Shown: piece by piece, positions 1 through 64,000 of the stretch
How positions within the stretch are numbered: position 1 is the first letter of the stretch
How the letters are laid out: the number at the start of each line of letters is the position of its first letter
Assembly (NCBI GenBank): GCA_016865035.1
Contig: CP018227.1
Span: 3,067,501 to 3,131,500, forward strand
DNA: 64,000 nt
Reading direction: 5' to 3'
Origin: Kordiimonadales bacterium IMCC3096
GTDB lineage: Bacteria > Pseudomonadota > Alphaproteobacteria > Minwuiales > Minwuiaceae
Made by a program: the position numbers and the translations under genes
Notes under the pieces: generated by a model
Databases searched by the model: none
The model's input: the letters and a program-made list of their open reading frames with translations, nothing else
Told to the model about the DNA's origin: nothing

Positions 1-683
1 GCCTGCACCAGTTCCAGGTCGGTCTCGGAGCCGTTCTGCGTCAGCAGTTCCTTTGTCCAGGCCAGGTGCCGGTCGGGGTTGGCGGCGATGGCGTTGGCCA
101 GTTCCATGGCCTCTGCCATCAGGTCCGCATCCTCCACGACCCTGTTGGCGAGACCGCTGGCGGCGGCCTCCTCGCCGTTCATGAAGCGGCCGGTCAGCGC
201 GAACTCACTGGCCGCGCCGAAGCCCATGCGCTGTACCAGGAAGTGCGAACTGGCCAGCTCCGGCACGACGCCGACCTTCACGAAGGGCACGGCGACCCTG
301 GCGGAACGGGCGATCAGGATGACATCGAAGGACAGGATCTGGCTCAGGCCGACGCCTACGGCGACGCCGTTGACCGCGGCGATCAGGGGCTTGGAATCGC
401 GCACGAACTTCACCCACTGGATCGGTGCCGACGGCTTGGTGCCGGATTCCGCCTGCTCCATCCGGGCCCGGAACGTGTCCTTCATGTCGGCACCGGAGCA
501 GAACCCCCGGCCCGCGCCGGTCACGATGACCGCGCCGATTGCGGGATCATTGTTCGCGGAGGTGATGGCGTCATGCATCTCCTCCCGCATCCGGTAGGTC
601 CAGGCGTTCAGTTTCTCCGGCCGGTTCAGTGTCAGGATCCCGACATTGCCTTCGGTCCGGTATTCGATCTGTTCGTAGGTCAT
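1..683 (-). CDS. Crotonase-family enoyl-CoA hydratase/isomerase, C-terminus beyond window
   Basis: Acyl-CoA metabolising enzyme of the crotonase superfamily; 227 residues are visible and the C-terminal end lies outside the window. The N-terminus reads as a typical family start (TLNRPEKLNAW). The two oxyanion-hole loops are GRGFCSGADM (about 58-67) and AAVNGVAVG (102-110). Aligning by eye to rat enoyl-CoA hydratase, the glutamate in its GCEL motif is serine here and the one in its QPE motif is phenylalanine. A glutamate is present at 142 in PELASS, the position used by ECI2-type enoyl-CoA isomerases. An isomerase or another crotonase reaction is therefore more likely than simple hydration. The substrate is unknown. 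Confidence 0.85.
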   Translation of the reverse strand, partial: MTYEQIEYRTEGNVGILTLNRPEKLNAWTYRMREEMHDAITSANNDPAIGAVIVTGAGRGFCSGADMKDTFRARMEQAESGTKPSAPIQWVKFVRDSKPLIAAVNGVAVGVGLSQILSFDVILIARSARVAVPFVKVGVVPELASSHFLVQRMGFGAASEFALTGRFMNGEEAAASGLANRVVEDADLMAEAMELANAIAANPDRHLAWTKELLTQNGSETDLELVQ

Positions 684-827
684 GTGTCTCTGTCCTCCCC
701 GTCGCCATTTCAGCACGCCGGAGCAGGAGCGCCAATCGGCGATCATGGATCATCTGTTATCTGGCATCTCTTGCTTCGCGCCTGGAGCGACGCGGACGAG
801 GCTCGGGCATCGCAAACCGGCAGTCAT

Positions 828-2081
828 TCACTCCGGTTGACGGGAGGCAACTTCTGCTGCCCGAGACCGCGCGCCGACCGCGAGCAGGAAGGCGGCGCCG
901 AGGAGCAGGCTCAGGACGGCGAAGACAATCGCCGGACCATAGCCCCCCGTCATGTCGAAGATCAGCCCCGCCAGTGTCGGTCCGCCGAGCACGCCAAGCC
1001 CGGAGGCGGAATAGTTGACGCCCAGAATGCCGCCCAGATGCCGAACCCCGAAGATGTCCGCCAGAATGGCAGGCATGAGCGGTGCGAAGCCGCCGTAGAG
1101 TGTGCCGAAGATCACGGCGAAGAAGCCGAGCGCCCAGACCTCCACGGCGAAATGCCAGAAGGCCATCATCACGGCGAGCCCCAGATAGACGCCCGTCAGG
1201 GTGCGCAGCCGTCCGAACCGGTCAGCGAGAATGCCGACGAGGAAACGTCCCCCGATGCTGGAGACACCGATCAGGCTGAGCAGCCAGGCACCCGTGGCCT
1301 CGGTCATGCTCTGGTCGAGGACGTAGGGCACCAAGTGGACCAGGGGCATGAAGAGCGAGAACGAGATGGTGAGGCCCGCACCGCTGAGCAGCCAGAACTC
1401 GGGGGTCCCGATGGCTTCGCGCAGGGTCGAGGCCGGACCTGGCGGGGCCTCCGATGAGGGTGGTGCGCCTCCGTCCGGGTTCAGCCCGTACCTCTCCGGT
1501 GAGTGGCGCAACAGCAGCATGGCGAGGAGGCCGATGACACCCACGCCTATTCCCAGCCAGGTCATGGCATCCCGCCAGCCATGCTCCTGGACCAGCCAGT
1601 TGGCGACCGGCGGGGTCACAAGCGTGCCCGCCCCCACGCCCATGACGGCCAGGCCGGAGGCAAGGCCGCGACGGCGCACGAACCAGCGCTGCAATGCGCT
1701 GATCACCGGAACGTAGATGCAGCCCGCGCCGACGCCGACGCCGAGCCCGTAGGCGATGTAGATCTGCCAGAGGGTGGCCGCCTGCGCCGCGGCGATCAGT
1801 CCTGCCGCAACAAGGGCCATGCCGGTTGCCGCGACCACTGCGGGGCCGAGGCGGTCGGCCAGAGGGCCGCTCACCGCGCCCAGGCTGAACAGCAACCCCC
1901 CGGCGATGGCGGAAACCAGGGCGACGTCGGAGCGGCTGGCATCGAAAGCCGCCTCGATGGCAGGGAAGAACGGACCGAAGGAATAGGCAATGCCGAAGGC
2001 GAAGAAGGTGCCCACGAAGCTGGCACCGACAATGATCCAGCCATAGAACAGCTTCTGCCCTGACCCAGTCGCAGACCCCAA
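828..2081 (-). CDS. MFS transporter, oxalate/formate antiporter-like or monocarboxylate-type
   Basis: Inner-membrane secondary carrier of 417 residues with about twelve hydrophobic segments. The opening FYGWIIVGASFVGTFF and the loop GPLADRLG after TM2 are typical of the OFA/MCT-like branch of the major facilitator superfamily, which carries small organic acids. The substrate cannot be read from sequence. The start is a TTG codon: a strong purine-rich ribosome site (AGGGGGG) lies seven bases upstream, and no ATG or GTG precedes the first membrane segment. The epoxide hydrolase gene lies upstream on the same strand, 208 bases away. Confidence 0.85.
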   Translation of the reverse strand: MGSATGSGQKLFYGWIIVGASFVGTFFAFGIAYSFGPFFPAIEAAFDASRSDVALVSAIAGGLLFSLGAVSGPLADRLGPAVVAATGMALVAAGLIAAAQAATLWQIYIAYGLGVGVGAGCIYVPVISALQRWFVRRRGLASGLAVMGVGAGTLVTPPVANWLVQEHGWRDAMTWLGIGVGVIGLLAMLLLRHSPERYGLNPDGGAPPSSEAPPGPASTLREAIGTPEFWLLSGAGLTISFSLFMPLVHLVPYVLDQSMTEATGAWLLSLIGVSSIGGRFLVGILADRFGRLRTLTGVYLGLAVMMAFWHFAVEVWALGFFAVIFGTLYGGFAPLMPAILADIFGVRHLGGILGVNYSASGLGVLGGPTLAGLIFDMTGGYGPAIVFAVLSLLLGAAFLLAVGARSRAAEVASRQPE

Positions 2082-2240
2082 AGTCGTCCCCCCTCAACCG
2101 GTATGCAGACCCGCCTGCACTGCATGAACTCCGATGATGCGCGGGAATCGCGCGCACTTGCAGCCGAAAGGGCACGGAATGGCACCACATCGCGCGGGGA
2201 AAGCGAATTCATCTCGCGCGACATGGATTCTCCGGGTCGG

Positions 2241-2275
2241 CCGGACCGGGGTCACTCCGGATTTCTCTGGTCCGG
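2241..2275. repeat. Short inverted repeat after epoxide hydrolase
   Basis: Arms CCGGACC (2241-2247) and GGTCCGG (2269-2275) are perfectly complementary around a 21-base loop, 15 bases beyond the epoxide hydrolase stop. It could end that transcript, but no run of T follows, so intrinsic termination is not shown. Confidence 0.3.
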
Positions 2276-2289
2276 GCGAAATCGCATGG

Positions 2290-3444
2290 CTACCGGATCA
2301 TCCGGGCGAAGGCGCGGATGTCGTCGATGAAGGCTTCGGGTTCCTCCATGGCGGCGAAGTGGCCGCCGGCCGGCATCTCGGTCCAGTGCACCACGTTGGC
2401 CATGCGTTCCACCCACTGGCGCGGCGGCATGGAGAAGCTGTCGCCGGGGAACTTCGCCACGCCCACCGGCACCGTGATCCGCTGGCCGTCCGGCACCAGG
2501 AAATTGTCGCTCTCCACGATGGAGGTATACATCCAGGTGGAGCTGTTGATGGTGCCCGTGTGCCAGTAGAGCGCGATGTTGGCGAGCAGCCGGTCGGCGC
2601 TGAAACGGCTGTGCAGGTCGCCATGGGTGTCGCCCCAGGTCTGGAATTTCTCCGTGATCCAGGCGGCCAGTCCGGCGGGCGAGTCGGTCAGGCCATAGCT
2701 GAGGGTCTGCGGCTTGGTGGACTGGATGGCCTGATAGGCGGTCTCGAAGCGCAGGTCGCCCTGGCGCTGTTTCAGCCAGGCCTTTTCCTCCGCATCCGGC
2801 GCGGGGTCGATGGTGGCGGGGCGGGGGATCCACATGTTCTGGTGAATGCCGCAGCAGACATCCGAATGCGCCAGCCCGAGCCATGAGGTGACCAGGCTGC
2901 CCCAGTCGCCGCCCTGTGCCATGAAGCGGTCCACGCCCAGCACGTCGACCATCAGGTGCCGCCACAGCCGAGCGGTCTCGCGGCAGTCCACCGGCTTCGG
3001 CGGCGCGGCGCTGAAACCATAGCCCGGCAGGCTGGGGACGATCACGTCGAAGCCGTCCTCCGCCTGGCCGCCGAAGCGCTCCGGGTGGGCCAGCGGTTCG
3101 ATCACTTCCAGGAACTCGACGACGGAGCCGGGCCAGCCATGGGTCAGGACCAGGGGGAGGCGGTTGCTGCCCGATCCGGTCTCCCAGATGAAATGGATGT
3201 CCTGCCCGTCGATGGTGGCGTGGAAATTGTGGAAGCGGTTGATCTGCTGCTCCACCGCGCGCCAGTCGAAATCCTCCGCCCAGTGACGGCAGAGGTCGCG
3301 CACATGGGCCATGTCGGCGCCATAGGCCCAGGGCGCGCCCTGCGGCTCCTCACGCGGCCAGCGCGTGGCGCGCAACCGCGCCTGCACATCGGCGATGTCC
3401 TCATCGGAGACATGAACCGTGAAAGGGCGAATCGAACCGGGCAT
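2290..3444 (-). CDS. Epoxide hydrolase, alpha/beta-hydrolase with EHN domain
   Basis: Soluble hydrolase of 384 residues that opens epoxides to diols, of the microsomal/juvenile-hormone epoxide hydrolase type. An N-terminal EHN region (about 1-110) precedes the alpha/beta-hydrolase core. Visible active-site elements are HGWPG (102-106, oxyanion hole), the nucleophile Asp180 in GGDWG, and the C-terminal catalytic His in GGHFAAMEEP (about 362). The start was set at 3444 because AGGGAGG lies eight bases upstream; an ATG at 3468 in the same frame has no comparable site. The physiological epoxide is unknown. A crotonase gene is transcribed divergently 99 bases away. Confidence 0.9.
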   Translation of the reverse strand: MPGSIRPFTVHVSDEDIADVQARLRATRWPREEPQGAPWAYGADMAHVRDLCRHWAEDFDWRAVEQQINRFHNFHATIDGQDIHFIWETGSGSNRLPLVLTHGWPGSVVEFLEVIEPLAHPERFGGQAEDGFDVIVPSLPGYGFSAAPPKPVDCRETARLWRHLMVDVLGVDRFMAQGGDWGSLVTSWLGLAHSDVCCGIHQNMWIPRPATIDPAPDAEEKAWLKQRQGDLRFETAYQAIQSTKPQTLSYGLTDSPAGLAAWITEKFQTWGDTHGDLHSRFSADRLLANIALYWHTGTINSSTWMYTSIVESDNFLVPDGQRITVPVGVAKFPGDSFSMPPRQWVERMANVVHWTEMPAGGHFAAMEEPEAFIDDIRAFARMIR

Positions 3445-3543
3445 CGCAGCATCCTCCCTGATGACCATTTCCTACCATGGCGCTATCCTGTGGCCAGTCA
3501 ATGCGTCGGCACCTGTCGGCGATGTCATCCTGGGGAGGGGACC

Positions 3544-4383
3544 ATGAACCTTTCGGAAGTGCTCTATGACCGCAACGGTGCGGTTGCCACCATCACGCTC
3601 AACCGCCCGGACCAGCTCAATGCCTGGACCCGGAAGATGGAGGGGGAGGTGCGCGAGGCCATGATGGAGGCGTCGAACGATGATGCCGTGCGCGCCATCG
3701 TGCTGACCGGCGCCGGTCGCGGATTCTGCGCCGGGGCGGACATGAACCTGCTGGGCGACATCCAGGACGAGGCCGCCTCGGCGAAGTCCCGCATCCAGTC
3801 GCTCAGCGCGGTGAACAATGCCATTCCGGGCGGGCTGGACCTGCCGACGGACTATACCATGCGCTACAGCTATTTCCCGACGGTGCCGAAGCCGGTGCTG
3901 GGCGCGATCAACGGCCCCTGTGCCGGGCTGGGCATGGTCATGGCGCTCTATTGCGACATGCGTTTCGCCTCCGACGCGGCCGTCTTCACCACCGCCTTTT
4001 CCCGCCGTGGCCTGATCGCGGAGCATGGCATTTCCTGGATGCTGCCGATGCTGGTGGGCCATGCCAATGCGCTGGACCTGCTGCTGTCGGGGCGGAAGTT
4101 CGGGGCGGCCGAGGCGCATTCGATGGGGCTGGTCAACCGGGTGATCGAGATGAAGGACTTCGCCGACCAGTGCCATGCCTATGCCGATGAACTGGCCACC
4201 ATGGTCTCGCCACGCTCCATCCGGGTGATGAAGTCGCAGGTCTACAAGGCCATGCTGCAGTCGCTGGAACACGCCACCCTGACGGCGAATTCGGAGATGC
4301 CGGGCAGCTTCGACTCGGAGGATTTCAAGGAGGGTGTGGCGCATTTCATTGAACGCCGCGCCCCGGCATTCAGCGGCAGGTAG
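3544..4383 (+). CDS. Crotonase-family enoyl-CoA hydratase/isomerase
   Basis: Soluble acyl-CoA enzyme of 279 residues. Oxyanion-hole segments are GRGFCAGADM (59-68) and AINGPCAGLG (121-130). Both catalytic glutamates of enoyl-CoA hydratase are replaced (Val and Phe at the aligned positions). Glu160 in LIAEHGISW occupies the glutamate position of ECI2-type isomerases, so double-bond isomerisation is plausible. The ATG follows a purine-rich ribosome site ending three bases upstream (GGGGAGGGG). The open frame extends far upstream, but that part is antisense to the epoxide hydrolase. It resembles the crotonase at the left window edge and may be a diverged paralogue. Confidence 0.88.
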   Translation: MNLSEVLYDRNGAVATITLNRPDQLNAWTRKMEGEVREAMMEASNDDAVRAIVLTGAGRGFCAGADMNLLGDIQDEAASAKSRIQSLSAVNNAIPGGLDLPTDYTMRYSYFPTVPKPVLGAINGPCAGLGMVMALYCDMRFASDAAVFTTAFSRRGLIAEHGISWMLPMLVGHANALDLLLSGRKFGAAEAHSMGLVNRVIEMKDFADQCHAYADELATMVSPRSIRVMKSQVYKAMLQSLEHATLTANSEMPGSFDSEDFKEGVAHFIERRAPAFSGR

Positions 4384-4396
4384 CGGAGTCGTCTTC

Positions 4397-4480
4397 GGCC
4401 TGTTCCATCCCTCTCCCCACCCGGCCACCCGATAAGGATACTCCCGTGGGTGGCCGGGTGGGGAGAGGATGGAACAGGCC
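4397..4480. repeat. Long near-perfect inverted repeat (33/34 bp arms)
   Basis: Left arm 4397-4430 and right arm 4448-4480 are complementary over 33 pairs with a single extra C in the left arm, around a 17-base loop. The arms are C/G-rich (CCCCACCCGGCCACCC on the left). It starts 14 bases after the crotonase stop and ends 35 bases before the agmatinase start. No T-run follows. It may be a transcription barrier or a copy of a dispersed palindromic intergenic repeat. Confidence 0.9.
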
Positions 4481-4515
4481 ACGTGACAAGAGCAGCAGAT
4501 TGGAGACCGGGTGAG

Positions 4516-5541
4516 ATGGATCAGGAAAACCTGAAGCGGCTGCGCGCCCGGTACGGCGATACCGAACCCGGCACCACCTACGACGAACGCTATCGTGCCA
4601 TCACGGATTCACAGTTCGAGGATGGCGGGCGACGCCATGCGCCCTTCGCCGGTATTCCGACCTTCCTCGGTGCCCCTGCGGTCGAGGGGCTGGAGGGGCT
4701 GGACATCGCGCTGATCGGGGTGCCCATGGATCTGGGTGTCACCAACCGCCCCGGTGCCCGCTTCGGGCCGCGCGCGCTGCGCACGATCGAGCGGATCGGC
4801 CCCTGGCACCATATCCTGGCCCGCGCGCCGTTCCTGGAGGCAAAGGTCGGGGACGTCGGCGACGTGCCGTTCCGCAGCCGCTTCAGCCTCGACATGGCGA
4901 TGGAGGATATCGAGGCCTATTACGGCACCGTCCGTGATGCCGGTGTGCGGCCCCTGTCGGTGGGCGGGGACCATTCCATCACCTACCCGATCATGAAGGC
5001 GCTGGGGCGCGACCGCCCGCTGGGCATGATCCACATCGACGCCCATTGCGACACGGGCGGGGAGTTCGACCACAGCAAGTTCCATCATGGCGGCCCGTTC
5101 CGCATGGCGGTGCTTGACGGCGTGCTGGACCCGGAACGCTGCATCCAGATCGGCATTCGCGGCGCGTCCGAATATATCTGGGAGTTCTCGCAGGATGCCG
5201 GCATGACCGTCTTCCACATCGAGAAGGTGATGGAGCAGGGCATTCCGGCGGTGATCGAGGCGGCACGGCAGGTCGTCGGTGACGGCCCGGTCTATGTCAC
5301 CTTCGACATCGACGGCATCGACCCGGGCTTCGCCCCCGGCACCGGCACGCCGGAGGTCGGCGGCCTGACCCCGCGGGAGGTGCAGCAGATCTTCCGCGGC
5401 CTCGACGGGCTGGACATCGTCGGTGGCGACGTGGTGGAGGTGGCCCCGCAATATGATGCGACCACCAATACGGCGCAGGTCGGCGGTCAGATGCTGTTCG
5501 AGATACTGACGGTCATGACCGGGTCGGGTGCCGCCGGATAG
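4516..5541 (+). CDS. speB: Agmatinase-type ureohydrolase
   Basis: Metal-dependent ureohydrolase of 341 residues that removes urea from agmatine or a related guanidino compound. Metal ligands are visible in order: GGDHS (His153), DAHCD (Asp175-Asp179) and DIDGID (Asp264, Asp266). The signature TGTPEVGG follows. Start 4516 was chosen because GGAG sits ten bases upstream; the frame stays open back into the inverted repeat at 4397-4480, which is unlikely to be coding. Guanidinobutyrase or guanidinopropionase activity cannot be excluded, since these share the same core. No other polyamine gene is adjacent, so the physiological substrate is an inference. Confidence 0.87.
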   Translation: MDQENLKRLRARYGDTEPGTTYDERYRAITDSQFEDGGRRHAPFAGIPTFLGAPAVEGLEGLDIALIGVPMDLGVTNRPGARFGPRALRTIERIGPWHHILARAPFLEAKVGDVGDVPFRSRFSLDMAMEDIEAYYGTVRDAGVRPLSVGGDHSITYPIMKALGRDRPLGMIHIDAHCDTGGEFDHSKFHHGGPFRMAVLDGVLDPERCIQIGIRGASEYIWEFSQDAGMTVFHIEKVMEQGIPAVIEAARQVVGDGPVYVTFDIDGIDPGFAPGTGTPEVGGLTPREVQQIFRGLDGLDIVGGDVVEVAPQYDATTNTAQVGGQMLFEILTVMTGSGAAG

Positions 5542-5550
5542 CGGGATGCC

Positions 5551-5736
5551 TCAGCGCTCGCCCGGCGGATCGGTCAGCAGGTTGATCAGGGTGGCGCCGA
5601 CGATCCAGATCGCCAGCATGAGAAACGCGGCCAGCCACGGCGAATAGAGCTGGCCGATGAAGCCGCCCAGTCCGACGGCCAGCCCGACGGCGCCGTTCAC
5701 GCCCTGCAGTTCCTTGCGCTTTGTCTTGAGGTTCAT
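5551..5736 (-). CDS. Small two-helix membrane protein
   Basis: Predicted 61-residue inner-membrane protein. A short basic N-terminus (MNLKTKRKELQG) is followed by two hydrophobic stretches (about 14-31 and 36-54) and a charged tail. A clear ribosome site (GGAGGG) precedes the ATG. I do not recognise the family. It converges with the agmatinase gene, and the stops are ten bases apart. Confidence 0.6.
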   Translation of the reverse strand: MNLKTKRKELQGVNGAVGLAVGLGGFIGQLYSPWLAAFLMLAIWIVGATLINLLTDPPGER

Positions 5737-5800
5737 GGATCAGGCCCTCCTCCGGACAGGTCATAGGAACCGGTCGGAGGAGGCGCCTTGATTCAGATCA

Positions 5801-7027
5801 TTACCCGATGTGGGCGATCTGCATTTCCAGTTCTTCCGTGGTCATCGGATAGTCGACGCCATTGCGGGCCGCGAGCAGTTCGTGCGGCGGTACGCGGGCG
5901 ATGCGTTGCTGTACCAGCAAGGCGGTGCGCATCGAAAGTCCGGCCTGATGCACCAGCGCCGTTGTCGCCTTGCCGTTGCGCATGCCCATGATGCGCTCGA
6001 CCGCCTCTTCCTTGCGACCTGTCTTCAGGGCCAGGGCGCGGATGACGAAGCTTCGGCGGTTCTTTTCCATCGCCTTCTGGATGACCTTGTCATTCAGCTT
6101 GCCGCGCCCATGCAGGTGCTCGGCAAAGTCGGAATCCAGTTTCTGGTCGGCGTCCTTGTCTTCCGACAGCTTCTCGCCGACAGCCTCCGCCAGTGCCTGG
6201 CGGGTACGGTTGTCGAGATCACCGCGCTCCGCCAGCCGATCCAGCAGGGACCGGGCAACGAAGGTGGAGATCCGCCGGATGGCGCGCTGCGACAGCTCCG
6301 GTCGCATCACCAGCGGTTCGTGCAGCATGTCGGTGTCGCGCGCATCCTCCGCCAGTTCGTCCAGCGTGTCGGAGCGGACCTTTGCCGACCTGTTGTGCAG
6401 CAGTGCCGCGACGGCAGGCAGGTCGGTCGTGGCAATGACGGCATCGGCCACATCGGGACCGATACCGCGACGGCGGGCGATGGAGGGCAGGGCACCGATG
6501 GTGACACCGGCGGCGATGATTTCCACCAGATCGGCATCGTTCAGCAGCGGTGAATATTCCAGGATCGGCGCGGCCACGATCTCCTCGACGTCCTGCGCCA
6601 GCTTCATGACGATGGCCTTGGGCACGATCTCGGAATCGCGGATGGCATCGGCCAGGGCCGCACGGACGTCCACAAGACGATCGGCCGAAAGGTGATCCAG
6701 CGCCCTTTCCGTCAGGTCGCGCAGCCGTGCCTGCTTCGCGTCGCCGATCCCGGGCAGCAGCCTGCCGATCTTGCGTGCCAGTTCGGTGCGGACATAGGGG
6801 TCCACGTCTTCCGACAGTTTCAGATCCGCCTGACCGGGGGTGGCGGGGTTGCCGGCGACCGCGCTGCGGACATCCTTGTCCTTGTCCTCCGCCAGATAGT
6901 ACAGCACTTCCGGTCGTGCATCGGCGTCCTTTGCCAGCGCCAGGCGTGTGCCCTGATTGGTGCTCTTCAGCGCGGCAATCTGTTCCTGGTAGGCAATAAT
7001 GTCGGCGTTGCGCTTGTCGTCGGCCAT
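5801..7027 (-). CDS. DUF2336 domain protein, all-helical repeat
   Basis: Alphaproteobacterial protein of 408 residues with no assigned biochemical function. It is rich in Ala, Leu, Asp and Arg and reads as tandem helical HEAT-like repeats, including paired Asp-Val-Arg turns such as DKDVRSAVAGNPATP and DPYVRTELARK, which are typical of DUF2336. It has no signal peptide or membrane segment, so it is probably cytoplasmic. The ATG at 7027 was chosen because GGGGAG lies eight bases upstream. The open frame runs on to 7426, but that part is antisense to the start of the divergent nucleotidase gene. A scaffold or regulatory role is only a guess from the fold. Confidence 0.8.
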   Translation of the reverse strand: MADDKRNADIIAYQEQIAALKSTNQGTRLALAKDADARPEVLYYLAEDKDKDVRSAVAGNPATPGQADLKLSEDVDPYVRTELARKIGRLLPGIGDAKQARLRDLTERALDHLSADRLVDVRAALADAIRDSEIVPKAIVMKLAQDVEEIVAAPILEYSPLLNDADLVEIIAAGVTIGALPSIARRRGIGPDVADAVIATTDLPAVAALLHNRSAKVRSDTLDELAEDARDTDMLHEPLVMRPELSQRAIRRISTFVARSLLDRLAERGDLDNRTRQALAEAVGEKLSEDKDADQKLDSDFAEHLHGRGKLNDKVIQKAMEKNRRSFVIRALALKTGRKEEAVERIMGMRNGKATTALVHQAGLSMRTALLVQQRIARVPPHELLAARNGVDYPMTTEELEMQIAHIG

Positions 7028-7147
7028 CTCGATCGCTCCCCGGTCTCGGATAACCGTTCCAATATCGGCCAAGGCGCCTAACGCGGCGTTAACGGCGCGG
7101 GCGCGAAGGGGCTTGCGGGCCGGGTGAGAGGCGGTGATAAGGGGGGC

Positions 7148-7855
7148 ATGACAGATTCCGAGCAACGCGGTGATCAGACCGCCCCCGACCTGCGCCATGT
7201 GGATACATGGGTCTTCGATCTGGACAACACGCTCTATCCGGCGCGCAGCAATCTCTTCGATCAGGTCAGTGACCGCATGCGGTTCTTCATCTGCGATTTC
7301 CTGCAGGTGGACGAGGAGGAAGCGCATCGCCTGCAGAAGGGCTATTTCCTGTCCCACGGCACCACGCTGAAGGGGCTGATCGATCACCACGGCGTGCGAC
7401 CGGAAGACTTTCTGGACTACGTGCATGACATCGACCTGTCACCGGTAGACGCGAATCCCCAGCTTGCCGACGTGCTGAAACGACTGCCGGGCCGGAAGCT
7501 GGTCTTCACCAATGGCTCCGTCAGCCACGCCGAGAACGTGATGGGCAAGATCGGTATCGGTGACTGTTTCGAGGCCATCTTCGACATCGTGCATTCGGAC
7601 TTCATTCCGAAGCAGAGCGTCGAGCCGTATCACCGCTTCATCGAGACCCACAACGTCAAGCCGGCCAGTGCGGCGATGTTCGAGGATATGGCCCGCAACC
7701 TGGTGCCCGCCCATGCCGTCGGCATGACCACGGTCTGGATTCCCGGCATCAGCGAATGGAGCCATGAGCAATCGAGCGGTGAGCACATTCACCATGTCAC
7801 CGACGACCTGACCGGGTTCCTGATCGCAGCCGCTGACAGGATCGCGAAGGGCTGA
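7148..7855 (+). CDS. Pyrimidine 5'-nucleotidase, HAD superfamily
   Basis: Cytoplasmic HAD hydrolase of 235 residues related to yeast Sdt1/Phm8, which dephosphorylates pyrimidine nucleotides. HAD motif I is FDLDNTLYP (Asp24 and Asp26), motif II is FTNGS, and motif III corresponds to the lysine region IPKQSVEPY followed by FEDMARNL. A helical cap lies between motifs I and II. The start at 7148 follows AAGGGGGG; an in-frame GTG at 7124 has a poorer context. It is divergent from the DUF2336 gene with a 120-base gap. Confidence 0.85.
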   Translation: MTDSEQRGDQTAPDLRHVDTWVFDLDNTLYPARSNLFDQVSDRMRFFICDFLQVDEEEAHRLQKGYFLSHGTTLKGLIDHHGVRPEDFLDYVHDIDLSPVDANPQLADVLKRLPGRKLVFTNGSVSHAENVMGKIGIGDCFEAIFDIVHSDFIPKQSVEPYHRFIETHNVKPASAAMFEDMARNLVPAHAVGMTTVWIPGISEWSHEQSSGEHIHHVTDDLTGFLIAAADRIAKG

Positions 7856-7879
7856 ACTGCCCGGTCGGTCGCCGCACGG

Positions 7880-8596
7880 CTACCCGTCCTTCCGGTTCAC
7901 CCGCTTCGACAGTTCCTCGACGCTTTCGACCCGTTCCGAGTAGCGGTCGATCAGATAGGCGGCGCGCCCCCGCGTCAGCCAGGTGAACTTCAGCAGTTCC
8001 TCCATCACGTCCACCATGCGGTTGTAGAATGGTGACGGTTTCATGCGGCCGTCGTCCTCGAACTCCAGGAAGGCCTTCGGGACCGAGGACTGGTTCGGGA
8101 TTGTGATCATGCGCATCCAGCGCCCCAGAATGCGCATCTGGTTCACGGCGTTGAAACTCTGCGAGCCGCCGCAGACCTGCATGACCGCCAGGGTGCGCCC
8201 CTGCGTGGGGCGAACCCCGCCGATGGGCGCCAGTGGCAGCCAGTCGATCTGGGTCTTCAGGATGCCGGTCATGGCGCCGTGCCGTTCGGGGGAGCACCAG
8301 ACATGCGCCTCCGACCAGAGCGAAAGCGTGCGCAGTTCCTGGACCTTCGGATGGGAGTCCGGGACACTGTCGACCAGCGGCAGGCCGGTAGGGTCAAAGA
8401 TGCGCGGCTCCGCGCCCAGTGCCTTCAGCACCCGCGCCGCCTCTTCCACCATCAGCCGCGAATAGGACCGTTCCCGCAGCGAACCATAGAGCAGCAGGAC
8501 ACGGGGCGGATGTGTCGGGTCGCCGGGCGCAGTCAGTTGCGCGGTGTCGATCCGATGCAGGGAATCGGGCGCGATGTTGGGAAGATCGTCAGCCAT
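7880..8596 (-). CDS. arsH: ArsH, NADPH-dependent FMN oxidoreductase for organoarsenicals
   Basis: Flavodoxin-like oxidoreductase of 238 residues. ArsH enzymes oxidise trivalent methylated or aromatic arsenicals to the less toxic pentavalent forms using NADPH and FMN. The FMN phosphate loop [10 protein letters not shown] is visible near residue 40, followed by the family segments [23 protein letters not shown] and [15 protein letters not shown]. The start at 8596 overlaps the arsC stop by eight bases (ATGGCTGA), which implies translational coupling. No arsR regulator and no arsenite exporter lie beside this pair. Confidence 0.92.
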
Positions 8597-8996
8597 TGAC
8601 CGTGATCTCCCCGCCATATTCCTTTCTGAGCACGGTTCCCGGCGGCAGATCGAGCAACGCCGTCACTGCTTCCGATGGGCGGCACAGGGCAACCCCCTTC
8701 GGGGTGCAGACAATGGGACGATTGACCAGGACCGGATGAACCAGCATGGCGTCCAGAATGGCCTCCTCGGTTACTGACGGATCCGTCAGGCCGAGCTCTT
8801 CAGCCGGTGACTTGCTGATCCGCAGCGCGCTGCGCGGTGTCAGTCCCGCAGCGGCGAACAGTCCCAGCAACTGCGGCCGGGTCCATCCGGTTTCAAGGTA
8901 GTGGATAACGGTGGGTTCTTCCCCTGCCTGCCTGATGAAGGCCAGAACGTTGCGAGAGGTACCGCAGTCAGGGTTGTGATGGATAACGACGCTCAT
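8589..8996 (-). CDS. arsC: Arsenate reductase, glutaredoxin-dependent ArsC
   Basis: Cytoplasmic reductase of 135 residues that converts arsenate to arsenite with glutathione and glutaredoxin. The catalytic loop [10 protein letters not shown] places the nucleophilic cysteine at 11, close to Cys12 of the plasmid R773 enzyme. Arginines likely to bind the oxyanion occur in NRPIV and CRPSE. The length is slightly under the usual 140. It is first of a two-gene unit with arsH. YffB/Spx-like proteins share the fold but lack the HNPxCGTSRN loop, so true arsenate reductase is favoured. Confidence 0.92.
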
Positions 8997-9150
8997 GGCT
9001 GATCACACCTTTGGTGGGTTGGTCAGGTCTGGTTGATCGCAGGGTCTGTTCCTGCCCGAAACTCCACACCTGCTCCAGCCTGAACTTGCGGGCAGGCGCT
9101 ATGTCGCATCGGGTGTTCCGATACAGGCTCACAGCAAACAGCCTTGCAGA

Positions 9151-9777
9151 TCAGGCTTCGATTTCGGCCAGGCGGCGTTTCAGTTCGGCGTTCTCGACCT
9201 CCAGATCCGCCAGTTGCTGCAGTATCTGGCTGTTTGCCGCCGCGAACGCATCGACGTCATGGCGGGGCGTGATGTGCTGCGGGCAATTGATGTCCCAGGC
9301 CGTGACCTGAAACAGGATGACACGCTCCACCTTGCCTGCCGGGTAATCCGGCATCGTCAGGTCGGCCATCAGGTCCGGGTCGTCCTCGACCACCCGGGCC
9401 TCGCCCCAGATCTTGATGCGGCGGCGGTTGGCATAGTCCATCAGGAAGATGAAGGCCTTCGGATTTTCAGCCAGATTGCCGAGGGTCACATACTGGCGGT
9501 TGCCGCCGAAGTCGGCGATGCCAAGCGTGGTCTCGTCGACCATGCGCAGGAATCCCTTCGGGCCGCCGCGATGCTGGATGTAGGGCTGGCCCTCCGAACT
9601 GACGGTGCCGAGATAGAAGGAATCCCGCTCGGCGATGAAGGCCAGCAGGTCCTCGGTCAGGCCGGTGCGGAAACCACCCTTCTCCTCCATGCGCCGGTAT
9701 GTATCGCGGGAGCCAAGCCGCGCCTGCGCGGCCTTGACGGCAGGGGTGAAGGCAATATCGCTTGAGGGACGGTCCAT
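9151..9777 (-). CDS. Pyridoxamine 5'-phosphate oxidase-family flavin-binding protein
   Basis: Predicted split-barrel FMN-binding protein of 208 residues, of the pyridoxamine-phosphate-oxidase-like group. The core contains FYLGTVSSEGQPYIQHRGGPKGFLRMVD, DFGGNRQYVTLGNL and RRRIKIWGEARVV, all typical of the barrel and flavin contacts. The last 30 residues form a short heptad-rich helix (ILQQLADLEVENAELKRRL), probably a coiled coil. A GGAG site nine bases upstream supports the ATG. True PNPOx activity is unlikely, as these homologues usually have undefined redox substrates. Confidence 0.8.
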   Translation of the reverse strand: MDRPSSDIAFTPAVKAAQARLGSRDTYRRMEEKGGFRTGLTEDLLAFIAERDSFYLGTVSSEGQPYIQHRGGPKGFLRMVDETTLGIADFGGNRQYVTLGNLAENPKAFIFLMDYANRRRIKIWGEARVVEDDPDLMADLTMPDYPAGKVERVILFQVTAWDINCPQHITPRHDVDAFAAANSQILQQLADLEVENAELKRRLAEIEA

Positions 9778-9882
9778 CGGTGTTTCTCCACGGCGTCAGG
9801 TGGAGAACATCTATGGCAGCGGAACGAAAAGGGGAGGGGAACCGCACATGAATGCGGATCGGTCCGGCACGACCGCGTACTC

Positions 9883-9902
9883 CTTCCCCCGCACGGGGGA
9901 AG
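9883..9902. terminator. Hairpin downstream of SDR gene
   Basis: Arms CTTCCCCC (9883-9890) and GGGGGAAG (9895-9902) form an eight-pair stem with a four-base loop, about 50 bases beyond the SDR stop. No T-run follows on either strand, so it may be a non-intrinsic terminator or a dispersed palindrome. Confidence 0.35.
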
Positions 9903-9953
9903 CGAGGAAGAATTCAGCAGGCGGTGCTGTCTTCTCCCCCTTCCGTCGCGGTT

Positions 9954-10697
9954 TCATGTGCGCAGGGTCAGCCCGCCGTCGACGGTCAGGCCATGGCCCG
10001 ACACGAAGCCCGCATCGTCGGAGGCGAGGAACAGGGCACCACGGGCAATGTCGATGGGTTGCCCCAACCGCCGCAGCGCCGCCTTCTTGGCCCAGATGGT
10101 GGCGATGTTCTCGTCGGCAAAGCTGGCACCGGTCATGCCGGTATGGATGGCGCCGGGTTCAATGTAGTTGCAGGTGATGCCGAACTTGCCGAGCTCCAGC
10201 GCCAGGGTGCGGGTCATGCCGGCAACACCGGCCTTCGATGCGCAATAGGCGCTCAGACCGTAGTCGGTCATGCGGGCCATGACGGATGCGGTGGAGATGA
10301 TGCGCGGTGCGGGGCTCTCCTTCAGGTACGGGATCGCGGCGCGGCACAGCTTGTAGGGGCCGGTCAGGTTCACGGCGAGGGTGATGTCCCACTGCTCGTC
10401 GGTCATGACCTCCGCCAGCGCGTTCCGGCTGACACCCGCATTGTTGTAGAGAATGTCCAGCTTGCCGAAGCACTCGATGGCCTTGCCGATGATCCGTTCC
10501 GCGGCCCCATCGGCCGCCACGTCCGCCTCGAACGGCGTGACATAGGCGTGGTCATGGGCCTCCGCCAGGCCCTTGCCGGGCAGATCGACGGCCAGCACCA
10601 TCGCGCCTTCGCGGGCGAAAAGGTCTGCCGTTGCCTGTCCGATGCCGCTGCCCGCGCCGGTCACGATTGCCGCGCGCCCCTCAAGCCGTCCTGTCAT
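9954..10697 (-). CDS. Short-chain dehydrogenase/reductase (SDR)
   Basis: Classical SDR oxidoreductase of 247 residues. It has the nucleotide-binding TGAGSGIG (13-20), NNAG (85-88), a catalytic Ser near 138, and Tyr151/Lys155 in YCASK. It is likely NAD(P)-dependent and acts on an unidentified alcohol or ketone. GGGGAGGA precedes the ATG. It starts 33 bases after the cobS stop on the same strand and could be co-transcribed with the cobT-cobU-cobS genes, but nothing in its sequence links it to cobalamin. Confidence 0.88.
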
Positions 10698-10730
10698 GCT
10701 GTCCTCCCCAGGTTGTCACATGGTTCAAGC

Positions 10731-11510
10731 CTAGCCCGCGCCCATGCTCCATGCCAGCAGGACCGTGGTCTCGACTGCCATGCAGGTCGCACCCAGCACG
10801 TCCCCGGTGTAACCGCCGAAGGTGCGCCGCGCGACCTCCGTCATGGCCAGCACCACGGCAATGGCCAGCGCGACAGCCAGCAGCAACTGGATGATCGGGA
10901 CGCCGCCAATGACACTGGCGAACAGGGCGATCAGCAGCCCCATGGCGCATGACTTGCGCATGTCGCTGTCAGCGGCCTTGCCGGCCCCAGCCGCAGCGCC
11001 ATCGGCTCGGGCGAGCGGCAGGCGCGCCATGACCACCGCCATGCCGGCACGGCCCAGCGCGAGCGCGGCCAGCAGTGCCGCCAGCGCGTCCAGCACGTCG
11101 AGAGAGGAAAGTGCCGCGACACGGATCAGCAGGAAGAGGATCAGTCCCAGCGTGCCATAGGTGCCGATGCGGCTGTCGCGCATGGCGGCGAGGCGGGCCT
11201 CCCGGCCGCCCCGCGCGCCCAGCCCGTCCAGCATGTCGGCCAGCCCGTCCTCGTGCAGCGCACCGGTCAGCAGCACGGACAGGGTCACGGCCACCGCCGC
11301 GGCCAGCAGGCCGTTCGCTCCCAGTCCGACCATGGCCGCGAAGGTCGTGGCCAGTGCCGCGGCCAGCACCGCACCGACGACGGGAAAGGCCCATAGCGCC
11401 TGTGCCAGCTTGCGGTCGGCGGCGGCATCGGGAAAGCGCGTCGGCAGGCGGGTCAGCCAGCCCAGCGCAATGGCCAGGTCGAGGTTGAGCCTGGCGAGCA
11501 CCTCGCGCAT
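10731..11510 (-). CDS. cobS: Adenosylcobinamide-GDP ribazoletransferase (cobalamin synthase)
   Basis: Integral membrane enzyme of 259 residues that joins adenosylcobinamide-GDP and alpha-ribazole to form the lower loop of adenosylcobalamin. The diagnostic acidic segment [18 protein letters not shown] is present, along with several hydrophobic helices and the C-terminal [10 protein letters not shown] motif. The start at 11510 overlaps the cobU stop (TGATG), so the two are translationally coupled. Third gene of the leftward cobT-cobU-cobS unit. The name cobV is used for this protein in Pseudomonas denitrificans. Confidence 0.95.
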
Positions 11511-12067
11511 CAGTCGGGCCGCTTCATGACCAGCGGAAGTCCGGCAGCGACGAACAGCACGCAATCGGCGCTGAGTGCCACCCGCTGGTTGGCCAGCCCC
11601 TGCCAGTCGCGGAACTGCCGCCCCAGCGGGGTTTCCGGCACCAGACCAAGCCCGACCTCGTTGGAGACCAGCACTGTCGGGGCCGTGCGTTCGGCCAGCA
11701 CGTCGATCAGGCTGGCGATCTCCGCATCCGGCGCGATGTCCGCCAGCATCAGATTGCTCAGCCACAGAGTCAGGCAGTCCACCAGCACGGGCCGATCGCC
11801 ACAGGCTTCCAGTTGGTCCGGCAGATCGCGTGGGGCTTCCACCGTGACCCAGTCAGGCCCCCGGTCAGCCTTGTGCTGTTCGATGCGCAACCGCATCTCG
11901 CTGTCGAAGGCCTCAGCCGTCGCCAGATAGACCGGTGTTGTCTCTCCGGCGTGATCACGCGCCAGCCGCTCGCCCAGTCGGCTCTTCCCCGACCGTGCGC
12001 CACCCAGCACCAGCGTTGTCCACGGCAGGGCGGCGTCGGGGCCAAGGATGGTGCGATAGCCGCTCAC
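11510..12067 (-). CDS. cobU: Adenosylcobinamide kinase / adenosylcobinamide-phosphate guanylyltransferase
   Basis: Bifunctional enzyme of 185 residues (CobU/CobP) that phosphorylates adenosylcobinamide and transfers GMP to it, feeding cobalamin synthase. The P-loop is GGARSGKS (22-29). VDCLTLWLSNLM and the C-terminal ADCVLFVAAGLPLVMK are family hallmarks, as is the region around EVGLGLVPETPLGRQFRDWQG. The start is a GTG at 12067, five bases past the cobT stop; the overlapping ATG at the cobT stop is in another frame and ends at once. The frame also runs open well upstream, but that part is antisense-like within cobT. Confidence 0.93.
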   Translation of the reverse strand: MSGYRTILGPDAALPWTTLVLGGARSGKSRLGERLARDHAGETTPVYLATAEAFDSEMRLRIEQHKADRGPDWVTVEAPRDLPDQLEACGDRPVLVDCLTLWLSNLMLADIAPDAEIASLIDVLAERTAPTVLVSNEVGLGLVPETPLGRQFRDWQGLANQRVALSADCVLFVAAGLPLVMKRPD

Positions 12068-12071
12068 GGCA

Positions 12072-13097
12072 TCAGGTATCCTGCTTGCTGCCGGCCACGG
12101 CGGCCTCGGCAAAGGTGGCCATGCCATTGTGGCAGGCAAGTGCCGCGCGGACGAGCCCGAGCGCCGTCGCCGCGCCGGATCCTTCACCCAGCCGCATGCC
12201 CAGCGCGAGCAGGGGGTCCAGGCCCAGCCTTGCCAGCAGCCGCTGATGACCCGGTTCGCCCGACTGGTGGGCCGCCAGCGTATGGGCCAGCCCGTCCGCG
12301 CCTGCGATACGGTGCAGCGGGGCAACGGCGGAGGTGACGATGAAGCCGTCCAGCAGGACCGGTATCCGGTGCCGCCGCGCCGCCAGACAGGCACCGAAGA
12401 TCGCCGCCAGCTCCCGCCCGCCGACATGGGACAGCGCCAGCAGGGGATCGTCCAGGTCAGCCCCATGGATGGCCCGGGCGCGCGCGATCACGTCGGCCTT
12501 GCGCGCGATGCCCGCATCGTCGACGCCGGTACCGGGTCCGACCCAGTCTCGTGCCTCCCCACCGAACAGGGCCAGCGCGACGGCGGCGGCAGCGGTCGTG
12601 TTGCCGATACCCATCTCGCCGAAGACCAGCAGATCCTCCGTCCCGCGCACCGCGTCCATGCCCATGGCGACCGCTGCCAGGAAGGCGCTCTCATCCATCG
12701 CGGGCTGCGTGGTGAAGTCGGCTGTCGGTGTCGCGATGCCGCAATCCACCACTGAGAGTTCCGCCCCGAAAGCCTGGGTCAACTGGCAGATCGCTGCGAA
12801 TCCCGCGCCGAACCCGGCCAGCATCTGGGCATTCACCTCGTCGGGGAACGCGGACACACCATGCTTCGTCATGCCATGGCTGCCGGCAAAGATGATGGTG
12901 CGGGCGCGGTCCATGGCGGGGCGCGCCGTCCCCTGCCAGCGGGCCATGTGGACCGCGATTTCCTCCAGCCGGCCGAGTGATCCCGCGGGTTTCACCAGAT
13001 TGTCCTGTCGTGCGGCGGCGTCCCGCGCTGACGCGTCATCTGACGGTGGCAGGTCGGCGATCAGCCCGCGCAGGTGGTCGAGGGTATCGGGTTTCAT
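12072..13097 (-). CDS. cobT: Nicotinate-nucleotide--dimethylbenzimidazole phosphoribosyltransferase
   Basis: Cytoplasmic enzyme of 341 residues that makes alpha-ribazole phosphate from nicotinate mononucleotide and the lower-ligand base, for attachment by CobS. Family motifs include KPAGSLGRLEEIAV near the N-terminus, FAGSHGMTKHGVSAFP, GEMGIGNTTAAAAV (phosphate loop) and EGSGAATALG near the C-terminus with the expected catalytic Glu. The start is the ATG at 13097; a TTG immediately before it is also in frame. First gene of the leftward block. It is divergent from the riboswitch-led cobalt operon, so its promoter lies in 13098-13215. Confidence 0.94.
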   Translation of the reverse strand: MKPDTLDHLRGLIADLPPSDDASARDAAARQDNLVKPAGSLGRLEEIAVHMARWQGTARPAMDRARTIIFAGSHGMTKHGVSAFPDEVNAQMLAGFGAGFAAICQLTQAFGAELSVVDCGIATPTADFTTQPAMDESAFLAAVAMGMDAVRGTEDLLVFGEMGIGNTTAAAAVALALFGGEARDWVGPGTGVDDAGIARKADVIARARAIHGADLDDPLLALSHVGGRELAAIFGACLAARRHRIPVLLDGFIVTSAVAPLHRIAGADGLAHTLAAHQSGEPGHQRLLARLGLDPLLALGMRLGEGSGAATALGLVRAALACHNGMATFAEAAVAGSKQDT

Positions 13098-13215
13098 CAA
13101 TGCCGCTCCGGATCATCATTCGGGGCGCATCTTGACCATGGCCACCGGGGAGTCGCAATACGGCGTGTGCCCGGTGAAACCCTGATCGCATTGTTGCGCC
13201 TGCAAGGGGGCAACT

Positions 13216-13428
13216 GTAAGGTCGATCCTGCGTGACGGTTCCGTCTGACCTACAAGGGAAGGGCGGATGAGAAAAGGGAACACGGTTCGGCGTACCCATC
13301 AGGGACCAAGTCCGTGGCTGCCCCCGCAACTGTATGCGTCGAGGATGTTCGAACATGCCACTGGCCCCGATTGGCCGGGAAGGCCGGACAGCCGCCCAAG
13401 ACGTGAGCCAGGAAACCTGCCGCCCGCA
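13216..13428 (+). ncRNA. Cobalamin (B12) riboswitch
   Basis: Leader RNA on the plus strand before cbtB. Conserved cobalamin aptamer segments occur in order: GGGAACACGGT near 13278, GGCTGCCCCCGCAACTGTA around 13317-13335, GCCACTG followed by GGGAAGGC (about 13356-13385), and the B12 box AGCCAGGAAACCTGCC at 13406-13421. Adenosylcobalamin binding is expected to reduce expression of cbtB-cbtA-cobW-cobN-cobO. The outer boundaries are approximate. The rest of the 381-base divergent gap (13098-13215) shows no further structure I can support. Confidence 0.95.
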
Positions 13429-13478
13429 AGTTTGAAACCCGCTATGGTCGCCGGCGGGGCGACAGGGAGAACAAGACG

Positions 13479-13676
13479 ATGAACGAATTCAACCAGACGA
13501 TGGATCATTCCGCAGAAGCTGGCTCGACCGGTGTGCGCATGGCTGCGCTGCCTGCCGTGGTGACGGCGCTGCTGCTCGGCACGTTCCTGGTGTTCGCGGC
13601 GGGCATGGCCCAGTCGGACACCCTGCACAATGCGGCGCATGATGGCCGCCACAGCTTCGCGATGCCGTGTCACTGA
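13479..13676 (+). CDS. cbtB: Cobalt transporter subunit CbtB
   Basis: Small inner-membrane subunit of 65 residues with one hydrophobic helix (about 24-44) and a histidine-rich C-terminus, HNAAHDGRHSFAMPCH, the hallmark of CbtB. It is thought to work with CbtA in cobalt uptake. It lies 58 bases after the B12 box of the cobalamin riboswitch and is first in the operon. GGGAG precedes the ATG. Cytosolic or periplasmic orientation of the histidine tail cannot be settled from sequence. Confidence 0.93.
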   Translation: MNEFNQTMDHSAEAGSTGVRMAALPAVVTALLLGTFLVFAAGMAQSDTLHNAAHDGRHSFAMPCH

Positions 13677-13696
13677 CCGATCATCGCTGATACGGA

Positions 13697-14494
13697 ATGT
13701 TCAAGCGCATATTCGCGTGCGCCCTGATTGCAGGGGTGCTCGCCGGACTTGTCGCCGCTGTGCTGCAGCAGGCGGTCACAGTCCCTTTGGTGGTCGCCGC
13801 CGAGGCCTTTGAGGGCGGCGGCGCGCCTGCAGCACATGGTGACGGGCACGATCACGGCAGCCACGACCATGGATCCCATGACCACGGAACCGATGGCCAC
13901 GGAGCTAATGGCCATGGTGCCGCCGCGCCTGCGGAGGGCGGCCATGGCGGACATGACCATGGTGACGGCTGGATGCCAGAGGACAGCATTGAACGCATCT
14001 TCTATACCTCCCTGATGACCGTCCTGATCGGCCTGGGCTATGCCTTCGTGCTGGTCGCGCTGATCGCTTTCAGCGGGCGGCGCATGACGGCGCGCCGGGG
14101 GGTGCTCTGGGGCGCGGCAGGCTTTGTCACCACCGCGCTGGCTCCGGGCCTCGGTCTGCCGCCGGAACTGCCGGGCATGCTGGCGGCGGAGGTGCAGGCC
14201 CGTCAGATCTGGTGGTTGCTGACGGTCGTGCTGACCGGACTGGGACTCTGGCTCATCTTCCTGTCGGACCGGCAGGTGCTGATGGGCGTCGGCATCATCG
14301 CCCTGATCATTCCGCACGCGATCGGCGCGCCGCATCCGCATCATGGCGGCGGCAGTGGCGTGCCGCCGGAACTGGCGGCGCAGTTCGCCACCGCCTCACT
14401 GGCCATGGCCGCGGCCTTCTGGTGTGTACTGGGCGCGATTGCGGGCAACATCTGGCAACGCATGGATCATGCGGCACAAGGGGAAGGCAACTGA
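13697..14494 (+). CDS. cbtA: Cobalt transporter subunit CbtA
   Basis: Integral membrane protein of 265 residues with five or so hydrophobic segments. Between the first and second lies a long histidine, glycine and aspartate-rich loop (about 47-90) with repeated HDHGSHDHG units, well suited to binding divalent metal. This loop and the pairing with CbtB identify CbtA, a cobalt permease typically under cobalamin riboswitch control. A second His cluster, HPHHGG, occurs near residue 216. The stop overlaps the cobW start by one base (TGATG). Confidence 0.93.
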   Translation: MFKRIFACALIAGVLAGLVAAVLQQAVTVPLVVAAEAFEGGGAPAAHGDGHDHGSHDHGSHDHGTDGHGANGHGAAAPAEGGHGGHDHGDGWMPEDSIERIFYTSLMTVLIGLGYAFVLVALIAFSGRRMTARRGVLWGAAGFVTTALAPGLGLPPELPGMLAAEVQARQIWWLLTVVLTGLGLWLIFLSDRQVLMGVGIIALIIPHAIGAPHPHHGGGSGVPPELAAQFATASLAMAAAFWCVLGAIAGNIWQRMDHAAQGEGN

Positions 14495-15561
14495 TGACAC
14501 AGACGGTAAACAAGCTGGGGACATCCCGGATTCCCGCGACCGTGGTGACGGGCTTCCTCGGCGCGGGCAAGACCACGCTGATCCGGCACCTGCTGCAGAA
14601 CGCCGGGGGGCGGCGCATCGCCCTGATCATCAACGAGTTCGGTGATCTTGGCGTCGATGGCGAAGTGCTGAAGGGCTGCGGGGAGGAAACCTGCTCGGAG
14701 GATGATGTGGTGGAACTGGCCAATGGCTGTATCTGCTGCACCGTCGCCGACGACTTCGTGCCGACCATGACGGCCCTGCTGGACCGGGACAATCCGCCCG
14801 ACCATATCGTCATCGAGACGTCTGGCCTCGCCCTGCCGCAGCCGCTGGTGAAAGCCTTCAACTGGCCCGACATCCGTACCCGCGTGACGGTGGACGGGGT
14901 GGTGACCGTGGTTGACGGTGCCGCCGTCGCCGCCGGACGGTTCGCCCACGATGAGGCGGCGCTGGACGCCCAGCGCCAGGCCGACGAGAACCTGGATCAC
15001 GAGACCCCCATGTCGGAACTGTTCGAGGATCAGCTTGGCTGTGCCGACCTGATCATCGTCAACAAGACCGATCTGCTGGGCGATGGCGGGCTGGACATCG
15101 TGCGCGAATTCATTCGTCCCGACGTCCGCGCCGGTGTGCCTGTGGTCTCGGCGATACAGGGGGCGCTGCCTGCCTCGGCCCTCATCGGTCTCGGGATCGG
15201 GGCGGAGGATGACATCGCCAACCGCCCGACGCATCACGAGCGTGCGGGCGAGATTGATCATGACCACGATGATTTCGACAGCTTCCATGTGGACCTGCCG
15301 CAGATCACCGACCCGGCGGCCTTCTCCGCCAGCGTCTCGGCCATGCTGGCGGCAGAGAACGTGCTGCGCCTGAAGGGCTTCGTTGCCGTTTCGGGCAAGC
15401 CGATGCGCATGGTGATCCAGGCCGTGGGGCCGCGCATCGATCATTATTTCGACCGCCCGTGGCGCGCCGATGAAACACGTTGCACCCGTCTGGTCGTGAT
15501 CGGCGAGAAGGGTCTGGATCAGGCGCGGATCACCGGGGCACTGCAGCAGTCGGCCATCTGA
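14494..15561 (+). CDS. cobW: CobW, GTP-dependent metal chaperone of the COG0523 family
   Basis: G3E-family GTPase of 355 residues, thought to deliver cobalt for corrin ring insertion. It has the P-loop GFLGAGKTT (20-28), the metal-binding CICC (Cys79, Cys81, Cys82) in the GCICC loop, and NKTD for guanine specificity. An internal acidic/histidine stretch (ERAGEIDHDHDDFDSFHVD) probably helps bind metal. The CobW C-terminal domain follows. The position between the cobalt importer and CobN supports cobalt rather than zinc as cargo. Confidence 0.95.
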   Translation: MTQTVNKLGTSRIPATVVTGFLGAGKTTLIRHLLQNAGGRRIALIINEFGDLGVDGEVLKGCGEETCSEDDVVELANGCICCTVADDFVPTMTALLDRDNPPDHIVIETSGLALPQPLVKAFNWPDIRTRVTVDGVVTVVDGAAVAAGRFAHDEAALDAQRQADENLDHETPMSELFEDQLGCADLIIVNKTDLLGDGGLDIVREFIRPDVRAGVPVVSAIQGALPASALIGLGIGAEDDIANRPTHHERAGEIDHDHDDFDSFHVDLPQITDPAAFSASVSAMLAAENVLRLKGFVAVSGKPMRMVIQAVGPRIDHYFDRPWRADETRCTRLVVIGEKGLDQARITGALQQSAI

Positions 15562-15564
15562 GCC

Positions 15565-18500
15565 ATGCATCTGCTTCAGGCCCAGCCGGGAGCGATCGAG
15601 GACGGCGAGGAAGCCGTCGATCTGGCGCAGGAACCGGCGGACGTGCTGGTTCTCACTGCGGCGGACACCGAGATCGCGGCGCTGGCCACGGCACGTGCCG
15701 AACTGGGCGATGAAGCGCCCGGACTGCGGCTGGCGGCGCTGGGATTCCTGAAACATCCCATGTCGGTCGATCTCTATGCGGAGAAGACCGTCGCGGGGGC
15801 GAGGCTGGTCGTGGGCCGGTTCCTCGGCGGCGTCGGCTACTGGTCCTACGCCATCGAGGAAATCGCCCGCACCTGTCGCCGGAACGGCATCCCCCTCGTG
15901 GCGCTTCCGGGGGACGAGAAGCCGGACGCCGATCTGGCCGCAGTCTCCACGATCGAGCCGGAGGTGCGCGACGCCCTCTGGGGCTGGCTGGCAGAGGGCG
16001 GGCCGGGCAACAGCCGCAATTTCCTGCGCGCCTGCCGCGCGATCCTCGATGGCGGCGAACTGCCGGAACCGGCGCGGCCCCTGCTGCGCGCCGGACTCTA
16101 CTGGCCGGGCCGGGATGCGCCGTCGCTGTCGGACATCGCCCCGGCGGAGGATGCACGCCCCCGCGCGCTGATCACCTTCTACCGCGCCAATGTGCAGGGC
16201 GGTGCCATGGCACCGGTCGATGCGCTGATTGCGGCACTGGATGCGGAGGGCGTGGCCGCCGTTCCGGTCTTCGTTTCAAGCCTGAAGGACGCAGGCTCCA
16301 ACGCCATCCTGAGCGCGGTCATGGCGGAGGCAGTGCCGGATGTGGTGCTGAACCTGACGGCCTTCGCGGTCGGCAAGCCGGGGGAGGCTGACGGCTCCGC
16401 TGCCATGCCCGGCACGGTACTGGATCAGGCGGACTGCCCGGTGCTCCAACTTGTTTCAGGGGCCAGCACGGCAGCGGTCTGGCAGGAGTCCATGCAGGGA
16501 CTGGGTGCCCGCGATGTGGCGATGCATGTGGCCCTGCCGGAGGTGGATGGCCGTATCCTGACCCGCGCCATCGCCTTCAAGGCGGAGGCGTCGTTCGATC
16601 CGGCGGTGCAGTGCGCCATCGTGCGTCCCGAACCGGTGCCGGACCGGGTTGCCTTCGTCGCCCGGCTCGCCGCGAACTGGATCAGGTTGCGCCGCACCTC
16701 CGCGCCCGAGCGCAAGCTGGCGCTGGTGCTGGCGAACTATCCCAACCGGGACGGGCGACTGGCCAATGGCGTCGGTCTTGACACCCCGGCCAGCGCGATC
16801 AGTGTGCTGCGGGCGCTGGAAGAAGAGGGCTATTCGGTCGAAGGCGCACCCGGCGACGGTGCCGCGCTGATGGAACGGATTCTGGCCGGACCCACCAACT
16901 GGCTGACCGACCGGGCCAGCCGGAGCGGCGGTGTCGTGCTGCCGACAGAAGCCTATGCGACCTGGTTCGCGGCCCTGCCGGATGCGGTCCGGACGACCGT
17001 GACCGAACGCTGGGGCACGCCGGAAAGCGATCCGTTTCATGATCCGGCGCGGGGCGGCTTCGTGCTGTCTGTCCTGAGCTTCGGCCAGGTGGTTGTCGGT
17101 ATCCAGCCCGCCCGTGGCTACCAGATCGACCCCAAGGAGACCTATCACAGCCCTGACCTGCCGCCGCCGCACGGCTATCTGGCGTTCTATCTCTGGCTGC
17201 GTGAAACATTCGGCGCACAGGCCGTCGTCCATCTGGGCAAGCACGGCAATCTGGAGTGGCTGCCGGGCAAGGCGCTGGCCCTGTCCGATGCCTGCTTCCC
17301 GGAGGTGGCGCTGGGGCCACTGCCGCATCTCTACCCCTTCATCGTCAATGATCCGGGGGAGGGGACGCAGGCCAAGCGCCGGGCGCAGGCCGTCATCATC
17401 GACCATCTGACACCGCCGATGACCCGGGCTGAAACCTATGGCGCGCTGCGGGACCTGGAGGCACTGGTCGATGAGTACTACGACGCTGCCGGGCTGGACC
17501 GGCGGCGGCTGGACCTGCTGCGGCGGGAGATCCTGTCGCTGGTGGCGGCGGAGAATCTGGGCGCGGATGCGTCGATCACCGACGATGATGACGAGGACGC
17601 GGCCTTCGCCAAGCTGGACAACTATCTCTGCGAGCTGAAGGAAGCGCAGATCCGCGACGGTCTGCACATCTTCGGGGTCTCCCCCGTGGCGCGGCAGCGG
17701 CGGGATCTGCTGCTGGCGCTGGCACGGGTGCCAAGGGGCGGCAGCGGGTCCGGCAACGGGTCGCTGTTGCGGGCGATGGCAGATGACCTCGGGCTGGGCT
17801 TCGACCCGCTGGACTGCACCATGGGCGAGGTGTGGGACGGCGCGCGGCCTGCGGTGCTTGCGGCGGTGGATGAACAGAACTGGCGCACGGTCGGCGACAC
17901 GCTTGAGCGTCTGGAACTGCTGGCCATCAACCTGCTTGAACAGCCGGAAGCCACTTCCCCGCCGGGTCCGGCAAGCGCGGAAGTCCTGGCGGCGATCCAT
18001 GAACGCCTGGCACCGGATCTCGACCATTGTGGCCCGGCGGAGCTCTCCGGCCTGCTGACCGGGCTGTCGGGGCGTTTCGTTCCGCCCGGACCTTCCGGCG
18101 CGCCCACACGGGGGCGGCCGGACACGCTGCCCACCGGGCGCAATTTCTTCTCCATCGACAGCCGCGCCATGCCGACACAGACCGCCTGGACGCTGGGCTG
18201 GAAGTCGGCCAACCGGCTGATCGAGCGACACCTGCAGGACAATGGCGACTGGCCGCGCGTCATGGCGCTGACCGCTTGGGGCACCTCCAACATGCGGACG
18301 GGCGGTGACGACATCGCGCAGGCGCTGGCGCTGCTGGGGTGCCGCCCGACGTGGGAGCCGGCCTCGCGGCGGGTCACGGGGTTCGAGATCCTGCCGCTCA
18401 CGGTGCTCGACCGGCCAAGGGTGGATGTGACGCTGCGTATCTCCGGCTTCTTCCGGGACGCCTTTCCGACCCAGATCGAGCTGTTTGATTCAGCGGTGCG

Positions 18501-19347
18501 GGCGGTGATGCGGGAGCAGGAACCGGAGGACATGAACCCGCTCGCCTCCGCCTTTGGGCGCGACCGGGATGCCCTGCTGGCTGACGGAATCGATACGGTG
18601 GAGGCGGAACGCCGCGCCGGGTTCCGGATATTCGGCGCGCGGCCCGGCGCCTATGGTGCGGGCCTTCAGGCCATGATCGACGAACGGCTCTGGGAAGGGC
18701 GCGGTGATCTGGCCGACGCCTTCATTGCCTGGGGCAGCCATGCCTATGGTGCCGGTATCGCCGGGCAGGGCGCGGCGGACCAGATGCGCACGCGCCTGTC
18801 GCAGGTGGAGGCGGTGGTGCAGAACCAGGACAACCGCGAACACGACCTGCTGGACTCGGACGACTATTACCAGTTCGAGGGCGGTCTGAGCGCGACGGTC
18901 GAGCATCTGAGGGGGGCCGCGCCGACGGTCTATCACAACGACCACTCCCGCCCCGAACGCCCGGTGATCCGCACGCTGGAGGAGGAGATCGGACGCGTCG
19001 TCCGCTCCCGCGCCGTCAATCCGAAGTGGCTCGAAGGGGTCATGCGCCATGGCTACAAGGGCGCTTTCGAGATCGCTGCGACGGTGGACTATCTGTTCGC
19101 CTTCGCCGCCACGACCAATGCCGTGCGCGATCACCACTTCGACCTGCTCTGGCGCGCCTATCTGGCGGATGACGAGGTCAGGACGTTCCTGGAGGACAAC
19201 AACCGTCCGGCGCTGCGGGAGATCGCCGACCGGATGCAGGAGGCCGTGGACCGGGGCATGTGGCACCCGCGCGCCAACGATGTACGCTCACGACTGGATG
19301 CCATTCGCGGGAATGGCGGGGCCGAGGCAGAGGAGACGACAGCATGA
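15565..19347 (+). CDS. cobN: Cobaltochelatase subunit CobN (aerobic pathway)
   Basis: Large subunit of 1260 residues of the ATP-dependent cobaltochelatase that inserts cobalt into hydrogenobyrinate a,c-diamide. Typical CobN/BchH/ChlH core motifs are visible: [45 protein letters not shown] (around 556-573) and [21 protein letters not shown]. Near the end, [25 protein letters not shown] marks the C-terminal domain. Its length is close to known CobN proteins. The AAA+ partners (Pseudomonas denitrificans CobS/CobT chelatase subunits) are not in this window; the cobS and cobT here are the unrelated lower-ligand enzymes. The stop overlaps the cobO start (ATGA). Confidence 0.97.
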   Translation: [1260 protein letters not shown]

Positions 19348-19961
19348 CCGAGGAACAGGAAGTCAACGCACGCCACAGCGAGAAGATGGCGCGCAAGAAG
19401 GCCGCGCGCGACAAGATCATGGCGGCCAAGACGGGGGAGAAGGGGCTGATTGTCGTCCATACCGGCAAGGGCAAGGGCAAGTCCACGGCGGCCTTCGGCA
19501 TGATCTTCCGCTGCATCGCGCATGGCATGCGCTGCGCTGTGGTGCAGTTCATCAAGGGCGGCATGGAAACCGGTGAACGCCGCCTGATCGAGGAACGGTT
19601 CGGCGACATCTGCACCTTCGACACCATGGGCGAAGGTTTCACCTGGGAGACCCAGGACCGGGAGCGCGACATCGCCAACGCCCGCAGGGCCTGGGAGCGG
19701 GCCAAGGAACTGATCCGCGATCCTGAGGTGCACATGGTGCTGCTGGACGAACTGAACATCGCCCTGCGTTACGACTACATTCCCGTGGCGGAGATCGTGG
19801 AGTTCCTGACCACCGAGAAGCCGGAGATGACCCATGTGGTCATCACGGGCCGCAACGCGAAGGAGGAACTGCTGGCGATCGCGGATCTGGCCACCGAGAT
19901 GACCCTGCTGAAACATCCGTTCCGCGACGGGGTGAAGGCACAGATCGGGGTGGAGTTCTGA
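19344..19961 (+). CDS. cobO: Corrinoid adenosyltransferase CobO (CobA/BtuR type)
   Basis: Enzyme of 205 residues that transfers the adenosyl group of ATP to the reduced cobalt of cobyrinic acid a,c-diamide or related corrinoids. The P-loop is GKGKGKST (41-48). Family motifs VVQFIKGGMETGE, MGEGFTWETQD and LLDELNIALRYDY follow, and the C-terminus reads TLLKHPFRDGVKAQIGVEF. Last gene of the riboswitch-controlled operon, overlapping cobN by four bases. An adenosyltransferase directly after the chelatase fits the late aerobic pathway. Confidence 0.96.
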   Translation: MTEEQEVNARHSEKMARKKAARDKIMAAKTGEKGLIVVHTGKGKGKSTAAFGMIFRCIAHGMRCAVVQFIKGGMETGERRLIEERFGDICTFDTMGEGFTWETQDRERDIANARRAWERAKELIRDPEVHMVLLDELNIALRYDYIPVAEIVEFLTTEKPEMTHVVITGRNAKEELLAIADLATEMTLLKHPFRDGVKAQIGVEF

Positions 19962-19977
19962 GTCGTCGCGACTGGCC

Positions 19978-20391
19978 TCAGGGGTGAAACTTCAGTCCCT
20001 TCAGCGCCTTGTCGACTTCCTTGGCGCCGCCGTGGACGGCGATGCCGACCAGATCCAGGTCCCCGGTCGGCCTGGCTGAGACGACAGCGCGATTGTCGGT
20101 GTCATTGCCGGTGGCGAACATGCCCCGGTCATAGACACCGACTGTCAGGCCCCGCTCATTGGCGCGATTGAGCGCGCGCCCCAGCTTCTCGCCCGCCGCT
20201 CCGTAGATCAGCACCGGCAGACCGAAGATCGCGGTATAGGCACGTCCGTCGGCATCGGCATAGGGCTGACCGATGGTCTCCGGATGCGCCGCGGCGATGC
20301 CGGAGGCGAGGAAGGCCACCACATTCAGCTTCTGCCATACCTCCAGATCATCGCGGACAACGACCGCGATCTTGGCCCGTTCCTCGGTCAT
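19978..20391 (-). CDS. DUF2000 family protein
   Basis: Small protein of 137 residues resembling the DUF2000 family. It starts with a strand and hydrophobic core (KIAVVVRDDLEVWQKLNVVAFLASG), then a conserved DADGRAYTAIFGLPVLIYGA segment, and ends VGIAVHGGAKEVDKALKGLKFHP. There is no signal peptide, so it is probably cytoplasmic. The family has no established activity. It converges with cobO and lies 13 bases upstream of the molybdenum hydroxylase gene on the same strand, so the two may be co-transcribed. Confidence 0.7.
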   Translation of the reverse strand: MTEERAKIAVVVRDDLEVWQKLNVVAFLASGIAAAHPETIGQPYADADGRAYTAIFGLPVLIYGAAGEKLGRALNRANERGLTVGVYDRGMFATGNDTDNRAVVSARPTGDLDLVGIAVHGGAKEVDKALKGLKFHP

Positions 20392-20404
20392 CGCCTGGCT
20401 GTCG

Positions 20405-22723
20405 TCAGTCGTTCAGGGCGTGCCAGACGCGCAGCGGGGTCAGCGGCATGTCCAGATGTTCCACCTCCGGCCGGGCCGACCGCACGGCGTTCAGCACGGC
20501 ATTGACGAAGGCGGGCGGGGCACCGATGGCTCCGGCCTCACCTGCACCCTTCACGCCCAGCGGGTTGGTCGTGCAGCGCACATTGCGGGTGATGAAGTTG
20601 ACATTCGGCATCTCCGCCGCGCGGGGCATCTGATAGTCCATCAGGCTGCCCGACAGAAGCTGGCCGGAGTCCGGATCGAACACGGTATGCTCCGTCCAGG
20701 CCTGACCCAGTCCCTGCACGATACCGCCATGCACCTGGCCCTCCAGCAGCATCGGGTTCAGCGTCACGCCGAAGTCGTCCACCACCGTGTAGTTCTGGAT
20801 CTCCACGGTCCCGGTTGCCGCATCGACCTCCAGCTCGCAGATATGGCAGCCGTTGGGGAAGGTCGGGGCCGTGTTGGTGTGATCATGCTCGCTGTCGATG
20901 CCCGGCTCCTCGCCTTCCGGCAGGTTGGCGGGGTCCTGTGCCTGCTTCGCCAGCTCGAACAGGTCGATGCCACGGTCGGTGCCGGCCACGGTGAAGCGGC
21001 CATTGGCATACTCGATGTCCACCTCAGCCGTTTCCAGGATCTGTGCCGCGATCTTGCGGCCCTTTTCCAGCGTCTTGTCGGCGGCACCCAGGATGGATGC
21101 GCCACCCACGGGGATCGACTTGGAGCCACCGGTGAAGCCCGGCGGGGTCAGGTCGGTATCGCCCTGCACCACCAGGATGTCGTCGGCATCGATGCCGAAC
21201 TTCTCCGACAGGATCTGCTTGTAGGAAACGGTGTGGCCCTGGCCGCTGTCCATGGCGCCGGACAGGATACGCACCTTGCCTGCGTCGGCGTCGAAGGCCA
21301 GCTTCGCCGGGATGCCATTGCCGCCGCCGCAGCGTTCGACATAGGTGGCGAGGCCGATGCCCCGCAGCTTGCCCGCGGCCTCCGACTGCTTGCGCCTTGC
21401 GTCGAAGCCGTCCCAGTCGGCGGCCTTCATGGCGTCTTCCATGCAGGCCGTGAACTCGCCCGAGTCGATGACGTCGCCCAGCCCCATCGTGTGCGGCATC
21501 TCCTCCGGGGTGGGGAAGTTGCGGCGGCGGATCTCGTCAGGGGTCAGCCCCATCTCCGTCGCCACCCGGTCCACCAGCCGCTCGATCATGTAGGCCGCTT
21601 CCGGTCGCCCCGCACCGCGATAGGCGTCCGTCGGCACCGTGTTGGTCATGACGCCGAGCACCGTCAGCCGGCAGAGCGGGATCTTGTAGAGGCCGGTGTA
21701 CATGCCCGCACAGGCATCGGTCGGGATGAAGGGGCCGAAGTTCGCCAGATAGGCGCCCATGGCGGCATAGGTCGTGGCCCGGATCGCCTGGAAATGGCCG
21801 TCCTCGTCCATGGCCAGTTCCGCGATGGTGACATTGTCACGGCCATGGCTGTCGGACAGGAAGATCTCGGAGCGCTCGCCGGTCCAGCGCACAGGACGCT
21901 TCAGCCGCTTCGCCGCCCAGAGCGTCAAGCAGGATTCCGGATAGAGGAACGCCCGCGTGCCGAAGCCGCCGCCGACATTGCCGGTCAGCATCCGCAGCTT
22001 CTCCATCGGGATCGACAGCATGCCCGACAGCATCTGCAAGTGCATCGCCGGACCCTGGCTGGGGATGAAGACCGTGAAACGCTCCGTCGCCTCGTCATAG
22101 GACACGGCGGCCGCGCGGGGCTCCATGGGATTGGAGACGAGGCGGTTGTTGATCAGCCGGATCTGCGTCACCCGGTCCGCCTTTTCGAAGGCGGCATCGA
22201 CGGCGTCCTTGTCGCCCTTGCCATAACGGAACACGACATTGTCGGGAATGTCGTCCCAGACCGGATTCGCGCCGGGCTGCGCCGCCTCGTAGGTGTCGGT
22301 TGCCACCGGCAGGTCATCGATATCCAGCTCGATCAGGTCGGCGGCATCCCGCGCCTGAGCCAGTGTCTCGGCGACGATGAAGGCGACCGGCTCGCCCACA
22401 TGGCGGACCTTGTCGGTGGCCAGAATCGTGCGCGGCGGGCGCGGATGATCGGACCCGTCCTCGTTCTTGATGCCGGTGAGGCAGAGCAGGTTGCCGACCT
22501 TGTCGGCCGCCAGCTCGTCGCGGGTCAGGATCTCGACCACGCCGGGGGCCTGGCGCGCGGCGGAGACATCCAGTTTGGTGATGATGCCGTGGGCCACGGT
22601 GGAGCGGAAGACGAAGCCGCGCAGGGCGCCCTCCACCTGTGCATCATCGGTGTACTTGCCCAGGCCCCGCAGCAGGTCCTGGTCTTCGGTTCTGAGGGCA
22701 CGTGCGCCAACGCCAAACTTCAT
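20405..22723 (-). CDS. Xanthine dehydrogenase-family molybdopterin-binding large subunit, CoxL-like form II
   Basis: Molybdenum hydroxylase catalytic subunit of 772 residues. It has the N-terminal a/b hammerhead domain (RALRTEDQDLLRGLGKYTDD) and the GGGFGTR cofactor segment. The loop DAYRGAGRPE near residue 370 is the form II signature, not the AYxCSFR loop of true CO dehydrogenase. The presumed catalytic glutamate lies in GVKGAGEAG (about 726). It probably oxidises an aldehyde or N-heterocycle. Such subunits normally work with a 2Fe-2S small subunit and an FAD medium subunit; neither is adjacent. An SDR gene follows upstream with a 15-base gap. Confidence 0.9.
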   Translation of the reverse strand: MKFGVGARALRTEDQDLLRGLGKYTDDAQVEGALRGFVFRSTVAHGIITKLDVSAARQAPGVVEILTRDELAADKVGNLLCLTGIKNEDGSDHPRPPRTILATDKVRHVGEPVAFIVAETLAQARDAADLIELDIDDLPVATDTYEAAQPGANPVWDDIPDNVVFRYGKGDKDAVDAAFEKADRVTQIRLINNRLVSNPMEPRAAAVSYDEATERFTVFIPSQGPAMHLQMLSGMLSIPMEKLRMLTGNVGGGFGTRAFLYPESCLTLWAAKRLKRPVRWTGERSEIFLSDSHGRDNVTIAELAMDEDGHFQAIRATTYAAMGAYLANFGPFIPTDACAGMYTGLYKIPLCRLTVLGVMTNTVPTDAYRGAGRPEAAYMIERLVDRVATEMGLTPDEIRRRNFPTPEEMPHTMGLGDVIDSGEFTACMEDAMKAADWDGFDARRKQSEAAGKLRGIGLATYVERCGGGNGIPAKLAFDADAGKVRILSGAMDSGQGHTVSYKQILSEKFGIDADDILVVQGDTDLTPPGFTGGSKSIPVGGASILGAADKTLEKGRKIAAQILETAEVDIEYANGRFTVAGTDRGIDLFELAKQAQDPANLPEGEEPGIDSEHDHTNTAPTFPNGCHICELEVDAATGTVEIQNYTVVDDFGVTLNPMLLEGQVHGGIVQGLGQAWTEHTVFDPDSGQLLSGSLMDYQMPRAAEMPNVNFITRNVRCTTNPLGVKGAGEAGAIGAPPAFVNAVLNAVRSARPEVEHLDMPLTPLRVWHALND

Positions 22724-22738
22724 GTCAGGGTCTCCGGC

Positions 22739-23521
22739 TCAAAAAAGGGTGTTTCGGTTTGCGTGACCGCAGTCGACGGTCACGATGGTGCCGCTGATGT
22801 AGCTCGCGCGGTCGGATGCCAGGAAGGCCACCGTATCGGCGACTTCCCGTGGCGTGCCCGCGCGGCCCAGCGGCAGGTTCTTCATCAGTTCTTCCCAGCG
22901 TTCCGGGTCGCCCAGCTTCGCCTCCGCCGTGTCGCGGAAGCGGGCGATGATGCGGTCGGTCAGGATGGCACCGGGATTGACGCCAACGACGCGGATATTG
23001 TCCGCCGAGCTGGCCCCGCCCATGGCCTTCGTGAAGGCCATCAGGGAGGCATTGCCGGTCGACCCGGCGATATAGACCGCGTCCATCTTCTCCCCCGCCA
23101 TGCCGATGACGTTGACGATCGTGCCAAAGCCGCGGGCCTTGAAGCGGGCGTAGTAGTCGCGGGTCATGTTGATGAAGCCGAAGACCTTCAGGTCCCAGGC
23201 CTCGCGCCAGCGGTCTTCGGTCACCGCCTGCAGGTCACCGCCGGGAATGGCCCCGGCATTGTTGATCAGGATGTCGGGTTCCGGGCAATCCGCCGCGACC
23301 TTGGCCACGGAGGCAGGGTCCGACAGGTCCACGGCTGTCGTGTCAACCTTGCAGTGATAGGTCTGGGTGAGGATGTCGGCGGCATGTTTCAGGCGGCCCG
23401 GATCGACAGATACCAGGTGCACATGCGCGCCCTCCTGCGCGAATACTTCCGCACAGGCAAAGCCTATCCCCCGCGAACCGCCCGTTATCAGAACGGTCTT
23501 CCCCTTCAGCGCCAGATCCAT
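22739..23521 (-). CDS. SDR-fold protein lacking the YxxxK catalytic pair
   Basis: Rossmann-fold protein of 260 residues with intact SDR landmarks TGGSRGIG (13-20) and NNAG (87-90), and the usual C-terminal PLGRAGTPREVADTVAFLASDRASYISG. At the active site, where Tyr-x-x-x-Lys is expected, the sequence is IAGSTGNASLMAFTKA: Gly153 replaces Tyr and Asn157 replaces Lys. The upstream serine position (NVIGMAG) is also altered. The nucleotide site is present but classical proton relay is absent. The start at 23521 fits the conserved N-terminus. It probably shares a transcript with the downstream CoxL-like gene. Confidence 0.82.
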   Translation of the reverse strand: MDLALKGKTVLITGGSRGIGFACAEVFAQEGAHVHLVSVDPGRLKHAADILTQTYHCKVDTTAVDLSDPASVAKVAADCPEPDILINNAGAIPGGDLQAVTEDRWREAWDLKVFGFINMTRDYYARFKARGFGTIVNVIGMAGEKMDAVYIAGSTGNASLMAFTKAMGGASSADNIRVVGVNPGAILTDRIIARFRDTAEAKLGDPERWEELMKNLPLGRAGTPREVADTVAFLASDRASYISGTIVTVDCGHANRNTLF

Positions 23522-23599
23522 GAAACAGCTTCTCCCCGTGTGTTCCCCATCAGCAGAACATGTTAGCCCGCCGCCATGCAATCTCATATGGGGTATGTT

Positions 23600-24814
23600 T
23601 CAGGCGCTGGCTATAGCGTCCCAGTCGATGGCATCCAGGTTCAGGGAACGGCTGACGGGTGGCATGGGGTATTTCAGCGGTGTGCCGCAGTTGAACAGCA
23701 CCGTGTGGGCCTTCGGATCCAGCTGCCCGTTCCCGACCGCCGCCCGCCAAGCGGCCAGCGTGGCCGCCCCTTCCGGCCCCAGCAGGACACCGTCATCGCG
23801 CGCGGCATCCGCCTGCGCCGCCATGATCGCATCGTCGTCCACGGCGATGGCGAAGCCGCCGCTGTCGCGGACCGCGCGCAGGATCAGGAAATCGCCCACC
23901 GCCTGCGGTACGCGAATGCCGCTGGCCACTGTCGCCGCGTTCTCCCAGCGGGTCGCGTGCTCCGTTCCCTCCTGCCAGGCGCGCACGATGGGCGCGCAGC
24001 CGGTGGCCTGCACGGCGATCATCTTCGGGCGTTTCGGGCCGATCCAGCCCAGCGCCTCCAATTCATCGAAGGCTTTCCACATGCCGATCAGGCCCGTGCC
24101 ACCCCCCGTCGGGTAGAGGATGGCGTCCGGCACGTTCCAGCCGAGCTGTTCCGCCAGTTCCAGTCCCATCGTCTTCTTGCCTTCGATCCGGTAGGGCTCC
24201 TTCAGGGTCGAGACATCGAACCAGCCCATCCGCTCCTTGCCGTCACGGACAATCGCGCCGCACTGGTCGATCTGGCCGTTCACCCGCCAGACCTTTGCCC
24301 CCTGCAGTGCGATTTCCCGCACGTTCACGTCCGGGGTTTCCTCCGGGCAGAAGACGAAGACTTCCATCCCCGCCGCCCGGCCATAGGCAGCCATGGCCGC
24401 ACCGGCGTTGCCATTGGTCGGGATCGCCAGCCTGGTCAGGCCGAAGCGCTTCGCCATGGAGACGGCCAGCGCCATGCCGCGTGCCTTGAACGATCCGGTG
24501 GGCAGCCGCCCCTCGTCCTTGGTCCAGAGCCGCGCGGCATTGAGACGGGCGCCGGTACGTGGCAGGGGCAGCAGCGGGGTCGCGATCTCGCCCAGGCTGA
24601 CCCGATGGGCCGGGTCATCGACCGGCAGCAGCGCGGCGTAGCTCCACAGCCCGTCCGGCCCGAGCGTCTGGGCGTCACGGTCCAGCTCCGCCCGCATGCG
24701 CTCCAGGTCATAGCGGACCAGCAATGGCTTGCCCGCGGGGGACAGGTTGTGAACCGTGTTGGGGTCGAATTTCTCCCCGGTCGCGCTGCATTCCAGATGC
24801 GTGACATAGCCCAT
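23600..24814 (-). CDS. Threonine synthase-like PLP enzyme
   Basis: Fold-type II PLP enzyme of 404 residues. The Schiff-base lysine is Lys110 in TGSFKARG, the phosphate loop is PTGGGTGLIGMWKAF, and the N-terminus opens with the threonine-synthase zinc-like segment HLECSATGEKFD. It would convert O-phosphohomoserine to threonine, or act as a related lyase. The start was set at 24814 rather than 24826, because the ribosome site GGAGGG abuts the first ATG but is well spaced from the second. It sits alone, away from hom and thrB, so a paralogous function is possible. Confidence 0.8.
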   Translation of the reverse strand: MGYVTHLECSATGEKFDPNTVHNLSPAGKPLLVRYDLERMRAELDRDAQTLGPDGLWSYAALLPVDDPAHRVSLGEIATPLLPLPRTGARLNAARLWTKDEGRLPTGSFKARGMALAVSMAKRFGLTRLAIPTNGNAGAAMAAYGRAAGMEVFVFCPEETPDVNVREIALQGAKVWRVNGQIDQCGAIVRDGKERMGWFDVSTLKEPYRIEGKKTMGLELAEQLGWNVPDAILYPTGGGTGLIGMWKAFDELEALGWIGPKRPKMIAVQATGCAPIVRAWQEGTEHATRWENAATVASGIRVPQAVGDFLILRAVRDSGGFAIAVDDDAIMAAQADAARDDGVLLGPEGAATLAAWRAAVGNGQLDPKAHTVLFNCGTPLKYPMPPVSRSLNLDAIDWDAIASA

Positions 24815-24976
24815 GGTGATCCCCATCCCTCCGACCTTGCTGACAGGCGGTTTCTTCGCGCCGCTTGCCGCATTCGTGCACTGGTGCGTCCTGCGGTCAA
24901 GCGAGCGGGGTTTCAGCCATTGTCATCGACAAATGTTCCTTTTATGTTCCATTTCGTCGAGAGCAGGAGAGAGATC

Positions 24977-25327
24977 ATGCCGGCAAGCGCCCCGGTCGCC
25001 ATCAATTACGTCGAGTTCAACGTGTCGGACATGGCCCGGACGAAGGCATTCTACGCCGCCGCCTTCGGGTGGCGCTTCACGGACTATGGCGACAGCTATT
25101 GCGAGTTCACTGACGGCAGCATGAAGGGCGGGTTTGCCGTCGGTGAGACAGTGGCAGTCGGCGGGCCGCTGATCGTGCTCTACAGCGACGACCTGAAGTC
25201 TGTCGCGAAGCAGGTGACGGATGCCGGCGGAACCATCGTGAAACCGGAATTCGCCTTTCCCGGCGGGCGACGGTTCCAGTTCACCGACCCGGATGGCTAT
25301 GAACTTGCGGTCTGGTGCTCCGACTGA
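24977..25327 (+). CDS. VOC-family (glyoxalase/bleomycin resistance-type) protein
   Basis: Small cytoplasmic protein of 116 residues with one beta-alpha-beta-beta-beta glyoxalase module pair. It opens with NYVEFNVSDMARTKAFYAAAFGW and ends [17 protein letters not shown], both typical of the VOC superfamily. Possible metal ligands are a Glu near the N-terminus and Glu near 110. The substrate is unknown. AGGAGAG precedes the ATG. Its last 31 bases overlap the end of the converging DUF1801 gene. Confidence 0.82.
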   Translation: MPASAPVAINYVEFNVSDMARTKAFYAAAFGWRFTDYGDSYCEFTDGSMKGGFAVGETVAVGGPLIVLYSDDLKSVAKQVTDAGGTIVKPEFAFPGGRRFQFTDPDGYELAVWCSD

Positions 25328-25758
25328 TCGACCTTCGGCGTCTTCACCGGTTTCAGGTGATAGGTCAGCGCGTGGCGGATGGGCAGGCGCAGCAGATCGC
25401 GGGGCAGGGGACTGTCCGGGTCCAGCAGGATGGCGCGATTGCCGTCGAAGCGCAGGTCCCTGCCGGGACCATTGCGGAAGTCGCGGATGACGCTGGTCTG
25501 GCAATGAAAGAACAGCGCCAGATGCTCCCCCGGGCGGTCGGTGCCAAGGCGGATGGTCGTGCCGACGCGCGGACGCGCGGGCAGCCACGACGGCTGCCCC
25601 CATTTCAGGGTTTCCCGAAGGATGCCGACGCGCGGATCCTCCTTCGCCGTTTCCAGGATGAGCTGGCGCAGGTCGCGCAGCGGCTGGTGAAACGCGTCGG
25701 GGAAGGCTTCGAAGGCGGCGCGAACATCCGGGTCGGAGATGTCCGTGCGCACCGTCAT
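25297..25758 (-). CDS. DUF1801 domain protein
   Basis: Protein of 153 residues with the DUF1801 (YdhG-like) pattern: an alpha-helical start ([36 protein letters not shown]), then strands including HLALFFHC and a C-terminal arginine-rich helix. The family has no firmly established biochemical role. The start overlaps the rlmN stop (ATGA), so it is translationally coupled to rlmN. The stop lies inside the converging VOC gene with a 31-base overlap. Confidence 0.78.
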
Positions 25759-26921
25759 TGTGCTGCGGCGGTTCCGGTCTTCTCCCGGCGTCCGCGCTCG
25801 CTCTCCGTCTTGAGCTGACCGCAGGCGGCCATGATGTCCCGCCCGCGCGGCATCCGCACCGGGCTGGAATAGCCCGCATCGTTGACGATCTCGGCGAACT
25901 TGCGGATCGCCTTCGGGCTGGAGCAGGAATAGGCAACGCCGGGCCACGGGTTGAACGGGATCAGGTTCACCTTGGCGGGAATGCCGCTGATCAGCCGGAC
26001 CAGCTCCCGCGCCTCCGCCGGGCTGTCGTTGATGCCGTCCAGCATCACATATTCGAAAGTGATGCGCCGGGCATTGTTGGCCGCCGGGTAGTCGCGGCAG
26101 GCCTGGATCAGTTCCTTCAGCGGATGCTTGCGGTTGATCGGCACCAGCACGTCGCGCAGTTCGTCGTTCACGGCGTGCAGGGAAACGGCGAGGTTGACCT
26201 GCAGGTCTTCGCCGCAGCGTTTCATGATCGGCACGACACCGGAGGTCGAGAGCGTGATCCGCCGCTTGGAAATGGCAATCCCGCGCTCGTCCATGACGAT
26301 CTTCAGCGCCTTTGAGACATTTTCGTAGTTCAGCAGTGGCTCCCCCATCCCCATCATGACGATGTTGGAGAGCTGGCGGTTGCCGTCGCGGGGGCTGGGC
26401 CATTCGGCCAGCGCATCACGGGCGATCATCACCTGCACGACGATCTCCCCCGGTGTCAGGTTGCGCACCAGCTTCTGGGTGCCGGTGTGGCAAAAACTGC
26501 AGGTCAGCGTGCAGCCGACCTGGCTGGAGACACAGAGCGCGCCGCGATCAGCCTCCGGAATATGCACGGCCTCAGCCTCATGCCCGTCGGGAAACCGCAT
26601 CAGCCACTTGCGGGTGCCGTCGCTGGACTGCTGGGCCACGCTGATGTCGGGGCGTCCGACAACGAAGCGGTCTGCCAGATCGGCGCGCCAGGCCTTGGAG
26701 ATTGAGGTCATGGCGTCGAAGTCGCGCGCACCACGCTCGTAGATCCAGTGGAAAAGCTGTCCCGCCCGCATCCTGACCTTGTCCGGGCGCTCCCCCGCAT
26801 CCAGCAGGGCGTCAGCCATCTCCTGGCGGTTGAGGCCGATCAGGTTGACCCGACCGTCGAACCCCGCCGCAAAGGGACGGTCGGTCGCGCGCACTTCCGG
26901 CTGGATGGCGAGATCGGTCAC
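25755..26921 (-). CDS. rlmN: 23S rRNA (adenine2503-C2)/tRNA (adenine37-C2)-methyltransferase
   Basis: Radical SAM enzyme of 388 residues that methylates C2 of adenosine 2503 in 23S rRNA and of adenosine 37 in some tRNAs. The radical SAM cluster is CTLTCSFC (Cys137, Cys141, Cys144); [12 protein letters not shown] and the [11 protein letters not shown] region are further hallmarks. The C-terminal domain contains the cysteines expected for the methyl-bearing residue ([10 protein letters not shown]). A GTG at 26921 overlapping the preceding stop (GTGA) was preferred over the TTG six bases earlier, because AAGG is correctly spaced from the GTG. Confidence 0.95.
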
Positions 26922-27445
26922 GGGCAAGCCTTGTCTATGGCGTTCATGGCGGCGGTGAAGCCGAGCAGGGAATAGGTGTCGGTGGTCTTGGTGCCACGCT
27001 TGGAAAAGCCGGTGATCACCATGTCCAGCCCGGCCTTCATGGCGGAGACCATCTGGCTGTCATCGCGCGGGTCCAGCGACCAGGCGCGTTCGCCGTCGGT
27101 CTGCATGCCGATCTCCGTGCTGCCGATCCTGGCCACGGCCTCCCGGTTCGGGGCGAAGGGATAGCCGACGATCATGCTGATCTCGTTCTCCACCCCGTCC
27201 GTCGGACGGTGGGCCACGTTGAAACGGATCGCGCCACGGTTCACACCCTTCGGCAGGGTTGTCTTCGGCGAGGAGGTGACGAAACAGATCTGCTGTTCGC
27301 CATCGCGATAGATCCAGGCGGACCAGTCGCGATAGTCACCGATCTTCTGCGGTGCGGCCTGGGCGTGGGCATCGCCGGGCAGTACGCCGGAGAATGCGAC
27401 CAGTGCGGCAAGCAGCGCCGCGGATATGAGGCTGTTCCTGAGCAT
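26918..27445 (-). CDS. Invasion-associated locus B (IalB) family secreted protein
   Basis: Predicted periplasmic protein of 175 residues. A Sec signal peptide is visible (hydrophobic 8-20, cleavage after the AHA of DAHAQA). The mature part has the IalB pattern: a strand with [26 protein letters not shown], then the Asn/Arg-rich [14 protein letters not shown] and a single C-terminal cysteine (KACP) that may pair with the one near residue 54. IalB homologues are widespread in free-living alphaproteobacteria, so the name does not imply pathogenicity. It overlaps rlmN by four bases. Confidence 0.82.
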
Positions 27446-27631
27446 GTGCGCAACATAGAGGGCGAATGCGGCAATTTCCAGACGAACGCGGCATCGGAAT
27501 GTGTCTTTGCGACAGGTTTGCCCCTGCCATGCGGCGAAGCATCATTGACGCACGCTGGCGCGAGGGGTGAAGCTGCGCGGCAGGATGAACGTGAACGTCA
27601 AGTTCACGAGCGACCGGTGGGGGAGGTAGCC

Positions 27632-28246
27632 ATGCCTGCGGCAGAGTTTCATTTCGATTTCGGCAGTCCCAACGCCTATCTGGCGCACTGCGTGCTTCCC
27701 GGGATAACGGAACGCACGGGGGTGCCGATTGTCCATGTGCCGGTACTGCTGGGTGGCCTGTTCAAGCTCACCGGCAACAAGTCGCCGATGGAATGGAACA
27801 AGGGCGTGCGGAACAAGAGCGAGTACGGGCAGCTTGAGATGCAGCGTTTCATCCGCCGCCATGCCCTCGACCGCTTCACGATGAACCCGCATTTTCCGGT
27901 AAACACGGTGGCCATCATGCGGGGCGCACTGGTGGCGCAACGCGATGGTTTCGGGCCGGCCTACATCGACGCGGTATTCCGTGCGATGTGGGAGGACGGG
28001 CAGAAGATGGATGACCCGTCGGTGATGGTCGCCGCCCTGGACAAGGCCGGTCTCGATGGCGCTGCAATTGCTGCCGCCACCCAGGAACAGTCGATCAAGG
28101 ACAAGCTGATGGAGAACACCAGCGCATCGGCCGATCGCGGAAATTTCGGCAGTCCGACCTTCTTCGCCGGTTCCGAGATGTACTTCGGCAAGGACCGGCT
28201 GCCGGATTTCGAGGAAGAGATTGTGCGGCAGCGTGATGCTGCGTGA
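27632..28246 (+). CDS. 2-Hydroxychromene-2-carboxylate isomerase-like, GST kappa/DsbA fold
   Basis: Thioredoxin-fold protein of 204 residues of the DsbA/GST-kappa group. The active-site region FDFGSPNAYLA has Ser12 in place of the DsbA cysteine, as in glutathione-dependent 2-hydroxychromene-2-carboxylate isomerase (aromatic degradation). The cis-Pro loop FGSPTFFAGSEMYFGKDRL near the end matches. Neighbouring genes are not a known aromatic pathway, so the substrate is unproven. The GTGA overlap with the following MFS gene suggests a shared function, perhaps import and processing of one compound. Confidence 0.82.
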   Translation: MPAAEFHFDFGSPNAYLAHCVLPGITERTGVPIVHVPVLLGGLFKLTGNKSPMEWNKGVRNKSEYGQLEMQRFIRRHALDRFTMNPHFPVNTVAIMRGALVAQRDGFGPAYIDAVFRAMWEDGQKMDDPSVMVAALDKAGLDGAAIAAATQEQSIKDKLMENTSASADRGNFGSPTFFAGSEMYFGKDRLPDFEEEIVRQRDAA

Positions 28247-29466
28247 GTGATCCGGCCCGCCCGACCTACCAGCGACGCCCGGCGACCGCGCTTGGCGCGA
28301 CCCTGGGGCTGCAGATCGTTGCGGCGGCCATGTTCAGCGCAACCGCAGTCGTTGCACCCGCACTGCCACCCGGACTGGGCCTGGACGAATCCGGGCTGGG
28401 CATCTTCGGTGCCCTGACCTTTGCCGGTGCCATGTTCGGCACCTCCGTCGCGGCCTTCCTGCTGACCCGCCATGGCCCGGTGCGGCTGATCCAGGCCGGT
28501 GTGCTGCTGTCCAGTCTGGCGCTTGCGGTGCTGTTTGCGGGGGTGCCCGCGCTGGCGCTGCTGGCCGCTGTCTTCATCGGTATCGGATACGGCCCGAATG
28601 CGCCCGGCGGTTCGTATCTGCTGTCACGGCACACGCATCCGGCCCGGCGCAGCCTGATCTTCTCCATCAAGCAGTCCGGTGTACCGGCAGGTGGTGCGCT
28701 AGTCGGTGTCCTGATCCCGCTGGTCGAGGCGGAACACGGCTGGCAGGCCGCCCTGTCGGTCATCATCGGGATCGGGTTCCTGACCGCTGTCGTGGCGCAG
28801 CCCTGGCGTTCGCGTCTGGACCTGGATGTCATCGCCGGTGCCCCCGCCCGCGCCCCGATGCGTCTGGCCGATCTGGTCCCGATTGCCGTGGTCCGCGGTC
28901 ACCCGATGCTGGTCCGCATCGCCCTGATGTCCTTCACCTATGGTGCCGGTCAGATGATCCTGGGAACCTTTCTGGTGATCTTCCTGACCGAGCGGGCGGC
29001 CATGTCGCTGGTCGCGGCAGGTGCGGCCTTCTCCGCCATGCAGATCAGCAGTTTCACCGTGCGCATGATCGCGGGATGGCTCAATGACCGGCTGGGACAG
29101 TCGCGCCTCATACTGGCCAGCTTCGGCATCGTCACGGCGGTGTCGGTCACGGTGCTGGCGACGGTCGATGCGGGGACACCCTATTGGCTGGTGCTGGTAC
29201 TGGCCGTCTTCTGCGGCGCCGGGGCCGCCGGATGGAACGGCGTCTATCTGGCGGAGGTCGCGCGACAGGTGCCGGAGGCGCAGATCGCGTCCGCCACCGC
29301 GGCGACGGTCTTCTTCACCTATTTCGGGCTGGTCGTGGGGCCGGCCGCATTCAGCCTGCTGCTGGCGTTCAGCGGTTACGCCCTGGCCTTTGGCTGTCTG
29401 GCGGTGCTGGTCCTGATCGGCGGGCTGATCATCCTGGTGCCGCCGCGGGCAGCCTCACCTGCCTGA
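28243..29466 (+). CDS. MFS transporter
   Basis: Inner-membrane carrier of 407 residues with twelve predicted hydrophobic helices. The GTG start overlaps the isomerase stop (GTGA), giving a two-gene unit. The segment SIKQSGVPAGGALVGVLIPLVE in TM5 and MIAGWLNDRLGQSRLIL after TM8 match the general MFS pattern. The substrate is unknown. Its pairing with a GST-kappa isomerase hints at an aromatic or organic acid, but this is only context. Confidence 0.85.
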   Translation: MSDPARPTYQRRPATALGATLGLQIVAAAMFSATAVVAPALPPGLGLDESGLGIFGALTFAGAMFGTSVAAFLLTRHGPVRLIQAGVLLSSLALAVLFAGVPALALLAAVFIGIGYGPNAPGGSYLLSRHTHPARRSLIFSIKQSGVPAGGALVGVLIPLVEAEHGWQAALSVIIGIGFLTAVVAQPWRSRLDLDVIAGAPARAPMRLADLVPIAVVRGHPMLVRIALMSFTYGAGQMILGTFLVIFLTERAAMSLVAAGAAFSAMQISSFTVRMIAGWLNDRLGQSRLILASFGIVTAVSVTVLATVDAGTPYWLVLVLAVFCGAGAAGWNGVYLAEVARQVPEAQIASATAATVFFTYFGLVVGPAAFSLLLAFSGYALAFGCLAVLVLIGGLIILVPPRAASPA

Positions 29467-29474
29467 ACCGGTTC

Positions 29475-30815
29475 TCAGCGCAGGGTGACGGAAATCTCGC
29501 GCCGGTCATGCAGTCTGCCATCGCGGACCATCCGCACCTCGGCGCGATAGATGCCGGGCTGAAATCCGCCAGGCGGTGTGCGACGACCGCCAAAGGCGAA
29601 GTACTGCGCCTGATCCTTCGGATGCGGATTGAGGGTCTGGGCGAAGACGCGATTGCCGTCGGGTGCGGTAATGCCGATGCTCATGACATCACCCTCTTGA
29701 ATGCCGAAGACAATGTACCAGGCCACCAGCGCCTGCCCGTTGCGGTCGAGCGTTGTGGCGGAACTGTCGCCGCTCTCCGCCTCCTCCTTTGTCAGTTGCC
29801 GGTCGATCATCCCGAGATCGAGAATGCCGCCAGCCTGATAGGTGATCTGCTGCCCGCCTGCCGTGTCCCAGAGCGGACGGTAATCACCACCGCAGGCCAC
29901 CTGCGGATCAACGCCGCGGAAGGGATCGATCTTCTGGCCGTCCTTGCGCACGCTGAGGTGCACGTGGGGAAACTGTGCCTTGCCCGACATGCCGATCAGC
30001 CCAAGCCGGTCACCCGCGCGCACGATCTGGCCCTTGCCGACGGAGACGGATCCCTTCTGCAGGTGGCAGTATTGGGTTTCCCAGCCATTCTCGTGCGTCA
30101 GCACAACGGCATTGCCGCACTCACGGCCATCGACAGCGCCTGCCGGCAGGGTCGTCACGTTCACGTCCGCCATGCCATCGCGCAACGCGCGCACCACGCC
30201 GTCCCGTGCCGCAACGACCGGAATGCCGTCGCGCATGGCCTTCAGGTTGGGGACACGGAAATCGGTGCCACTGTGGTTCTGGTAGCTCAGATGGCCGCAC
30301 GTGAAGTCCTGTGCCCCGGGGCCGGGATCAACGTCCATATACTGCTGGATGAAACAGTCCTTGCCGAGCGTACAGTCCACGGGACTGCCCAGACTGAAGG
30401 AGTCCGGCTGTGCGGACTGCCGCGCCGGCTCCAGCTTCGGTTGCTGTTCCCGAACCACCGGTTTCGGCGGCGCGGGGCGTTCCGCGAACTGGGCCACGGT
30501 CTGGCGGGGTGTCTCGGCGGGTGACGGAGGTGCCGTCTGCACAGGCGCGGGCGCGGGCGAGGTGGTCCGGGCGGGCGTAACGGTCCCGACCGGTCGCGCA
30601 GGTGCCGCAGGCTCCGGCCCTGTGCGCAGCGGCATGGCGGCGGCGGGGGCGGAAGTATCGGGCGGCGGGCTGGCGGAGGTATTGTCGGGTGCCGCCTGCG
30701 GTGTGGCCGCCAGGGGAACGGCTGCTGGATCATCGTGGCTGAAACGGTCGATGAACATCAGGACCGTGGCAGTCAGCAGGACGGCGATAATCGCGACGAG
30801 ACCCCAGCGCAGCAT
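29475..30815 (-). CDS. M23-family peptidase (LytM domain), membrane anchored
   Basis: Predicted envelope protein of 446 residues. An N-terminal helix (about 7-22) anchors it. A proline/alanine/threonine-rich linker (about 30-125) follows, and the C-terminal half holds an M23 domain with the zinc motif HSGTDFR (near 182-188) and the HVHLSV pair (about 284). All ligands are present, so an active peptidoglycan endopeptidase is possible. A beta-rich domain follows the catalytic part. Converges with the MFS gene; the stops are eight bases apart. The upstream ptsN gene lies on the same strand. Confidence 0.85.
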   Translation of the reverse strand: MLRWGLVAIIAVLLTATVLMFIDRFSHDDPAAVPLAATPQAAPDNTSASPPPDTSAPAAAMPLRTGPEPAAPARPVGTVTPARTTSPAPAPVQTAPPSPAETPRQTVAQFAERPAPPKPVVREQQPKLEPARQSAQPDSFSLGSPVDCTLGKDCFIQQYMDVDPGPGAQDFTCGHLSYQNHSGTDFRVPNLKAMRDGIPVVAARDGVVRALRDGMADVNVTTLPAGAVDGRECGNAVVLTHENGWETQYCHLQKGSVSVGKGQIVRAGDRLGLIGMSGKAQFPHVHLSVRKDGQKIDPFRGVDPQVACGGDYRPLWDTAGGQQITYQAGGILDLGMIDRQLTKEEAESGDSSATTLDRNGQALVAWYIVFGIQEGDVMSIGITAPDGNRVFAQTLNPHPKDQAQYFAFGGRRTPPGGFQPGIYRAEVRMVRDGRLHDRREISVTLR

Positions 30816-30855
30816 CAGCAGGTTCCCCTGTCAGTTGGGCCGGTCACGGAACCGG

Positions 30856-31320
30856 TCAGGCCGCCTCCGACGCCGAACCTGTGGTCAGAAGCGCGAAGAG
30901 GGCGTCATCACTGCGCGCGCCGCGAAGCTTGTCACGCGTGTCCCGGTCACGCAGCAGGCGTGAGATCCGCGACAGGGCCTTCAGGTGATCGGCGCCTGCG
31001 GACTGTGGTGCCAGCAGCAGGAACACGAGATCGACGGGGCGGCCGTCCAGCGAGTCGAAATCGACCGGCTGCTTCAGCAGGGCAAACACCCCGCTCAGGC
31101 CGTTCAGATCGGCGATCCGGCCATGTGGAATGGCCACGCCCTCACCAACACCGGTGCTGCCCAGCCGTTCCCGTTCCAGCAGCACATCGAAGACCACACG
31201 TTCGTGCAGTCCCACCTGTGCCGCGGCGATCCGGGCCAGTTCCTGCAACACCTGCTTCTTGCTTCCGGCCTTCAGGCCGAAGACAACGGATGCCGGGTTC
31301 AGGAGGTCATGAATTTCCAC
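30856..31320 (-). CDS. ptsN: Nitrogen-regulatory phosphotransferase EIIA (PtsN)
   Basis: Cytoplasmic regulator of 154 residues, the EIIA(Ntr) component of the nitrogen phosphotransferase system. The phosphorylated histidine is His66 in AIPHGR; GLSGVFALLKQPVDFDSLDG follows. It regulates, by its phosphorylation state, potassium transport and nitrogen-linked processes in related bacteria. The start is GTG. It ends the leftward block kdsD-lptC-lptA-lptB-rpoN-hpf-ptsN, the conserved alphaproteobacterial order; the gap to hpf is 60 bases. Confidence 0.95.
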   Translation of the reverse strand: MEIHDLLNPASVVFGLKAGSKKQVLQELARIAAAQVGLHERVVFDVLLERERLGSTGVGEGVAIPHGRIADLNGLSGVFALLKQPVDFDSLDGRPVDLVFLLLAPQSAGADHLKALSRISRLLRDRDTRDKLRGARSDDALFALLTTGSASEAA

Positions 31321-31380
31321 TACTGCACCTGTTTCGTTTCTTGGTCCGGATTGCAGACCGCCCCTTCCAGGGGGTGCGGA

Positions 31381-31971
31381 TCAGGCCTTGGCCGGATCAA
31401 TCCAGCCGATATGTCCATCGCTACGGCGATAGACGACATTCAGTCGGTCGTTGCCCAGGTTCCTGAACATCAGTGCCGACTGGTTCGCAAGGTCCAGCCG
31501 CATCACCGCATCACTGACCGTACAGGAGGGCACGGTGGCCGTCGTCTCGGCGATGATGACGGGATGCGCGTCGGCACCTCCAGTCTCCAGATCATCGGTC
31601 TCGGTCTCGTTGTCGTCGCTGGCGAGGGTGTAGTCCTGCGCCATCAGATTGGCAAGACCATCCTGCTTCTGTCGGGCGTGATGGTCCTTCAGGCGACGCT
31701 TGTAGCGGCGCAACTGCTTCTCGATCCGCTCCGCGGCCAGATCGAAGGCGCCGTGCGCGTCGCTGTCGCTGCCCTGGCTCTTCAGAAAGATGTCGTGCCC
31801 GATATGGACGGCACAATCAGCCTGTATCATCTGGCCGTTGCGGGAAAAGGTGATGGAACCGTCGATGCCATCGCCGAAATACTTGCCTACCGCATCCACG
31901 ATCCGTTCTTCCGCGCGCTGCCTCAGCGCGTCACCCAGATCGATCTGCTTGCCTTCAATGGTGATTTTCAT
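31381..31971 (-). CDS. hpf: Ribosome hibernation promoting factor, long form
   Basis: Long-form HPF (RaiA/YfiA family) of 196 residues that binds the 30S decoding region and drives dimerisation of 70S ribosomes when growth slows. The N-terminal domain (1-100) starts MKITIEGKQIDLGDALRQRAEE and has a basic stretch RRYKRRLKDHHARQK. An acidic linker leads to the C-terminal dimerisation domain (about 130-196) with DAVMRLDLANQSALMFRN and HIGWIDP. AGAGG precedes the ATG. A sigma-70-like promoter lies just upstream (32035-32063), so it may be expressed independently of rpoN. Confidence 0.95.
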   Translation of the reverse strand: MKITIEGKQIDLGDALRQRAEERIVDAVGKYFGDGIDGSITFSRNGQMIQADCAVHIGHDIFLKSQGSDSDAHGAFDLAAERIEKQLRRYKRRLKDHHARQKQDGLANLMAQDYTLASDDNETETDDLETGGADAHPVIIAETTATVPSCTVSDAVMRLDLANQSALMFRNLGNDRLNVVYRRSDGHIGWIDPAKA

Positions 31972-32034
31972 GATGCCTCTTCTGTACCGCCCTACCGACG
32001 CCCCGAAACCCGGCGGTGCTGCAAAGCGGCGCGG

Positions 32035-32063
32035 ACCATAGGTAGGCCCCCAAACCGAGTCAA
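32035..32063 (-). promoter_or_regulatory. Candidate sigma-70 promoter for hpf
   Basis: On the minus strand TTGACT (-35, 32063-32058) and TATGGT (-10, 32040-32035) are separated by exactly 17 bases, within the 144-base rpoN-hpf gap. The -35 matches consensus at five of six positions and the -10 at four. Predicted start of transcription is near 32028, about 57 bases before the ATG. Confidence 0.55.
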
Positions 32064-32115
32064 CCCGCTGAAATCCGGTCCCGTCGGGACAACCCGCGAC
32101 CGGAGCCGAAGCCGC

Positions 32116-33681
32116 TCAACGGGCCATCGACATTTGCAGCCGTTTCTGCCGTCGCCTTTGCACTGACGACGGAATACGCAGGGCTTCGCGGTATTTTGCG
32201 ACCGTCCGGCGGGCAATGTCGATTCCTTCTTCCTTGAGGATTTCGACGATGCGGTCATCGGAGAGGATCTTCCTGGGGTCTTCCTCCCCGATCAGGTCCC
32301 GGATCCGCATGCGCACGGATTCGGCGGAATGCGAATCTCCCCCCCGGTTCGACGGGATCGCGGCAGTGAAGAAGTACTTCATCTCGAAGATGCCGCGCGG
32401 GGTGCCGATGTACTTGTTGGCGGTGACGCGGCTGACGGTGCTTTCGTGCATGCCGATGGCGTCGGCGATGGTCTTCAGGTTCAGCGGACGCAGGTACTGC
32501 ACCCCCAGGGCGAAGAACCCGTCCTGCTGGCGAACCAGTTCCGTTGCCACCTTCATGATCGTGTTGGCCCGCTGGTCCAGCGACTTCACCAGCCAGTTGG
32601 CCGTGTTGAGGCACTCGCTCAGATAGGTCTTGTCCTCGGCCTTCTTGGTGGTGCGGCTGACTTCGGCGCAATAGCGGTTGTTGACCAGCACGCGGGGCAG
32701 GGTCTCGCTGTTCAGCTCGATCGACCAGCCGCCATCCGGCTTCTGGCGCAGCAGCACATCGGGCACGGCTGTCTGCGAATCATCATGGTCGAAACTGCTG
32801 CCCGGACGCGGATCCAGTCGGCGGATCTCGCTGACCATTTCGGCCAGATCCTCCTCATCGACCTCGCATTCCCGCATCAGCGCCGGATAGTCCTGACGCC
32901 CGAGCAGTTCCAGCCGGGCGACCAGTTTCGCCATCGCGGGGTCATAGCGATCCTGCTCGATCAACTGCAGTGCCAGGCACTCCGACAGGTTGCGCGCGCC
33001 GATACCGGTGGGCTCGAAGCCCTGCACGACCTGAAGCATGTCTTCCACCAGCGTGCTCTCGCAGCCCAGGCGTTCCGCCATCTCGTCGATGTCTTCCCGG
33101 AAATAGCCGTCCGGGTCGATGGAATCGATGATCGCCGAGCCCACCATCCGCTGAATATCGTCATTCACGGCGAGGCCAAGCTGGGTCATCAGCGATTCCC
33201 GCATGCTGACTTCCTCGCCCAGGGTATTCTCCAGGCTCAGGTCCATATCCTCGAAGCGCGACGAGCCGCCGCCGCCCATCTGGCCCAGACTGCCGCCGGT
33301 ATCCCCGGAATCACCGCCCGTACCGGAGGTTTCGCCCATGCGGTCGGCGGCACTGTCCTCGCCACTGATACTCTCGCGATCCGCATCGAATGCCTGTTCG
33401 GCCTCCGCGCCACCGCCGTTCTCGGCCGTGATCGAGATTTCCGCGACCGGCTCGTCACCAAATCCGTCGTCGCTGGTTTCGGCGCGGGCTTCAGGTTCCG
33501 GCTGATCGGGCCGGTCATCCCTCTCCCGTTCCTCCAGCAGCGGATTGCGCTCCAGCTCCTGCTCGACGAAGGAGGTCAGTTCGATGTTGTTCAGTTGCAG
33601 CAGCTTGATGGCCTGCTGCAACTGCGGAGTCATGACCAGATTCTGGCTTTGCCGAAGCTCCAGACGGGGTCCGATGGCCAT
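32116..33681 (-). CDS. rpoN: RNA polymerase sigma-54 factor RpoN
   Basis: Sigma-54 of 521 residues that recognises GG/GC -24/-12 promoters and needs AAA+ activators to open complexes. The glutamine-rich activator-binding region I (RLELRQSQNLVMTPQLQQAIKLLQL) opens the protein. A long acidic, serine/glycine-rich region II (about 50-135) follows. The core-binding region precedes the helix-turn-helix and the RpoN box ARRTVAKYRE at 490-499. Start 33681 was chosen because the N-terminus then matches the family exactly; AGGGC lies eight bases upstream. Ten bases separate it from lptB. Confidence 0.97.
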   Translation of the reverse strand: MAIGPRLELRQSQNLVMTPQLQQAIKLLQLNNIELTSFVEQELERNPLLEERERDDRPDQPEPEARAETSDDGFGDEPVAEISITAENGGGAEAEQAFDADRESISGEDSAADRMGETSGTGGDSGDTGGSLGQMGGGGSSRFEDMDLSLENTLGEEVSMRESLMTQLGLAVNDDIQRMVGSAIIDSIDPDGYFREDIDEMAERLGCESTLVEDMLQVVQGFEPTGIGARNLSECLALQLIEQDRYDPAMAKLVARLELLGRQDYPALMRECEVDEEDLAEMVSEIRRLDPRPGSSFDHDDSQTAVPDVLLRQKPDGGWSIELNSETLPRVLVNNRYCAEVSRTTKKAEDKTYLSECLNTANWLVKSLDQRANTIMKVATELVRQQDGFFALGVQYLRPLNLKTIADAIGMHESTVSRVTANKYIGTPRGIFEMKYFFTAAIPSNRGGDSHSAESVRMRIRDLIGEEDPRKILSDDRIVEILKEEGIDIARRTVAKYREALRIPSSVQRRRQKRLQMSMAR

Positions 33682-33691
33682 GCTGCGCGCC

Positions 33692-34477
33692 CTACATCCG
33701 GAAACGGTCGCCGAGATACACCCGGCGCACGTCATCATGGTTCACGATATCGTCGGGCGAACCCTCCATCAGCACCCGACCGTCATGCAGGATGTAGGCG
33801 CGGTCGATCAGGTCCAGGGTCTCGCGGACATTGTGGTCGGTGATCAGCACGCCCAGTCCGCGATCCTTCAGATGAAAGACCAGATCGCGAATCTCTCCGA
33901 CCGCGATGGGGTCGATGCCTGCCAGTGGCTCGTCCAGCAGCATGAAGGACGGGCGGCTCGCCAGCGCGCGCGCGATCTCGACGCGTCGCCGCTCGCCACC
34001 GGAAAGCGCCATGGCGGAGGCGCGCCGCAGGTGGGTCAGGGAGAATTCGGCCAGCAGATCCTCCAGCATCTGCTCCCGCATCTCCCGCTCGCTCTCGGTA
34101 ACTTCCAGCACGGCGCGGATGTTCCGCTCGACGGTCATGCCCCGGAAGATGGAGGCTTCCTGCGGCAGATAGCCGACACCCAGTCGGGCGCGCCGGTACA
34201 TCGGCAGGCTGGTGATATCGTGGCCATCCAGCATGATCTGGCCGAAGTCCGCCTTGATCAGCCCGGTGATGATGTAGAAACAGGTCGTCTTGCCCGCACC
34301 GTTGGGGCCAAGCAGGCCCACCGCCTCCCCACGCTGCACCGACAGCGAGACATCGCGCAGCACGGGGCGCTTCTTGTAGCGCTTGCCGAGCTTCCGCGCC
34401 GAGAGGCCGGTATTCTCGTGCACCAGGCGCGGTGTCGCGCCTTCCGCCGTTTCGGTCATGTCGGTCACGTCCGTCAT
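33692..34477 (-). CDS. lptB: Lipopolysaccharide transport ATPase LptB
   Basis: Cytoplasmic ABC ATPase of 261 residues that powers extraction of LPS from the inner membrane with LptF, LptG and LptC. Visible motifs: Walker A GPNGAGKT (57-64), signature LSGGE (158-162), Walker B with LDEP (181-184) and the downstream switch His in ITDHNV. An N-terminal extension of about 20 residues precedes the usual start and is common in alphaproteobacteria. It overlaps lptA by four bases (ATGA). LptF and LptG are not in this window. Confidence 0.97.
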   Translation of the reverse strand: MTDVTDMTETAEGATPRLVHENTGLSARKLGKRYKKRPVLRDVSLSVQRGEAVGLLGPNGAGKTTCFYIITGLIKADFGQIMLDGHDITSLPMYRRARLGVGYLPQEASIFRGMTVERNIRAVLEVTESEREMREQMLEDLLAEFSLTHLRRASAMALSGGERRRVEIARALASRPSFMLLDEPLAGIDPIAVGEIRDLVFHLKDRGLGVLITDHNVRETLDLIDRAYILHDGRVLMEGSPDDIVNHDDVRRVYLGDRFRM

Positions 34478-35019
34478 TCAGTGGCATCCGAGCGCTGGGG
34501 CTGGAAAATGCCCTTCACCCGTCCCGTTCCCGGTGCCCCATCCAGACGCGTGACCCCCGTTTCCAGATTCATGACCAGCCGCTGTCCGGCAAGCACGTTG
34601 CGGTTCTGGAACAGGCGCACACCGCCCTCCAGCACGATGGTGGCGCTGTCGATGTCATAGACGCCCTGATCGCCGGTGGCGCTTTCCTTCTCCGTCGAGA
34701 CGCGGACATTGCCCCGGGCCTCCAGACGGGAGATACGCCCGCCGACCGCGGCACCTTCACTGTCTGCGCCACCTTCGCGGTAGCTGACGTGAAGCTCGTC
34801 GGTCTTCAGGTTCATGCGGCCCTGCTGCGCATCGACATTGCCGATGAAGACAGCCAGTTGCTTGTCCCGATAGACCTCCAGATTGTCCGCCTGGATCTCG
34901 ATCGGGGCGTTCGGATCGCCGCCCAGCCCCTGCTGCGCACTGACGGGCGAGAGCATGGCGAGGGTCAGCAGCACGGTCGCGATGATGCCCGGAAGCCGCA
35001 TTTTCGTTGTCCAATCCAT
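34474..35019 (-). CDS. lptA: LPS transport periplasmic protein LptA
   Basis: Periplasmic beta-jellyroll protein of 181 residues that bridges LptC and LptD for LPS transfer. A Sec signal (about 8-28, ending SPVSAQ) precedes the OstA-like domain, which opens APIEIQADNLEVYRDKQLAVFIGNVDAQQG. The repeated strand pattern continues through RISRLEARGNVRV and QRLVMNLETG. An internal ATG six codons in (35001) is an alternative start directly before the signal peptide. The gene overlaps lptC (TGATG) and lptB. Confidence 0.92.
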   Translation of the reverse strand: MDWTTKMRLPGIIATVLLTLAMLSPVSAQQGLGGDPNAPIEIQADNLEVYRDKQLAVFIGNVDAQQGRMNLKTDELHVSYREGGADSEGAAVGGRISRLEARGNVRVSTEKESATGDQGVYDIDSATIVLEGGVRLFQNRNVLAGQRLVMNLETGVTRLDGAPGTGRVKGIFQPQRSDATE

Positions 35020-35690
35020 CAGAGGCCCCCGGAACCGGTTTCGACCACCAGCTTGACACCACCCCTGAAGCGGATGGTCTGGCCGTTGCCTGCGACCTCG
35101 AAGCGGTCCGCAGTGATGCGCCCGTAGGGGCCGTGGCCGGTCACGGGGTCACCGCCCGTGATGCGACCCTGTGCCAGTTCGAACGTCGCATTGGTGCTGT
35201 GCAGTTCGTTGCCGCTGTCCGTGAACAGCGCCACATCGCCATTCAGTACCAGTCGCTGTGCCTCCCGGTCGTAGTTCCCGTTCAGGGCCGAAAGGGAGAA
35301 CCAGGCGCCGTCATCGGTGGTGGTGTCGCCGGAGATATTGGTCAGATGCACCAGTTCCGGTGACTCGGCATCCTGAACCACCTCATCGGCAGTGATGTTG
35401 AAGGCATGGGCTCCGCCGCTGATGAACCGGGCATTCGACATGGTCGAGGTCGGTGCGCCTACATCGACATCGGCGAAGTCGATGGGCAGGTCGCCGCTGC
35501 GTTCCGTGAACTGCGGCCAGGCCAGCAGGGCAACGACCAGCAGGGCTGAAACGCCGAGCAGCGCGAACTTCATCCGATTGACCAGCGGATTGCGGCGTGC
35601 CTGCCCGGTCGAGATGCGGTCCGAACGGGGCCGCGCGTTCCAGCGCCGGCCAATATCCTTCGCGGTCTCCGGGGTGTCGCTGACGTTCAT
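35019..35690 (-). CDS. lptC: LPS export bitopic protein LptC
   Basis: Inner-membrane protein of 223 residues with a single transmembrane helix (about 40-58) and a periplasmic jellyroll domain that receives LPS from the LptBFG extractor and passes it to LptA. The N-terminal cytoplasmic tail of nearly 40 residues is longer than that of E. coli LptC and contains the basic segment RRWNARPRSDRISTGQARRN. The domain is recognisable from strands such as FNITADEVVQDAES and NGDVALFTDSGNELHS. It overlaps kdsD by four bases. Confidence 0.9.
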   Translation of the reverse strand: MNVSDTPETAKDIGRRWNARPRSDRISTGQARRNPLVNRMKFALLGVSALLVVALLAWPQFTERSGDLPIDFADVDVGAPTSTMSNARFISGGAHAFNITADEVVQDAESPELVHLTNISGDTTTDDGAWFSLSALNGNYDREAQRLVLNGDVALFTDSGNELHSTNATFELAQGRITGGDPVTGHGPYGRITADRFEVAGNGQTIRFRGGVKLVVETGSGGL

Positions 35691-36685
35691 GCGACACCTG
35701 CACGGAGACAGTCGTGAATGTGCAGCAGCCCGACAGGGCGCTGGTCGTCATCCAGCACGAACAGGCTCGTCACCTTGTTCTCGTGCATGATGCCGACTCC
35801 TTCGGACGCCAGCGCCGCGGCGCGGATTGTCCGCGGGTGGCGGGTCATGGCGTCATCCACCGAGCGGTTCAGCAGGTCCGGGCGCTTCATGCCACGTCGC
35901 AGGTCCCCGTCGGTGATGATCCCGGCCAGGCGTCCGTCCGCATCGGTGATCGCGATGCAGCCGAGGCTCTTCGCCGTCATCTCGATCAGGGCATCGGACA
36001 TCAGGGTGCCGCTGGGGGCAACCGGCAGTTCCGCGCCCTTGTGCATGATGTCGGCAACGGTCACGAGGCGGCGGCCGAGCTTGCCGCCCGGGTGCAGCCG
36101 TCCGAAGTCCCGTGCCGTGAAGTTCCGCCGTTCCAGCAGGGCCACGGCCAGTGCGTCGCCAAGTGCCAGCATCATGGTCGTGGATGTTGTCGGTGCCAGC
36201 ACATGCGGGCAGGCCTCAGCCGCGTCGGGGGTCAGCAGGCAGACGTCGGCGGCGGACCCAAGCGTGGATGGCATGCGGCCGACCATGGCGATCACGGGCA
36301 CCATGTTGCGGCGCGCGAACTCGACGATATCCCCGAGCTCGTTGGTCTCGCCGGAGTTGCTCAGCCCGATCAGGGCATCCTTCTCCGTGATCATCCCCAG
36401 GTCGCCGTGACTGGCCTCGCCCGGATGCACGAAATAGGCAGGCGTCCCGGTGGAGGCCATGGTTGCCGCGATCTTGCGCGCGACATGACCGCTCTTGCCC
36501 ATCCCCGTCAGGATGACCCGGCCCTGGACCTTCAGCAGGCAGTCAACCGCAGCGACGAAACTGTCGTCGAGACCGGCGGCAAGGGCCATCAGCGCCTTCG
36601 CCTCCATCTCGATCACCTGTCGTCCCGTCGCGATGTCATCGCCGGTCCCGGTATCGCCTGCCACTGCTCGGGCTTCGTCAGCCAT
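35687..36685 (-). CDS. kdsD: Arabinose 5-phosphate isomerase KdsD
   Basis: Cytoplasmic sugar isomerase of 332 residues that converts ribulose 5-phosphate to arabinose 5-phosphate, the first step to Kdo. It has an N-terminal SIS domain with GMGKSGHVARKIAATMASTGTPAYFVHPGEASHGDLG and SNSGETNELGDIVEFA, then two CBS domains (about 205-332). It is first of the leftward LPS/sigma-54 block and overlaps lptC (ATGA), linking Kdo supply to LPS transport. Confidence 0.94.
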   Translation of the reverse strand: MADEARAVAGDTGTGDDIATGRQVIEMEAKALMALAAGLDDSFVAAVDCLLKVQGRVILTGMGKSGHVARKIAATMASTGTPAYFVHPGEASHGDLGMITEKDALIGLSNSGETNELGDIVEFARRNMVPVIAMVGRMPSTLGSAADVCLLTPDAAEACPHVLAPTTSTTMMLALGDALAVALLERRNFTARDFGRLHPGGKLGRRLVTVADIMHKGAELPVAPSGTLMSDALIEMTAKSLGCIAITDADGRLAGIITDGDLRRGMKRPDLLNRSVDDAMTRHPRTIRAAALASEGVGIMHENKVTSLFVLDDDQRPVGLLHIHDCLRAGVA

Positions 36686-36862
36686 GGGTCGTCAGGGCCT
36701 CGCCTGTCTGGTTTCAGTATGGTGCCCGTGGATCAACGGGTCATTCGCGACAAGATTCATGCCAATATGAGTGAAGTGCCGCGACCACGCAACATCAGAG
36801 CACGCATTTGTGCAGAAAGCCTTTACGGCACAAGGCAGAATCCCGAATCCGGCCGTTGCCGA

Positions 36863-37477
36863 TCAGGAGTGGGCGAAGATGTCCGTCTCCGGCCAGCCGA
36901 CCAGATCCAGTTCAGCGCGCATCGGCAGGAAGTCGAAGCAGGCCTGGGCCATGTGGGTCCGCCCCTCCCGCGCAATGCGGACATCCAGCTCTGCCCGCAG
37001 ACGGTGCAGATACAGCACGTCGGACGCCGCATAGGCCATCTGGGCGTCCGTCAATTCGTCCGCACCCCAGTCGGATGACTGCTGCTGCTTGGAGATGTCC
37101 ACATCCAGCAACTCCCTGCACAGGTCGCGCAGGCTGTGGCGGTCCGTGTAGGTCCGGCAGAGGCGGCTGGCGATCTTGGTGCAATAGACCGGGCTGGTCT
37201 TCGCCCCCAGGCCGTGGCGCAGGGCTGCAATGTCGAAACGCGCGAAGTGGAACAGCTTCAGGACCGAAGTATCCTCCAGCATCCGCACGAGATTGGGGGC
37301 GGGCGCGCCGCCGGGGCGGATCTGGACCAGATGCGCGTCACCATCGCCGGCCGAGAGCTGCACCAGGCAGAGCCGGTCCCGGTGCGGGTTCAGGCCCATG
37401 GTCTCGGTATCGATGGCCACGGCCGGACCAAGATCGACGGCGTCCGGCAGGTCATCGCGGTGAAAGTGGATGGTCAT
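36863..37477 (-). CDS. rnd: RNase D-like 3'-5' exonuclease (DEDDy)
   Basis: Exonuclease of 204 residues that trims RNA 3' ends. The DEDDy motifs are IDTETMG near residue 24, HFARFDIAAL, and YAASDVLYL toward the C-terminus. It has no HRDC domain, so it is shorter than E. coli RNase D, as is usual in alphaproteobacteria. The start was placed at 37477, where GGAG lies nine bases upstream, instead of the first ATG at 37492. kdsD lies 177 bases downstream on the same strand; that gap shows no clear motif. Confidence 0.87.
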   Translation of the reverse strand: MTIHFHRDDLPDAVDLGPAVAIDTETMGLNPHRDRLCLVQLSAGDGDAHLVQIRPGGAPAPNLVRMLEDTSVLKLFHFARFDIAALRHGLGAKTSPVYCTKIASRLCRTYTDRHSLRDLCRELLDVDISKQQQSSDWGADELTDAQMAYAASDVLYLHRLRAELDVRIAREGRTHMAQACFDFLPMRAELDLVGWPETDIFAHS

Positions 37478-37646
37478 AGATGCGGGCTCCATTCAGGCGT
37501 CTGCGTTTCGCATATCACAGGGCAGGTTGGCCCACCAACCGTGACGTCGCGACGTATCGCATCGTTGCCATCTGCGCGGCGGCACGATAGAGCAGTGCGA
37601 CAGGGTCGGGGCAGGTGATCCCCGACGGATCGGGAGGTCTTTTCGG

Positions 37647-38609
37647 ATGCAGGGCATGCACGTTACGGTCTTCGGTGGGTCCGGTTTCATCGGTCGTCAT
37701 CTGGTGCGCCGCCTGGCGCGTGCCGGCGCAATCGTCACGGTCGCCGTCCGCGACCCGGAAGCCGCGATTTTCCTGAAGCCGATGGGAGATGTCGGACAGG
37801 TCACACCGCTGTACGCCAATATCCGCAAGCCTGCTTCCGTGGCCAGGGCAATCGAAGGTGCGGACGCCGTCGTGAATCTGGTCGGCGTGCTGCACCAGTC
37901 GGATCAGTCCTTCTCGGCCACACATGCCGTCGGCGCACGCAATGTGGCGCAGGCGGTCGCGGCGGCGGGCATCACCCGTTTCATCCAGCTCTCCGCAATC
38001 GGTGCCGATGCCGCGTCTGGTGCGCTCTATGCCCGGACCAAGGCGGCAGGCGAGGCAGCCGTGCGGGAGAGCGTTCCGACAGCAACGATCCTGCGTCCCT
38101 CCGTGGTGTTCGGGCCGGAAGACGACCTGATGAACCGTTTCGGTGCCATGTCCCGCATCGCCCCGGCCCTGCCGCTGGTCGGCGGTGGACACACGAAGTT
38201 CCAGCCGGTCTTTGTCGGTGACGTCGCCGACGCGATCATGGCAGCGCTGGTGCGTGAGGATGCGCAGGGCAGGACCTTCGAGCTTGGCGGACCTCGGGTC
38301 ATGACATTCCGCGAGATCCTTGAGTTCGTGCTGCGTCAGACCGGGCGCAAGGCGCTGTTGCTGCCGATCCCGTTCGAGGTCGCGAAGATCATGGGCGCCG
38401 TGCTCCAGTTCCTGCCGGCACCGCCGCTGACCCTGGATCATGTGCGCCTGCTGCAGGAAGACAATGTGGTCGATGAGGGCCAGCCAGGTTTCGCGGACCT
38501 CGGCATCACCGATCTGGAAACCGTCGAGGCCATCGTGCCCGCCTACCTTGCCCGTTTCCGCAAGCCTGGCCGGGAGCCCGTTGCGACGGCCGACCGGGTC
38601 ATGGACTGA
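37647..38609 (+). CDS. NDUFA9-like complex I-associated NAD(P)-binding protein
   Basis: Extended-SDR-fold protein of 320 residues resembling the alphaproteobacterial homologues of mitochondrial complex I subunit NDUFA9. The nucleotide-binding motif is FGGSGFIG (9-16), followed by GADAVVNLVGVL, LSAIGADAASGALYARTKAAGE (YxxxK-like) and ATILRPSVVFGPEDD. It may associate with respiratory complex I or act as a sugar-nucleotide epimerase-like enzyme; no nuo genes are adjacent. GGGAGG lies upstream of the ATG at 37647. It is divergent from rnd. Confidence 0.8.
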   Translation: MQGMHVTVFGGSGFIGRHLVRRLARAGAIVTVAVRDPEAAIFLKPMGDVGQVTPLYANIRKPASVARAIEGADAVVNLVGVLHQSDQSFSATHAVGARNVAQAVAAAGITRFIQLSAIGADAASGALYARTKAAGEAAVRESVPTATILRPSVVFGPEDDLMNRFGAMSRIAPALPLVGGGHTKFQPVFVGDVADAIMAALVREDAQGRTFELGGPRVMTFREILEFVLRQTGRKALLLPIPFEVAKIMGAVLQFLPAPPLTLDHVRLLQEDNVVDEGQPGFADLGITDLETVEAIVPAYLARFRKPGREPVATADRVMD

Positions 38610-38626
38610 CTGCTCCGGTCGGACCC

Positions 38627-39175
38627 ATGCGGATCGAGCCAACGGCAATTCCTGATGTATTGCAGCTTTGGCCTGTCCGGCACGGCGATGACCGCGGTTT
38701 CTTCTCCGAGACCTGGAACGCCGGGACGCTTTCGGCACAGGGCCACGACTGGAGCTTCGTGCAGGACAACCATGTCCGCAATGGCGCGCGCGGTACCTTG
38801 CGCGGTCTTCACCTGCAATTGCCACCGACTGCACAGGGCAAGCTGATCCGTTGTCTGCGCGGGTCGATCCTGGATGTGGCGGTCGATGTGCGCCGGGGGT
38901 CACCGACGTTCGGTCGCCATGTCGCGGTGGAGCTGTCGGAAGCCGCCTGGAACCAGCTTTGGGTGCCGAAAGGCTTCGCGCATGGTTACTGCACCCTGAC
39001 CGACGGGGCCGAGGTGATCTACAAGGTGACCGCACCCTACGACCCCTCCGCGGAGCGGGGCATTGCCTTCGATGACCCGGCACTGGGGATCGACTGGCCC
39101 GTGGACAGGCAGTCCGCACGGGTTTCGGAGAAGGATCTGGTGCTGCCGACACTCGCTGAATTCGGAGGGGTCTGA
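38627..39175 (+). CDS. rfbC: dTDP-4-dehydrorhamnose 3,5-epimerase
   Basis: Cupin-fold epimerase of 182 residues, third step of dTDP-L-rhamnose synthesis. The active-site His is His62 in RGLHLQ and the catalytic Tyr is near 132 (VIYKVTAPYDP). The surrounding DNHVRNGARGTLRGLH and VPKGFAHGYCTL motifs are typical. It is first of the tightly packed rfbC-rfbB-rfbD-rfbA group, 17 bases after the NDUFA9-like gene, which may share its promoter. Confidence 0.95.
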   Translation: MRIEPTAIPDVLQLWPVRHGDDRGFFSETWNAGTLSAQGHDWSFVQDNHVRNGARGTLRGLHLQLPPTAQGKLIRCLRGSILDVAVDVRRGSPTFGRHVAVELSEAAWNQLWVPKGFAHGYCTLTDGAEVIYKVTAPYDPSAERGIAFDDPALGIDWPVDRQSARVSEKDLVLPTLAEFGGV

Positions 39176-39178
39176 GCC

Positions 39179-40219
39179 ATGCGTATCCTGGTTACCGGCG
39201 GGTGTGGTTTCATCGGTTCGGCGCTTGTCCGGCGGCTGGTGCCGGATGGTGTCGACGTGCTCAATGTCGACTGCCTGACCTACGCCGGACGGCCCGAGAA
39301 CGTCGAGGATGTGGCTGCGGCGGCGAACTACCGCTTTCTGCAGGCGGATATCTGCGACATGCCTGCGATGGTAGCGGCCTTCGCGGAGTTCCGGCCCGAT
39401 GCAGTGATGCATCTTGCTGCCGAAAGTCATGTGGACCGGTCGATCGACGGTCCCTCCGCCTTCATCCGCACCAACGTGACCGGGACCGGCGTGATGCTGG
39501 AGGCGGCCCTGGGCTACTGGCGCGACCTGCCCGATGACCGGCGGGAGAGCTTCCGCTTCCTGCATGTATCGACGGACGAGGTCTATGGCAGCCTGGCCGA
39601 CGGTGCCTGGTTCCGGGAAGGCGATGCCTACAGCCCGAACTCCCCCTATGCCGCATCGAAGGCCGGGTCCGACCATCTGGTCCGGGCGTTCGGTGTCACC
39701 TATGGCCTGCCGGTGCTGGTGACCAATTGCGGCAACAACTACGGGCCGTTCCAGTTCCCGGAGAAGCTGATCCCCCTGATGATCCTGAATGCGCTGGATG
39801 GTCGCCCCCTGCCGGTCTACGGCAAGGGCGACAATGTGCGGGACTGGATTCACGTGGATGATCATGTGGCCGCCCTGCTGGCGGTCCTGGCGCGCGGGCG
39901 CACGGGGGAGACCTATCTGGTCGGCGCGCGGGGGGAGCAGCAGAACCTGGATGTGGTGCGCCATCTCTGCGCGCGGCTCGATGCGCTGGTCCCGGACTCC
40001 CCGCATGTGCCGCATATCGGCCTGGTGACGCGGGTCAAGGACAGGCCGGGCCACGACCAGCGCTATGCCATCGACCCGTCGCGGATGGAGCAGGAGATCG
40101 GCTGGAAACCAAGGATGACGTTTGACGCCGGCCTGGAGGACACGATCCGCTGGTACATGGACCGGCGCGACTGGCTGGCGCGGGTACACGACCGGGGCAG
40201 GCTGGGCGGACAGTCGTGA
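39179..40219 (+). CDS. rfbB: dTDP-glucose 4,6-dehydratase
   Basis: Extended SDR of 346 residues that converts dTDP-glucose to the 4-keto-6-deoxy sugar, second step of the rhamnose pathway. The NAD motif is GGCGFIGS (7-14), the catalytic triad region is STDEVYG (Thr132, Asp133, Glu134), and the Tyr-Lys pair is Y157/K161 in YAASK. It begins three bases after the rfbC stop and its own stop overlaps the rfbD start (GTGA). Confidence 0.96.
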   Translation: MRILVTGGCGFIGSALVRRLVPDGVDVLNVDCLTYAGRPENVEDVAAAANYRFLQADICDMPAMVAAFAEFRPDAVMHLAAESHVDRSIDGPSAFIRTNVTGTGVMLEAALGYWRDLPDDRRESFRFLHVSTDEVYGSLADGAWFREGDAYSPNSPYAASKAGSDHLVRAFGVTYGLPVLVTNCGNNYGPFQFPEKLIPLMILNALDGRPLPVYGKGDNVRDWIHVDDHVAALLAVLARGRTGETYLVGARGEQQNLDVVRHLCARLDALVPDSPHVPHIGLVTRVKDRPGHDQRYAIDPSRMEQEIGWKPRMTFDAGLEDTIRWYMDRRDWLARVHDRGRLGGQS

Positions 40220-41109
40220 GCATCCTGATCCTCGGTGCCGGTGGTCAGGTCGGCGCGGCCCTGCGCTGGCGAGCCATGGCCCGCGGCCAGAGCGTCATTG
40301 GCCTGAAGCACGACGAGCTTGATATCACGGTTGCGGATGCGGTGCGCAGGACGGTCGCGGACATCCGTCCCTCGATCGTCATCAATTGCGCGGCCCATAC
40401 GGCGGTCGACCAGGCGGAGGCGGAGCCGGAGCGTGCCATGGCCATCAACGGCGAAGGGGCCGGCAATGTCGCCCTTTCCTGTGCACTGGCTTCCGTGCCC
40501 CTGATCCATCTGTCCACAGACTATGTCTTTGACGGCAGCAAGACCGGAGCCTACCGGGAGGATGATCCCGTCGTCCCGGCAACCGTCTATGGACGCAGCA
40601 AGCTTGCGGGGGAGAAGGCGGTCTTCGACGCCTGGGGCAAGCACGTCATCCTGCGGACATCCTGGGTATTCGGTGCGATGGGTAGCAATTTCGTCAAGAC
40701 CATGCTGCGACTGGCCGCCTCCGGTCAGACACCGCTGAGAGTTGTCGATGACCAGATCGGCGGCCCCACACCGGCCGATGCCATCGCCGACGCTTGCCTG
40801 GACATCAGTGAGCACGCCCGGCGTTCCGATATCGTGCCCTGGGGGACATATCATTTCGCGGGCGCGCCGACGGTGAGCTGGCACGGCTTCGCGCGCGCGA
40901 TCCTGTCCCACTACCCAGAGCTCGAGATCGAGCCCTGTACCACGGATGCCTTTCCGCGCCCGGCCCCGCGTCCGGCCAATTCGGTACTCGACTGCGGTCG
41001 CATTCGCGCCGCCTTCGGTATCGAACAGCCTGACTGGACGATCCATCTGGCTCGACTCTTGCGCGAGCTGGGGGAAGCACCAGTGGAAACCGGGGGAGAT
41101 GTGTCATGA
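40216..41109 (+). CDS. rfbD: dTDP-4-dehydrorhamnose reductase
   Basis: Reductase of 297 residues that completes dTDP-L-rhamnose. The nucleotide motif is GAGGQVG near the N-terminus; the segments [20 protein letters not shown] and [10 protein letters not shown] (with Tyr and Lys) are typical of RfbD. The GTG start overlaps rfbB, and its stop overlaps the rfbA start (ATGA), indicating one coupled unit. Confidence 0.95.
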
Positions 41110-41987
41110 AGGGAATCGTGCTGGCCGGAGGTGCCGGAACAAGACTGCACCCGATGACCAGGGTCGTGTCGAAGCAGTTGCTGCCGGTCTATGACAAGCC
41201 GATGATCTATTATCCGCTGGCGACGCTGATGCTGGCCGATATCCGGGAGATCCTGCTGATCTCGACACCGGAGGATCTGCCGCGGTTCGAGCAGTTGCTG
41301 GGTGATGGCCGGGACTGGGGACTGAGCATCACCTACGCGGAACAGTCGGCGCCAAGGGGGATCGCAGAGGCCCTGATCATCGCCGAGGATTTCGTGGCGG
41401 GGGATCGCTGCGCCCTGGTTCTGGGCGACAACATCTTCTATGGCCGGGGCTTCTCCGGCATGTTGCGCGAAGCAGCCCTGTTCGAGGACGGGGCGGTGGT
41501 CTTTGCCTATCAGGTCGTGGATCCGGAACGATATGGCGTGGTCAGCTTCGATGCGGACCGGCGCGCCATCGACATTGTCGAGAAGCCGAAGGATCCGCCG
41601 TCCTCCTTCGCGGTCACGGGACTCTATTTCTACGACAGCCATGCTGCCGACGTGGCCCGGTCCATTGTGCCCTCGGGGCGTGGCGAACTGGAGATCACGG
41701 ACGTGAACCGGCACTACCTCCAGCGCGGCAAGCTGCGTGTCGAGACCCTGGGACGTGGCTTTGCCTGGCTGGATACCGGCACCCCTGTCAGCCTTCTGGA
41801 GGCCACCGAGTTCATTCATGCGGTGGAGAAGCGCCAGGGACTGAAGATCTCGGCACCGGAAGAAATCGCCTGGCGAAGGGGCTGGATAGGAGACGAAGCC
41901 CTGCGTAGGCTGGCTGAAGCCATGAAAGGCAACGACTACGGCAGCTATCTGACGCGGTTGCTGGCGCATGACCACCGGGGAGGGTGA
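41106..41987 (+). CDS. rfbA: Glucose-1-phosphate thymidylyltransferase
   Basis: Nucleotidyltransferase of 293 residues making dTDP-glucose from dTTP and glucose 1-phosphate, first step of the rhamnose pathway. Motifs visible: [13 protein letters not shown] (6-18) with the nucleotide-binding Arg, [23 protein letters not shown] and [10 protein letters not shown], all diagnostic for RfbA. The last base is one before the start of the metallo-beta-lactamase-fold gene, whose ribosome site overlaps the rfbA end. Confidence 0.96.
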
Positions 41988-41988
41988 C

Positions 41989-42750
41989 ATGACGATCCGT
42001 CTGTATGCGATGACCTGCGGCTGGCTCGAGATGAGCCTGAAGGCGATGCTGGCAGGGGCGGAAGGGCGAATTCGTGTACCTGTTCCCTGCTATCTGATCG
42101 AGCATCCCAAGGGACGGGTGCTGTTCGACAGTGGTCTGAATCTTCAGGTCCAGACCGACCCGTTCGCCCGGTTGGGGAAGATCGCGACCTACTATGGAAT
42201 CACCTTCGAGAAGGACACGGACATCGCCGCGCGGCTGAACGCGATGGGGATTGGTGTCGAAGACATCGACTATCTGGTGAATTCCCACCTGCATTTCGAT
42301 CACGCAGGTGGCAATGACGCCCTGCCTGACTGCCGGATGGTGGTTCAGCGCCGGGAATGGGACGCGGCGAATGATCCCGACATGGCAGCCAGGATCGGGT
42401 TCATGAAGCAGGACTTTGATCACGGGCATGACCTGGTGCTGCCCGATGGGGAGCATGACATCTTCGGTGACGGTTCCGTGGTCTGCATCCCGACCTATGG
42501 CCATACGCCCGGGCATCAGTCGCTGAAGGTCCGGTTGCCCGATGGCGATGTGGTTCTGACCGGTGACGCCTGCTATCTGCGCCGCACACTGGAGGAAATG
42601 CGTCTGCCCATGATCCTCCACGATGCGGAGGAGATGCGTCAGAGCCTGCAGAAACTGAAGGAACTACAGAGGCGTGGCGCACGCATCTTCTACGGTCATG
42701 ACCCCGAGTTCTGGGCCGGTGTGCCGCAGGCCCCCGCGCAGATCCAATGA
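41989..42750 (+). CDS. Metallo-beta-lactamase-fold hydrolase resembling N-acyl homoserine lactonase
   Basis: Zinc hydrolase of 253 residues. The metal motif HLHFDHAGG gives His100, His102, Asp104 and His105; His176, Asp193 and His237 complete the site. The spacing and the motif SHLHFDHAGGN match AiiA/AttM-type lactonases that open acyl homoserine lactones, but many related lactonases share it. No signal peptide is present. The start at 41989 follows GGGGAGGG, which overlaps the rfbA stop, so it looks coupled to the rhamnose operon. Quorum-signal degradation is only an inference. Confidence 0.82.
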   Translation: MTIRLYAMTCGWLEMSLKAMLAGAEGRIRVPVPCYLIEHPKGRVLFDSGLNLQVQTDPFARLGKIATYYGITFEKDTDIAARLNAMGIGVEDIDYLVNSHLHFDHAGGNDALPDCRMVVQRREWDAANDPDMAARIGFMKQDFDHGHDLVLPDGEHDIFGDGSVVCIPTYGHTPGHQSLKVRLPDGDVVLTGDACYLRRTLEEMRLPMILHDAEEMRQSLQKLKELQRRGARIFYGHDPEFWAGVPQAPAQIQ

Positions 42751-42821
42751 CCTGAAATGCGCGAAGGGGCGGCAACCATCATTCATGAAGTGTTAGCTGT
42801 CCGCCGGTATTTGGGTGATAC

Positions 42822-45011
42822 ATGAGCGATGCGCACGCTATCCAACCGGACCCTTCGGGGCCGTGCATGAAGGATCAGACTCTCATCGAGGCCTTTGTTC
42901 GCCTCGGTGTGCCTGTTGCCGTGACTCAGGCATCATCCGACGGAAAACCGGAAGTGGTGGCCACCAGCAAGGCCTTTGACGGTCTCGTGCCCGCTGCTGC
43001 CACCGCCATCGGGGTGCTGGGAGATCTGGATGATCTCGGTCCGCGCGCCCTTGCTGCCGTTTCGGGCTGGACGGTCAGCGGGTCACGGCTTCCGGGCGGT
43101 GCCGTGCTCTGGCAATGCGTGGAGGAAGTGGGAGCCGACGACGTCGAGAAGGCGATCGCGCAGATGCTTTCCGGTGCTTTGGCGGAGAACCTCGGCATCA
43201 TCTATTTCGGCCCTGACAGACGCGCCAAGTGCTGGTCGCCGGGCATGCATTCATTCTTTCCGGACTCGGATGTCTTTCCCATACCCAATGGAACCATCGA
43301 GGAGCAGATCGAGACGATTCTGTCGCATGACATGATCCCGGGCGCACAGGGTAACGAGGACACGGTGCGGCAGAACCTGCTCAATGGCTATGACAAGCCA
43401 CAGAAACCGCTTGTGGACATGACCGCGTCCGGTCTCTGGTCAATATCCGTCACCTGCATCCTGCCGAACGGCGGACGGTTGCATGTCATGGGGGATGTCT
43501 CTGACGTCAAGCGGCGTGAGGAACAGCTCAAGACCTACATGTCCAACGTCGATGGCATCCTGTTCTGCAGACGGCGCCAGGGCAGTGACCGGGTCCAGGT
43601 CTGGGGGCGGCGCGCACGCCGACTGAGCAGTGGCGTGGAAGGCAATTTCCAGCGCATCAGGGCCGAGGACTGGTTTCATACCTTCGACCCTGAATTCCGC
43701 CAGCCCTACATCGACACGATGGTCAGGCACAGGAAGACGCTTGAACCCTACACCTTTGAATTCGGCGCAACGGATCCGAAGAGCGGGCACCATATGTGGA
43801 TTCGCGAGGAAGGCTGGACCACCGAGGACCGCTTCGGTGTGATCTACCATGACAGCGTGCTGATCGACATTACGGAACAAAGGGAAGCGCTGGCCCGCCA
43901 CGAGGAGAGCGAGGAACGCTTTCGCGCCTTTGCCGAGCTGGCGTCCGACTGGTACTTCGAGATCGATGCGGACATGTGCGTCACCTATGTTTCCGAACGC
44001 TATGAGGAATTGTTCGGGGTCAGTCGCGAGACCATTGTGGGACACAACTGGTTCGAAATCGTCAGGGCAGACGATCCGCATCTTGATCAGCAGGCTGCCC
44101 TTGCCTGGACGCGGATGCGGGAGCTCTGGGACGAACGGAAACCGGTCGAGCGGATCCACACGCCAGTCGGATCCCGCGGCGCCCGACGCTTCGTGGAGAT
44201 CTCGTCCGCGCCGGTCTTCGGGCCGGATGGCACCTTCAATGGCTATCGCGGCGTTGGCCGCGACATCACGGAGATGGAGGAAGCGCGCGAACAGACCATC
44301 GAAGCACTGCGGCACGCGGAGGAAGCGAGCCGCGCCAAGTCCGCGTTCGTCGCCAACATGAGCCACGAATTGCGCACGCCGCTGAATGCGATCATCGGTT
44401 TCTCGACCGTCATGAAGGGTGAGCTTCTCGGTCCGATGCAGAATGAGCGCTACCTGGGCTATGTCAGTGACATCGCGGCGAGTGGCGAACATCTGCTCAG
44501 TCTGGTGAACGATGTCCTCGACATCTCGCGGGTAGAAGCCAACAAGATGGATATCAAGCCCGAGCCGATCGAACTGGAAGCCGAGATGCAGGGACTGGTG
44601 GAGCTGTTCCGTGACCGGCTCGACGAACGCGATTTCCGTCTGGTGCCGGGTGATCCCGGTAGTCTCCGTGCGGACCGGCGGGCCTTGCGGCAGATGGTCA
44701 TGAACCTCATGTCGAATGCCATCAAGTTCACCGACAGGGGCGACACGATCTCTCTGGAATTCGGCAGGACCGGTTCAGGCGAGACCTTCATCTCGGTTCA
44801 GGACAGCGGTTGCGGCATCCGGGAAGATGAACTTGCCAAGGTGCTGGAACCCTTTGGCCGCGCCGGGGACGTCGATGTGACACCCGGCACCGGACTCGGG
44901 TTGCCCCTGACCAAGCAGCTGGCCGAACTGCACGGCGGGCGCCTCGAACTGGCGAGCGCCTTTGGCAAGGGAACCACCGTCAGCATCATCTTTCCCGACA
45001 ACGCGGGCTGA
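42822..45011 (+). CDS. Soluble multi-PAS sensor histidine kinase
   Basis: Cytoplasmic sensor kinase of 729 residues without transmembrane helices. The N-terminal third contains a PAS-like domain (about 110-230, YFGPDRRAKCWSPGMHSFFP). Two more PAS domains with PAC motifs follow (about 235-355 and 360-490). The HisKA domain carries the phosphorylated His in MSHELRTPLN (about 514). HATPase_c shows the N box (NLMSNAIKF), DSGCGI and GTGLGLPLTKQL. No receiver domain and no adjacent regulator gene, so its partner is elsewhere. The signal is unknown. Confidence 0.92.
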   Translation: MSDAHAIQPDPSGPCMKDQTLIEAFVRLGVPVAVTQASSDGKPEVVATSKAFDGLVPAAATAIGVLGDLDDLGPRALAAVSGWTVSGSRLPGGAVLWQCVEEVGADDVEKAIAQMLSGALAENLGIIYFGPDRRAKCWSPGMHSFFPDSDVFPIPNGTIEEQIETILSHDMIPGAQGNEDTVRQNLLNGYDKPQKPLVDMTASGLWSISVTCILPNGGRLHVMGDVSDVKRREEQLKTYMSNVDGILFCRRRQGSDRVQVWGRRARRLSSGVEGNFQRIRAEDWFHTFDPEFRQPYIDTMVRHRKTLEPYTFEFGATDPKSGHHMWIREEGWTTEDRFGVIYHDSVLIDITEQREALARHEESEERFRAFAELASDWYFEIDADMCVTYVSERYEELFGVSRETIVGHNWFEIVRADDPHLDQQAALAWTRMRELWDERKPVERIHTPVGSRGARRFVEISSAPVFGPDGTFNGYRGVGRDITEMEEAREQTIEALRHAEEASRAKSAFVANMSHELRTPLNAIIGFSTVMKGELLGPMQNERYLGYVSDIAASGEHLLSLVNDVLDISRVEANKMDIKPEPIELEAEMQGLVELFRDRLDERDFRLVPGDPGSLRADRRALRQMVMNLMSNAIKFTDRGDTISLEFGRTGSGETFISVQDSGCGIREDELAKVLEPFGRAGDVDVTPGTGLGLPLTKQLAELHGGRLELASAFGKGTTVSIIFPDNAG

Positions 45012-45033
45012 TGCCGACGGCGGCAGAAGACGC

Positions 45034-46008
45034 CTACATGTAGAGGGCGCGCTGGTCTTCCATGCCCTTGTAGAGGTCGGCGACGAACTCGCCATAGCCG
45101 TTGAACAACTGGGTCGGCACACGCTTGCCACCGGTTCCGATCACCTCTTCGGTGGCCTGGCTCCAGCGGGGGTGTTTGACCTTCGGGTTCACATTGGCCC
45201 AGAAGCCGTATTCCCGCGCATTGATCTCTTCCCAGAAACTTGTCGGCTGTTCATCGGTGAAGGTGATGCGGACAATCGACTTGATGGACTTGAAGCCGTA
45301 TTTCCAGGGCAGGGCCAGACGCAGCGGCGCGCCCATCTGCTTCGGCAGCGGCTTGCCGTAGGCCCCTGTCACCAGGAACGGCAGTTCGTTGCGGGCCTCC
45401 GCCAGGGTCACTGCCTCGACATAGGGCCACGGATACCAGCGCTGGCGCTGGCCACTGGCGATTTCCTTGTCCAGGAAGGTCTCGAAGCGGACATAGCGGG
45501 CATTGCCGGTCGGCTCGGCCAGGTCGACCAGCTTCTGCAGCGGAAAGCCGCTCCAGGGCGCGACCATCGACCAGGCCTCGACACAACGGTGACGGTAGAC
45601 CCGCTCCTCCACCCCCAGACGGCGGATCAGCGCGTCAACGTCCCAGGTCTTGGCCTCCTTCACCATGCCGTCGATGGTGACGGTCCACGGACGCACCTTC
45701 AGATCCTGCGCGTCGCGGTAGATCCGCTTGTGCGAGCCGAATTCGTAGAAGTTGTTGTAGGTCAGGTTGACGTCTTCGTCGGTGATGTCGCGCTCCACCC
45801 GGTACCGCAGGTTCGGTGCCGCCGGATACATGTCCGCGGTGGGGATCAGTTCGTCCTCCGCCTGTGCCTGGCCGGACAGGCCCAGCGCCGACAGACCTAT
45901 GGCACCAAGGCCCATGCCCTTCAGCAGGGCGCGGCGATTGAGGAACACGCTCTCCGGCGTTGCGGCGCTTTCGGGAAGCTCCCAGCCACGTCTGTTGCGA
46001 ATGAGCAT
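45034..46008 (-). CDS. msrP: Periplasmic protein-methionine-sulfoxide reductase catalytic subunit MsrP
   Basis: Molybdopterin enzyme of 324 residues that repairs oxidised methionine in periplasmic proteins. A Tat signal is present (LNRRALLKGMGLGAIGLSALG, Arg25-Arg26, cleavage near AQA). The molybdenum-coordinating cysteine is Cys142 in HRCVEAWSMVAPW. AGGAGAT precedes the ATG at 46008. The usual haem partner gene msrQ is absent from both sides, so it must be located elsewhere or replaced. Converges with the PAS kinase. Confidence 0.94.
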   Translation of the reverse strand: MLIRNRRGWELPESAATPESVFLNRRALLKGMGLGAIGLSALGLSGQAQAEDELIPTADMYPAAPNLRYRVERDITDEDVNLTYNNFYEFGSHKRIYRDAQDLKVRPWTVTIDGMVKEAKTWDVDALIRRLGVEERVYRHRCVEAWSMVAPWSGFPLQKLVDLAEPTGNARYVRFETFLDKEIASGQRQRWYPWPYVEAVTLAEARNELPFLVTGAYGKPLPKQMGAPLRLALPWKYGFKSIKSIVRITFTDEQPTSFWEEINAREYGFWANVNPKVKHPRWSQATEEVIGTGGKRVPTQLFNGYGEFVADLYKGMEDQRALYM

Positions 46009-46081
46009 GCCTGATCTCCTGCGGAATTGGATATGCAACCAATAAGGCAACTCGCGGCGTGATCCGCAAATCAAGCGAACG

Positions 46082-46876
46082 TTATTCGAGCGTCAACTCG
46101 ATACTGCCGAGGGGGCCGAAGTCCGCCTTCAGGTGCTGCCCCTTGTGCGCGTCATAGACGACGATGGTCGTGCCGGTGGAGACCCGGTCGCCCGCCTTCA
46201 GCCCGTCACGCGCATAGACGGCGCGGACGTTGGCCAGCCAGGTCAGTGCATTCAACGGATGATCCATGACATTGATGCCCTGACCCTCCCGCACCAGCTC
46301 GCCGTCGGCGTAGAGGTTCACGGCCAGTTCGGCCAGGTCGATGTCCTGCCAGTTGCTGACCGGCGCGCCGTGCACCCAGGCTCCATGACTGCCATTGTCG
46401 GCAATGATCTGCAGCGGGCCGATGGTGGTCCAGTCCTGGAAGCGGCTGTCAACGATCTCGATCGCCGGGAAGGCCGCCGCCACCGCGTCCCCCACCGAAC
46501 CCGGATCATAGGGTGCCGCCGCCGCCGGCAGGTCCTCACCCATCAGGAAACCGACCTCCGCCTCGATCACCGTCATGAAGAAGTCGTCGGTGCTGAACGT
46601 CGCCGGAGACGGCTTCGACGTGTTCTCGAAGATGCCGCCGAAGAAGGGTTCGTGAACCCCGATCTGGCGCTGCGCGGTCTCGTTGGTGCACCCGATCTTC
46701 CAGCCGATCTGACGACCGCCGCCATTGGCGGAGATCGCCTTGCGGACGGCGGGCTGGACCGCGTAGGCCTCCGCGATATCGTCCGGCATGGCATCGGGGG
46801 GCAGCACCGGAATTCGTGTGCGACCGGTACGCGCCTGCATCAGGATTTCCGCCGCTCGCACCGCCCGTGTCGTCAT
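46082..46876 (-). CDS. 2-Keto-4-pentenoate hydratase family protein (MhpD-like)
   Basis: Enzyme of 264 residues of the 2-keto-4-pentenoate hydratase/2-oxohepta-3-ene-1,7-dioate hydratase group. Acidic metal ligands lie in VIEAEVGFLMGEDLP and AIEIVDSRF, and the glycine-rich TTIGPLQIIADNGSHGAWVHG and MDHPLNALTWLAN segments are typical. It normally hydrates a product of aromatic ring meta-cleavage, but no such pathway is adjacent. The ATG at 46876 overlaps the preceding EF-G-like stop (TGATG), tying it to that gene. Confidence 0.82.
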   Translation of the reverse strand: MTTRAVRAAEILMQARTGRTRIPVLPPDAMPDDIAEAYAVQPAVRKAISANGGGRQIGWKIGCTNETAQRQIGVHEPFFGGIFENTSKPSPATFSTDDFFMTVIEAEVGFLMGEDLPAAAAPYDPGSVGDAVAAAFPAIEIVDSRFQDWTTIGPLQIIADNGSHGAWVHGAPVSNWQDIDLAELAVNLYADGELVREGQGINVMDHPLNALTWLANVRAVYARDGLKAGDRVSTGTTIVVYDAHKGQHLKADFGPLGSIELTLE

Positions 46877-48888
46877 CACCCAGCTCCGATTGCCTGTTCC
46901 GCCGCCCTGCCGGAGAGTTCCTGCAGGCGGTCGAAATGAAACGTGAAGGTGCCGACACCCTGGGTCAAGGAGCGTATTTCGACGATCAGGTCCGACATTT
47001 CCGCCTGCGGCATGTGGGCGGAGACCTGATCCCAGCCGGGCCAGCCGGGACGCGCGTCATAACCCAGCAACTGGCCCCGCCGGGCGCTGACCATGTTGTT
47101 GATGGCCGCCGTATGATGGCTCGGCACCATGATCTCCACCTGCATGACCGGTTCCAGCAATACCGGATCACAGGCGGGCAGGCCCTCCGCCATGGCCGCG
47201 CGCCCTGCGGTCTTGAAGGCCATCTCGGAGCTGTCGACCTGATGATGCTTGCCGTCGGTCAGGGTCACGGCGATATCGACCACGGGGAAGCCCAGCGGGC
47301 CGCGTTTCAGGAACTCGGTCACGCCGGACTCGACCGCCGGGATGTACTGCTTCGGCACCACGCCGCCGCTGATGCTGTCATCGAAGTGAAAGCCCGATCC
47401 GCGGGGCAGGGGGCGAATGTCCAGCGTCACATCGCCGAACTGGCCGTGGCCGCCGGACTGCTTGCGATGCCTTGCCTGCTGCGTCACCGGTTTCCGGATC
47501 GTCTCCCGATAGGGCACGGCGGGCGGCGCGGTCTCCACGGCGATGCCATAGCGGCCCTGCAGACGGTCCACCGCCACCTTCAGATGCATGTCGCCCTGTC
47601 CCCAGAGCAGCATCTGATGCGTGTCCGGATCATGATCGACCGTCAGGCCCGGATCCTCCTCCTGCAATCGGGCGAGTGCGCCCGACAGCTTCACCTCGTC
47701 ATTGCGGTTGGCGACCGCGATCGCGGTCGCGAACACCGCCGGAAAGGCGGGGGCCTTGCGCAGTTCCGGTGCGCTGCCGGATGCCAGCACATCCCCTGTC
47801 GCCACGGCCTCCATCCGACCGAAGACGGCGATCTGGCCTGCGGAAACACTGTCGGCGCGGGTCGTGGTCATGCCGACGGTTCGTGACAGGCTGCCCACCC
47901 GCTCACCACTCAGTGTGTCGCCTTCCTTCACCGTGCCGGACCAGATCCGGGCCAGCGACAATTTTCCTCCATGCTGGGTCTGCCAGGTCTTCAGGACCTG
48001 CGCGACGGCTTCCGGTGCATCCGGATCCGCGCCGGCGCGCAGGGCGGCGGCCCGATGGTCGGGCACCTCATGGCGGATCGCCTTCAGCAGGCGGCGCACG
48101 CCATTGTCGTGTTCCGCCGCACCCAGCAGCACGGAAACGATGCGGCCTTCCTGCAGGTTCTCGGTCAGATCCCGAAAGACCTCGGCCTTCTCCGGCTCGA
48201 TATCCTCCAGCAGTTCCTCCATCAGGTGATCATCGAAATCCGCGAGCTGTTCCAGCATGGCAAAACGGGCTTCACCCTGCAGTTCGATCTGGTCGGCGCT
48301 CGCATCCACCTGTTCGGAGGGTGCGCCCTCGCGGTAGAGATAGGTCCGGTTCTGGGCCAGATCGACATAGCCGACGACCGTCTCGTCGCGGGTCAGCGGC
48401 AGGTGACGCAGGATCAGCGGCTTGTCGGAGATGGCCTGCAGGGCCTCGATGACGGGCTGAACCTCGCCGGTTGCCCGGTCCACCTTGTTCACGAAGATGA
48501 AGCGCGGAATACCCAGGTCATCCAGCAGTTTCAGCCAGGGCAGCAGGGTCGTGGCCCTGGCCGGGTCCGCCTCGCAGACGACAACGGCGGCATCGACACC
48601 GATCAGGGCATGCGCGGCCTCCTGCACGAATTCGATGGAGCCGGGACAGTCGATGAAGGTGATTTCCTCATCCAGATACCGGGTCGTCGCCGCATTGCAC
48701 TCGACCCCCATCTGCCGCGCGCGGGCCTCCGGTGCGCTGTCGCCAACGGTGTTGCCGTCCCTGACCGTGCCCTTGCGGTCGATGGCACCGGTGACATGCA
48801 GCAGGCTTTCCAGCAGGGACGTCTTGCCGCTGAGGTAGGGTCCGATCAATGCCACGTTGCGAGGGCCCCGGGGCCGTGCGTCTGCCAT
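46876..48888 (-). CDS. EF-G-like translational GTPase paralogue
   Basis: Cytoplasmic protein of 670 residues with the EF-G/TetM domain order: G domain (1-260), a domain II region, and C-terminal domains III-V (GHGQFGDVTLDIRPLPRGSGFHF marks domain IV, and VGTFTFHFDRLQEL the end of domain V). The P-loop is GPYLSGKT (16-23) and G4 is NKVD (134-137). G3 is DCPGS (80-84) instead of DTPGH, so the GTPase histidine is serine. This branch is known in alphaproteobacteria alongside the standard fusA product. Start 48888 follows GGGAG. It overlaps the MhpD-like gene. Confidence 0.88.
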   Translation of the reverse strand: MADARPRGPRNVALIGPYLSGKTSLLESLLHVTGAIDRKGTVRDGNTVGDSAPEARARQMGVECNAATTRYLDEEITFIDCPGSIEFVQEAAHALIGVDAAVVVCEADPARATTLLPWLKLLDDLGIPRFIFVNKVDRATGEVQPVIEALQAISDKPLILRHLPLTRDETVVGYVDLAQNRTYLYREGAPSEQVDASADQIELQGEARFAMLEQLADFDDHLMEELLEDIEPEKAEVFRDLTENLQEGRIVSVLLGAAEHDNGVRRLLKAIRHEVPDHRAAALRAGADPDAPEAVAQVLKTWQTQHGGKLSLARIWSGTVKEGDTLSGERVGSLSRTVGMTTTRADSVSAGQIAVFGRMEAVATGDVLASGSAPELRKAPAFPAVFATAIAVANRNDEVKLSGALARLQEEDPGLTVDHDPDTHQMLLWGQGDMHLKVAVDRLQGRYGIAVETAPPAVPYRETIRKPVTQQARHRKQSGGHGQFGDVTLDIRPLPRGSGFHFDDSISGGVVPKQYIPAVESGVTEFLKRGPLGFPVVDIAVTLTDGKHHQVDSSEMAFKTAGRAAMAEGLPACDPVLLEPVMQVEIMVPSHHTAAINNMVSARRGQLLGYDARPGWPGWDQVSAHMPQAEMSDLIVEIRSLTQGVGTFTFHFDRLQELSGRAAEQAIGAG

Positions 48889-49049
48889 CTTCCGTCTCCC
48901 GTGCAGGTTTCTTTGCTTATTTCTTTTTTCAATCGTCCCGCCGCCGCCGGGTTTACGCAAGGGCAATCTGTGCGGGATCGGGTCCGGGGCGGGCTTTGCT
49001 GTTGTGTCGATTCCTTCTGGCCCGTACATTGACGGCGTCCGATTGAACC

Positions 49050-49255
49050 CAGCGGGAGAGATCAGTCCGGTATCCGGTGACGGATGCGGGACGGACGCCG
49101 AAGGAGCAACCGCCCCGGAAACTCTCAGGCAAACGGACCGTTGGGTGACGGCACTCTGGAAAGCGGAGCAGGTCTGCGGATCTGTTCTCACCGAAGGGGT
49201 ACGACCGGCGGCAGCCGTGCCGGTCCAGTCTCTCAGGTCCCACGACAGAGGGGGC
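49050..49255 (+). ncRNA. Tandem glycine riboswitch (two aptamers)
   Basis: Two consecutive glycine aptamers precede gcvT. The first has GGGAGAG (49054-49060), GCCGAAGGAGCAA (49097 on) and ACTCTCAGG (49121-49129), closed near 49164 by CACTCTGGAAAGC. The second begins about 49165 and contains CACCGAAGGGGTA (49189 on), then TCTCTCAGG (to about 49238) and GACAGAGG. Cooperative glycine binding is expected to turn on the glycine cleavage genes. The rest of the 429-base gap (48889-49049) shows no feature I can support. Confidence 0.95.
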
Positions 49256-49317
49256 GTGCCGACCATGACCCTGCCGGGTCCTGGCGTGGCGCGAACCTGA
49301 GTCCGAGGGAGCCAGCG

Positions 49318-50433
49318 ATGAGTGCCGACAGCGATACCGACCAGACGATCCTGAAGACCCCGCTCAACGACCTGCATCGCGCGCTTGGCGGGCGCATGGT
49401 GCCGTTTGCCCGGTATGACATGCCGGTACAGTTCGATGGCATCATGGCGGAGCATACCCACACGCGCACCGCCGCCGGGCTGTTCGATGTCTCCCACATG
49501 GGCCAGGTGCGGCTGGTGGGCGAAGGTGCCGATGTGGCGCTGGAACGTCTGATCCCCAGCAATGTCAGGGAACTGAAGCCGGGCAAGCAGCGCTACAGCC
49601 TGTTTCTGAACGATGACGGTGGCATCCTCGACGATCTGATGATCACGCGACGCGAAGATGACCTGCTGCTGGTCGTCAATGCGGCCTGCAAGGACGCCGA
49701 TATCGCCCATCTCACTGCCTCGATGCCGACGGGCGTTGCCGTGGTGCCGATGCCGGAGCGGGCCTTGCTGGCCCTGCAGGGGCCTGACGCCGTCGCCGTG
49801 CTGGACGCGCTGGTGCCGGGTGTTGCCGAACTGACCTTCATGACATCAGGCAGTTTCGACTGGGACGTGGCCGACCTCTGGATTTCCCGTTCCGGTTACA
49901 CCGGGGAGGATGGTTGCGAGATCTCCGTTCCCGAGGGCAGGGCGGTGGCGCTGGCGGAGGCACTGCTGGCGGATGCGCGGGTGAAGCCCATCGGCCTCGG
50001 CGCCCGCGACTCGCTCAGGCTGGAGGCCGGGCTGTGCCTCTATGGCCACGACATCGACACGACCACGTCCCCGGTGGAGGCCAACCTGCAATGGGCGATG
50101 CAGAAGCGGCGTCGCGAGGCCGGTGACTTTCCGGGCGGTGCGCGCATCCTGCGCGAGCTGGCCGAAGGCCCGTCGCGTCGCCGGGTCGGGCTGAAACCCG
50201 AAGGTCGTGCCCCCATTCGCGAGGGCGCTGCCATTCTCGACGCCGATGGCGCGAACGTCGGTGCCATCACGTCCGGTGGCTTCGGTCCCAGTGTCGGCGG
50301 ACCCGTCGCCATGGGCTATGTCGAGACCCGGCTGGCCGAACCCGGGACGGCACTGTTCGCGGAGCAGCGCGGCAAGTCCCTGCCGCTGCAGGTCGCGACG
50401 CTGCCGTTCTCACCCCACAATTACAAACGCTGA
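49318..50433 (+). CDS. gcvT: Glycine cleavage system T protein (aminomethyltransferase)
   Basis: Folate-dependent aminomethyltransferase of 371 residues that releases ammonia and passes the methylene unit to tetrahydrofolate. The segments LFDVSHMGQV, NDDGGILDDLMI, SRSGYTGEDGCEISV and PIGLGARDSLRLEAGLCLYGHD are diagnostic for GcvT. A GAGGGAG site lies about eight bases before the ATG, and the tandem glycine riboswitch precedes it. Followed by gcvH after 48 bases. Confidence 0.96.
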   Translation: MSADSDTDQTILKTPLNDLHRALGGRMVPFARYDMPVQFDGIMAEHTHTRTAAGLFDVSHMGQVRLVGEGADVALERLIPSNVRELKPGKQRYSLFLNDDGGILDDLMITRREDDLLLVVNAACKDADIAHLTASMPTGVAVVPMPERALLALQGPDAVAVLDALVPGVAELTFMTSGSFDWDVADLWISRSGYTGEDGCEISVPEGRAVALAEALLADARVKPIGLGARDSLRLEAGLCLYGHDIDTTTSPVEANLQWAMQKRRREAGDFPGGARILRELAEGPSRRRVGLKPEGRAPIREGAAILDADGANVGAITSGGFGPSVGGPVAMGYVETRLAEPGTALFAEQRGKSLPLQVATLPFSPHNYKR

Positions 50434-50481
50434 AACCCGACAGGAACCTTACCCCGTCACATGCCGCGCAGGAGGGCATCA

Positions 50482-50859
50482 ATGTCAGATCGCAAGTACA
50501 CCAAGGATCACGAATGGATCGAAGTCTCCGGGGGGGAGGCCACGATCGGGATCAGTGACTACGCGCAGGACCAGCTTGGCGATGTCGTCTATGTCGATCT
50601 GCCGGACGTCGGCCAGCAGGTGGAGAAGGGGGCGGAGGCTGCCGTCATCGAGTCGGTCAAGGCCGCCAGTGAGGTCTACGCCCCCGCGTCGGGTGAGGTC
50701 ACGGCACGGAACGATGCGCTGGACGACAATCCGGCCTTGGTGAACGAGAGCGCCGAGAGTGATGGCTGGTTCTATCGCATGAAGCTGTCGAACATGTCCG
50801 ACCTCGACGGACTGATGGACGCCGAAGCCTATGCCGCTTTCGTGGAGGCGCTGGACTGA
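50482..50859 (+). CDS. gcvH: Glycine cleavage system H protein (lipoyl carrier)
   Basis: Carrier protein of 125 residues that shuttles the aminomethyl group on a lipoyl arm. The lipoylated lysine is Lys60 in [12 protein letters not shown]. The opening [11 protein letters not shown] is typical. Start 50482 was chosen over the ATG at 50461 because AGGAGG lies directly upstream of it and it matches the family start. Its stop overlaps the gcvPA start (TGATG). Confidence 0.97.
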
Positions 50860-52205
50860 TGCGCTATCTCCCGCAGACGCCCGACGACCGGGCCGCGATG
50901 CTGTCGGCCATCGGTGTCGGCAGTATTGACGAACTGTTCCGCGACGTACCTGCCGCGGTTCTGAATGCCCCCATCGACAGCCTGCCCGATCATCAGGGCG
51001 AGATGGCGGTGGAGCGGCATTTCCAGGGCTTCGCGCGGGAGAACCTGAGTCCGGCCAGTGCGCCGTGCTTCATCGGCGCCGGGGCCTATCACCACCATGT
51101 ACCGGCGACCGTGGACCATCTGATCCAGCGGTCGGAGTTCCTGACCTCCTACACCCCCTATCAGCCGGAGATCAGCCAGGGGACCCTGCAGTACCTGTTC
51201 GAGTTCCAGACCCAGGTGGCGCTGCTGACCGGCATGGATGTGGCCAATGCCTCCATGTACGACGGCGCGACGGCAACATCGGAAGCGGTGCTGATGGCGC
51301 ACCGGATCACCAAGCGCAAGAAGTCGATCATCTCCGGCCGGCTGCATCCGCACTACCGGGAGACGACCGAGACCCTGTTGCGTTTCACGCCCTACGACCT
51401 GGAGGTCCGCGATCCGGTCATCGGGGGGCAGGGCGGCCTGGCGGATGCCATCGACAAGGACACGGCCTGTGTCGTTGTCCAGAACCCGGACGTGTTCGGA
51501 GAGTTCAAGGACCTCACCGATCTGGCCGAGGCCTGTCACGCGCAGGGTGCCCTGCTGGTTGTGGCGGTGACGGAGGTCGTCTCGCTCGGCCTGGTGACGC
51601 CGCCGGGTGCCATGGGGGCTGACATCGTGACCGCAGAGGGGCAGAGCCTCGGCGTGCCGCTGTCGTTCGGCGGGCCGCATGTGGGCCTGTTTGCCTGCCG
51701 CCAGAAGTATGTGCGCCAGATGCCTGGCCGTCTGGCCGGTGAAACGCTCGATGCCGACGGCAAGCGCGGCTATGTGCTGACGCTGAACGCGCGGGAACAG
51801 CATATCCGGCGCGAGAAGGCGACCAGCAACATCTGCACCAATGCGGGGCTCTGTGCGCTGGCGTTCTGCATCCATGTCACCCTGCTGGGCGAAGCCGGGA
51901 TGACCGGGCTGGCGGAGGTCAATCACCGCACGGCATCCCTGCTGGCGGAGCGGCTGACCGCCCTGCCGGACGTGAAACTGCTGACAGAGCATTTCTTCAA
52001 CGAATTCGCGCTCGACATCGGGCGGCCCGCCGCGCCGGTCGTGGAGGCACTGGCGGCGCTCGGCATCCTGGGCGGTGTCCCGGCGTCGCGTCTGTTTCCG
52101 GGGGAGCCAAGTCTGGAGAATGTCCTGATTCTGGCGGCCACGGAAACGGTGTCGGAGGCCGATATCGACAGGCTTGTCGGCGCATTGCAGGAGATTTCGG
52201 CATGA
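50859..52205 (+). CDS. gcvPA: Glycine dehydrogenase (decarboxylating) subunit 1
   Basis: N-terminal half of the PLP-dependent glycine decarboxylase P protein, 448 residues, forming a heterotetramer with GcvPB. It opens [19 protein letters not shown] and contains [19 protein letters not shown] and [28 protein letters not shown], both typical. No PLP lysine is expected in this subunit. It starts inside the gcvH stop and ends overlapping gcvPB (ATGA). The split form contrasts with the single long P protein of many bacteria. Confidence 0.96.
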
Positions 52206-53713
52206 ACATCGAACGCACGACCATCTCCGGCGCGCGCGGTCTGGACCGTGATGAGCCACTGAGTTTCGAACAGGATGCGCCGGGACGGACCGGGGTGGAC
52301 CTGCCCGCCGCGCCGGATGCACCGGACCGGCTGGGCAGCCTGCGGCGACAGGGTGGCATCGGCCTGCCAGGCCTGGCGGAGCCGCAGGTGGTGCGCCACT
52401 TCGTGCGCCTCAGCCGCATGAACTACGCCATCGACTACGGTCTCTATCCGCTCGGATCCTGCACCATGAAGCACAATCCGCGTCTGAACGAGCGGCTGGC
52501 CCGCCTGCCGGGTATCGGTGACGTGCATCCGATGCAGCCGACGTCGACCACCCAGGGCGTGCTGCGCCTGATGTCGGAGCTGGCGCACTGGCTCACCGAA
52601 CTGACCGGCATGGCAACCGTCGCCATGACCCCGGGCGCCGGTGCGCAGGGGGAGATGTGCGGCATGATGGCGATCCGCGCGGCGCATGAGGCGCGCGGCG
52701 AGCCGCGGAAGCGGGTGCTGGTGCCCGAATCCGCCCATGGCACCAATCCGGCCACGGCGGCGATCTGCGGCTATGAGGTCGACAGCATCCCGGCCACCGC
52801 AGACGGGCGTGTCGACATGGCGGCGTTCGAGGCCAAGCTGGGTCCGGATGTGGCTGGGCTGATGCTGACCAATCCCAATACCTGCGGCCTGTTCGAACGT
52901 GACATCATCCGGATCGCCGAGCTGATCCACGGTGTCGGCGGCTACTTCTATTGTGACGGGGCCAACTTCAACGCCATCGTCGGCAAGGTGCGGCCCGGCG
53001 ACCTGGGCATCGATGCGATGCACATCAACCTGCACAAGACCTTCTCCACGCCGCATGGCGGTGGTGGTCCGGGTTCGGGGCCGGTGGTGTTCTCCGAGGC
53101 GCTGGCACCCTATGCGCCGCTGCCGAAGGTGGTACAGCGCGACGGCCGCTACGAACTGGTCGAGCAGGAAGACGGTCCCCGCGTCGGACGCATGAAGGGC
53201 TTCCATGGCCAGTTCGGCATGTTCGTACGGGCGCTGGCCTACATGCAGAGCCATGGCCGGGATGGCCTGAAGCAGGTTGCCGAGGATGCCGTGCTGAATG
53301 CCAATTATGTCATGGAGAAGCTGAAGGACCTGCTGCCGCCGGCTTACCCCGGGCCCTGCATGCACGAGGTACTGGTGTCGGATCGCGGTCTGGACGGTAC
53401 CGGTGTCGAGACCATGGATCTGGCAAAGGCGCTGATCGACGAGGGCTATCACCCGATGACGGTCTATTTCCCGCTGATCGTCCATGGCGCGATGCTGATC
53501 GAACCGACGGAAACCGAAACGCGGGAGACCCTGGACAGTTTCATCGGCGTCATGCGTGGTCTGGTCGAACAGGCAAGGGCCGGTGAGGAAACGGCTTACT
53601 TCAAGGCGGCACCTGTCATGACCCCGCGTCGGCGCCTGGACGAGACGCTGGCAGCCCGGAAGCCGGTTCTGCGCTGGGTGCCCGAAGCGCCTGTCGCCGA
53701 AGCGGCCGAGTAG
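52202..53713 (+). CDS. gcvPB: Glycine dehydrogenase (decarboxylating) subunit 2, PLP-binding
   Basis: C-terminal half of the P protein, 503 residues, carrying the cofactor. The PLP lysine is Lys279 in [15 protein letters not shown]. The segments [26 protein letters not shown], and [13 protein letters not shown] are conserved in GcvPB. It completes the glycine cleavage set except for the L protein, which is usually shared with other complexes and is not here. Confidence 0.97.
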
Positions 53714-53722
53714 GCCCGGCGG

Positions 53723-54157
53723 ATGGCTGGGTTCGAGGTCGATCCGCGTCTGCTTGCCGACAGTGTCGAGGTCATGGACCTGCCGCTCTGTGCGGTGCGG
53801 CTGGTGGACGACAGCCGCTGGCCATGGGTGCTTCTGATCCCGCGGCGGGCCGGGGCACGGGAACTGTTCGATCTGGATGCCCCGGATCGCGCGCTGCTGG
53901 TCGAGGAAGCTGCAGGGGTGGCGCGGGCGCTGACCGGGGTTGGTCCGTGCGACAAGACCAACATCGCCACTCTGGGCAACATGGTGCCCCAGATGCACGT
54001 CCATGTGATTGCCCGTCAGATCGGCGACGCCGCTTGGCCAGGCCCGGTCTGGGGCATTGGAAAGCCGGTTCCCTACAGTCGGGCAGAACGTGTATTGACC
54101 GCAGAGACCGTGCGCGTCCTGATTGAGACAGAATTTGTGAACGACGTATCGGAATGA
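53723..54157 (+). CDS. HIT-domain protein with Gln in the first triad position
   Basis: Histidine-triad nucleotide hydrolase-like protein of 144 residues. The active-site strand is VPQMHVHVIARQ: residue 90 is Gln where the first His of the HxHxH triad is expected, while His92 (nucleophile position) and His94 remain. The surrounding DDSRWPWVLLIPRR and NMVPQ motifs fit the HIT family. The nucleotide substrate is unknown. It starts nine bases after gcvPB and may be co-transcribed with it. There is no strong ribosome site before the ATG, so coupling is possible. Confidence 0.85.
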   Translation: MAGFEVDPRLLADSVEVMDLPLCAVRLVDDSRWPWVLLIPRRAGARELFDLDAPDRALLVEEAAGVARALTGVGPCDKTNIATLGNMVPQMHVHVIARQIGDAAWPGPVWGIGKPVPYSRAERVLTAETVRVLIETEFVNDVSE

Positions 54158-54175
54158 GACTCAGGAGACGCTGAA

Positions 54176-54565
54176 ATGGACTTCCCGACGCTGAAGCTCG
54201 GTCGCAAGCCGAACCAGTTCCTGATGGCACCCGAGGGTCTGTGTCAGGCGGCGATCCCGCATGCGGAAAGTCCGGTCTTTGACGTGCCCGCTGCTGATCT
54301 GATGCGTCGTCTGCTGGACATTGCGGAAGGTGAGGAGCGGGTCAGCATCAAGGAAGTTTCGGAAGAGACCCTGGCCGTGAAACTTGTTGCAAGGTCAAAG
54401 GTATTCCGATTTCCGGACATTATCGATTGCCAGATCCTGCCAGTCGATTCCGACCGTTCCACACTGGCCGTATATTCCCGCGCGCGCTTCGGATATCGGG
54501 ATTTCGGGGTGAACCGCGCCCGCGTCTCACGGTGGGTTCAGCGTCTGAATCAGCACACCACCTGA
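54176..54565 (+). CDS. DUF1499 family protein
   Basis: Protein of 129 residues with the DUF1499 pattern: PNQFLMAPEGLC near the start, VFRFPDIIDCQIL in the middle and the closing VYSRARFGYRDFGVNRARVSRWVQRL. Function is unknown. No signal peptide is visible, although family members are often membrane-linked. AGGAGA precedes the ATG. It follows the HIT gene by 18 bases and may belong to the tail of the gcv transcript. Confidence 0.78.
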   Translation: MDFPTLKLGRKPNQFLMAPEGLCQAAIPHAESPVFDVPAADLMRRLLDIAEGEERVSIKEVSEETLAVKLVARSKVFRFPDIIDCQILPVDSDRSTLAVYSRARFGYRDFGVNRARVSRWVQRLNQHTT

Positions 54566-54632
54566 CAGGGATCGCCTGTTGGCATGTGACCGGCGTCACA
54601 CCCCTAACAGGAGATTAACAATCATCCAATTC

Positions 54633-54648
54633 TGGCATTTCCCTTGCC
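54633..54648 (+). promoter_or_regulatory. Candidate sigma-54 promoter before PAS gene
   Basis: TGGCATTTCCCTTGCC at 54633-54648 has GG (54634-54635) and GC (54646-54647) separated by ten bases, the strict -24/-12 spacing, in the right flanking context (TGGCA and TTGC). Predicted start is near 54659, giving a leader of about 30 bases to the ATG at 54689. A CCCTTG repeat (54641-54658) overlaps it. No upstream activator site was identified. Confidence 0.45.
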
Positions 54649-54688
54649 CTTGCCCTTGCAAGTTGCGTTTGCGTAAAGGGGGAGATCA

Positions 54689-55165
54689 ATGTCGGACGAT
54701 ATTCTCAGTCTCTTGGAGGCCTACTGGCGAAGCAAGTGCCAGGACGGGCGGCTTCCGTCGCGGCAGGATATCGATCCTGCCGAGATCAGACGGCTGCTGG
54801 CGCATATCGCATTGATTGATGTCGCGATGGACGGAGACGGCTTCCGTTTCCGTCTCGTCGGAACCAAGGTCGTGCAGCAATTGTCCTATGACCCAACCGG
54901 TCAGGATGTGACCGAAGGGCCGGGCACGGGCAAGGGATCGCCGTTCTGGGATTTCCTGACGGCAATTGCCACGGACCTGAAGCCGGGCTCGATCGAGCTT
55001 CCCTACTTCGGCAACAATGTCTCGTTCGGCAGTATCCGGATCGTCGGCTTTCCGCTGCTCACTGACGGCGTGATCGACAAGGTCCTGCTGGGCTTCAGCT
55101 TTGCCGGTGCAACGGAGATGCATGAGCTCAAACGCTGGATTAGACAGTCAAAAAATGTAATATAA
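54689..55165 (+). CDS. PAS domain-containing protein (PAS_5 type)
   Basis: Single-domain protein of 158 residues typical of alphaproteobacterial PAS_5 proteins: N-terminal LLEAYWRSKCQDGRLPSRQDIDPAEIRRLLAHIALIDVAMDGDGFRFRLVGT, then TGQDVTEGPGTGKGSPFWDF. It lacks kinase, cyclase or receiver domains. It may bind a small ligand and act through a partner. GGGGGAG precedes the ATG, and a sigma-54-like site lies upstream. The gene ends in AT-rich sequence, and its last bases overlap a candidate promoter for the sulfur operon. Confidence 0.82.
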   Translation: MSDDILSLLEAYWRSKCQDGRLPSRQDIDPAEIRRLLAHIALIDVAMDGDGFRFRLVGTKVVQQLSYDPTGQDVTEGPGTGKGSPFWDFLTAIATDLKPGSIELPYFGNNVSFGSIRIVGFPLLTDGVIDKVLLGFSFAGATEMHELKRWIRQSKNVI

Positions 55166-55168
55166 AAT
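55141..55168 (+). promoter_or_regulatory. Candidate sigma-70 promoter for sulfur operon
   Basis: TAGACA (55141-55146) and TAAAAT (55163-55168), separated by 16 bases, lie in an unusually AT-rich stretch overlapping the PAS stop. Predicted start near 55176 leaves a 320-base leader before cysG. A second weaker option is TTGACT at 55196-55201. Neither is proven. Confidence 0.4.
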
Positions 55169-55320
55169 ATATACCGTGAAAGGAAGATATTTATATTGAC
55201 TTACGTGTCATGAGGATGAAATCATTCTCATGCGAACAACGGCACGTAAATATTCCGGTCTTACAGCATCACCTGATGGGAATGCGCTGACCGCCACGGA
55301 CTGGCCCACCGATCCGACGG
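55166..55320. other. AT-rich leader segment with an inverted repeat
   Basis: This part of the 333-base gap before cysG is locally AT-rich in an otherwise GC-rich genome, particularly 55150-55195. It contains a 24-base imperfect palindrome at 55209-55232 (halves CATGAGGATGAA and ATCATTCTCATG), a possible operator. The plus-strand frame at 55230-55496 (88 codons) shows no homology or codon pattern I recognise and probably does not code. Confidence 0.5.
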
Positions 55321-55373
55321 GCCCGCGGAATTTGATCGGGCAGCTTGCACCCGCGTTACCAAATGCTAAAGCG
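55321..55373 (+). ncRNA. SAM-II (SAM-alpha) riboswitch candidate
   Basis: The RNA reads as the SAM-II pattern: P1 CGCGG (55324-55328) pairs CCGCG (55351-55355); the loop contains AATTTGATC and GCTTGCA; the 3' segment is TTACC then AAATGCTAAAGC (55361-55372). Within the loop GCTT (55343-55346) can pair with AAGC (55369-55372) as a pseudoknot. SAM-II is known upstream of methionine genes in alphaproteobacteria. Here it leads a sulfur operon ending in metZ. High SAM should lower expression. No covariance search was run. Confidence 0.75.
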
Positions 55374-55416
55374 CCACGGAGCGAACTCCGTGGGCCCTTT
55401 CGAGGCACGGAGTTCG
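55374..55416 (+). promoter_or_regulatory. Mutually exclusive hairpins after SAM-II aptamer
   Basis: Hairpin A pairs CCACGGAG (55374-55381) with CTCCGTGG (55386-55393) over a CGAA loop, then CCCTTTC. Hairpin B pairs CGAACTCCGTG (55382-55392) with CACGGAGTTCG (55406-55416), 11 perfect pairs. They share the same strand segment, so only one can form. This looks like an attenuator directly 3' of the aptamer, with A as a weak terminator. Confidence 0.55.
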
Positions 55417-55498
55417 GGACAATGATCCCAGGAAATTCAGTCACGTTCGATGCCATGCAGTGGTGCCGGCTCCATCCTGTACGGGGAGGGGCCTGACC

Positions 55499-56899
55499 AT
55501 GCAGGCGTTTCCGATCTTCCTGAAACTCAGGGATCGCAAGGCCCTGCTGGTTGGCGGCGGCGACGCGGCGGCGGCAAAGCTGCGGCTGCTGATTGCGGCG
55601 CATTCGAACGTTCGCGTTGTGTCGCGTGACGCAGATGACTGCGTGCGCGACCTTGTCGATGGCAACCAGGTCACCCTGATCGAGACCGAATTCGATGCGT
55701 CTCACCTGACCGGCATCGCGGTGGCGATCGTCGCCACGGAGGACGAGGCCGAGGATGCCCGTGTCGCCGCCGCCGCCCGTGCGGCGCACGTGACGGTGAA
55801 TGTCGTTGACCGTCCGGCCCTGTCCGATTTCACCATGCCTGCGATCGTCGACCGTGACCCGGTGACCGTTGCCATATCGACTGGCGGCGCGGCACCTGTG
55901 CTTGCCCGCCAGGTGCGCGGTGCGGTGGAGGCGGCCTTGCCGGCACAGCTCGGTGCGCTGGCAGGCTTCATGGACAGTTTTCGCAGCGCGGTGGCAGCCA
56001 TCCGCCATACACCGAAGGCGCGCCGCAAATTCTGGGAGGGTTTCCTGTCCGGTCCGGTCGCCCGCAAGGTGCTGGATGGCAATGCAGGTTCCGCCCGGCA
56101 GGACATGCTCGCACTGGTCAATCAGGGCGAAGTCACGGATCCGGTCGGTCGGGTGGCCCTCGTTGGCGCAGGACCGGGCGACCCCGAACTGCTGACACTG
56201 AAGGCGCACCGGCTGCTCAAGCAGGCAGACGTGATCGTGCATGACAAGCTGGTGGGGGAGGGGGTTCTGGACCTCGCGCGCCGTGACGCCCGGCTGGTCT
56301 ATGTCGGCAAGTCTCGTGGTCACCACCATCGCACCCAGCAACAGATCAACGACATTCTGGTCGCGGAAGCGGCGGCCGGGCATCTGGTCGTGCGCCTGAA
56401 GGGGGGCGACCCCTTCGTCTTCGGGCGCGGTGGGGAAGAGGTCGCGCATCTGCGCGCGCACGGCATCGAGGTCGAGGTGGTGCCCGGCATCACCGCGGCA
56501 GCCGGTTGTGCCGCCTCCGCAGGCTTCCCGCTGACCCATCGCGGCAAGGCCAGCGCGGTGACCTTCCTGTCCGGTCAGGGCAAGGACGGCAGACCGGATC
56601 TGGACTGGCGGGCGCTGGGACAGGCGAACCATACACTCGCCATCTACATGGGCATCGATACGGCCCGCACCTCCGCCCGCGAACTGATCGCGCATGGCCG
56701 CGATCCGGGAACCCCCGTGGCGGTGATCGAGAACGGGACCCTGCCGACCCAGCGCGTGCTGCGCGGTCGGCTGGACCAGCTGCCCGATCTGGTGGAGCGG
56801 GAGGCGGTGGTGACCCCGGCACTGCTGATCATCGGCGAGGTGACCGGCGAGACAATTGACGCCGCGGCGGTTCAGGACCGCCTGGCGCTGGCACTCTGA
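55499..56899 (+). CDS. cysG: Siroheme synthase CysG
   Basis: Multifunctional enzyme of 466 residues making siroheme from uroporphyrinogen III for sulfite reductase. The N-terminal half is the precorrin-2 dehydrogenase/ferrochelatase part (KALLVGGGDAAAAKLRLLI, ISTGGAAPVLARQVR). The C-terminal half is the SAM-dependent uroporphyrinogen methyltransferase (GAGPGDPELLTLKAHRLL, KGGDPFVFGRGGEEV, VPGITAAAGCAASAGFPLTHR). Start 55499 follows GGGGAGGGG. First gene of the sulfur operon. Confidence 0.96.
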   Translation: MQAFPIFLKLRDRKALLVGGGDAAAAKLRLLIAAHSNVRVVSRDADDCVRDLVDGNQVTLIETEFDASHLTGIAVAIVATEDEAEDARVAAAARAAHVTVNVVDRPALSDFTMPAIVDRDPVTVAISTGGAAPVLARQVRGAVEAALPAQLGALAGFMDSFRSAVAAIRHTPKARRKFWEGFLSGPVARKVLDGNAGSARQDMLALVNQGEVTDPVGRVALVGAGPGDPELLTLKAHRLLKQADVIVHDKLVGEGVLDLARRDARLVYVGKSRGHHHRTQQQINDILVAEAAAGHLVVRLKGGDPFVFGRGGEEVAHLRAHGIEVEVVPGITAAAGCAASAGFPLTHRGKASAVTFLSGQGKDGRPDLDWRALGQANHTLAIYMGIDTARTSARELIAHGRDPGTPVAVIENGTLPTQRVLRGRLDQLPDLVEREAVVTPALLIIGEVTGETIDAAAVQDRLALAL

Positions 56900-56918
56900 G
56901 ACACTGGAGATTCACGCA

Positions 56919-57206
56919 ATGGCACTCGAAATCATCACGGCGAACCGGCTCGGCGACGGTCTGGTGATCTTTCTGACGACAGACGGCTGGTCGGCGCGGA
57001 TCGGGGATGCGGTCGTATCGGAGAGCAGGGACGAGACGGCGGCGCTGCTGGCGCGGGCGGAAGCGGACGCGGGTCTCGTGGTCGGTCCCTACGAGATCAC
57101 GGTGGAACGGCAGGCGGATGGCAGCCTCCACCCGGTGAAATATCGCGAAACCCTGCGGACGCGTGGACCATCGGTTCGTACCGACCTTGGATATCAGGCT
57201 GCCTGA
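56919..57206 (+). CDS. DUF2849 domain protein in sulfur operon
   Basis: Small protein of 95 residues. Its N-terminus MALEIITANRLGDGLVIFLTTDGWSARIGDAVV and the conserved VVGPYEITVERQADGSLHPVKYRETLRTRGPS identify DUF2849, which in alphaproteobacteria usually sits between cysG and cysI. No catalytic motif is visible. It starts 19 bases after cysG and ends 24 bases before cysI, so it is embedded in the operon. A helper role for sulfite reductase (folding, cofactor loading or electron entry) is an inference from position alone. Confidence 0.85.
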   Translation: MALEIITANRLGDGLVIFLTTDGWSARIGDAVVSESRDETAALLARAEADAGLVVGPYEITVERQADGSLHPVKYRETLRTRGPSVRTDLGYQAA

Positions 57207-57230
57207 GCGCAGCGAGCGGGAGAAACAGAC

Positions 57231-58886
57231 ATGTATGTCTATGACGAGCTTGATCGCGGCCTGGTGAATGAACGGGTCGAGGAATTCCGGGACCAGGTCA
57301 GTCGCCGCATTTCCGGCGAACTGACGGAGGAGCAGTTCCGGCCCCTGCGCCTGATGAACGGCCTGTATCTGCAACTGCACGCCTACATGCTGCGTGTCGC
57401 GGTGCCCTACGGTGTACTGTCCAGCACCCAGATGCGGAAGCTGGCGCGGATCGCGCGGGTCTATGATCGCGGCTACGGCCATTTCACCACCCGCCAGAAC
57501 ATCCAGTTCAACTGGCCGAAGCTGGAAGAGACGCCGGACATCCTGGCCGAGCTGGCCGAGGTCGAGATGCATGCCATCCAGACCTCCGGCAACTGCATCC
57601 GCAACACCACAGCCGACCAGTTCGCGGGGGCAGCAGCGGACGAGCTGGAAGATCCGCGCATCTGGTGCGAGATCATCCGCCAGTGGTCCACGTTCCACCC
57701 GGAATTCACCTTCCTGCCGCGCAAGTTCAAGATCGCGGTGACCGGTGCCGTCAGTGACCGCGCCGCGATCAAGGTACACGACATCGGCATCGTGCTGGTG
57801 CAGGGCGCGGACGGGGAAGTCGGCTTCGAGATCTGGGCCGGTGGCGGTCTGGGGCGCACGCCGATGATCGCGAAGAAGATCCGCGAATTCCTGCTGGCCG
57901 CCGACCTGCTGAGCTATCTGGAGGCCATGCTGCGGGTCTACAACCGCTTCGGTCGGCGCGACAACAAGTACAAGGCACGCATCAAGATCCTGGTGCACGA
58001 GATCGGTGCCGACGCCTATCGCGATGCGGTCGAGGCGGAATGGGCGGATATCCGCGATGGCGCTCTGGCACTGCCGGCGCAGGAGATCAGCCGTATCCGC
58101 AAAGCCTTCACACCGCCTGCCTTCGAGGTGCTGGATGCAGTCTCCACCGCCTTCGAGGCGCGCAAGTTCGAGGATCGCGGCTTCGCCCGCTGGGTGGCCA
58201 GCAATGTCCGCCGCCACAAGGTGGCGGGATATGCCATCGCCAACATCTCCCTGAAGCCCGCAGGCGGCATTCCGGGCGACGCGACGGCGGAGCAGATGGA
58301 TGCCGTTGCCGAATATGCCGACCGCTGGTCGTTCGGCGAGGTGCGGGTGGCGCATGAGCAGAACCTGGTGCTGCCGCATGTCCGCCAGGACGACCTCTAC
58401 GACCTCTGGCTGGCGCTGGGGTCGGTGGAACTGGATGCCCCGAACATCGGCACGCTGGGCGACATCATCGCCTGCCCGGGCATGGACTACTGCAGCCTCG
58501 CCACTGCGCGCTCCATCCCCGTGGCGCAGCAGATTTCGGAGCGGTTCGCCGATCTGGAGCGGCTGCATGACATTGGCTCGATCAGCCTGAACATCTCCGG
58601 CTGCATCAATGCCTGCGGGCATCACCACGTCGGCAATATCGGCATCCTCGGCGTCGACAAGAAGGGTGAGGAATTCTACCAGATCACCCTGGGCGGTCAG
58701 GCCGACGAGAATGCGGCAATCGGCAGGATCATTGGTCCCGGCTTCGCCTCCGACGCGATCGTCGATGCCATCGAAACCATCATCGAAACCTATCTGTCGG
58801 TGCGCCAGGACGGCGAGAGCTTCATCGCAACCCTGAACCGCCTCGGCCAGACCCCTTTCAAGGAGGCTCTCTATGGCACTGCTTAA
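57231..58886 (+). CDS. cysI: Nitrite/sulfite reductase haemoprotein subunit
   Basis: Siroheme and [4Fe-4S] enzyme of 551 residues that reduces sulfite to sulfide with six electrons. The cluster/siroheme ligands are C415-x5-C421 (CPGMDYC) and C458-x3-C462 (CINAC). The two ferredoxin-like halves include ISLNISGCINACGHHHVGNIG and GHFTTRQNIQFNWPKLEETPDIL. No flavoprotein (cysJ) is present in the operon, so electrons probably come from ferredoxin. Nitrite reduction cannot be excluded by sequence, but the cysH/cysG/metZ context favours sulfite. Confidence 0.92.
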   Translation: MYVYDELDRGLVNERVEEFRDQVSRRISGELTEEQFRPLRLMNGLYLQLHAYMLRVAVPYGVLSSTQMRKLARIARVYDRGYGHFTTRQNIQFNWPKLEETPDILAELAEVEMHAIQTSGNCIRNTTADQFAGAAADELEDPRIWCEIIRQWSTFHPEFTFLPRKFKIAVTGAVSDRAAIKVHDIGIVLVQGADGEVGFEIWAGGGLGRTPMIAKKIREFLLAADLLSYLEAMLRVYNRFGRRDNKYKARIKILVHEIGADAYRDAVEAEWADIRDGALALPAQEISRIRKAFTPPAFEVLDAVSTAFEARKFEDRGFARWVASNVRRHKVAGYAIANISLKPAGGIPGDATAEQMDAVAEYADRWSFGEVRVAHEQNLVLPHVRQDDLYDLWLALGSVELDAPNIGTLGDIIACPGMDYCSLATARSIPVAQQISERFADLERLHDIGSISLNISGCINACGHHHVGNIGILGVDKKGEEFYQITLGGQADENAAIGRIIGPGFASDAIVDAIETIIETYLSVRQDGESFIATLNRLGQTPFKEALYGTA

Positions 58887-59382
58887 GAACGGGCGACTGA
58901 TCCAGGACCGCTGGACCACCGTCGACACCCTGACCGATGCCCTGAAACCCGGCGGCGTGCTTGTCCCGCTGGACCTCTGGCTGGCGGAGCGCGATACCCT
59001 GCGCGGCAAGAGTGCGGTGGGTGTCATCCTGCCGAACGACGCCGATCCGGACCTGCTGGCGGATGACGATGACCGCATCGCGGCCATCGTCCTGACCTTT
59101 CCGTCGATGGTGGATGGGCGGGCCTTCTCCCAGGCGCGCCTGATCCGCGAACGCTTCGGCTTCGATGGGGAAATCCGCGCCCGTGGGCCGGTGATCGCCG
59201 ACCAGTACCTGTATCTGCTGCGCTGCGGCGTCGATGCCGTGGAAGTGCCGGACGACACCAATGTCGAGAGCTGGCTGCGCAATGCACGGCGGTTCTCCAC
59301 CGTCTATCAACCCGCCGCCGATGATCGCGTCCCGGCCTATCGCCGCCGCCATCTGGTGGCGGCTTCGGCCATCGCCTCCTGA
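58873..59382 (+). CDS. DUF934 family protein, sulfite reductase-associated
   Basis: Protein of 169 residues of the DUF934 family, commonly paired with CysI in alpha- and betaproteobacteria. N-terminal LLKNGRLIQDRWTTVD leads to PLDLWLAERDTLRGKSAVGV, IAAIVLTFPSMVDGRAFSQARLIRERFGFDGEIRARGPVIADQYLYLLRCG and VEVPDDTNVESWLRNARRFSTVYQ. It starts 14 bases inside the end of cysI with AAGGAGG, indicating coupled translation. A partner or assembly role with sulfite reductase is likely, but the mechanism is unknown. Confidence 0.88.
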   Translation: MALLKNGRLIQDRWTTVDTLTDALKPGGVLVPLDLWLAERDTLRGKSAVGVILPNDADPDLLADDDDRIAAIVLTFPSMVDGRAFSQARLIRERFGFDGEIRARGPVIADQYLYLLRCGVDAVEVPDDTNVESWLRNARRFSTVYQPAADDRVPAYRRRHLVAASAIAS

Positions 59383-59394
59383 GGAGCCGCCGAC

Positions 59395-60141
59395 ATGTCG
59401 CTTCAGACCCGCCAGCCCTTTCCCGATATCGAACGGCTGATCCGTTCCTCGAACCGCGCGTTCGAGCTGAATCGGACCTGTGGCGAAATGCAGGGGATGG
59501 ACCTGATCGCCGCGGCGCGGGACGCGTTCGGTGACAGGCTGACGCTGGTGTCCTCCTTCGGGACCGAAGCAGCGGTTCTGCTGCATATGGTGGCGGAGGT
59601 CGATCCGTCGATCACGGTCACCTTCGTCGATACGCGCAGGCTGTTCGGTGAGACCCTGCGCTATCGCGACCAGCTCGCATCGCGTCTGGGGCTGATGGAC
59701 GTGCGCACGGTCGCGCCCGATCCGCGTCGTGTGAAGCAGCTTGATGCGGACCAGATGCTGTTCGACCGCGACACGAACCTGTGCTGTCACATCCGGAAGG
59801 TGGAGCCGCTGGAGCGCGCCCTGAACGGCTTCGACGCCTGGATCACGGGCCGCAAGGCCTATCAGGCGGAAACCCGGCGCTACCTGCCTGCGGTGGAGGC
59901 TGTCGGCGGGCGTGTGAAGTTCAATCCGCTGGCCCGCTTCACACCCGAGCGGATCAATGACTGGTTCAGGCATCACAATTTGCCGCGTCATCCGCTGGAA
60001 GCTGACGGTTTTCTTTCCGTTGGCTGTATGCCATGCACCGACAGGGTCAGGCCGGGCGAGGATCCCAGATCCGGGCGCTGGCGGGGACAGGACAAGACAG
60101 AATGCGGCATCCATGAAGGTGTCGCAGGTGACGGTATCTGA
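59395..60141 (+). CDS. cysH: Adenosine 5'-phosphosulfate reductase (assimilatory)
   Basis: Reductase of 248 residues that converts APS to sulfite with thioredoxin. It carries the iron-sulfur motif CC (Cys130-131) and CxxC (Cys211-214) required by APS-specific enzymes, and the catalytic cysteine in ECGIH (Cys237). The substrate-loop SSFGTEAAVLLH is typical. Direct use of APS means no cysC kinase is required for assimilation. It starts 12 bases after the DUF934 gene. Confidence 0.94.
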   Translation: MSLQTRQPFPDIERLIRSSNRAFELNRTCGEMQGMDLIAAARDAFGDRLTLVSSFGTEAAVLLHMVAEVDPSITVTFVDTRRLFGETLRYRDQLASRLGLMDVRTVAPDPRRVKQLDADQMLFDRDTNLCCHIRKVEPLERALNGFDAWITGRKAYQAETRRYLPAVEAVGGRVKFNPLARFTPERINDWFRHHNLPRHPLEADGFLSVGCMPCTDRVRPGEDPRSGRWRGQDKTECGIHEGVAGDGI

Positions 60142-60155
60142 GGGGCATCAAGGAT

Positions 60156-60578
60156 ATGACTGAAGGATATGCGGGCGATCGCAGCCCGGCGGACACCTAC
60201 GCCGCGTTGAAGACTGAGCCGGGAGCGGTTCTGGTGGATGTGCGCACCGTGCCGGAGTGGCAGTTTGTCGGCGTGCCGGATCTGGCGCCGGTGTCGAAGG
60301 AAGCGCTGTTCGTCGAATGGCAGGCCTATCCGGAGATGAAGGTCAACGAAGGCTTCGTTGCCGCCGTCGAGGCGAAGGGTGTGTCGAAGGACCAGCCGGT
60401 CTACCTGCTCTGTCGCTCGGGTGTGCGCTCGAAGGCTGCCGCGAAGGCGCTGACGGCCGCTGGTTTCCAGGCCTGCTACAACATTCTGGAAGGCTTCGAG
60501 GGGAATGCGGACAGTGATGGCCATCGCGGCAATGTCGGCGGCTGGAAGCATGCGGGACTGCCCTGGAGGCAGCAGTGA
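60156..60578 (+). CDS. Rhodanese-like sulfurtransferase in sulfur operon
   Basis: Single-domain rhodanese of 140 residues. The active-site loop is CRSGVRS with Cys86, preceded by the CDC25-like DVRTVPEWQFVGVPDLA. A six-residue loop fits transfer of sulfane sulfur. It lies between cysH and metZ with four-base overlap at its stop (GTGA), so it probably handles sulfide, thiosulfate or persulfide in the same pathway, but the donor and acceptor are unknown. Confidence 0.85.
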   Translation: MTEGYAGDRSPADTYAALKTEPGAVLVDVRTVPEWQFVGVPDLAPVSKEALFVEWQAYPEMKVNEGFVAAVEAKGVSKDQPVYLLCRSGVRSKAAAKALTAAGFQACYNILEGFEGNADSDGHRGNVGGWKHAGLPWRQQ

Positions 60579-61777
60579 CACGAGACGTCGCCGATGCGGC
60601 GGCGCAGTGGGAGCTGGAGACCCGGCTGGTGCGGGGCGGTCTGGACCGCTCGGCCAACGGCGAGACGAGTGAGGCGCTGTTCCTGAACTCCGGCTTCGTC
60701 TACGAGACGGCGGCGGATGCGGAGGCGCGCTTCAAGGGGGAACAGGACGGCTTCGTCTATTCCCGCTACGGCAATCCCACCGTCGCGATGTTCGAGGAAC
60801 GGATGCGGCTGATGGAGGGGGCGGAGGCCTGCTTCGCCACCGGCTCCGGCATGTCCGCGGTCTTCGCCGCTCTGATGTCGCAGCTGAAGACAGGTGACCG
60901 AGTGGTGGCTTCCCGCGCCCTGTTCGGCAGCTGTCACCACATCCTGACCCAGATCCTGCCGCGCTTCGGAATCGAGAGTGTGCTGGTGGAGGGGACGGAC
61001 CTCGACGCATGGGCCGACGCGCTGAAACCCGGCGCGGCGGTGGTCTTTCTGGAGACACCGGCCAATCCCACGCTCGACCTGATCGACCTGCGTGCCGTGT
61101 CCGATCTGGCCCATGCGGCCGGCGCGCGGGTGGTGGTGGACAACGTGTTTGCCACCCCTGTGCTGCAGCGCCCGATGGACCATGGTGTCGATATCGTCGT
61201 CTATTCGGCGACCAAGCACATCGACGGGCAGGGACGCGTGCTGGGTGGCGCCGTGCTCGGCAGCAGGGATTTCGTCGACAATTCCCTGATGCCGTTCCTG
61301 CGCCATACCGGCCCGGCCCTCAGTCCGTTCAATGCCTGGGTGCTGCTGAAGGGGCTGGAGACGCTGACGCTCCGCGTGGAGCGCATGTGCGGAAATGCAG
61401 CGAAGGTGGCGGCGCACCTGTCGGCTCAGCCCGGTGTTTCACGGGTGATCTGGCCCGGTGCGGATGATTTCCCGCAGCGGGAACTGCGCGAACGTCAGAT
61501 GACTGCTGGCGGCACCCTGATCACGCTGGAGATCGCTGGCGGCAAGCAGGGCGCGTTCCGCTTCATGGACCGTCTGCGGATCATCGACATCTCCAACAAC
61601 CTTGGCGATTCCAAGAGCCTGGTGACCCACCCGACCACCACGACGCACCGCGCCATTTCCGCGGAGGACCGCGCCCGGATCGGCATCAGCGAAGGCATGT
61701 TGCGCCTGTCGGTCGGGCTGGAGAATCCGGAAGACCTGAAGGCTGATATTTCACAGGCGCTTGCCGGCGGGGACTGA
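60575..61777 (+). CDS. metZ: O-succinylhomoserine sulfhydrylase
   Basis: PLP enzyme of 400 residues of the Cys/Met metabolism family that adds sulfide to O-succinylhomoserine, giving homocysteine directly. The PLP lysine is Lys214 in SATKHIDGQG. The segments YSRYGNPT, GSGMSAVFAAL and LGDSKSLVTHPTTTTH are typical. It starts with GTG overlapping the rhodanese stop. It consumes the sulfide produced by cysI, so the operon runs from siroheme and APS to homocysteine. O-acetylhomoserine use is possible. Confidence 0.93.
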   Translation: MTRDVADAAAQWELETRLVRGGLDRSANGETSEALFLNSGFVYETAADAEARFKGEQDGFVYSRYGNPTVAMFEERMRLMEGAEACFATGSGMSAVFAALMSQLKTGDRVVASRALFGSCHHILTQILPRFGIESVLVEGTDLDAWADALKPGAAVVFLETPANPTLDLIDLRAVSDLAHAAGARVVVDNVFATPVLQRPMDHGVDIVVYSATKHIDGQGRVLGGAVLGSRDFVDNSLMPFLRHTGPALSPFNAWVLLKGLETLTLRVERMCGNAAKVAAHLSAQPGVSRVIWPGADDFPQRELRERQMTAGGTLITLEIAGGKQGAFRFMDRLRIIDISNNLGDSKSLVTHPTTTTHRAISAEDRARIGISEGMLRLSVGLENPEDLKADISQALAGGD

Positions 61778-61793
61778 GGGCAGGGCGCCGCCG

Positions 61794-63281
61794 CTACATC
61801 GCCGCGCGCAGCACCCGGTCGACGATGCGTTCCAGGTGGCGGAGTGAATTGCAGACCTCCACCTGGTGGCAACTGGCGGCGTAGCGCGGCATCTCGGAAT
61901 CGCCGGTACCCCATTGCAGCCGTCCCTCCGGGTTCAGCCAGATCAGGCGCTTCGAGCGTTCATAGATCGTGCGGACGATTTCGGCACGCGGCTCGCCGTA
62001 GTTGGTGCGCGCGTCGCCCAGGATGATGACCGTGCTGCGATAGTCCACGTCGGCCAGCGCGATGTCGCGGAAATCGAGCAGGGAGCGCCCGTAGTCCGTG
62101 GACATGTAGGCGAAATCCTCCAGTACCGTCGTCACGGCCTCCTCGATGCCGCGTGTCTCGAACAGGCGGGTGACTTCCCGCAGCTCCCCCGCGAAGGCAT
62201 AGGCACGGACCTTCGGCAGTACCTCCTGCAGCGAATAGAGGAACATCAGCAGGAAGCGGGAGACATTGGCGACCGAACCGGAAACGTCGCACAGCACATG
62301 CACATCCGGCCGGTCGATCTTCGTCCGCCGCCACTTGGGTTCCATGATCAGGCCGTCATAGGCCTGGTTGTGGCGCAGGGTCCGGCGCACATCCAGCTGG
62401 CCCCGGTTGGACTTCTTGCGTCGGCGGGAATGCTGCACCACCAGCTTCTTCGCCATCTTGCGCACCAGTTCCTGCATCTGCACGAAGTCGCGCCGTTCCA
62501 CATTGGTCAGCCGCATCTTCTGCAGCATTTCCTCCCGGATGCGGCGGCTCTGGCCGGCGGCCTGCAGGGCAAGCTGCTTTTCCACATAGTCGCGCAGCCG
62601 CTCCATCATCCGGCCCCGCGCCTGGTTCAGGCGCTGACCCAGACCCTCCGCAGCCTGATCGCCGGCCAGTCCGGCATCGCGCAGGTCGGCCAGATCGTCG
62701 TCCAGTTCCTCCAGCCCCATCCCCTCGGCGATGCGGCGGGTGAACAGGCCGATCTGCGTGAACAGCACGATCTCGCGGACACCGGATTCCTCTGCCGCTT
62801 CCGCCAGTCGGGTCTCCAGCCCGGCCCGGTCGTTCTCCAGCAGCATGCGTGAGAGTTCGGACAGGCTCGTCAGGTCACCGGATGGCTCCGCCGTGGTCGG
62901 GGCACCGCCCGCGCCACCGCCGCCGCCTTCGCCCTGGCCGCCTTCCCCGCCTTCGCCACCCTGCATGCCGTCGCCTCCGGGGGAGTCGTCGGACGGGCTG
63001 GCCTCCTCCCGATCGGCAGCGTCGGGGTTGTCGTCGTTCGCGGGTCCTGTCTCCTCATCGAAATCCTGGATGGCGAAGAACCGTTCAAAGCAGTCGTCGA
63101 AGGATTCCTTCTCAAGCTCCGACTTGGCCAGGGTGATGGCCAGCGTGTCCTTGAGCAGTTCCCGGTCGCCAAAACCCACAAGGTCGATGGCCTTGTGTGC
63201 CTCCAGCGTTTCGGCAGGCGAGATCTTCAGGTCGGCTTCCCGCAGCGCTTTCAGGAAGTCGGCCAGCATGGGCGTGATCAT
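61794..63281 (-). CDS. CoxE-like VWA domain protein
   Basis: Protein of 495 residues with an N-terminal helical region, a glycine/acid-rich linker (about 75-130, GGEGGEGGQGEGGGGGAGGAP), a basic segment RRRKKSNRGQLDVRRTLR, and a C-terminal VWA domain whose MIDAS motif is DVSGS (about 332-336). It belongs to the CoxE group, whose members usually team with an AAA+ MoxR/CoxD ATPase to remodel or activate metalloenzymes. No MoxR gene is adjacent here. It converges with metZ. Confidence 0.85.
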   Translation of the reverse strand: MITPMLADFLKALREADLKISPAETLEAHKAIDLVGFGDRELLKDTLAITLAKSELEKESFDDCFERFFAIQDFDEETGPANDDNPDAADREEASPSDDSPGGDGMQGGEGGEGGQGEGGGGGAGGAPTTAEPSGDLTSLSELSRMLLENDRAGLETRLAEAAEESGVREIVLFTQIGLFTRRIAEGMGLEELDDDLADLRDAGLAGDQAAEGLGQRLNQARGRMMERLRDYVEKQLALQAAGQSRRIREEMLQKMRLTNVERRDFVQMQELVRKMAKKLVVQHSRRRKKSNRGQLDVRRTLRHNQAYDGLIMEPKWRRTKIDRPDVHVLCDVSGSVANVSRFLLMFLYSLQEVLPKVRAYAFAGELREVTRLFETRGIEEAVTTVLEDFAYMSTDYGRSLLDFRDIALADVDYRSTVIILGDARTNYGEPRAEIVRTIYERSKRLIWLNPEGRLQWGTGDSEMPRYAASCHQVEVCNSLRHLERIVDRVLRAAM

Positions 63282-63305
63282 TGTCGGACCTCGGCTTTCC
63301 GGAAA

Positions 63306-64000
63306 TCAGTCGCGCGGCAGTTCGTGCTTTGTCACCTTGCCGGTCGCATTGTGGGGCAGTTCGTCCATGAATCGTACGGACTTCGGCACCTTGAAGCGGG
63401 CCAGGTTGTCCTGGCAATGCGTCGTGATCGCTTCCTCGGTGAGGTTGGAGCCGGACTTCTTGACCACGAAGGCCCGTCCGACTTCCCCCCAGCGTTCGTC
63501 GGGGACACCGATGACGGCGGTCTCGGCAATGCCGTCGAGCTGGTAGAGCACGTTCTCCACCTCCGCCGGGTAGACGTTCTCCCCGCCCGAGATGAACATG
63601 TCCTTGTAGCGGTCGACGATGGTGACGAACCCCTCGTCATCCATGCATGCCGCGTCGCCGGTATGGAACCAGCCGTCGGTGAAGGAGTCGCGGTTGGCGT
63701 CGGGCCGGTTCCAGTATCCGGGCGTGATGGTCGGCCCCTTGATCCAGAGTTCGCCCGTTTCCCCGGTCGCGACATCCTGCCCGTCGGGGTCGACGATGCG
63801 GATGGATGTATGCATGGCCGCCTGTCCGGCGGAGCCGATCTTGTCGAGCGCGCGGTCCTTCGACAGCAGCGTGCCAAGGGTGCAGGTCTCGGTCATGCCC
63901 CAGCCGTTCTGCAGCATGATCCCGCGTTCGGCATAGGTCTCCAGCAGGGAGCGGGGGCAGGCGGCACCACCGACGCCAATGGTGACGAGGCGGGAGAGGT
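63306..64000 (-). CDS. Acyl-CoA synthetase (AMP-binding), C-terminal part only
   Basis: C-terminal 231 residues of an ANL-superfamily AMP-dependent ligase; the N-terminal part lies beyond the window. Visible motifs are the A5 region QNGWGMTET, the A7 region DGWFHTGD, the hinge region DRYKDMFISGGENVYPAEVE and the catalytic lysine loop NATGKVTKHEL. It activates a carboxylic acid as the acyl-AMP and then the CoA thioester. The substrate cannot be assigned. It lies 24 bases upstream of the VWA gene on the same strand. Confidence 0.88.
   Translation of the reverse strand, partial: LSRLVTIGVGGAACPRSLLETYAERGIMLQNGWGMTETCTLGTLLSKDRALDKIGSAGQAAMHTSIRIVDPDGQDVATGETGELWIKGPTITPGYWNRPDANRDSFTDGWFHTGDAACMDDEGFVTIVDRYKDMFISGGENVYPAEVENVLYQLDGIAETAVIGVPDERWGEVGRAFVVKKSGSNLTEEAITTHCQDNLARFKVPKSVRFMDELPHNATGKVTKHELPRD

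Follow-up and report, generated by a model that had tools for sequence, protein, structure and literature searches.

Results

The operon and its leader

The window, the whole stretch of 64,000 nucleotides of Kordiimonadales bacterium IMCC3096 analysed here, contains seven consecutive genes leading from siroheme synthase (cysG) to metZ (Table 1), an arrangement that agrees with the seven-gene operon described in the initial annotation. The intergenic gaps from cysG to metZ measure 19, 24, −14, 12, 14 and −4 nt, the largest being 24 nt and two being gene overlaps; because of this spacing the genes likely form one operon, and metZ, which overlaps the preceding gene by 4 nt, has no room for a leader of its own, as had also been claimed. 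The start codons of cysG and the DUF2849 gene were chosen by us. No NCBIfam model scored above its cut-off for the product of the cysI-like gene, and CysH scored above the cut-off of the general reductase model and below that of the APS model. Searching the genome for cysD returned one match under the family cut-off (G000:C1:1764786-1765388). The window also holds a cobalamin riboswitch at 13219-13438 (110 bits) and tandem glycine aptamers at 49043-49252 (66.6 and 34.7 bits). Genes that by eye read like a glycine-cleavage system begin shortly behind the glycine aptamers.

Table 1. Positions, in window coordinates, of the leader elements and of the genes behind them
Feature	Position	Strand	Basis or remark
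Promoter-like site TTGACT-18-AATCAT	55196..55225	+	9/12 consensus
P1, 5' strand (CGCGG)	55324..55328	+	pairs with 55351-55355; RF00521 alignment
L1 and 5' strand of P2 pseudoknot	55331..55348	+	RF00521 alignment
P1, 3' strand (CCGCG)	55351..55355	+	RF00521 alignment; 5 bp in the window
P2, 3' strand: GCTA 55365-55368, GCC 55373-55375 (outer P2)	55365..55375	+	RF00521 alignment
H1 hairpin CCACGGAG-CGAA-CTCCGTGG, proposed ON state	55374..55393	+	8 bp perfect, −13.3 kcal/mol
H2, proposed OFF state	55382..55416	+	11 bp perfect, −19.2 kcal/mol
GCCC after H1, proposed SAM-free pairing partner	55394..55397	+	complementary to L1 GGGC 55338-55341
uORF, 24 codons (MIPGNSVTFDAMQWCRLHPVRGGA)	55422..55496	+	stop 2 nt before cysG
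cysG, siroheme synthase	55499..56899	+	NF007922, 571 bits (cut-off 400)
DUF2849 protein	56919..57206	+	PF11011
Sulfite/nitrite reductase haemoprotein (cysI-like)	57231..58886	+	PF01077, PF03460
DUF934 protein	58873..59382	+	PF06073
cysH, (phospho)adenylyl-sulfate reductase	59395..60141	+	NF002537, 270 bits (cut-off 154)
Rhodanese-like protein	60156..60578	+	PF00581
metZ, O-succinylhomoserine sulfhydrylase	60575..61777	+	TIGR01325, 565 bits (cut-off 510)

Upstream of cysG, at 55321-55373, the initial annotation had placed a SAM-II-like riboswitch with a P1 stem, a TTTGA...GCTTGCA loop and the 3' segment AAATGCTAAAG, all of which were found in those places. The top covariance match in 55150-55550 was RF00521 (SAM_alpha), which aligned over its full model length to 55315-55389 on the plus strand with 31.7 bits and an E-value of 1.8e-5. 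The score fell 4.3 bits short of the gathering cut-off of 36, and the Rfam listing of the whole window at gathering thresholds, which contains one cobalamin and two glycine aptamers, lacks the element. RF01726 (SAM-II long loop) reached 22.8 bits (E 0.041) in the same region, where two miRNA models gave the only other matches and the SAM-V and SAM-SAH models gave none at E ≤ 10. The RF00521 cut-off is exceeded in relatives that resemble the window element in architecture and in the type of gene behind it, with 38.1 bits before a cysG (L057) and 36.9 bits before a cysH (L050). Across the whole genome, for which 150 of 462 first-look candidates were scored, just two RF00521 matches had E < 1, namely one of 47.4 bits (E 2.3e-9) at G000:C1:3306969-3307046, 75 nt upstream of a metY match (621.6 bits, above cut-off), and the window element (E 4.5e-5 on this scale); the next match had 15 bits and an E-value of 1.46. 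The genome carries a canonical SAM-II element before metY plus a sub-threshold one before the cys operon.

In the RF00521 alignment the window leader contains the SAM-II core UUUGA ... UUGC ... GCUAAAG. The stretch 55331-55348 comprises TTTGA, the GGC of outer P2 (55339-55341) and AGCTTGC, whose TTGC (55345-55348) belongs to inner P2; the P2 partners follow what we take to be the usual SAM-II numbering. Outer P2 has 3 bp here, and the last two bases of its GCC strand are the first two of hairpin H1. The element runs past the end first given for it, 55373, with hairpin and alternative pairing extending to 55416. The covariance score, the conservation described below for the seven genomes of the genus and compensatory changes elsewhere support the proposal of a SAM-II-type aptamer before the cysG operon. 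Judged by its sequence, the leader is a real SAM-II-type element of a hairpin-tailed variant and a candidate SAM binder.

Alternative pairings and upstream signals

Two hairpins behind the aptamer exclude each other, the 3' arm of H1 being common to both. The alternative helix H2 joins CGAACTCCGTG (55382-55392) with CACGGAGTTCG (55406-55416) and would mask the Shine-Dalgarno sequence GGAG (55409-55412), which precedes the ATG of a short upstream open reading frame (uORF) by 9 nt. GGGC in L1 (55338-55341) likewise has two possible partners, the outer P2 strand or the GCCC behind H1. The place of the uORF is kept in 7/7 genomes of the genus and its amino acid sequence is not; in the window it encodes one Cys.

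The lowest-energy single-sequence fold of the leader (−45.9 kcal/mol) contains neither P1 nor H1. It has instead 11 bp between the 5' flank plus P1 strand (GGGCCCGCGGA) and the H1 3' arm, with a z-score of −2.09 and 8 of 200 shuffles as good. Forcing H1 raised the energy to −40.7 kcal/mol and forcing H2 to −34.9 kcal/mol, H2 being the least favoured state in this energy model, which is one without pseudoknots. We rejected the anti-P1 pairing of the flank as a general mechanism, given that it lacks class-wide covariation and 656 of 3000 shuffles were as good; it is possibly an extra of the genus only.

Two promoter-like sites were found, one per strand, against 0.4 expected, and TTGACTT is present in 7/7 genomes of the genus; we infer a transcript start near 55231. 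A near-palindrome, ATGAGGATGAAATCATTCTCAT, seen by eye, lies over the −10 region at 55210-55231 and related dyads occupy the same place in relatives; a repeat search did not report it, and it is a possible transcription-factor operator. In each of the seven genus genomes TTGACTT is followed by an ATG, always 34 nt from the first base of the motif, from which 88-113 codons stay open through the aptamer (55230-55496 in the window). This frame is in phase with the uORF and stops 2-10 nt before cysG, and length changes preserve it. We do not claim it as a protein-coding gene, as it shows no third-position bias and a second frame is also open in two of the genomes (G003 and G006); it may be a leaderless frame across the riboswitch or a stop-poor stretch that arose by chance.

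Conservation in the genus and in relatives

A DNA search detected the leader in 11 of 41 genomes (its own and those of relatives), comprising all seven of the genus, which is probably Minwuia, and four others. The element precedes cysG in 7/7 genus genomes, and in six of them the genes from cysG to metZ keep their order; in the seventh (G005) the contig stops inside cysG. Beyond the genus, cysG is the gene behind the element in Nisaea sp. HXMU1428-11 (L057), T. litoreum (L170), T. fulvum (L171) and a metagenome-assembled genome (MAG; L173 = L060), and in another MAG (L169 = L104) the element precedes a shorter, methyltransferase-only gene of cysG/cobA type followed by DUF2849 and cysI. A cysH gene follows the element in T. 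litoreum (L105), N. nitritireducens (L075), Nisaea sp. HXMU1428-11 (L096) and a MAG (L174 = L050). Overall, cysG or cysH leaders with the same element occur in Nisaea, Thalassobaculum and three MAGs. In N. nitritireducens, the leader of cysG (L172) gave no match to the variant pattern. By these sequence matches, the link to sulfur-entry genes recurs in other Alphaproteobacteria and is no peculiarity of the window operon.

A hairpin-tailed variant across Alphaproteobacteria

The leaders of the variant share CAGCTTGC-N-GCTAAAGCGCCAC plus a CCAC...GTGG hairpin (H1). This exact pattern occurs in at least 119 stretches of GTDB contigs, among which 80 loci (L048-L127) were analysed; their titles are alphaproteobacterial except for two 'Proteobacteria' bins, one 'bacterium' bin and one MAG labelled Actinomycetota. 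Within the class, 59 of 387 genomes and 33 of 264 genera contain the pattern, and a reversed control pattern gave 0 matches in the same 387 genomes. An Rfam scan at gathering thresholds of 18 loci that we chose from the 80 recovered RF00521 in 2. Standard RNA annotation often misses the variant, and a covariance model built for it could recover many of the missed members. One genome (G352) holds five copies (contigs C92 and C116:87082-96440), four of them within 9.4 kb. Elsewhere, two tandem SAM-II aptamers precede metY (L045 of G036, around 4270-4520 on the plus strand), the first followed, as judged by eye, by a hairpin resembling a terminator and a run of T, and the second being the hairpin-tailed variant.

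We compared 89 leaders: that of the window, those of the 80 loci and 8 more from further genomes. A P1 of 5 bp is possible in all 89, with C-G, G-C and T-A exchanges that are mostly register shifts. TTTGA is likewise present in 89/89, TTGC and GCTAAAG being fixed by the search pattern; inner P2 is invariant through that pattern and hence offers no countable covariation. Outer P2 of the variant has 2-3 bp, the first pair forming in all 86 leaders (the pattern fixes it), the second in 80 and the third in 36, and reads GGC/GCC where by eye the canonical member L047 has GCC/GGC, an exchange that does not hold against all canonical members.

H1 was found at 77 of the 80 loci by a lax rule, and its stem reaches at least 7 bp in 68 of 80; among the other CCAC sites of these loci, 38 of 2520 have such a stem. 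The pattern and our script fix the outer four pairs of H1, pair 5 is G-C in 85/86, and pairs 6 and 7 exchange among A-T, G-C, G-T, C-G and T-G. The L1 bases before AGCTTGC match those after H1, as GGGC/GCCC, GGAGC/GCTCC or GAGC/GCTC. The mean complementary run was 2.91, compared to 2.18 ± 0.09 in 2000 shuffles, the best of which gave 2.49 (n = 86), and after deduplication 2.64 compared to 1.91 ± 0.10 (0/5000 shuffles, n = 64); the pairing is missing in 28 of 86 leaders.

H2, in which the Shine-Dalgarno region of the first frame pairs with the loop and 3' arm of H1, was evaluated on non-overlapping strands in 73 of the 86 leaders that have H1; in the remaining 13 no frame satisfied the start rule. 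Its mean energy was −13.6 kcal/mol, compared to −11.6 ± 0.26 kcal/mol when shuffled (0/5000), −12.8 ± 0.21 when shuffled within groups of like post-H1 sequence (0/5000), and, deduplicated, −13.3 compared to −11.6 ± 0.30 (0/5000, n = 57). The shuffles of both tests hold composition, not relatedness. When each locus was compared with a stretch lying 40 nt downstream of its start codon, H2 was the stronger pairing in only 43 of 73 (means −13.6 and −12.1).

Targets of the variant

Targets were taken as the first recognised gene, with a small protein or OsmC, rhodanese or DUF2849 permitted ahead of it and with reading frames trimmed to begin behind H1; labels came from similarity to window proteins and to representatives identified by Pfam or NCBIfam, the metN representative lying below its NCBIfam cut-off. 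Behind the 80 loci we found methionine uptake genes (metN-type ATPase, metI, metQ) at 21, of which 15 have metI or metQ; metZ or metY at 13; a sulfonate-type binding protein, permease, monooxygenase or FMN reductase at 10; cysG or cysH at 8; hemB at 2; a small protein of unknown function alone at 16; and nothing recognised at 10, three of these with less than 400 nt left. The arrangement osmC-metZ is among the targets.

The small protein (about 60-100 aa, motif IEV..AGIVV) lies within the first two genes at 35 of 80 loci, for example L098:499-696 and L113:1145-1360 (minus strand). Pfam gave no match in the three members scanned, and NCBIfam gave only two stray matches among 15 members (E 0.003 and 0.006, in one member each). 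Its predicted structure has three strands and two helices (pLDDT 91) and found no PDB match at E ≤ 0.001.

Published SAM-II targets, cited here and below from the openly accessible text of each paper, are metY, metA, metX, metC, hom and metW (PMC4239095), metA and other methionine or SAM biosynthesis genes (PMC1273637), and metA and metZ (PMC9373788). In Pelagibacter, SAM-II precedes bhmT and metX, and SAM-V precedes osmC, bhmT, metY and mmuM (PMC5069961); SAM-Alpha motifs were counted in PMC3766115, whose accessible text does not list sulfur-acquisition targets. In the openly searchable literature we found no description of SAM-II before sulfate- or sulfonate-assimilation genes, and the regulon of the variant is wider than described there.

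Cys-rich leader peptides

At 48 loci the first frame behind the element has 6-45 codons. It encodes at least two Cys in 38, CC in 25 and CR in 37 of these, compared to 16%, 3% and 10% of 911 Shine-Dalgarno-bearing frames elsewhere in the same loci. Cys-rich first frames occur at 35 of 40 loci in the group with methionine uptake, sulfonate or small-protein targets (and hemB), at 1 of 2 with metZ or metY, at 2 of 3 unassigned loci and at 0 of 3 with cys operons. Frame ends resembling CCR or CCCRR, 20-40 nt behind H1, were seen at L061, L066, L103, L114, L117, L119, L122-L124, L127 and others. These compositions suggest that, in members of the variant other than that of the window, the SAM switch is followed by a cysteine-sensing layer, a candidate attenuator.

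Discussion

The leader 55319-55416 seems on balance likely to be a translational OFF riboswitch, in which a SAM-II-type aptamer would act on the operon via the uORF. Without SAM, L1 GGGC would pair with the GCCC behind H1, H1 would be closed and the Shine-Dalgarno sequence of the uORF open; ribosomes would translate the uORF and continue to cysG, 2 nt past its stop, and then through the operon. With SAM, L1 would enter the P2 pseudoknot with GCTAAAGCGCC, which claims the first two bases of H1, and the freed 3' arm of H1 would form 11 bp with the Shine-Dalgarno region, turning off uORF and operon. We infer this assignment of pairings to states because the GCC of outer P2 overlaps H1 and L1 GGGC has the alternative partner GCCC; SAM as the ligand, coupling between uORF and cysG, and repression as the direction of control are presumed along with it. 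SAM would then jointly restrain the making of siroheme, the reduction of APS and sulfite and the synthesis of homocysteine, and such joint repression of sulfur entry and homocysteine formation, as originally suggested for this operon, is the most likely reading. Most SAM-II switches are transcriptional with long outer helices, and the translational minority has an outer helix of 2 bp in the solved case (PMC6061858); by analogy, the short outer P2 of the variant fits control of translation. A SAM-II switch that controls translation at a distance is known (PMC9373788).

The complementarity between L1 and the bases after H1 could also be read in the opposite sense, as an extended outer P2 that forms with SAM around an inserted H1 and leaves the Shine-Dalgarno sequence open, making the leader an ON switch. 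L1 nucleotide 14, G or A, does covary with C or T after H1 (G-C in 34 and A-T in 28 of 86 leaders), which looks like the true outer P2 of many members. We nevertheless find this wiring unlikely, as SAM would be expected to repress rather than induce sulfur acquisition, the canonical partner GCC stands at its normal place and SAM-II elements are described as OFF switches (PMC9373788, PMC1273637, PMC6061858). A SAM-II switch that works through transcription termination or RNA stability instead of the Shine-Dalgarno sequence seems quite improbable: 55150-55520 holds no terminator-like site and H1 is followed by GCCCTTTCGAGG, which has no long T run, although many known SAM-II members have putative terminators (PMC1273637) and S. 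meliloti mRNAs are stabilised under high SAM (PMC9373788).

The low Rfam scores (2 of 18 scanned loci above cut-off) and the targets beyond methionine synthesis would also suit an aptamer that now binds a different sulfur metabolite, such as SAH or a precursor of cysteine; a change of ligand of this kind would account for the breadth of the sulfur regulon. To this reading we give little credence, since TTTGA is universal among the compared leaders, the TTGC and GCTAAAG core, though fixed by the pattern, is SAM-II-like, and the variant also precedes metZ, metY and metNIQ. That the element is a chance resemblance in a GC-rich leader, as a score below the gathering cut-off might suggest, is scarcely credible and is refuted by its presence in seven genus genomes and by the 59 class genomes with zero control matches. 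A translational OFF switch responding to SAM is thus the reading we prefer.

Tentatively, and with slightly more doubt than confidence, we propose that this hairpin-tailed translational subclass of SAM-II constitutes an RNA-based alphaproteobacterial regulon for sulfur acquisition (sulfate reduction, sulfonate use, methionine uptake and homocysteine synthesis), and that in many operons it is placed in series with a Cys-rich leader peptide, such a leader reading SAM and cysteine supply together. If true, the mRNAs of sulfur entry by way of sulfate, sulfonates and methionine uptake would sense SAM directly in many Alphaproteobacteria, and an alternating hairpin would couple a small aptamer to translation. 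In mycobacteria, a Cys-rich short reading frame lies in the leader of sulfur genes, and these cysteine-responsive polycysteine leader peptides share with the variant a Cys-rich short frame before sulfur genes; the frames of the variant differ in lying behind a SAM-II aptamer, in members other than that of the window.

In the readable papers SAM-II is a switch of methionine-pathway genes. With SAM-II as modelled in RF00521 and RF01726, the window leader has in common P1, the TTTGA of L1, the TTGC and GCTAAAG core and a position before a homocysteine-forming operon. It departs from RF00521 in scoring below the cut-off, in an outer P2 of 2-3 bp with GGC/GCC where some canonical members have GCC/GGC, in the H1 directly behind, in the terminator that was not found, and in targets of sulfate reduction. 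The S. meliloti metA element also controls an upstream Shine-Dalgarno sequence with initiation at a distance, but there that sequence is part of the P2 region and is followed by a terminator (PMC9373788), whereas in the window it lies 33 nt downstream of the final base of P2 and would be hidden in an alternative helix. None of the SAM-V models matches the window leader at E ≤ 10, and the Shine-Dalgarno sequence of SAM-V lies inside its short helix (PMC6061858, PMC5069961); the two nevertheless share a short outer P2 and, as proposed here for the variant, control of translation, and SAM-V precedes osmC and metY in Pelagibacter (PMC5069961) much as the targets of the variant include osmC-metZ.
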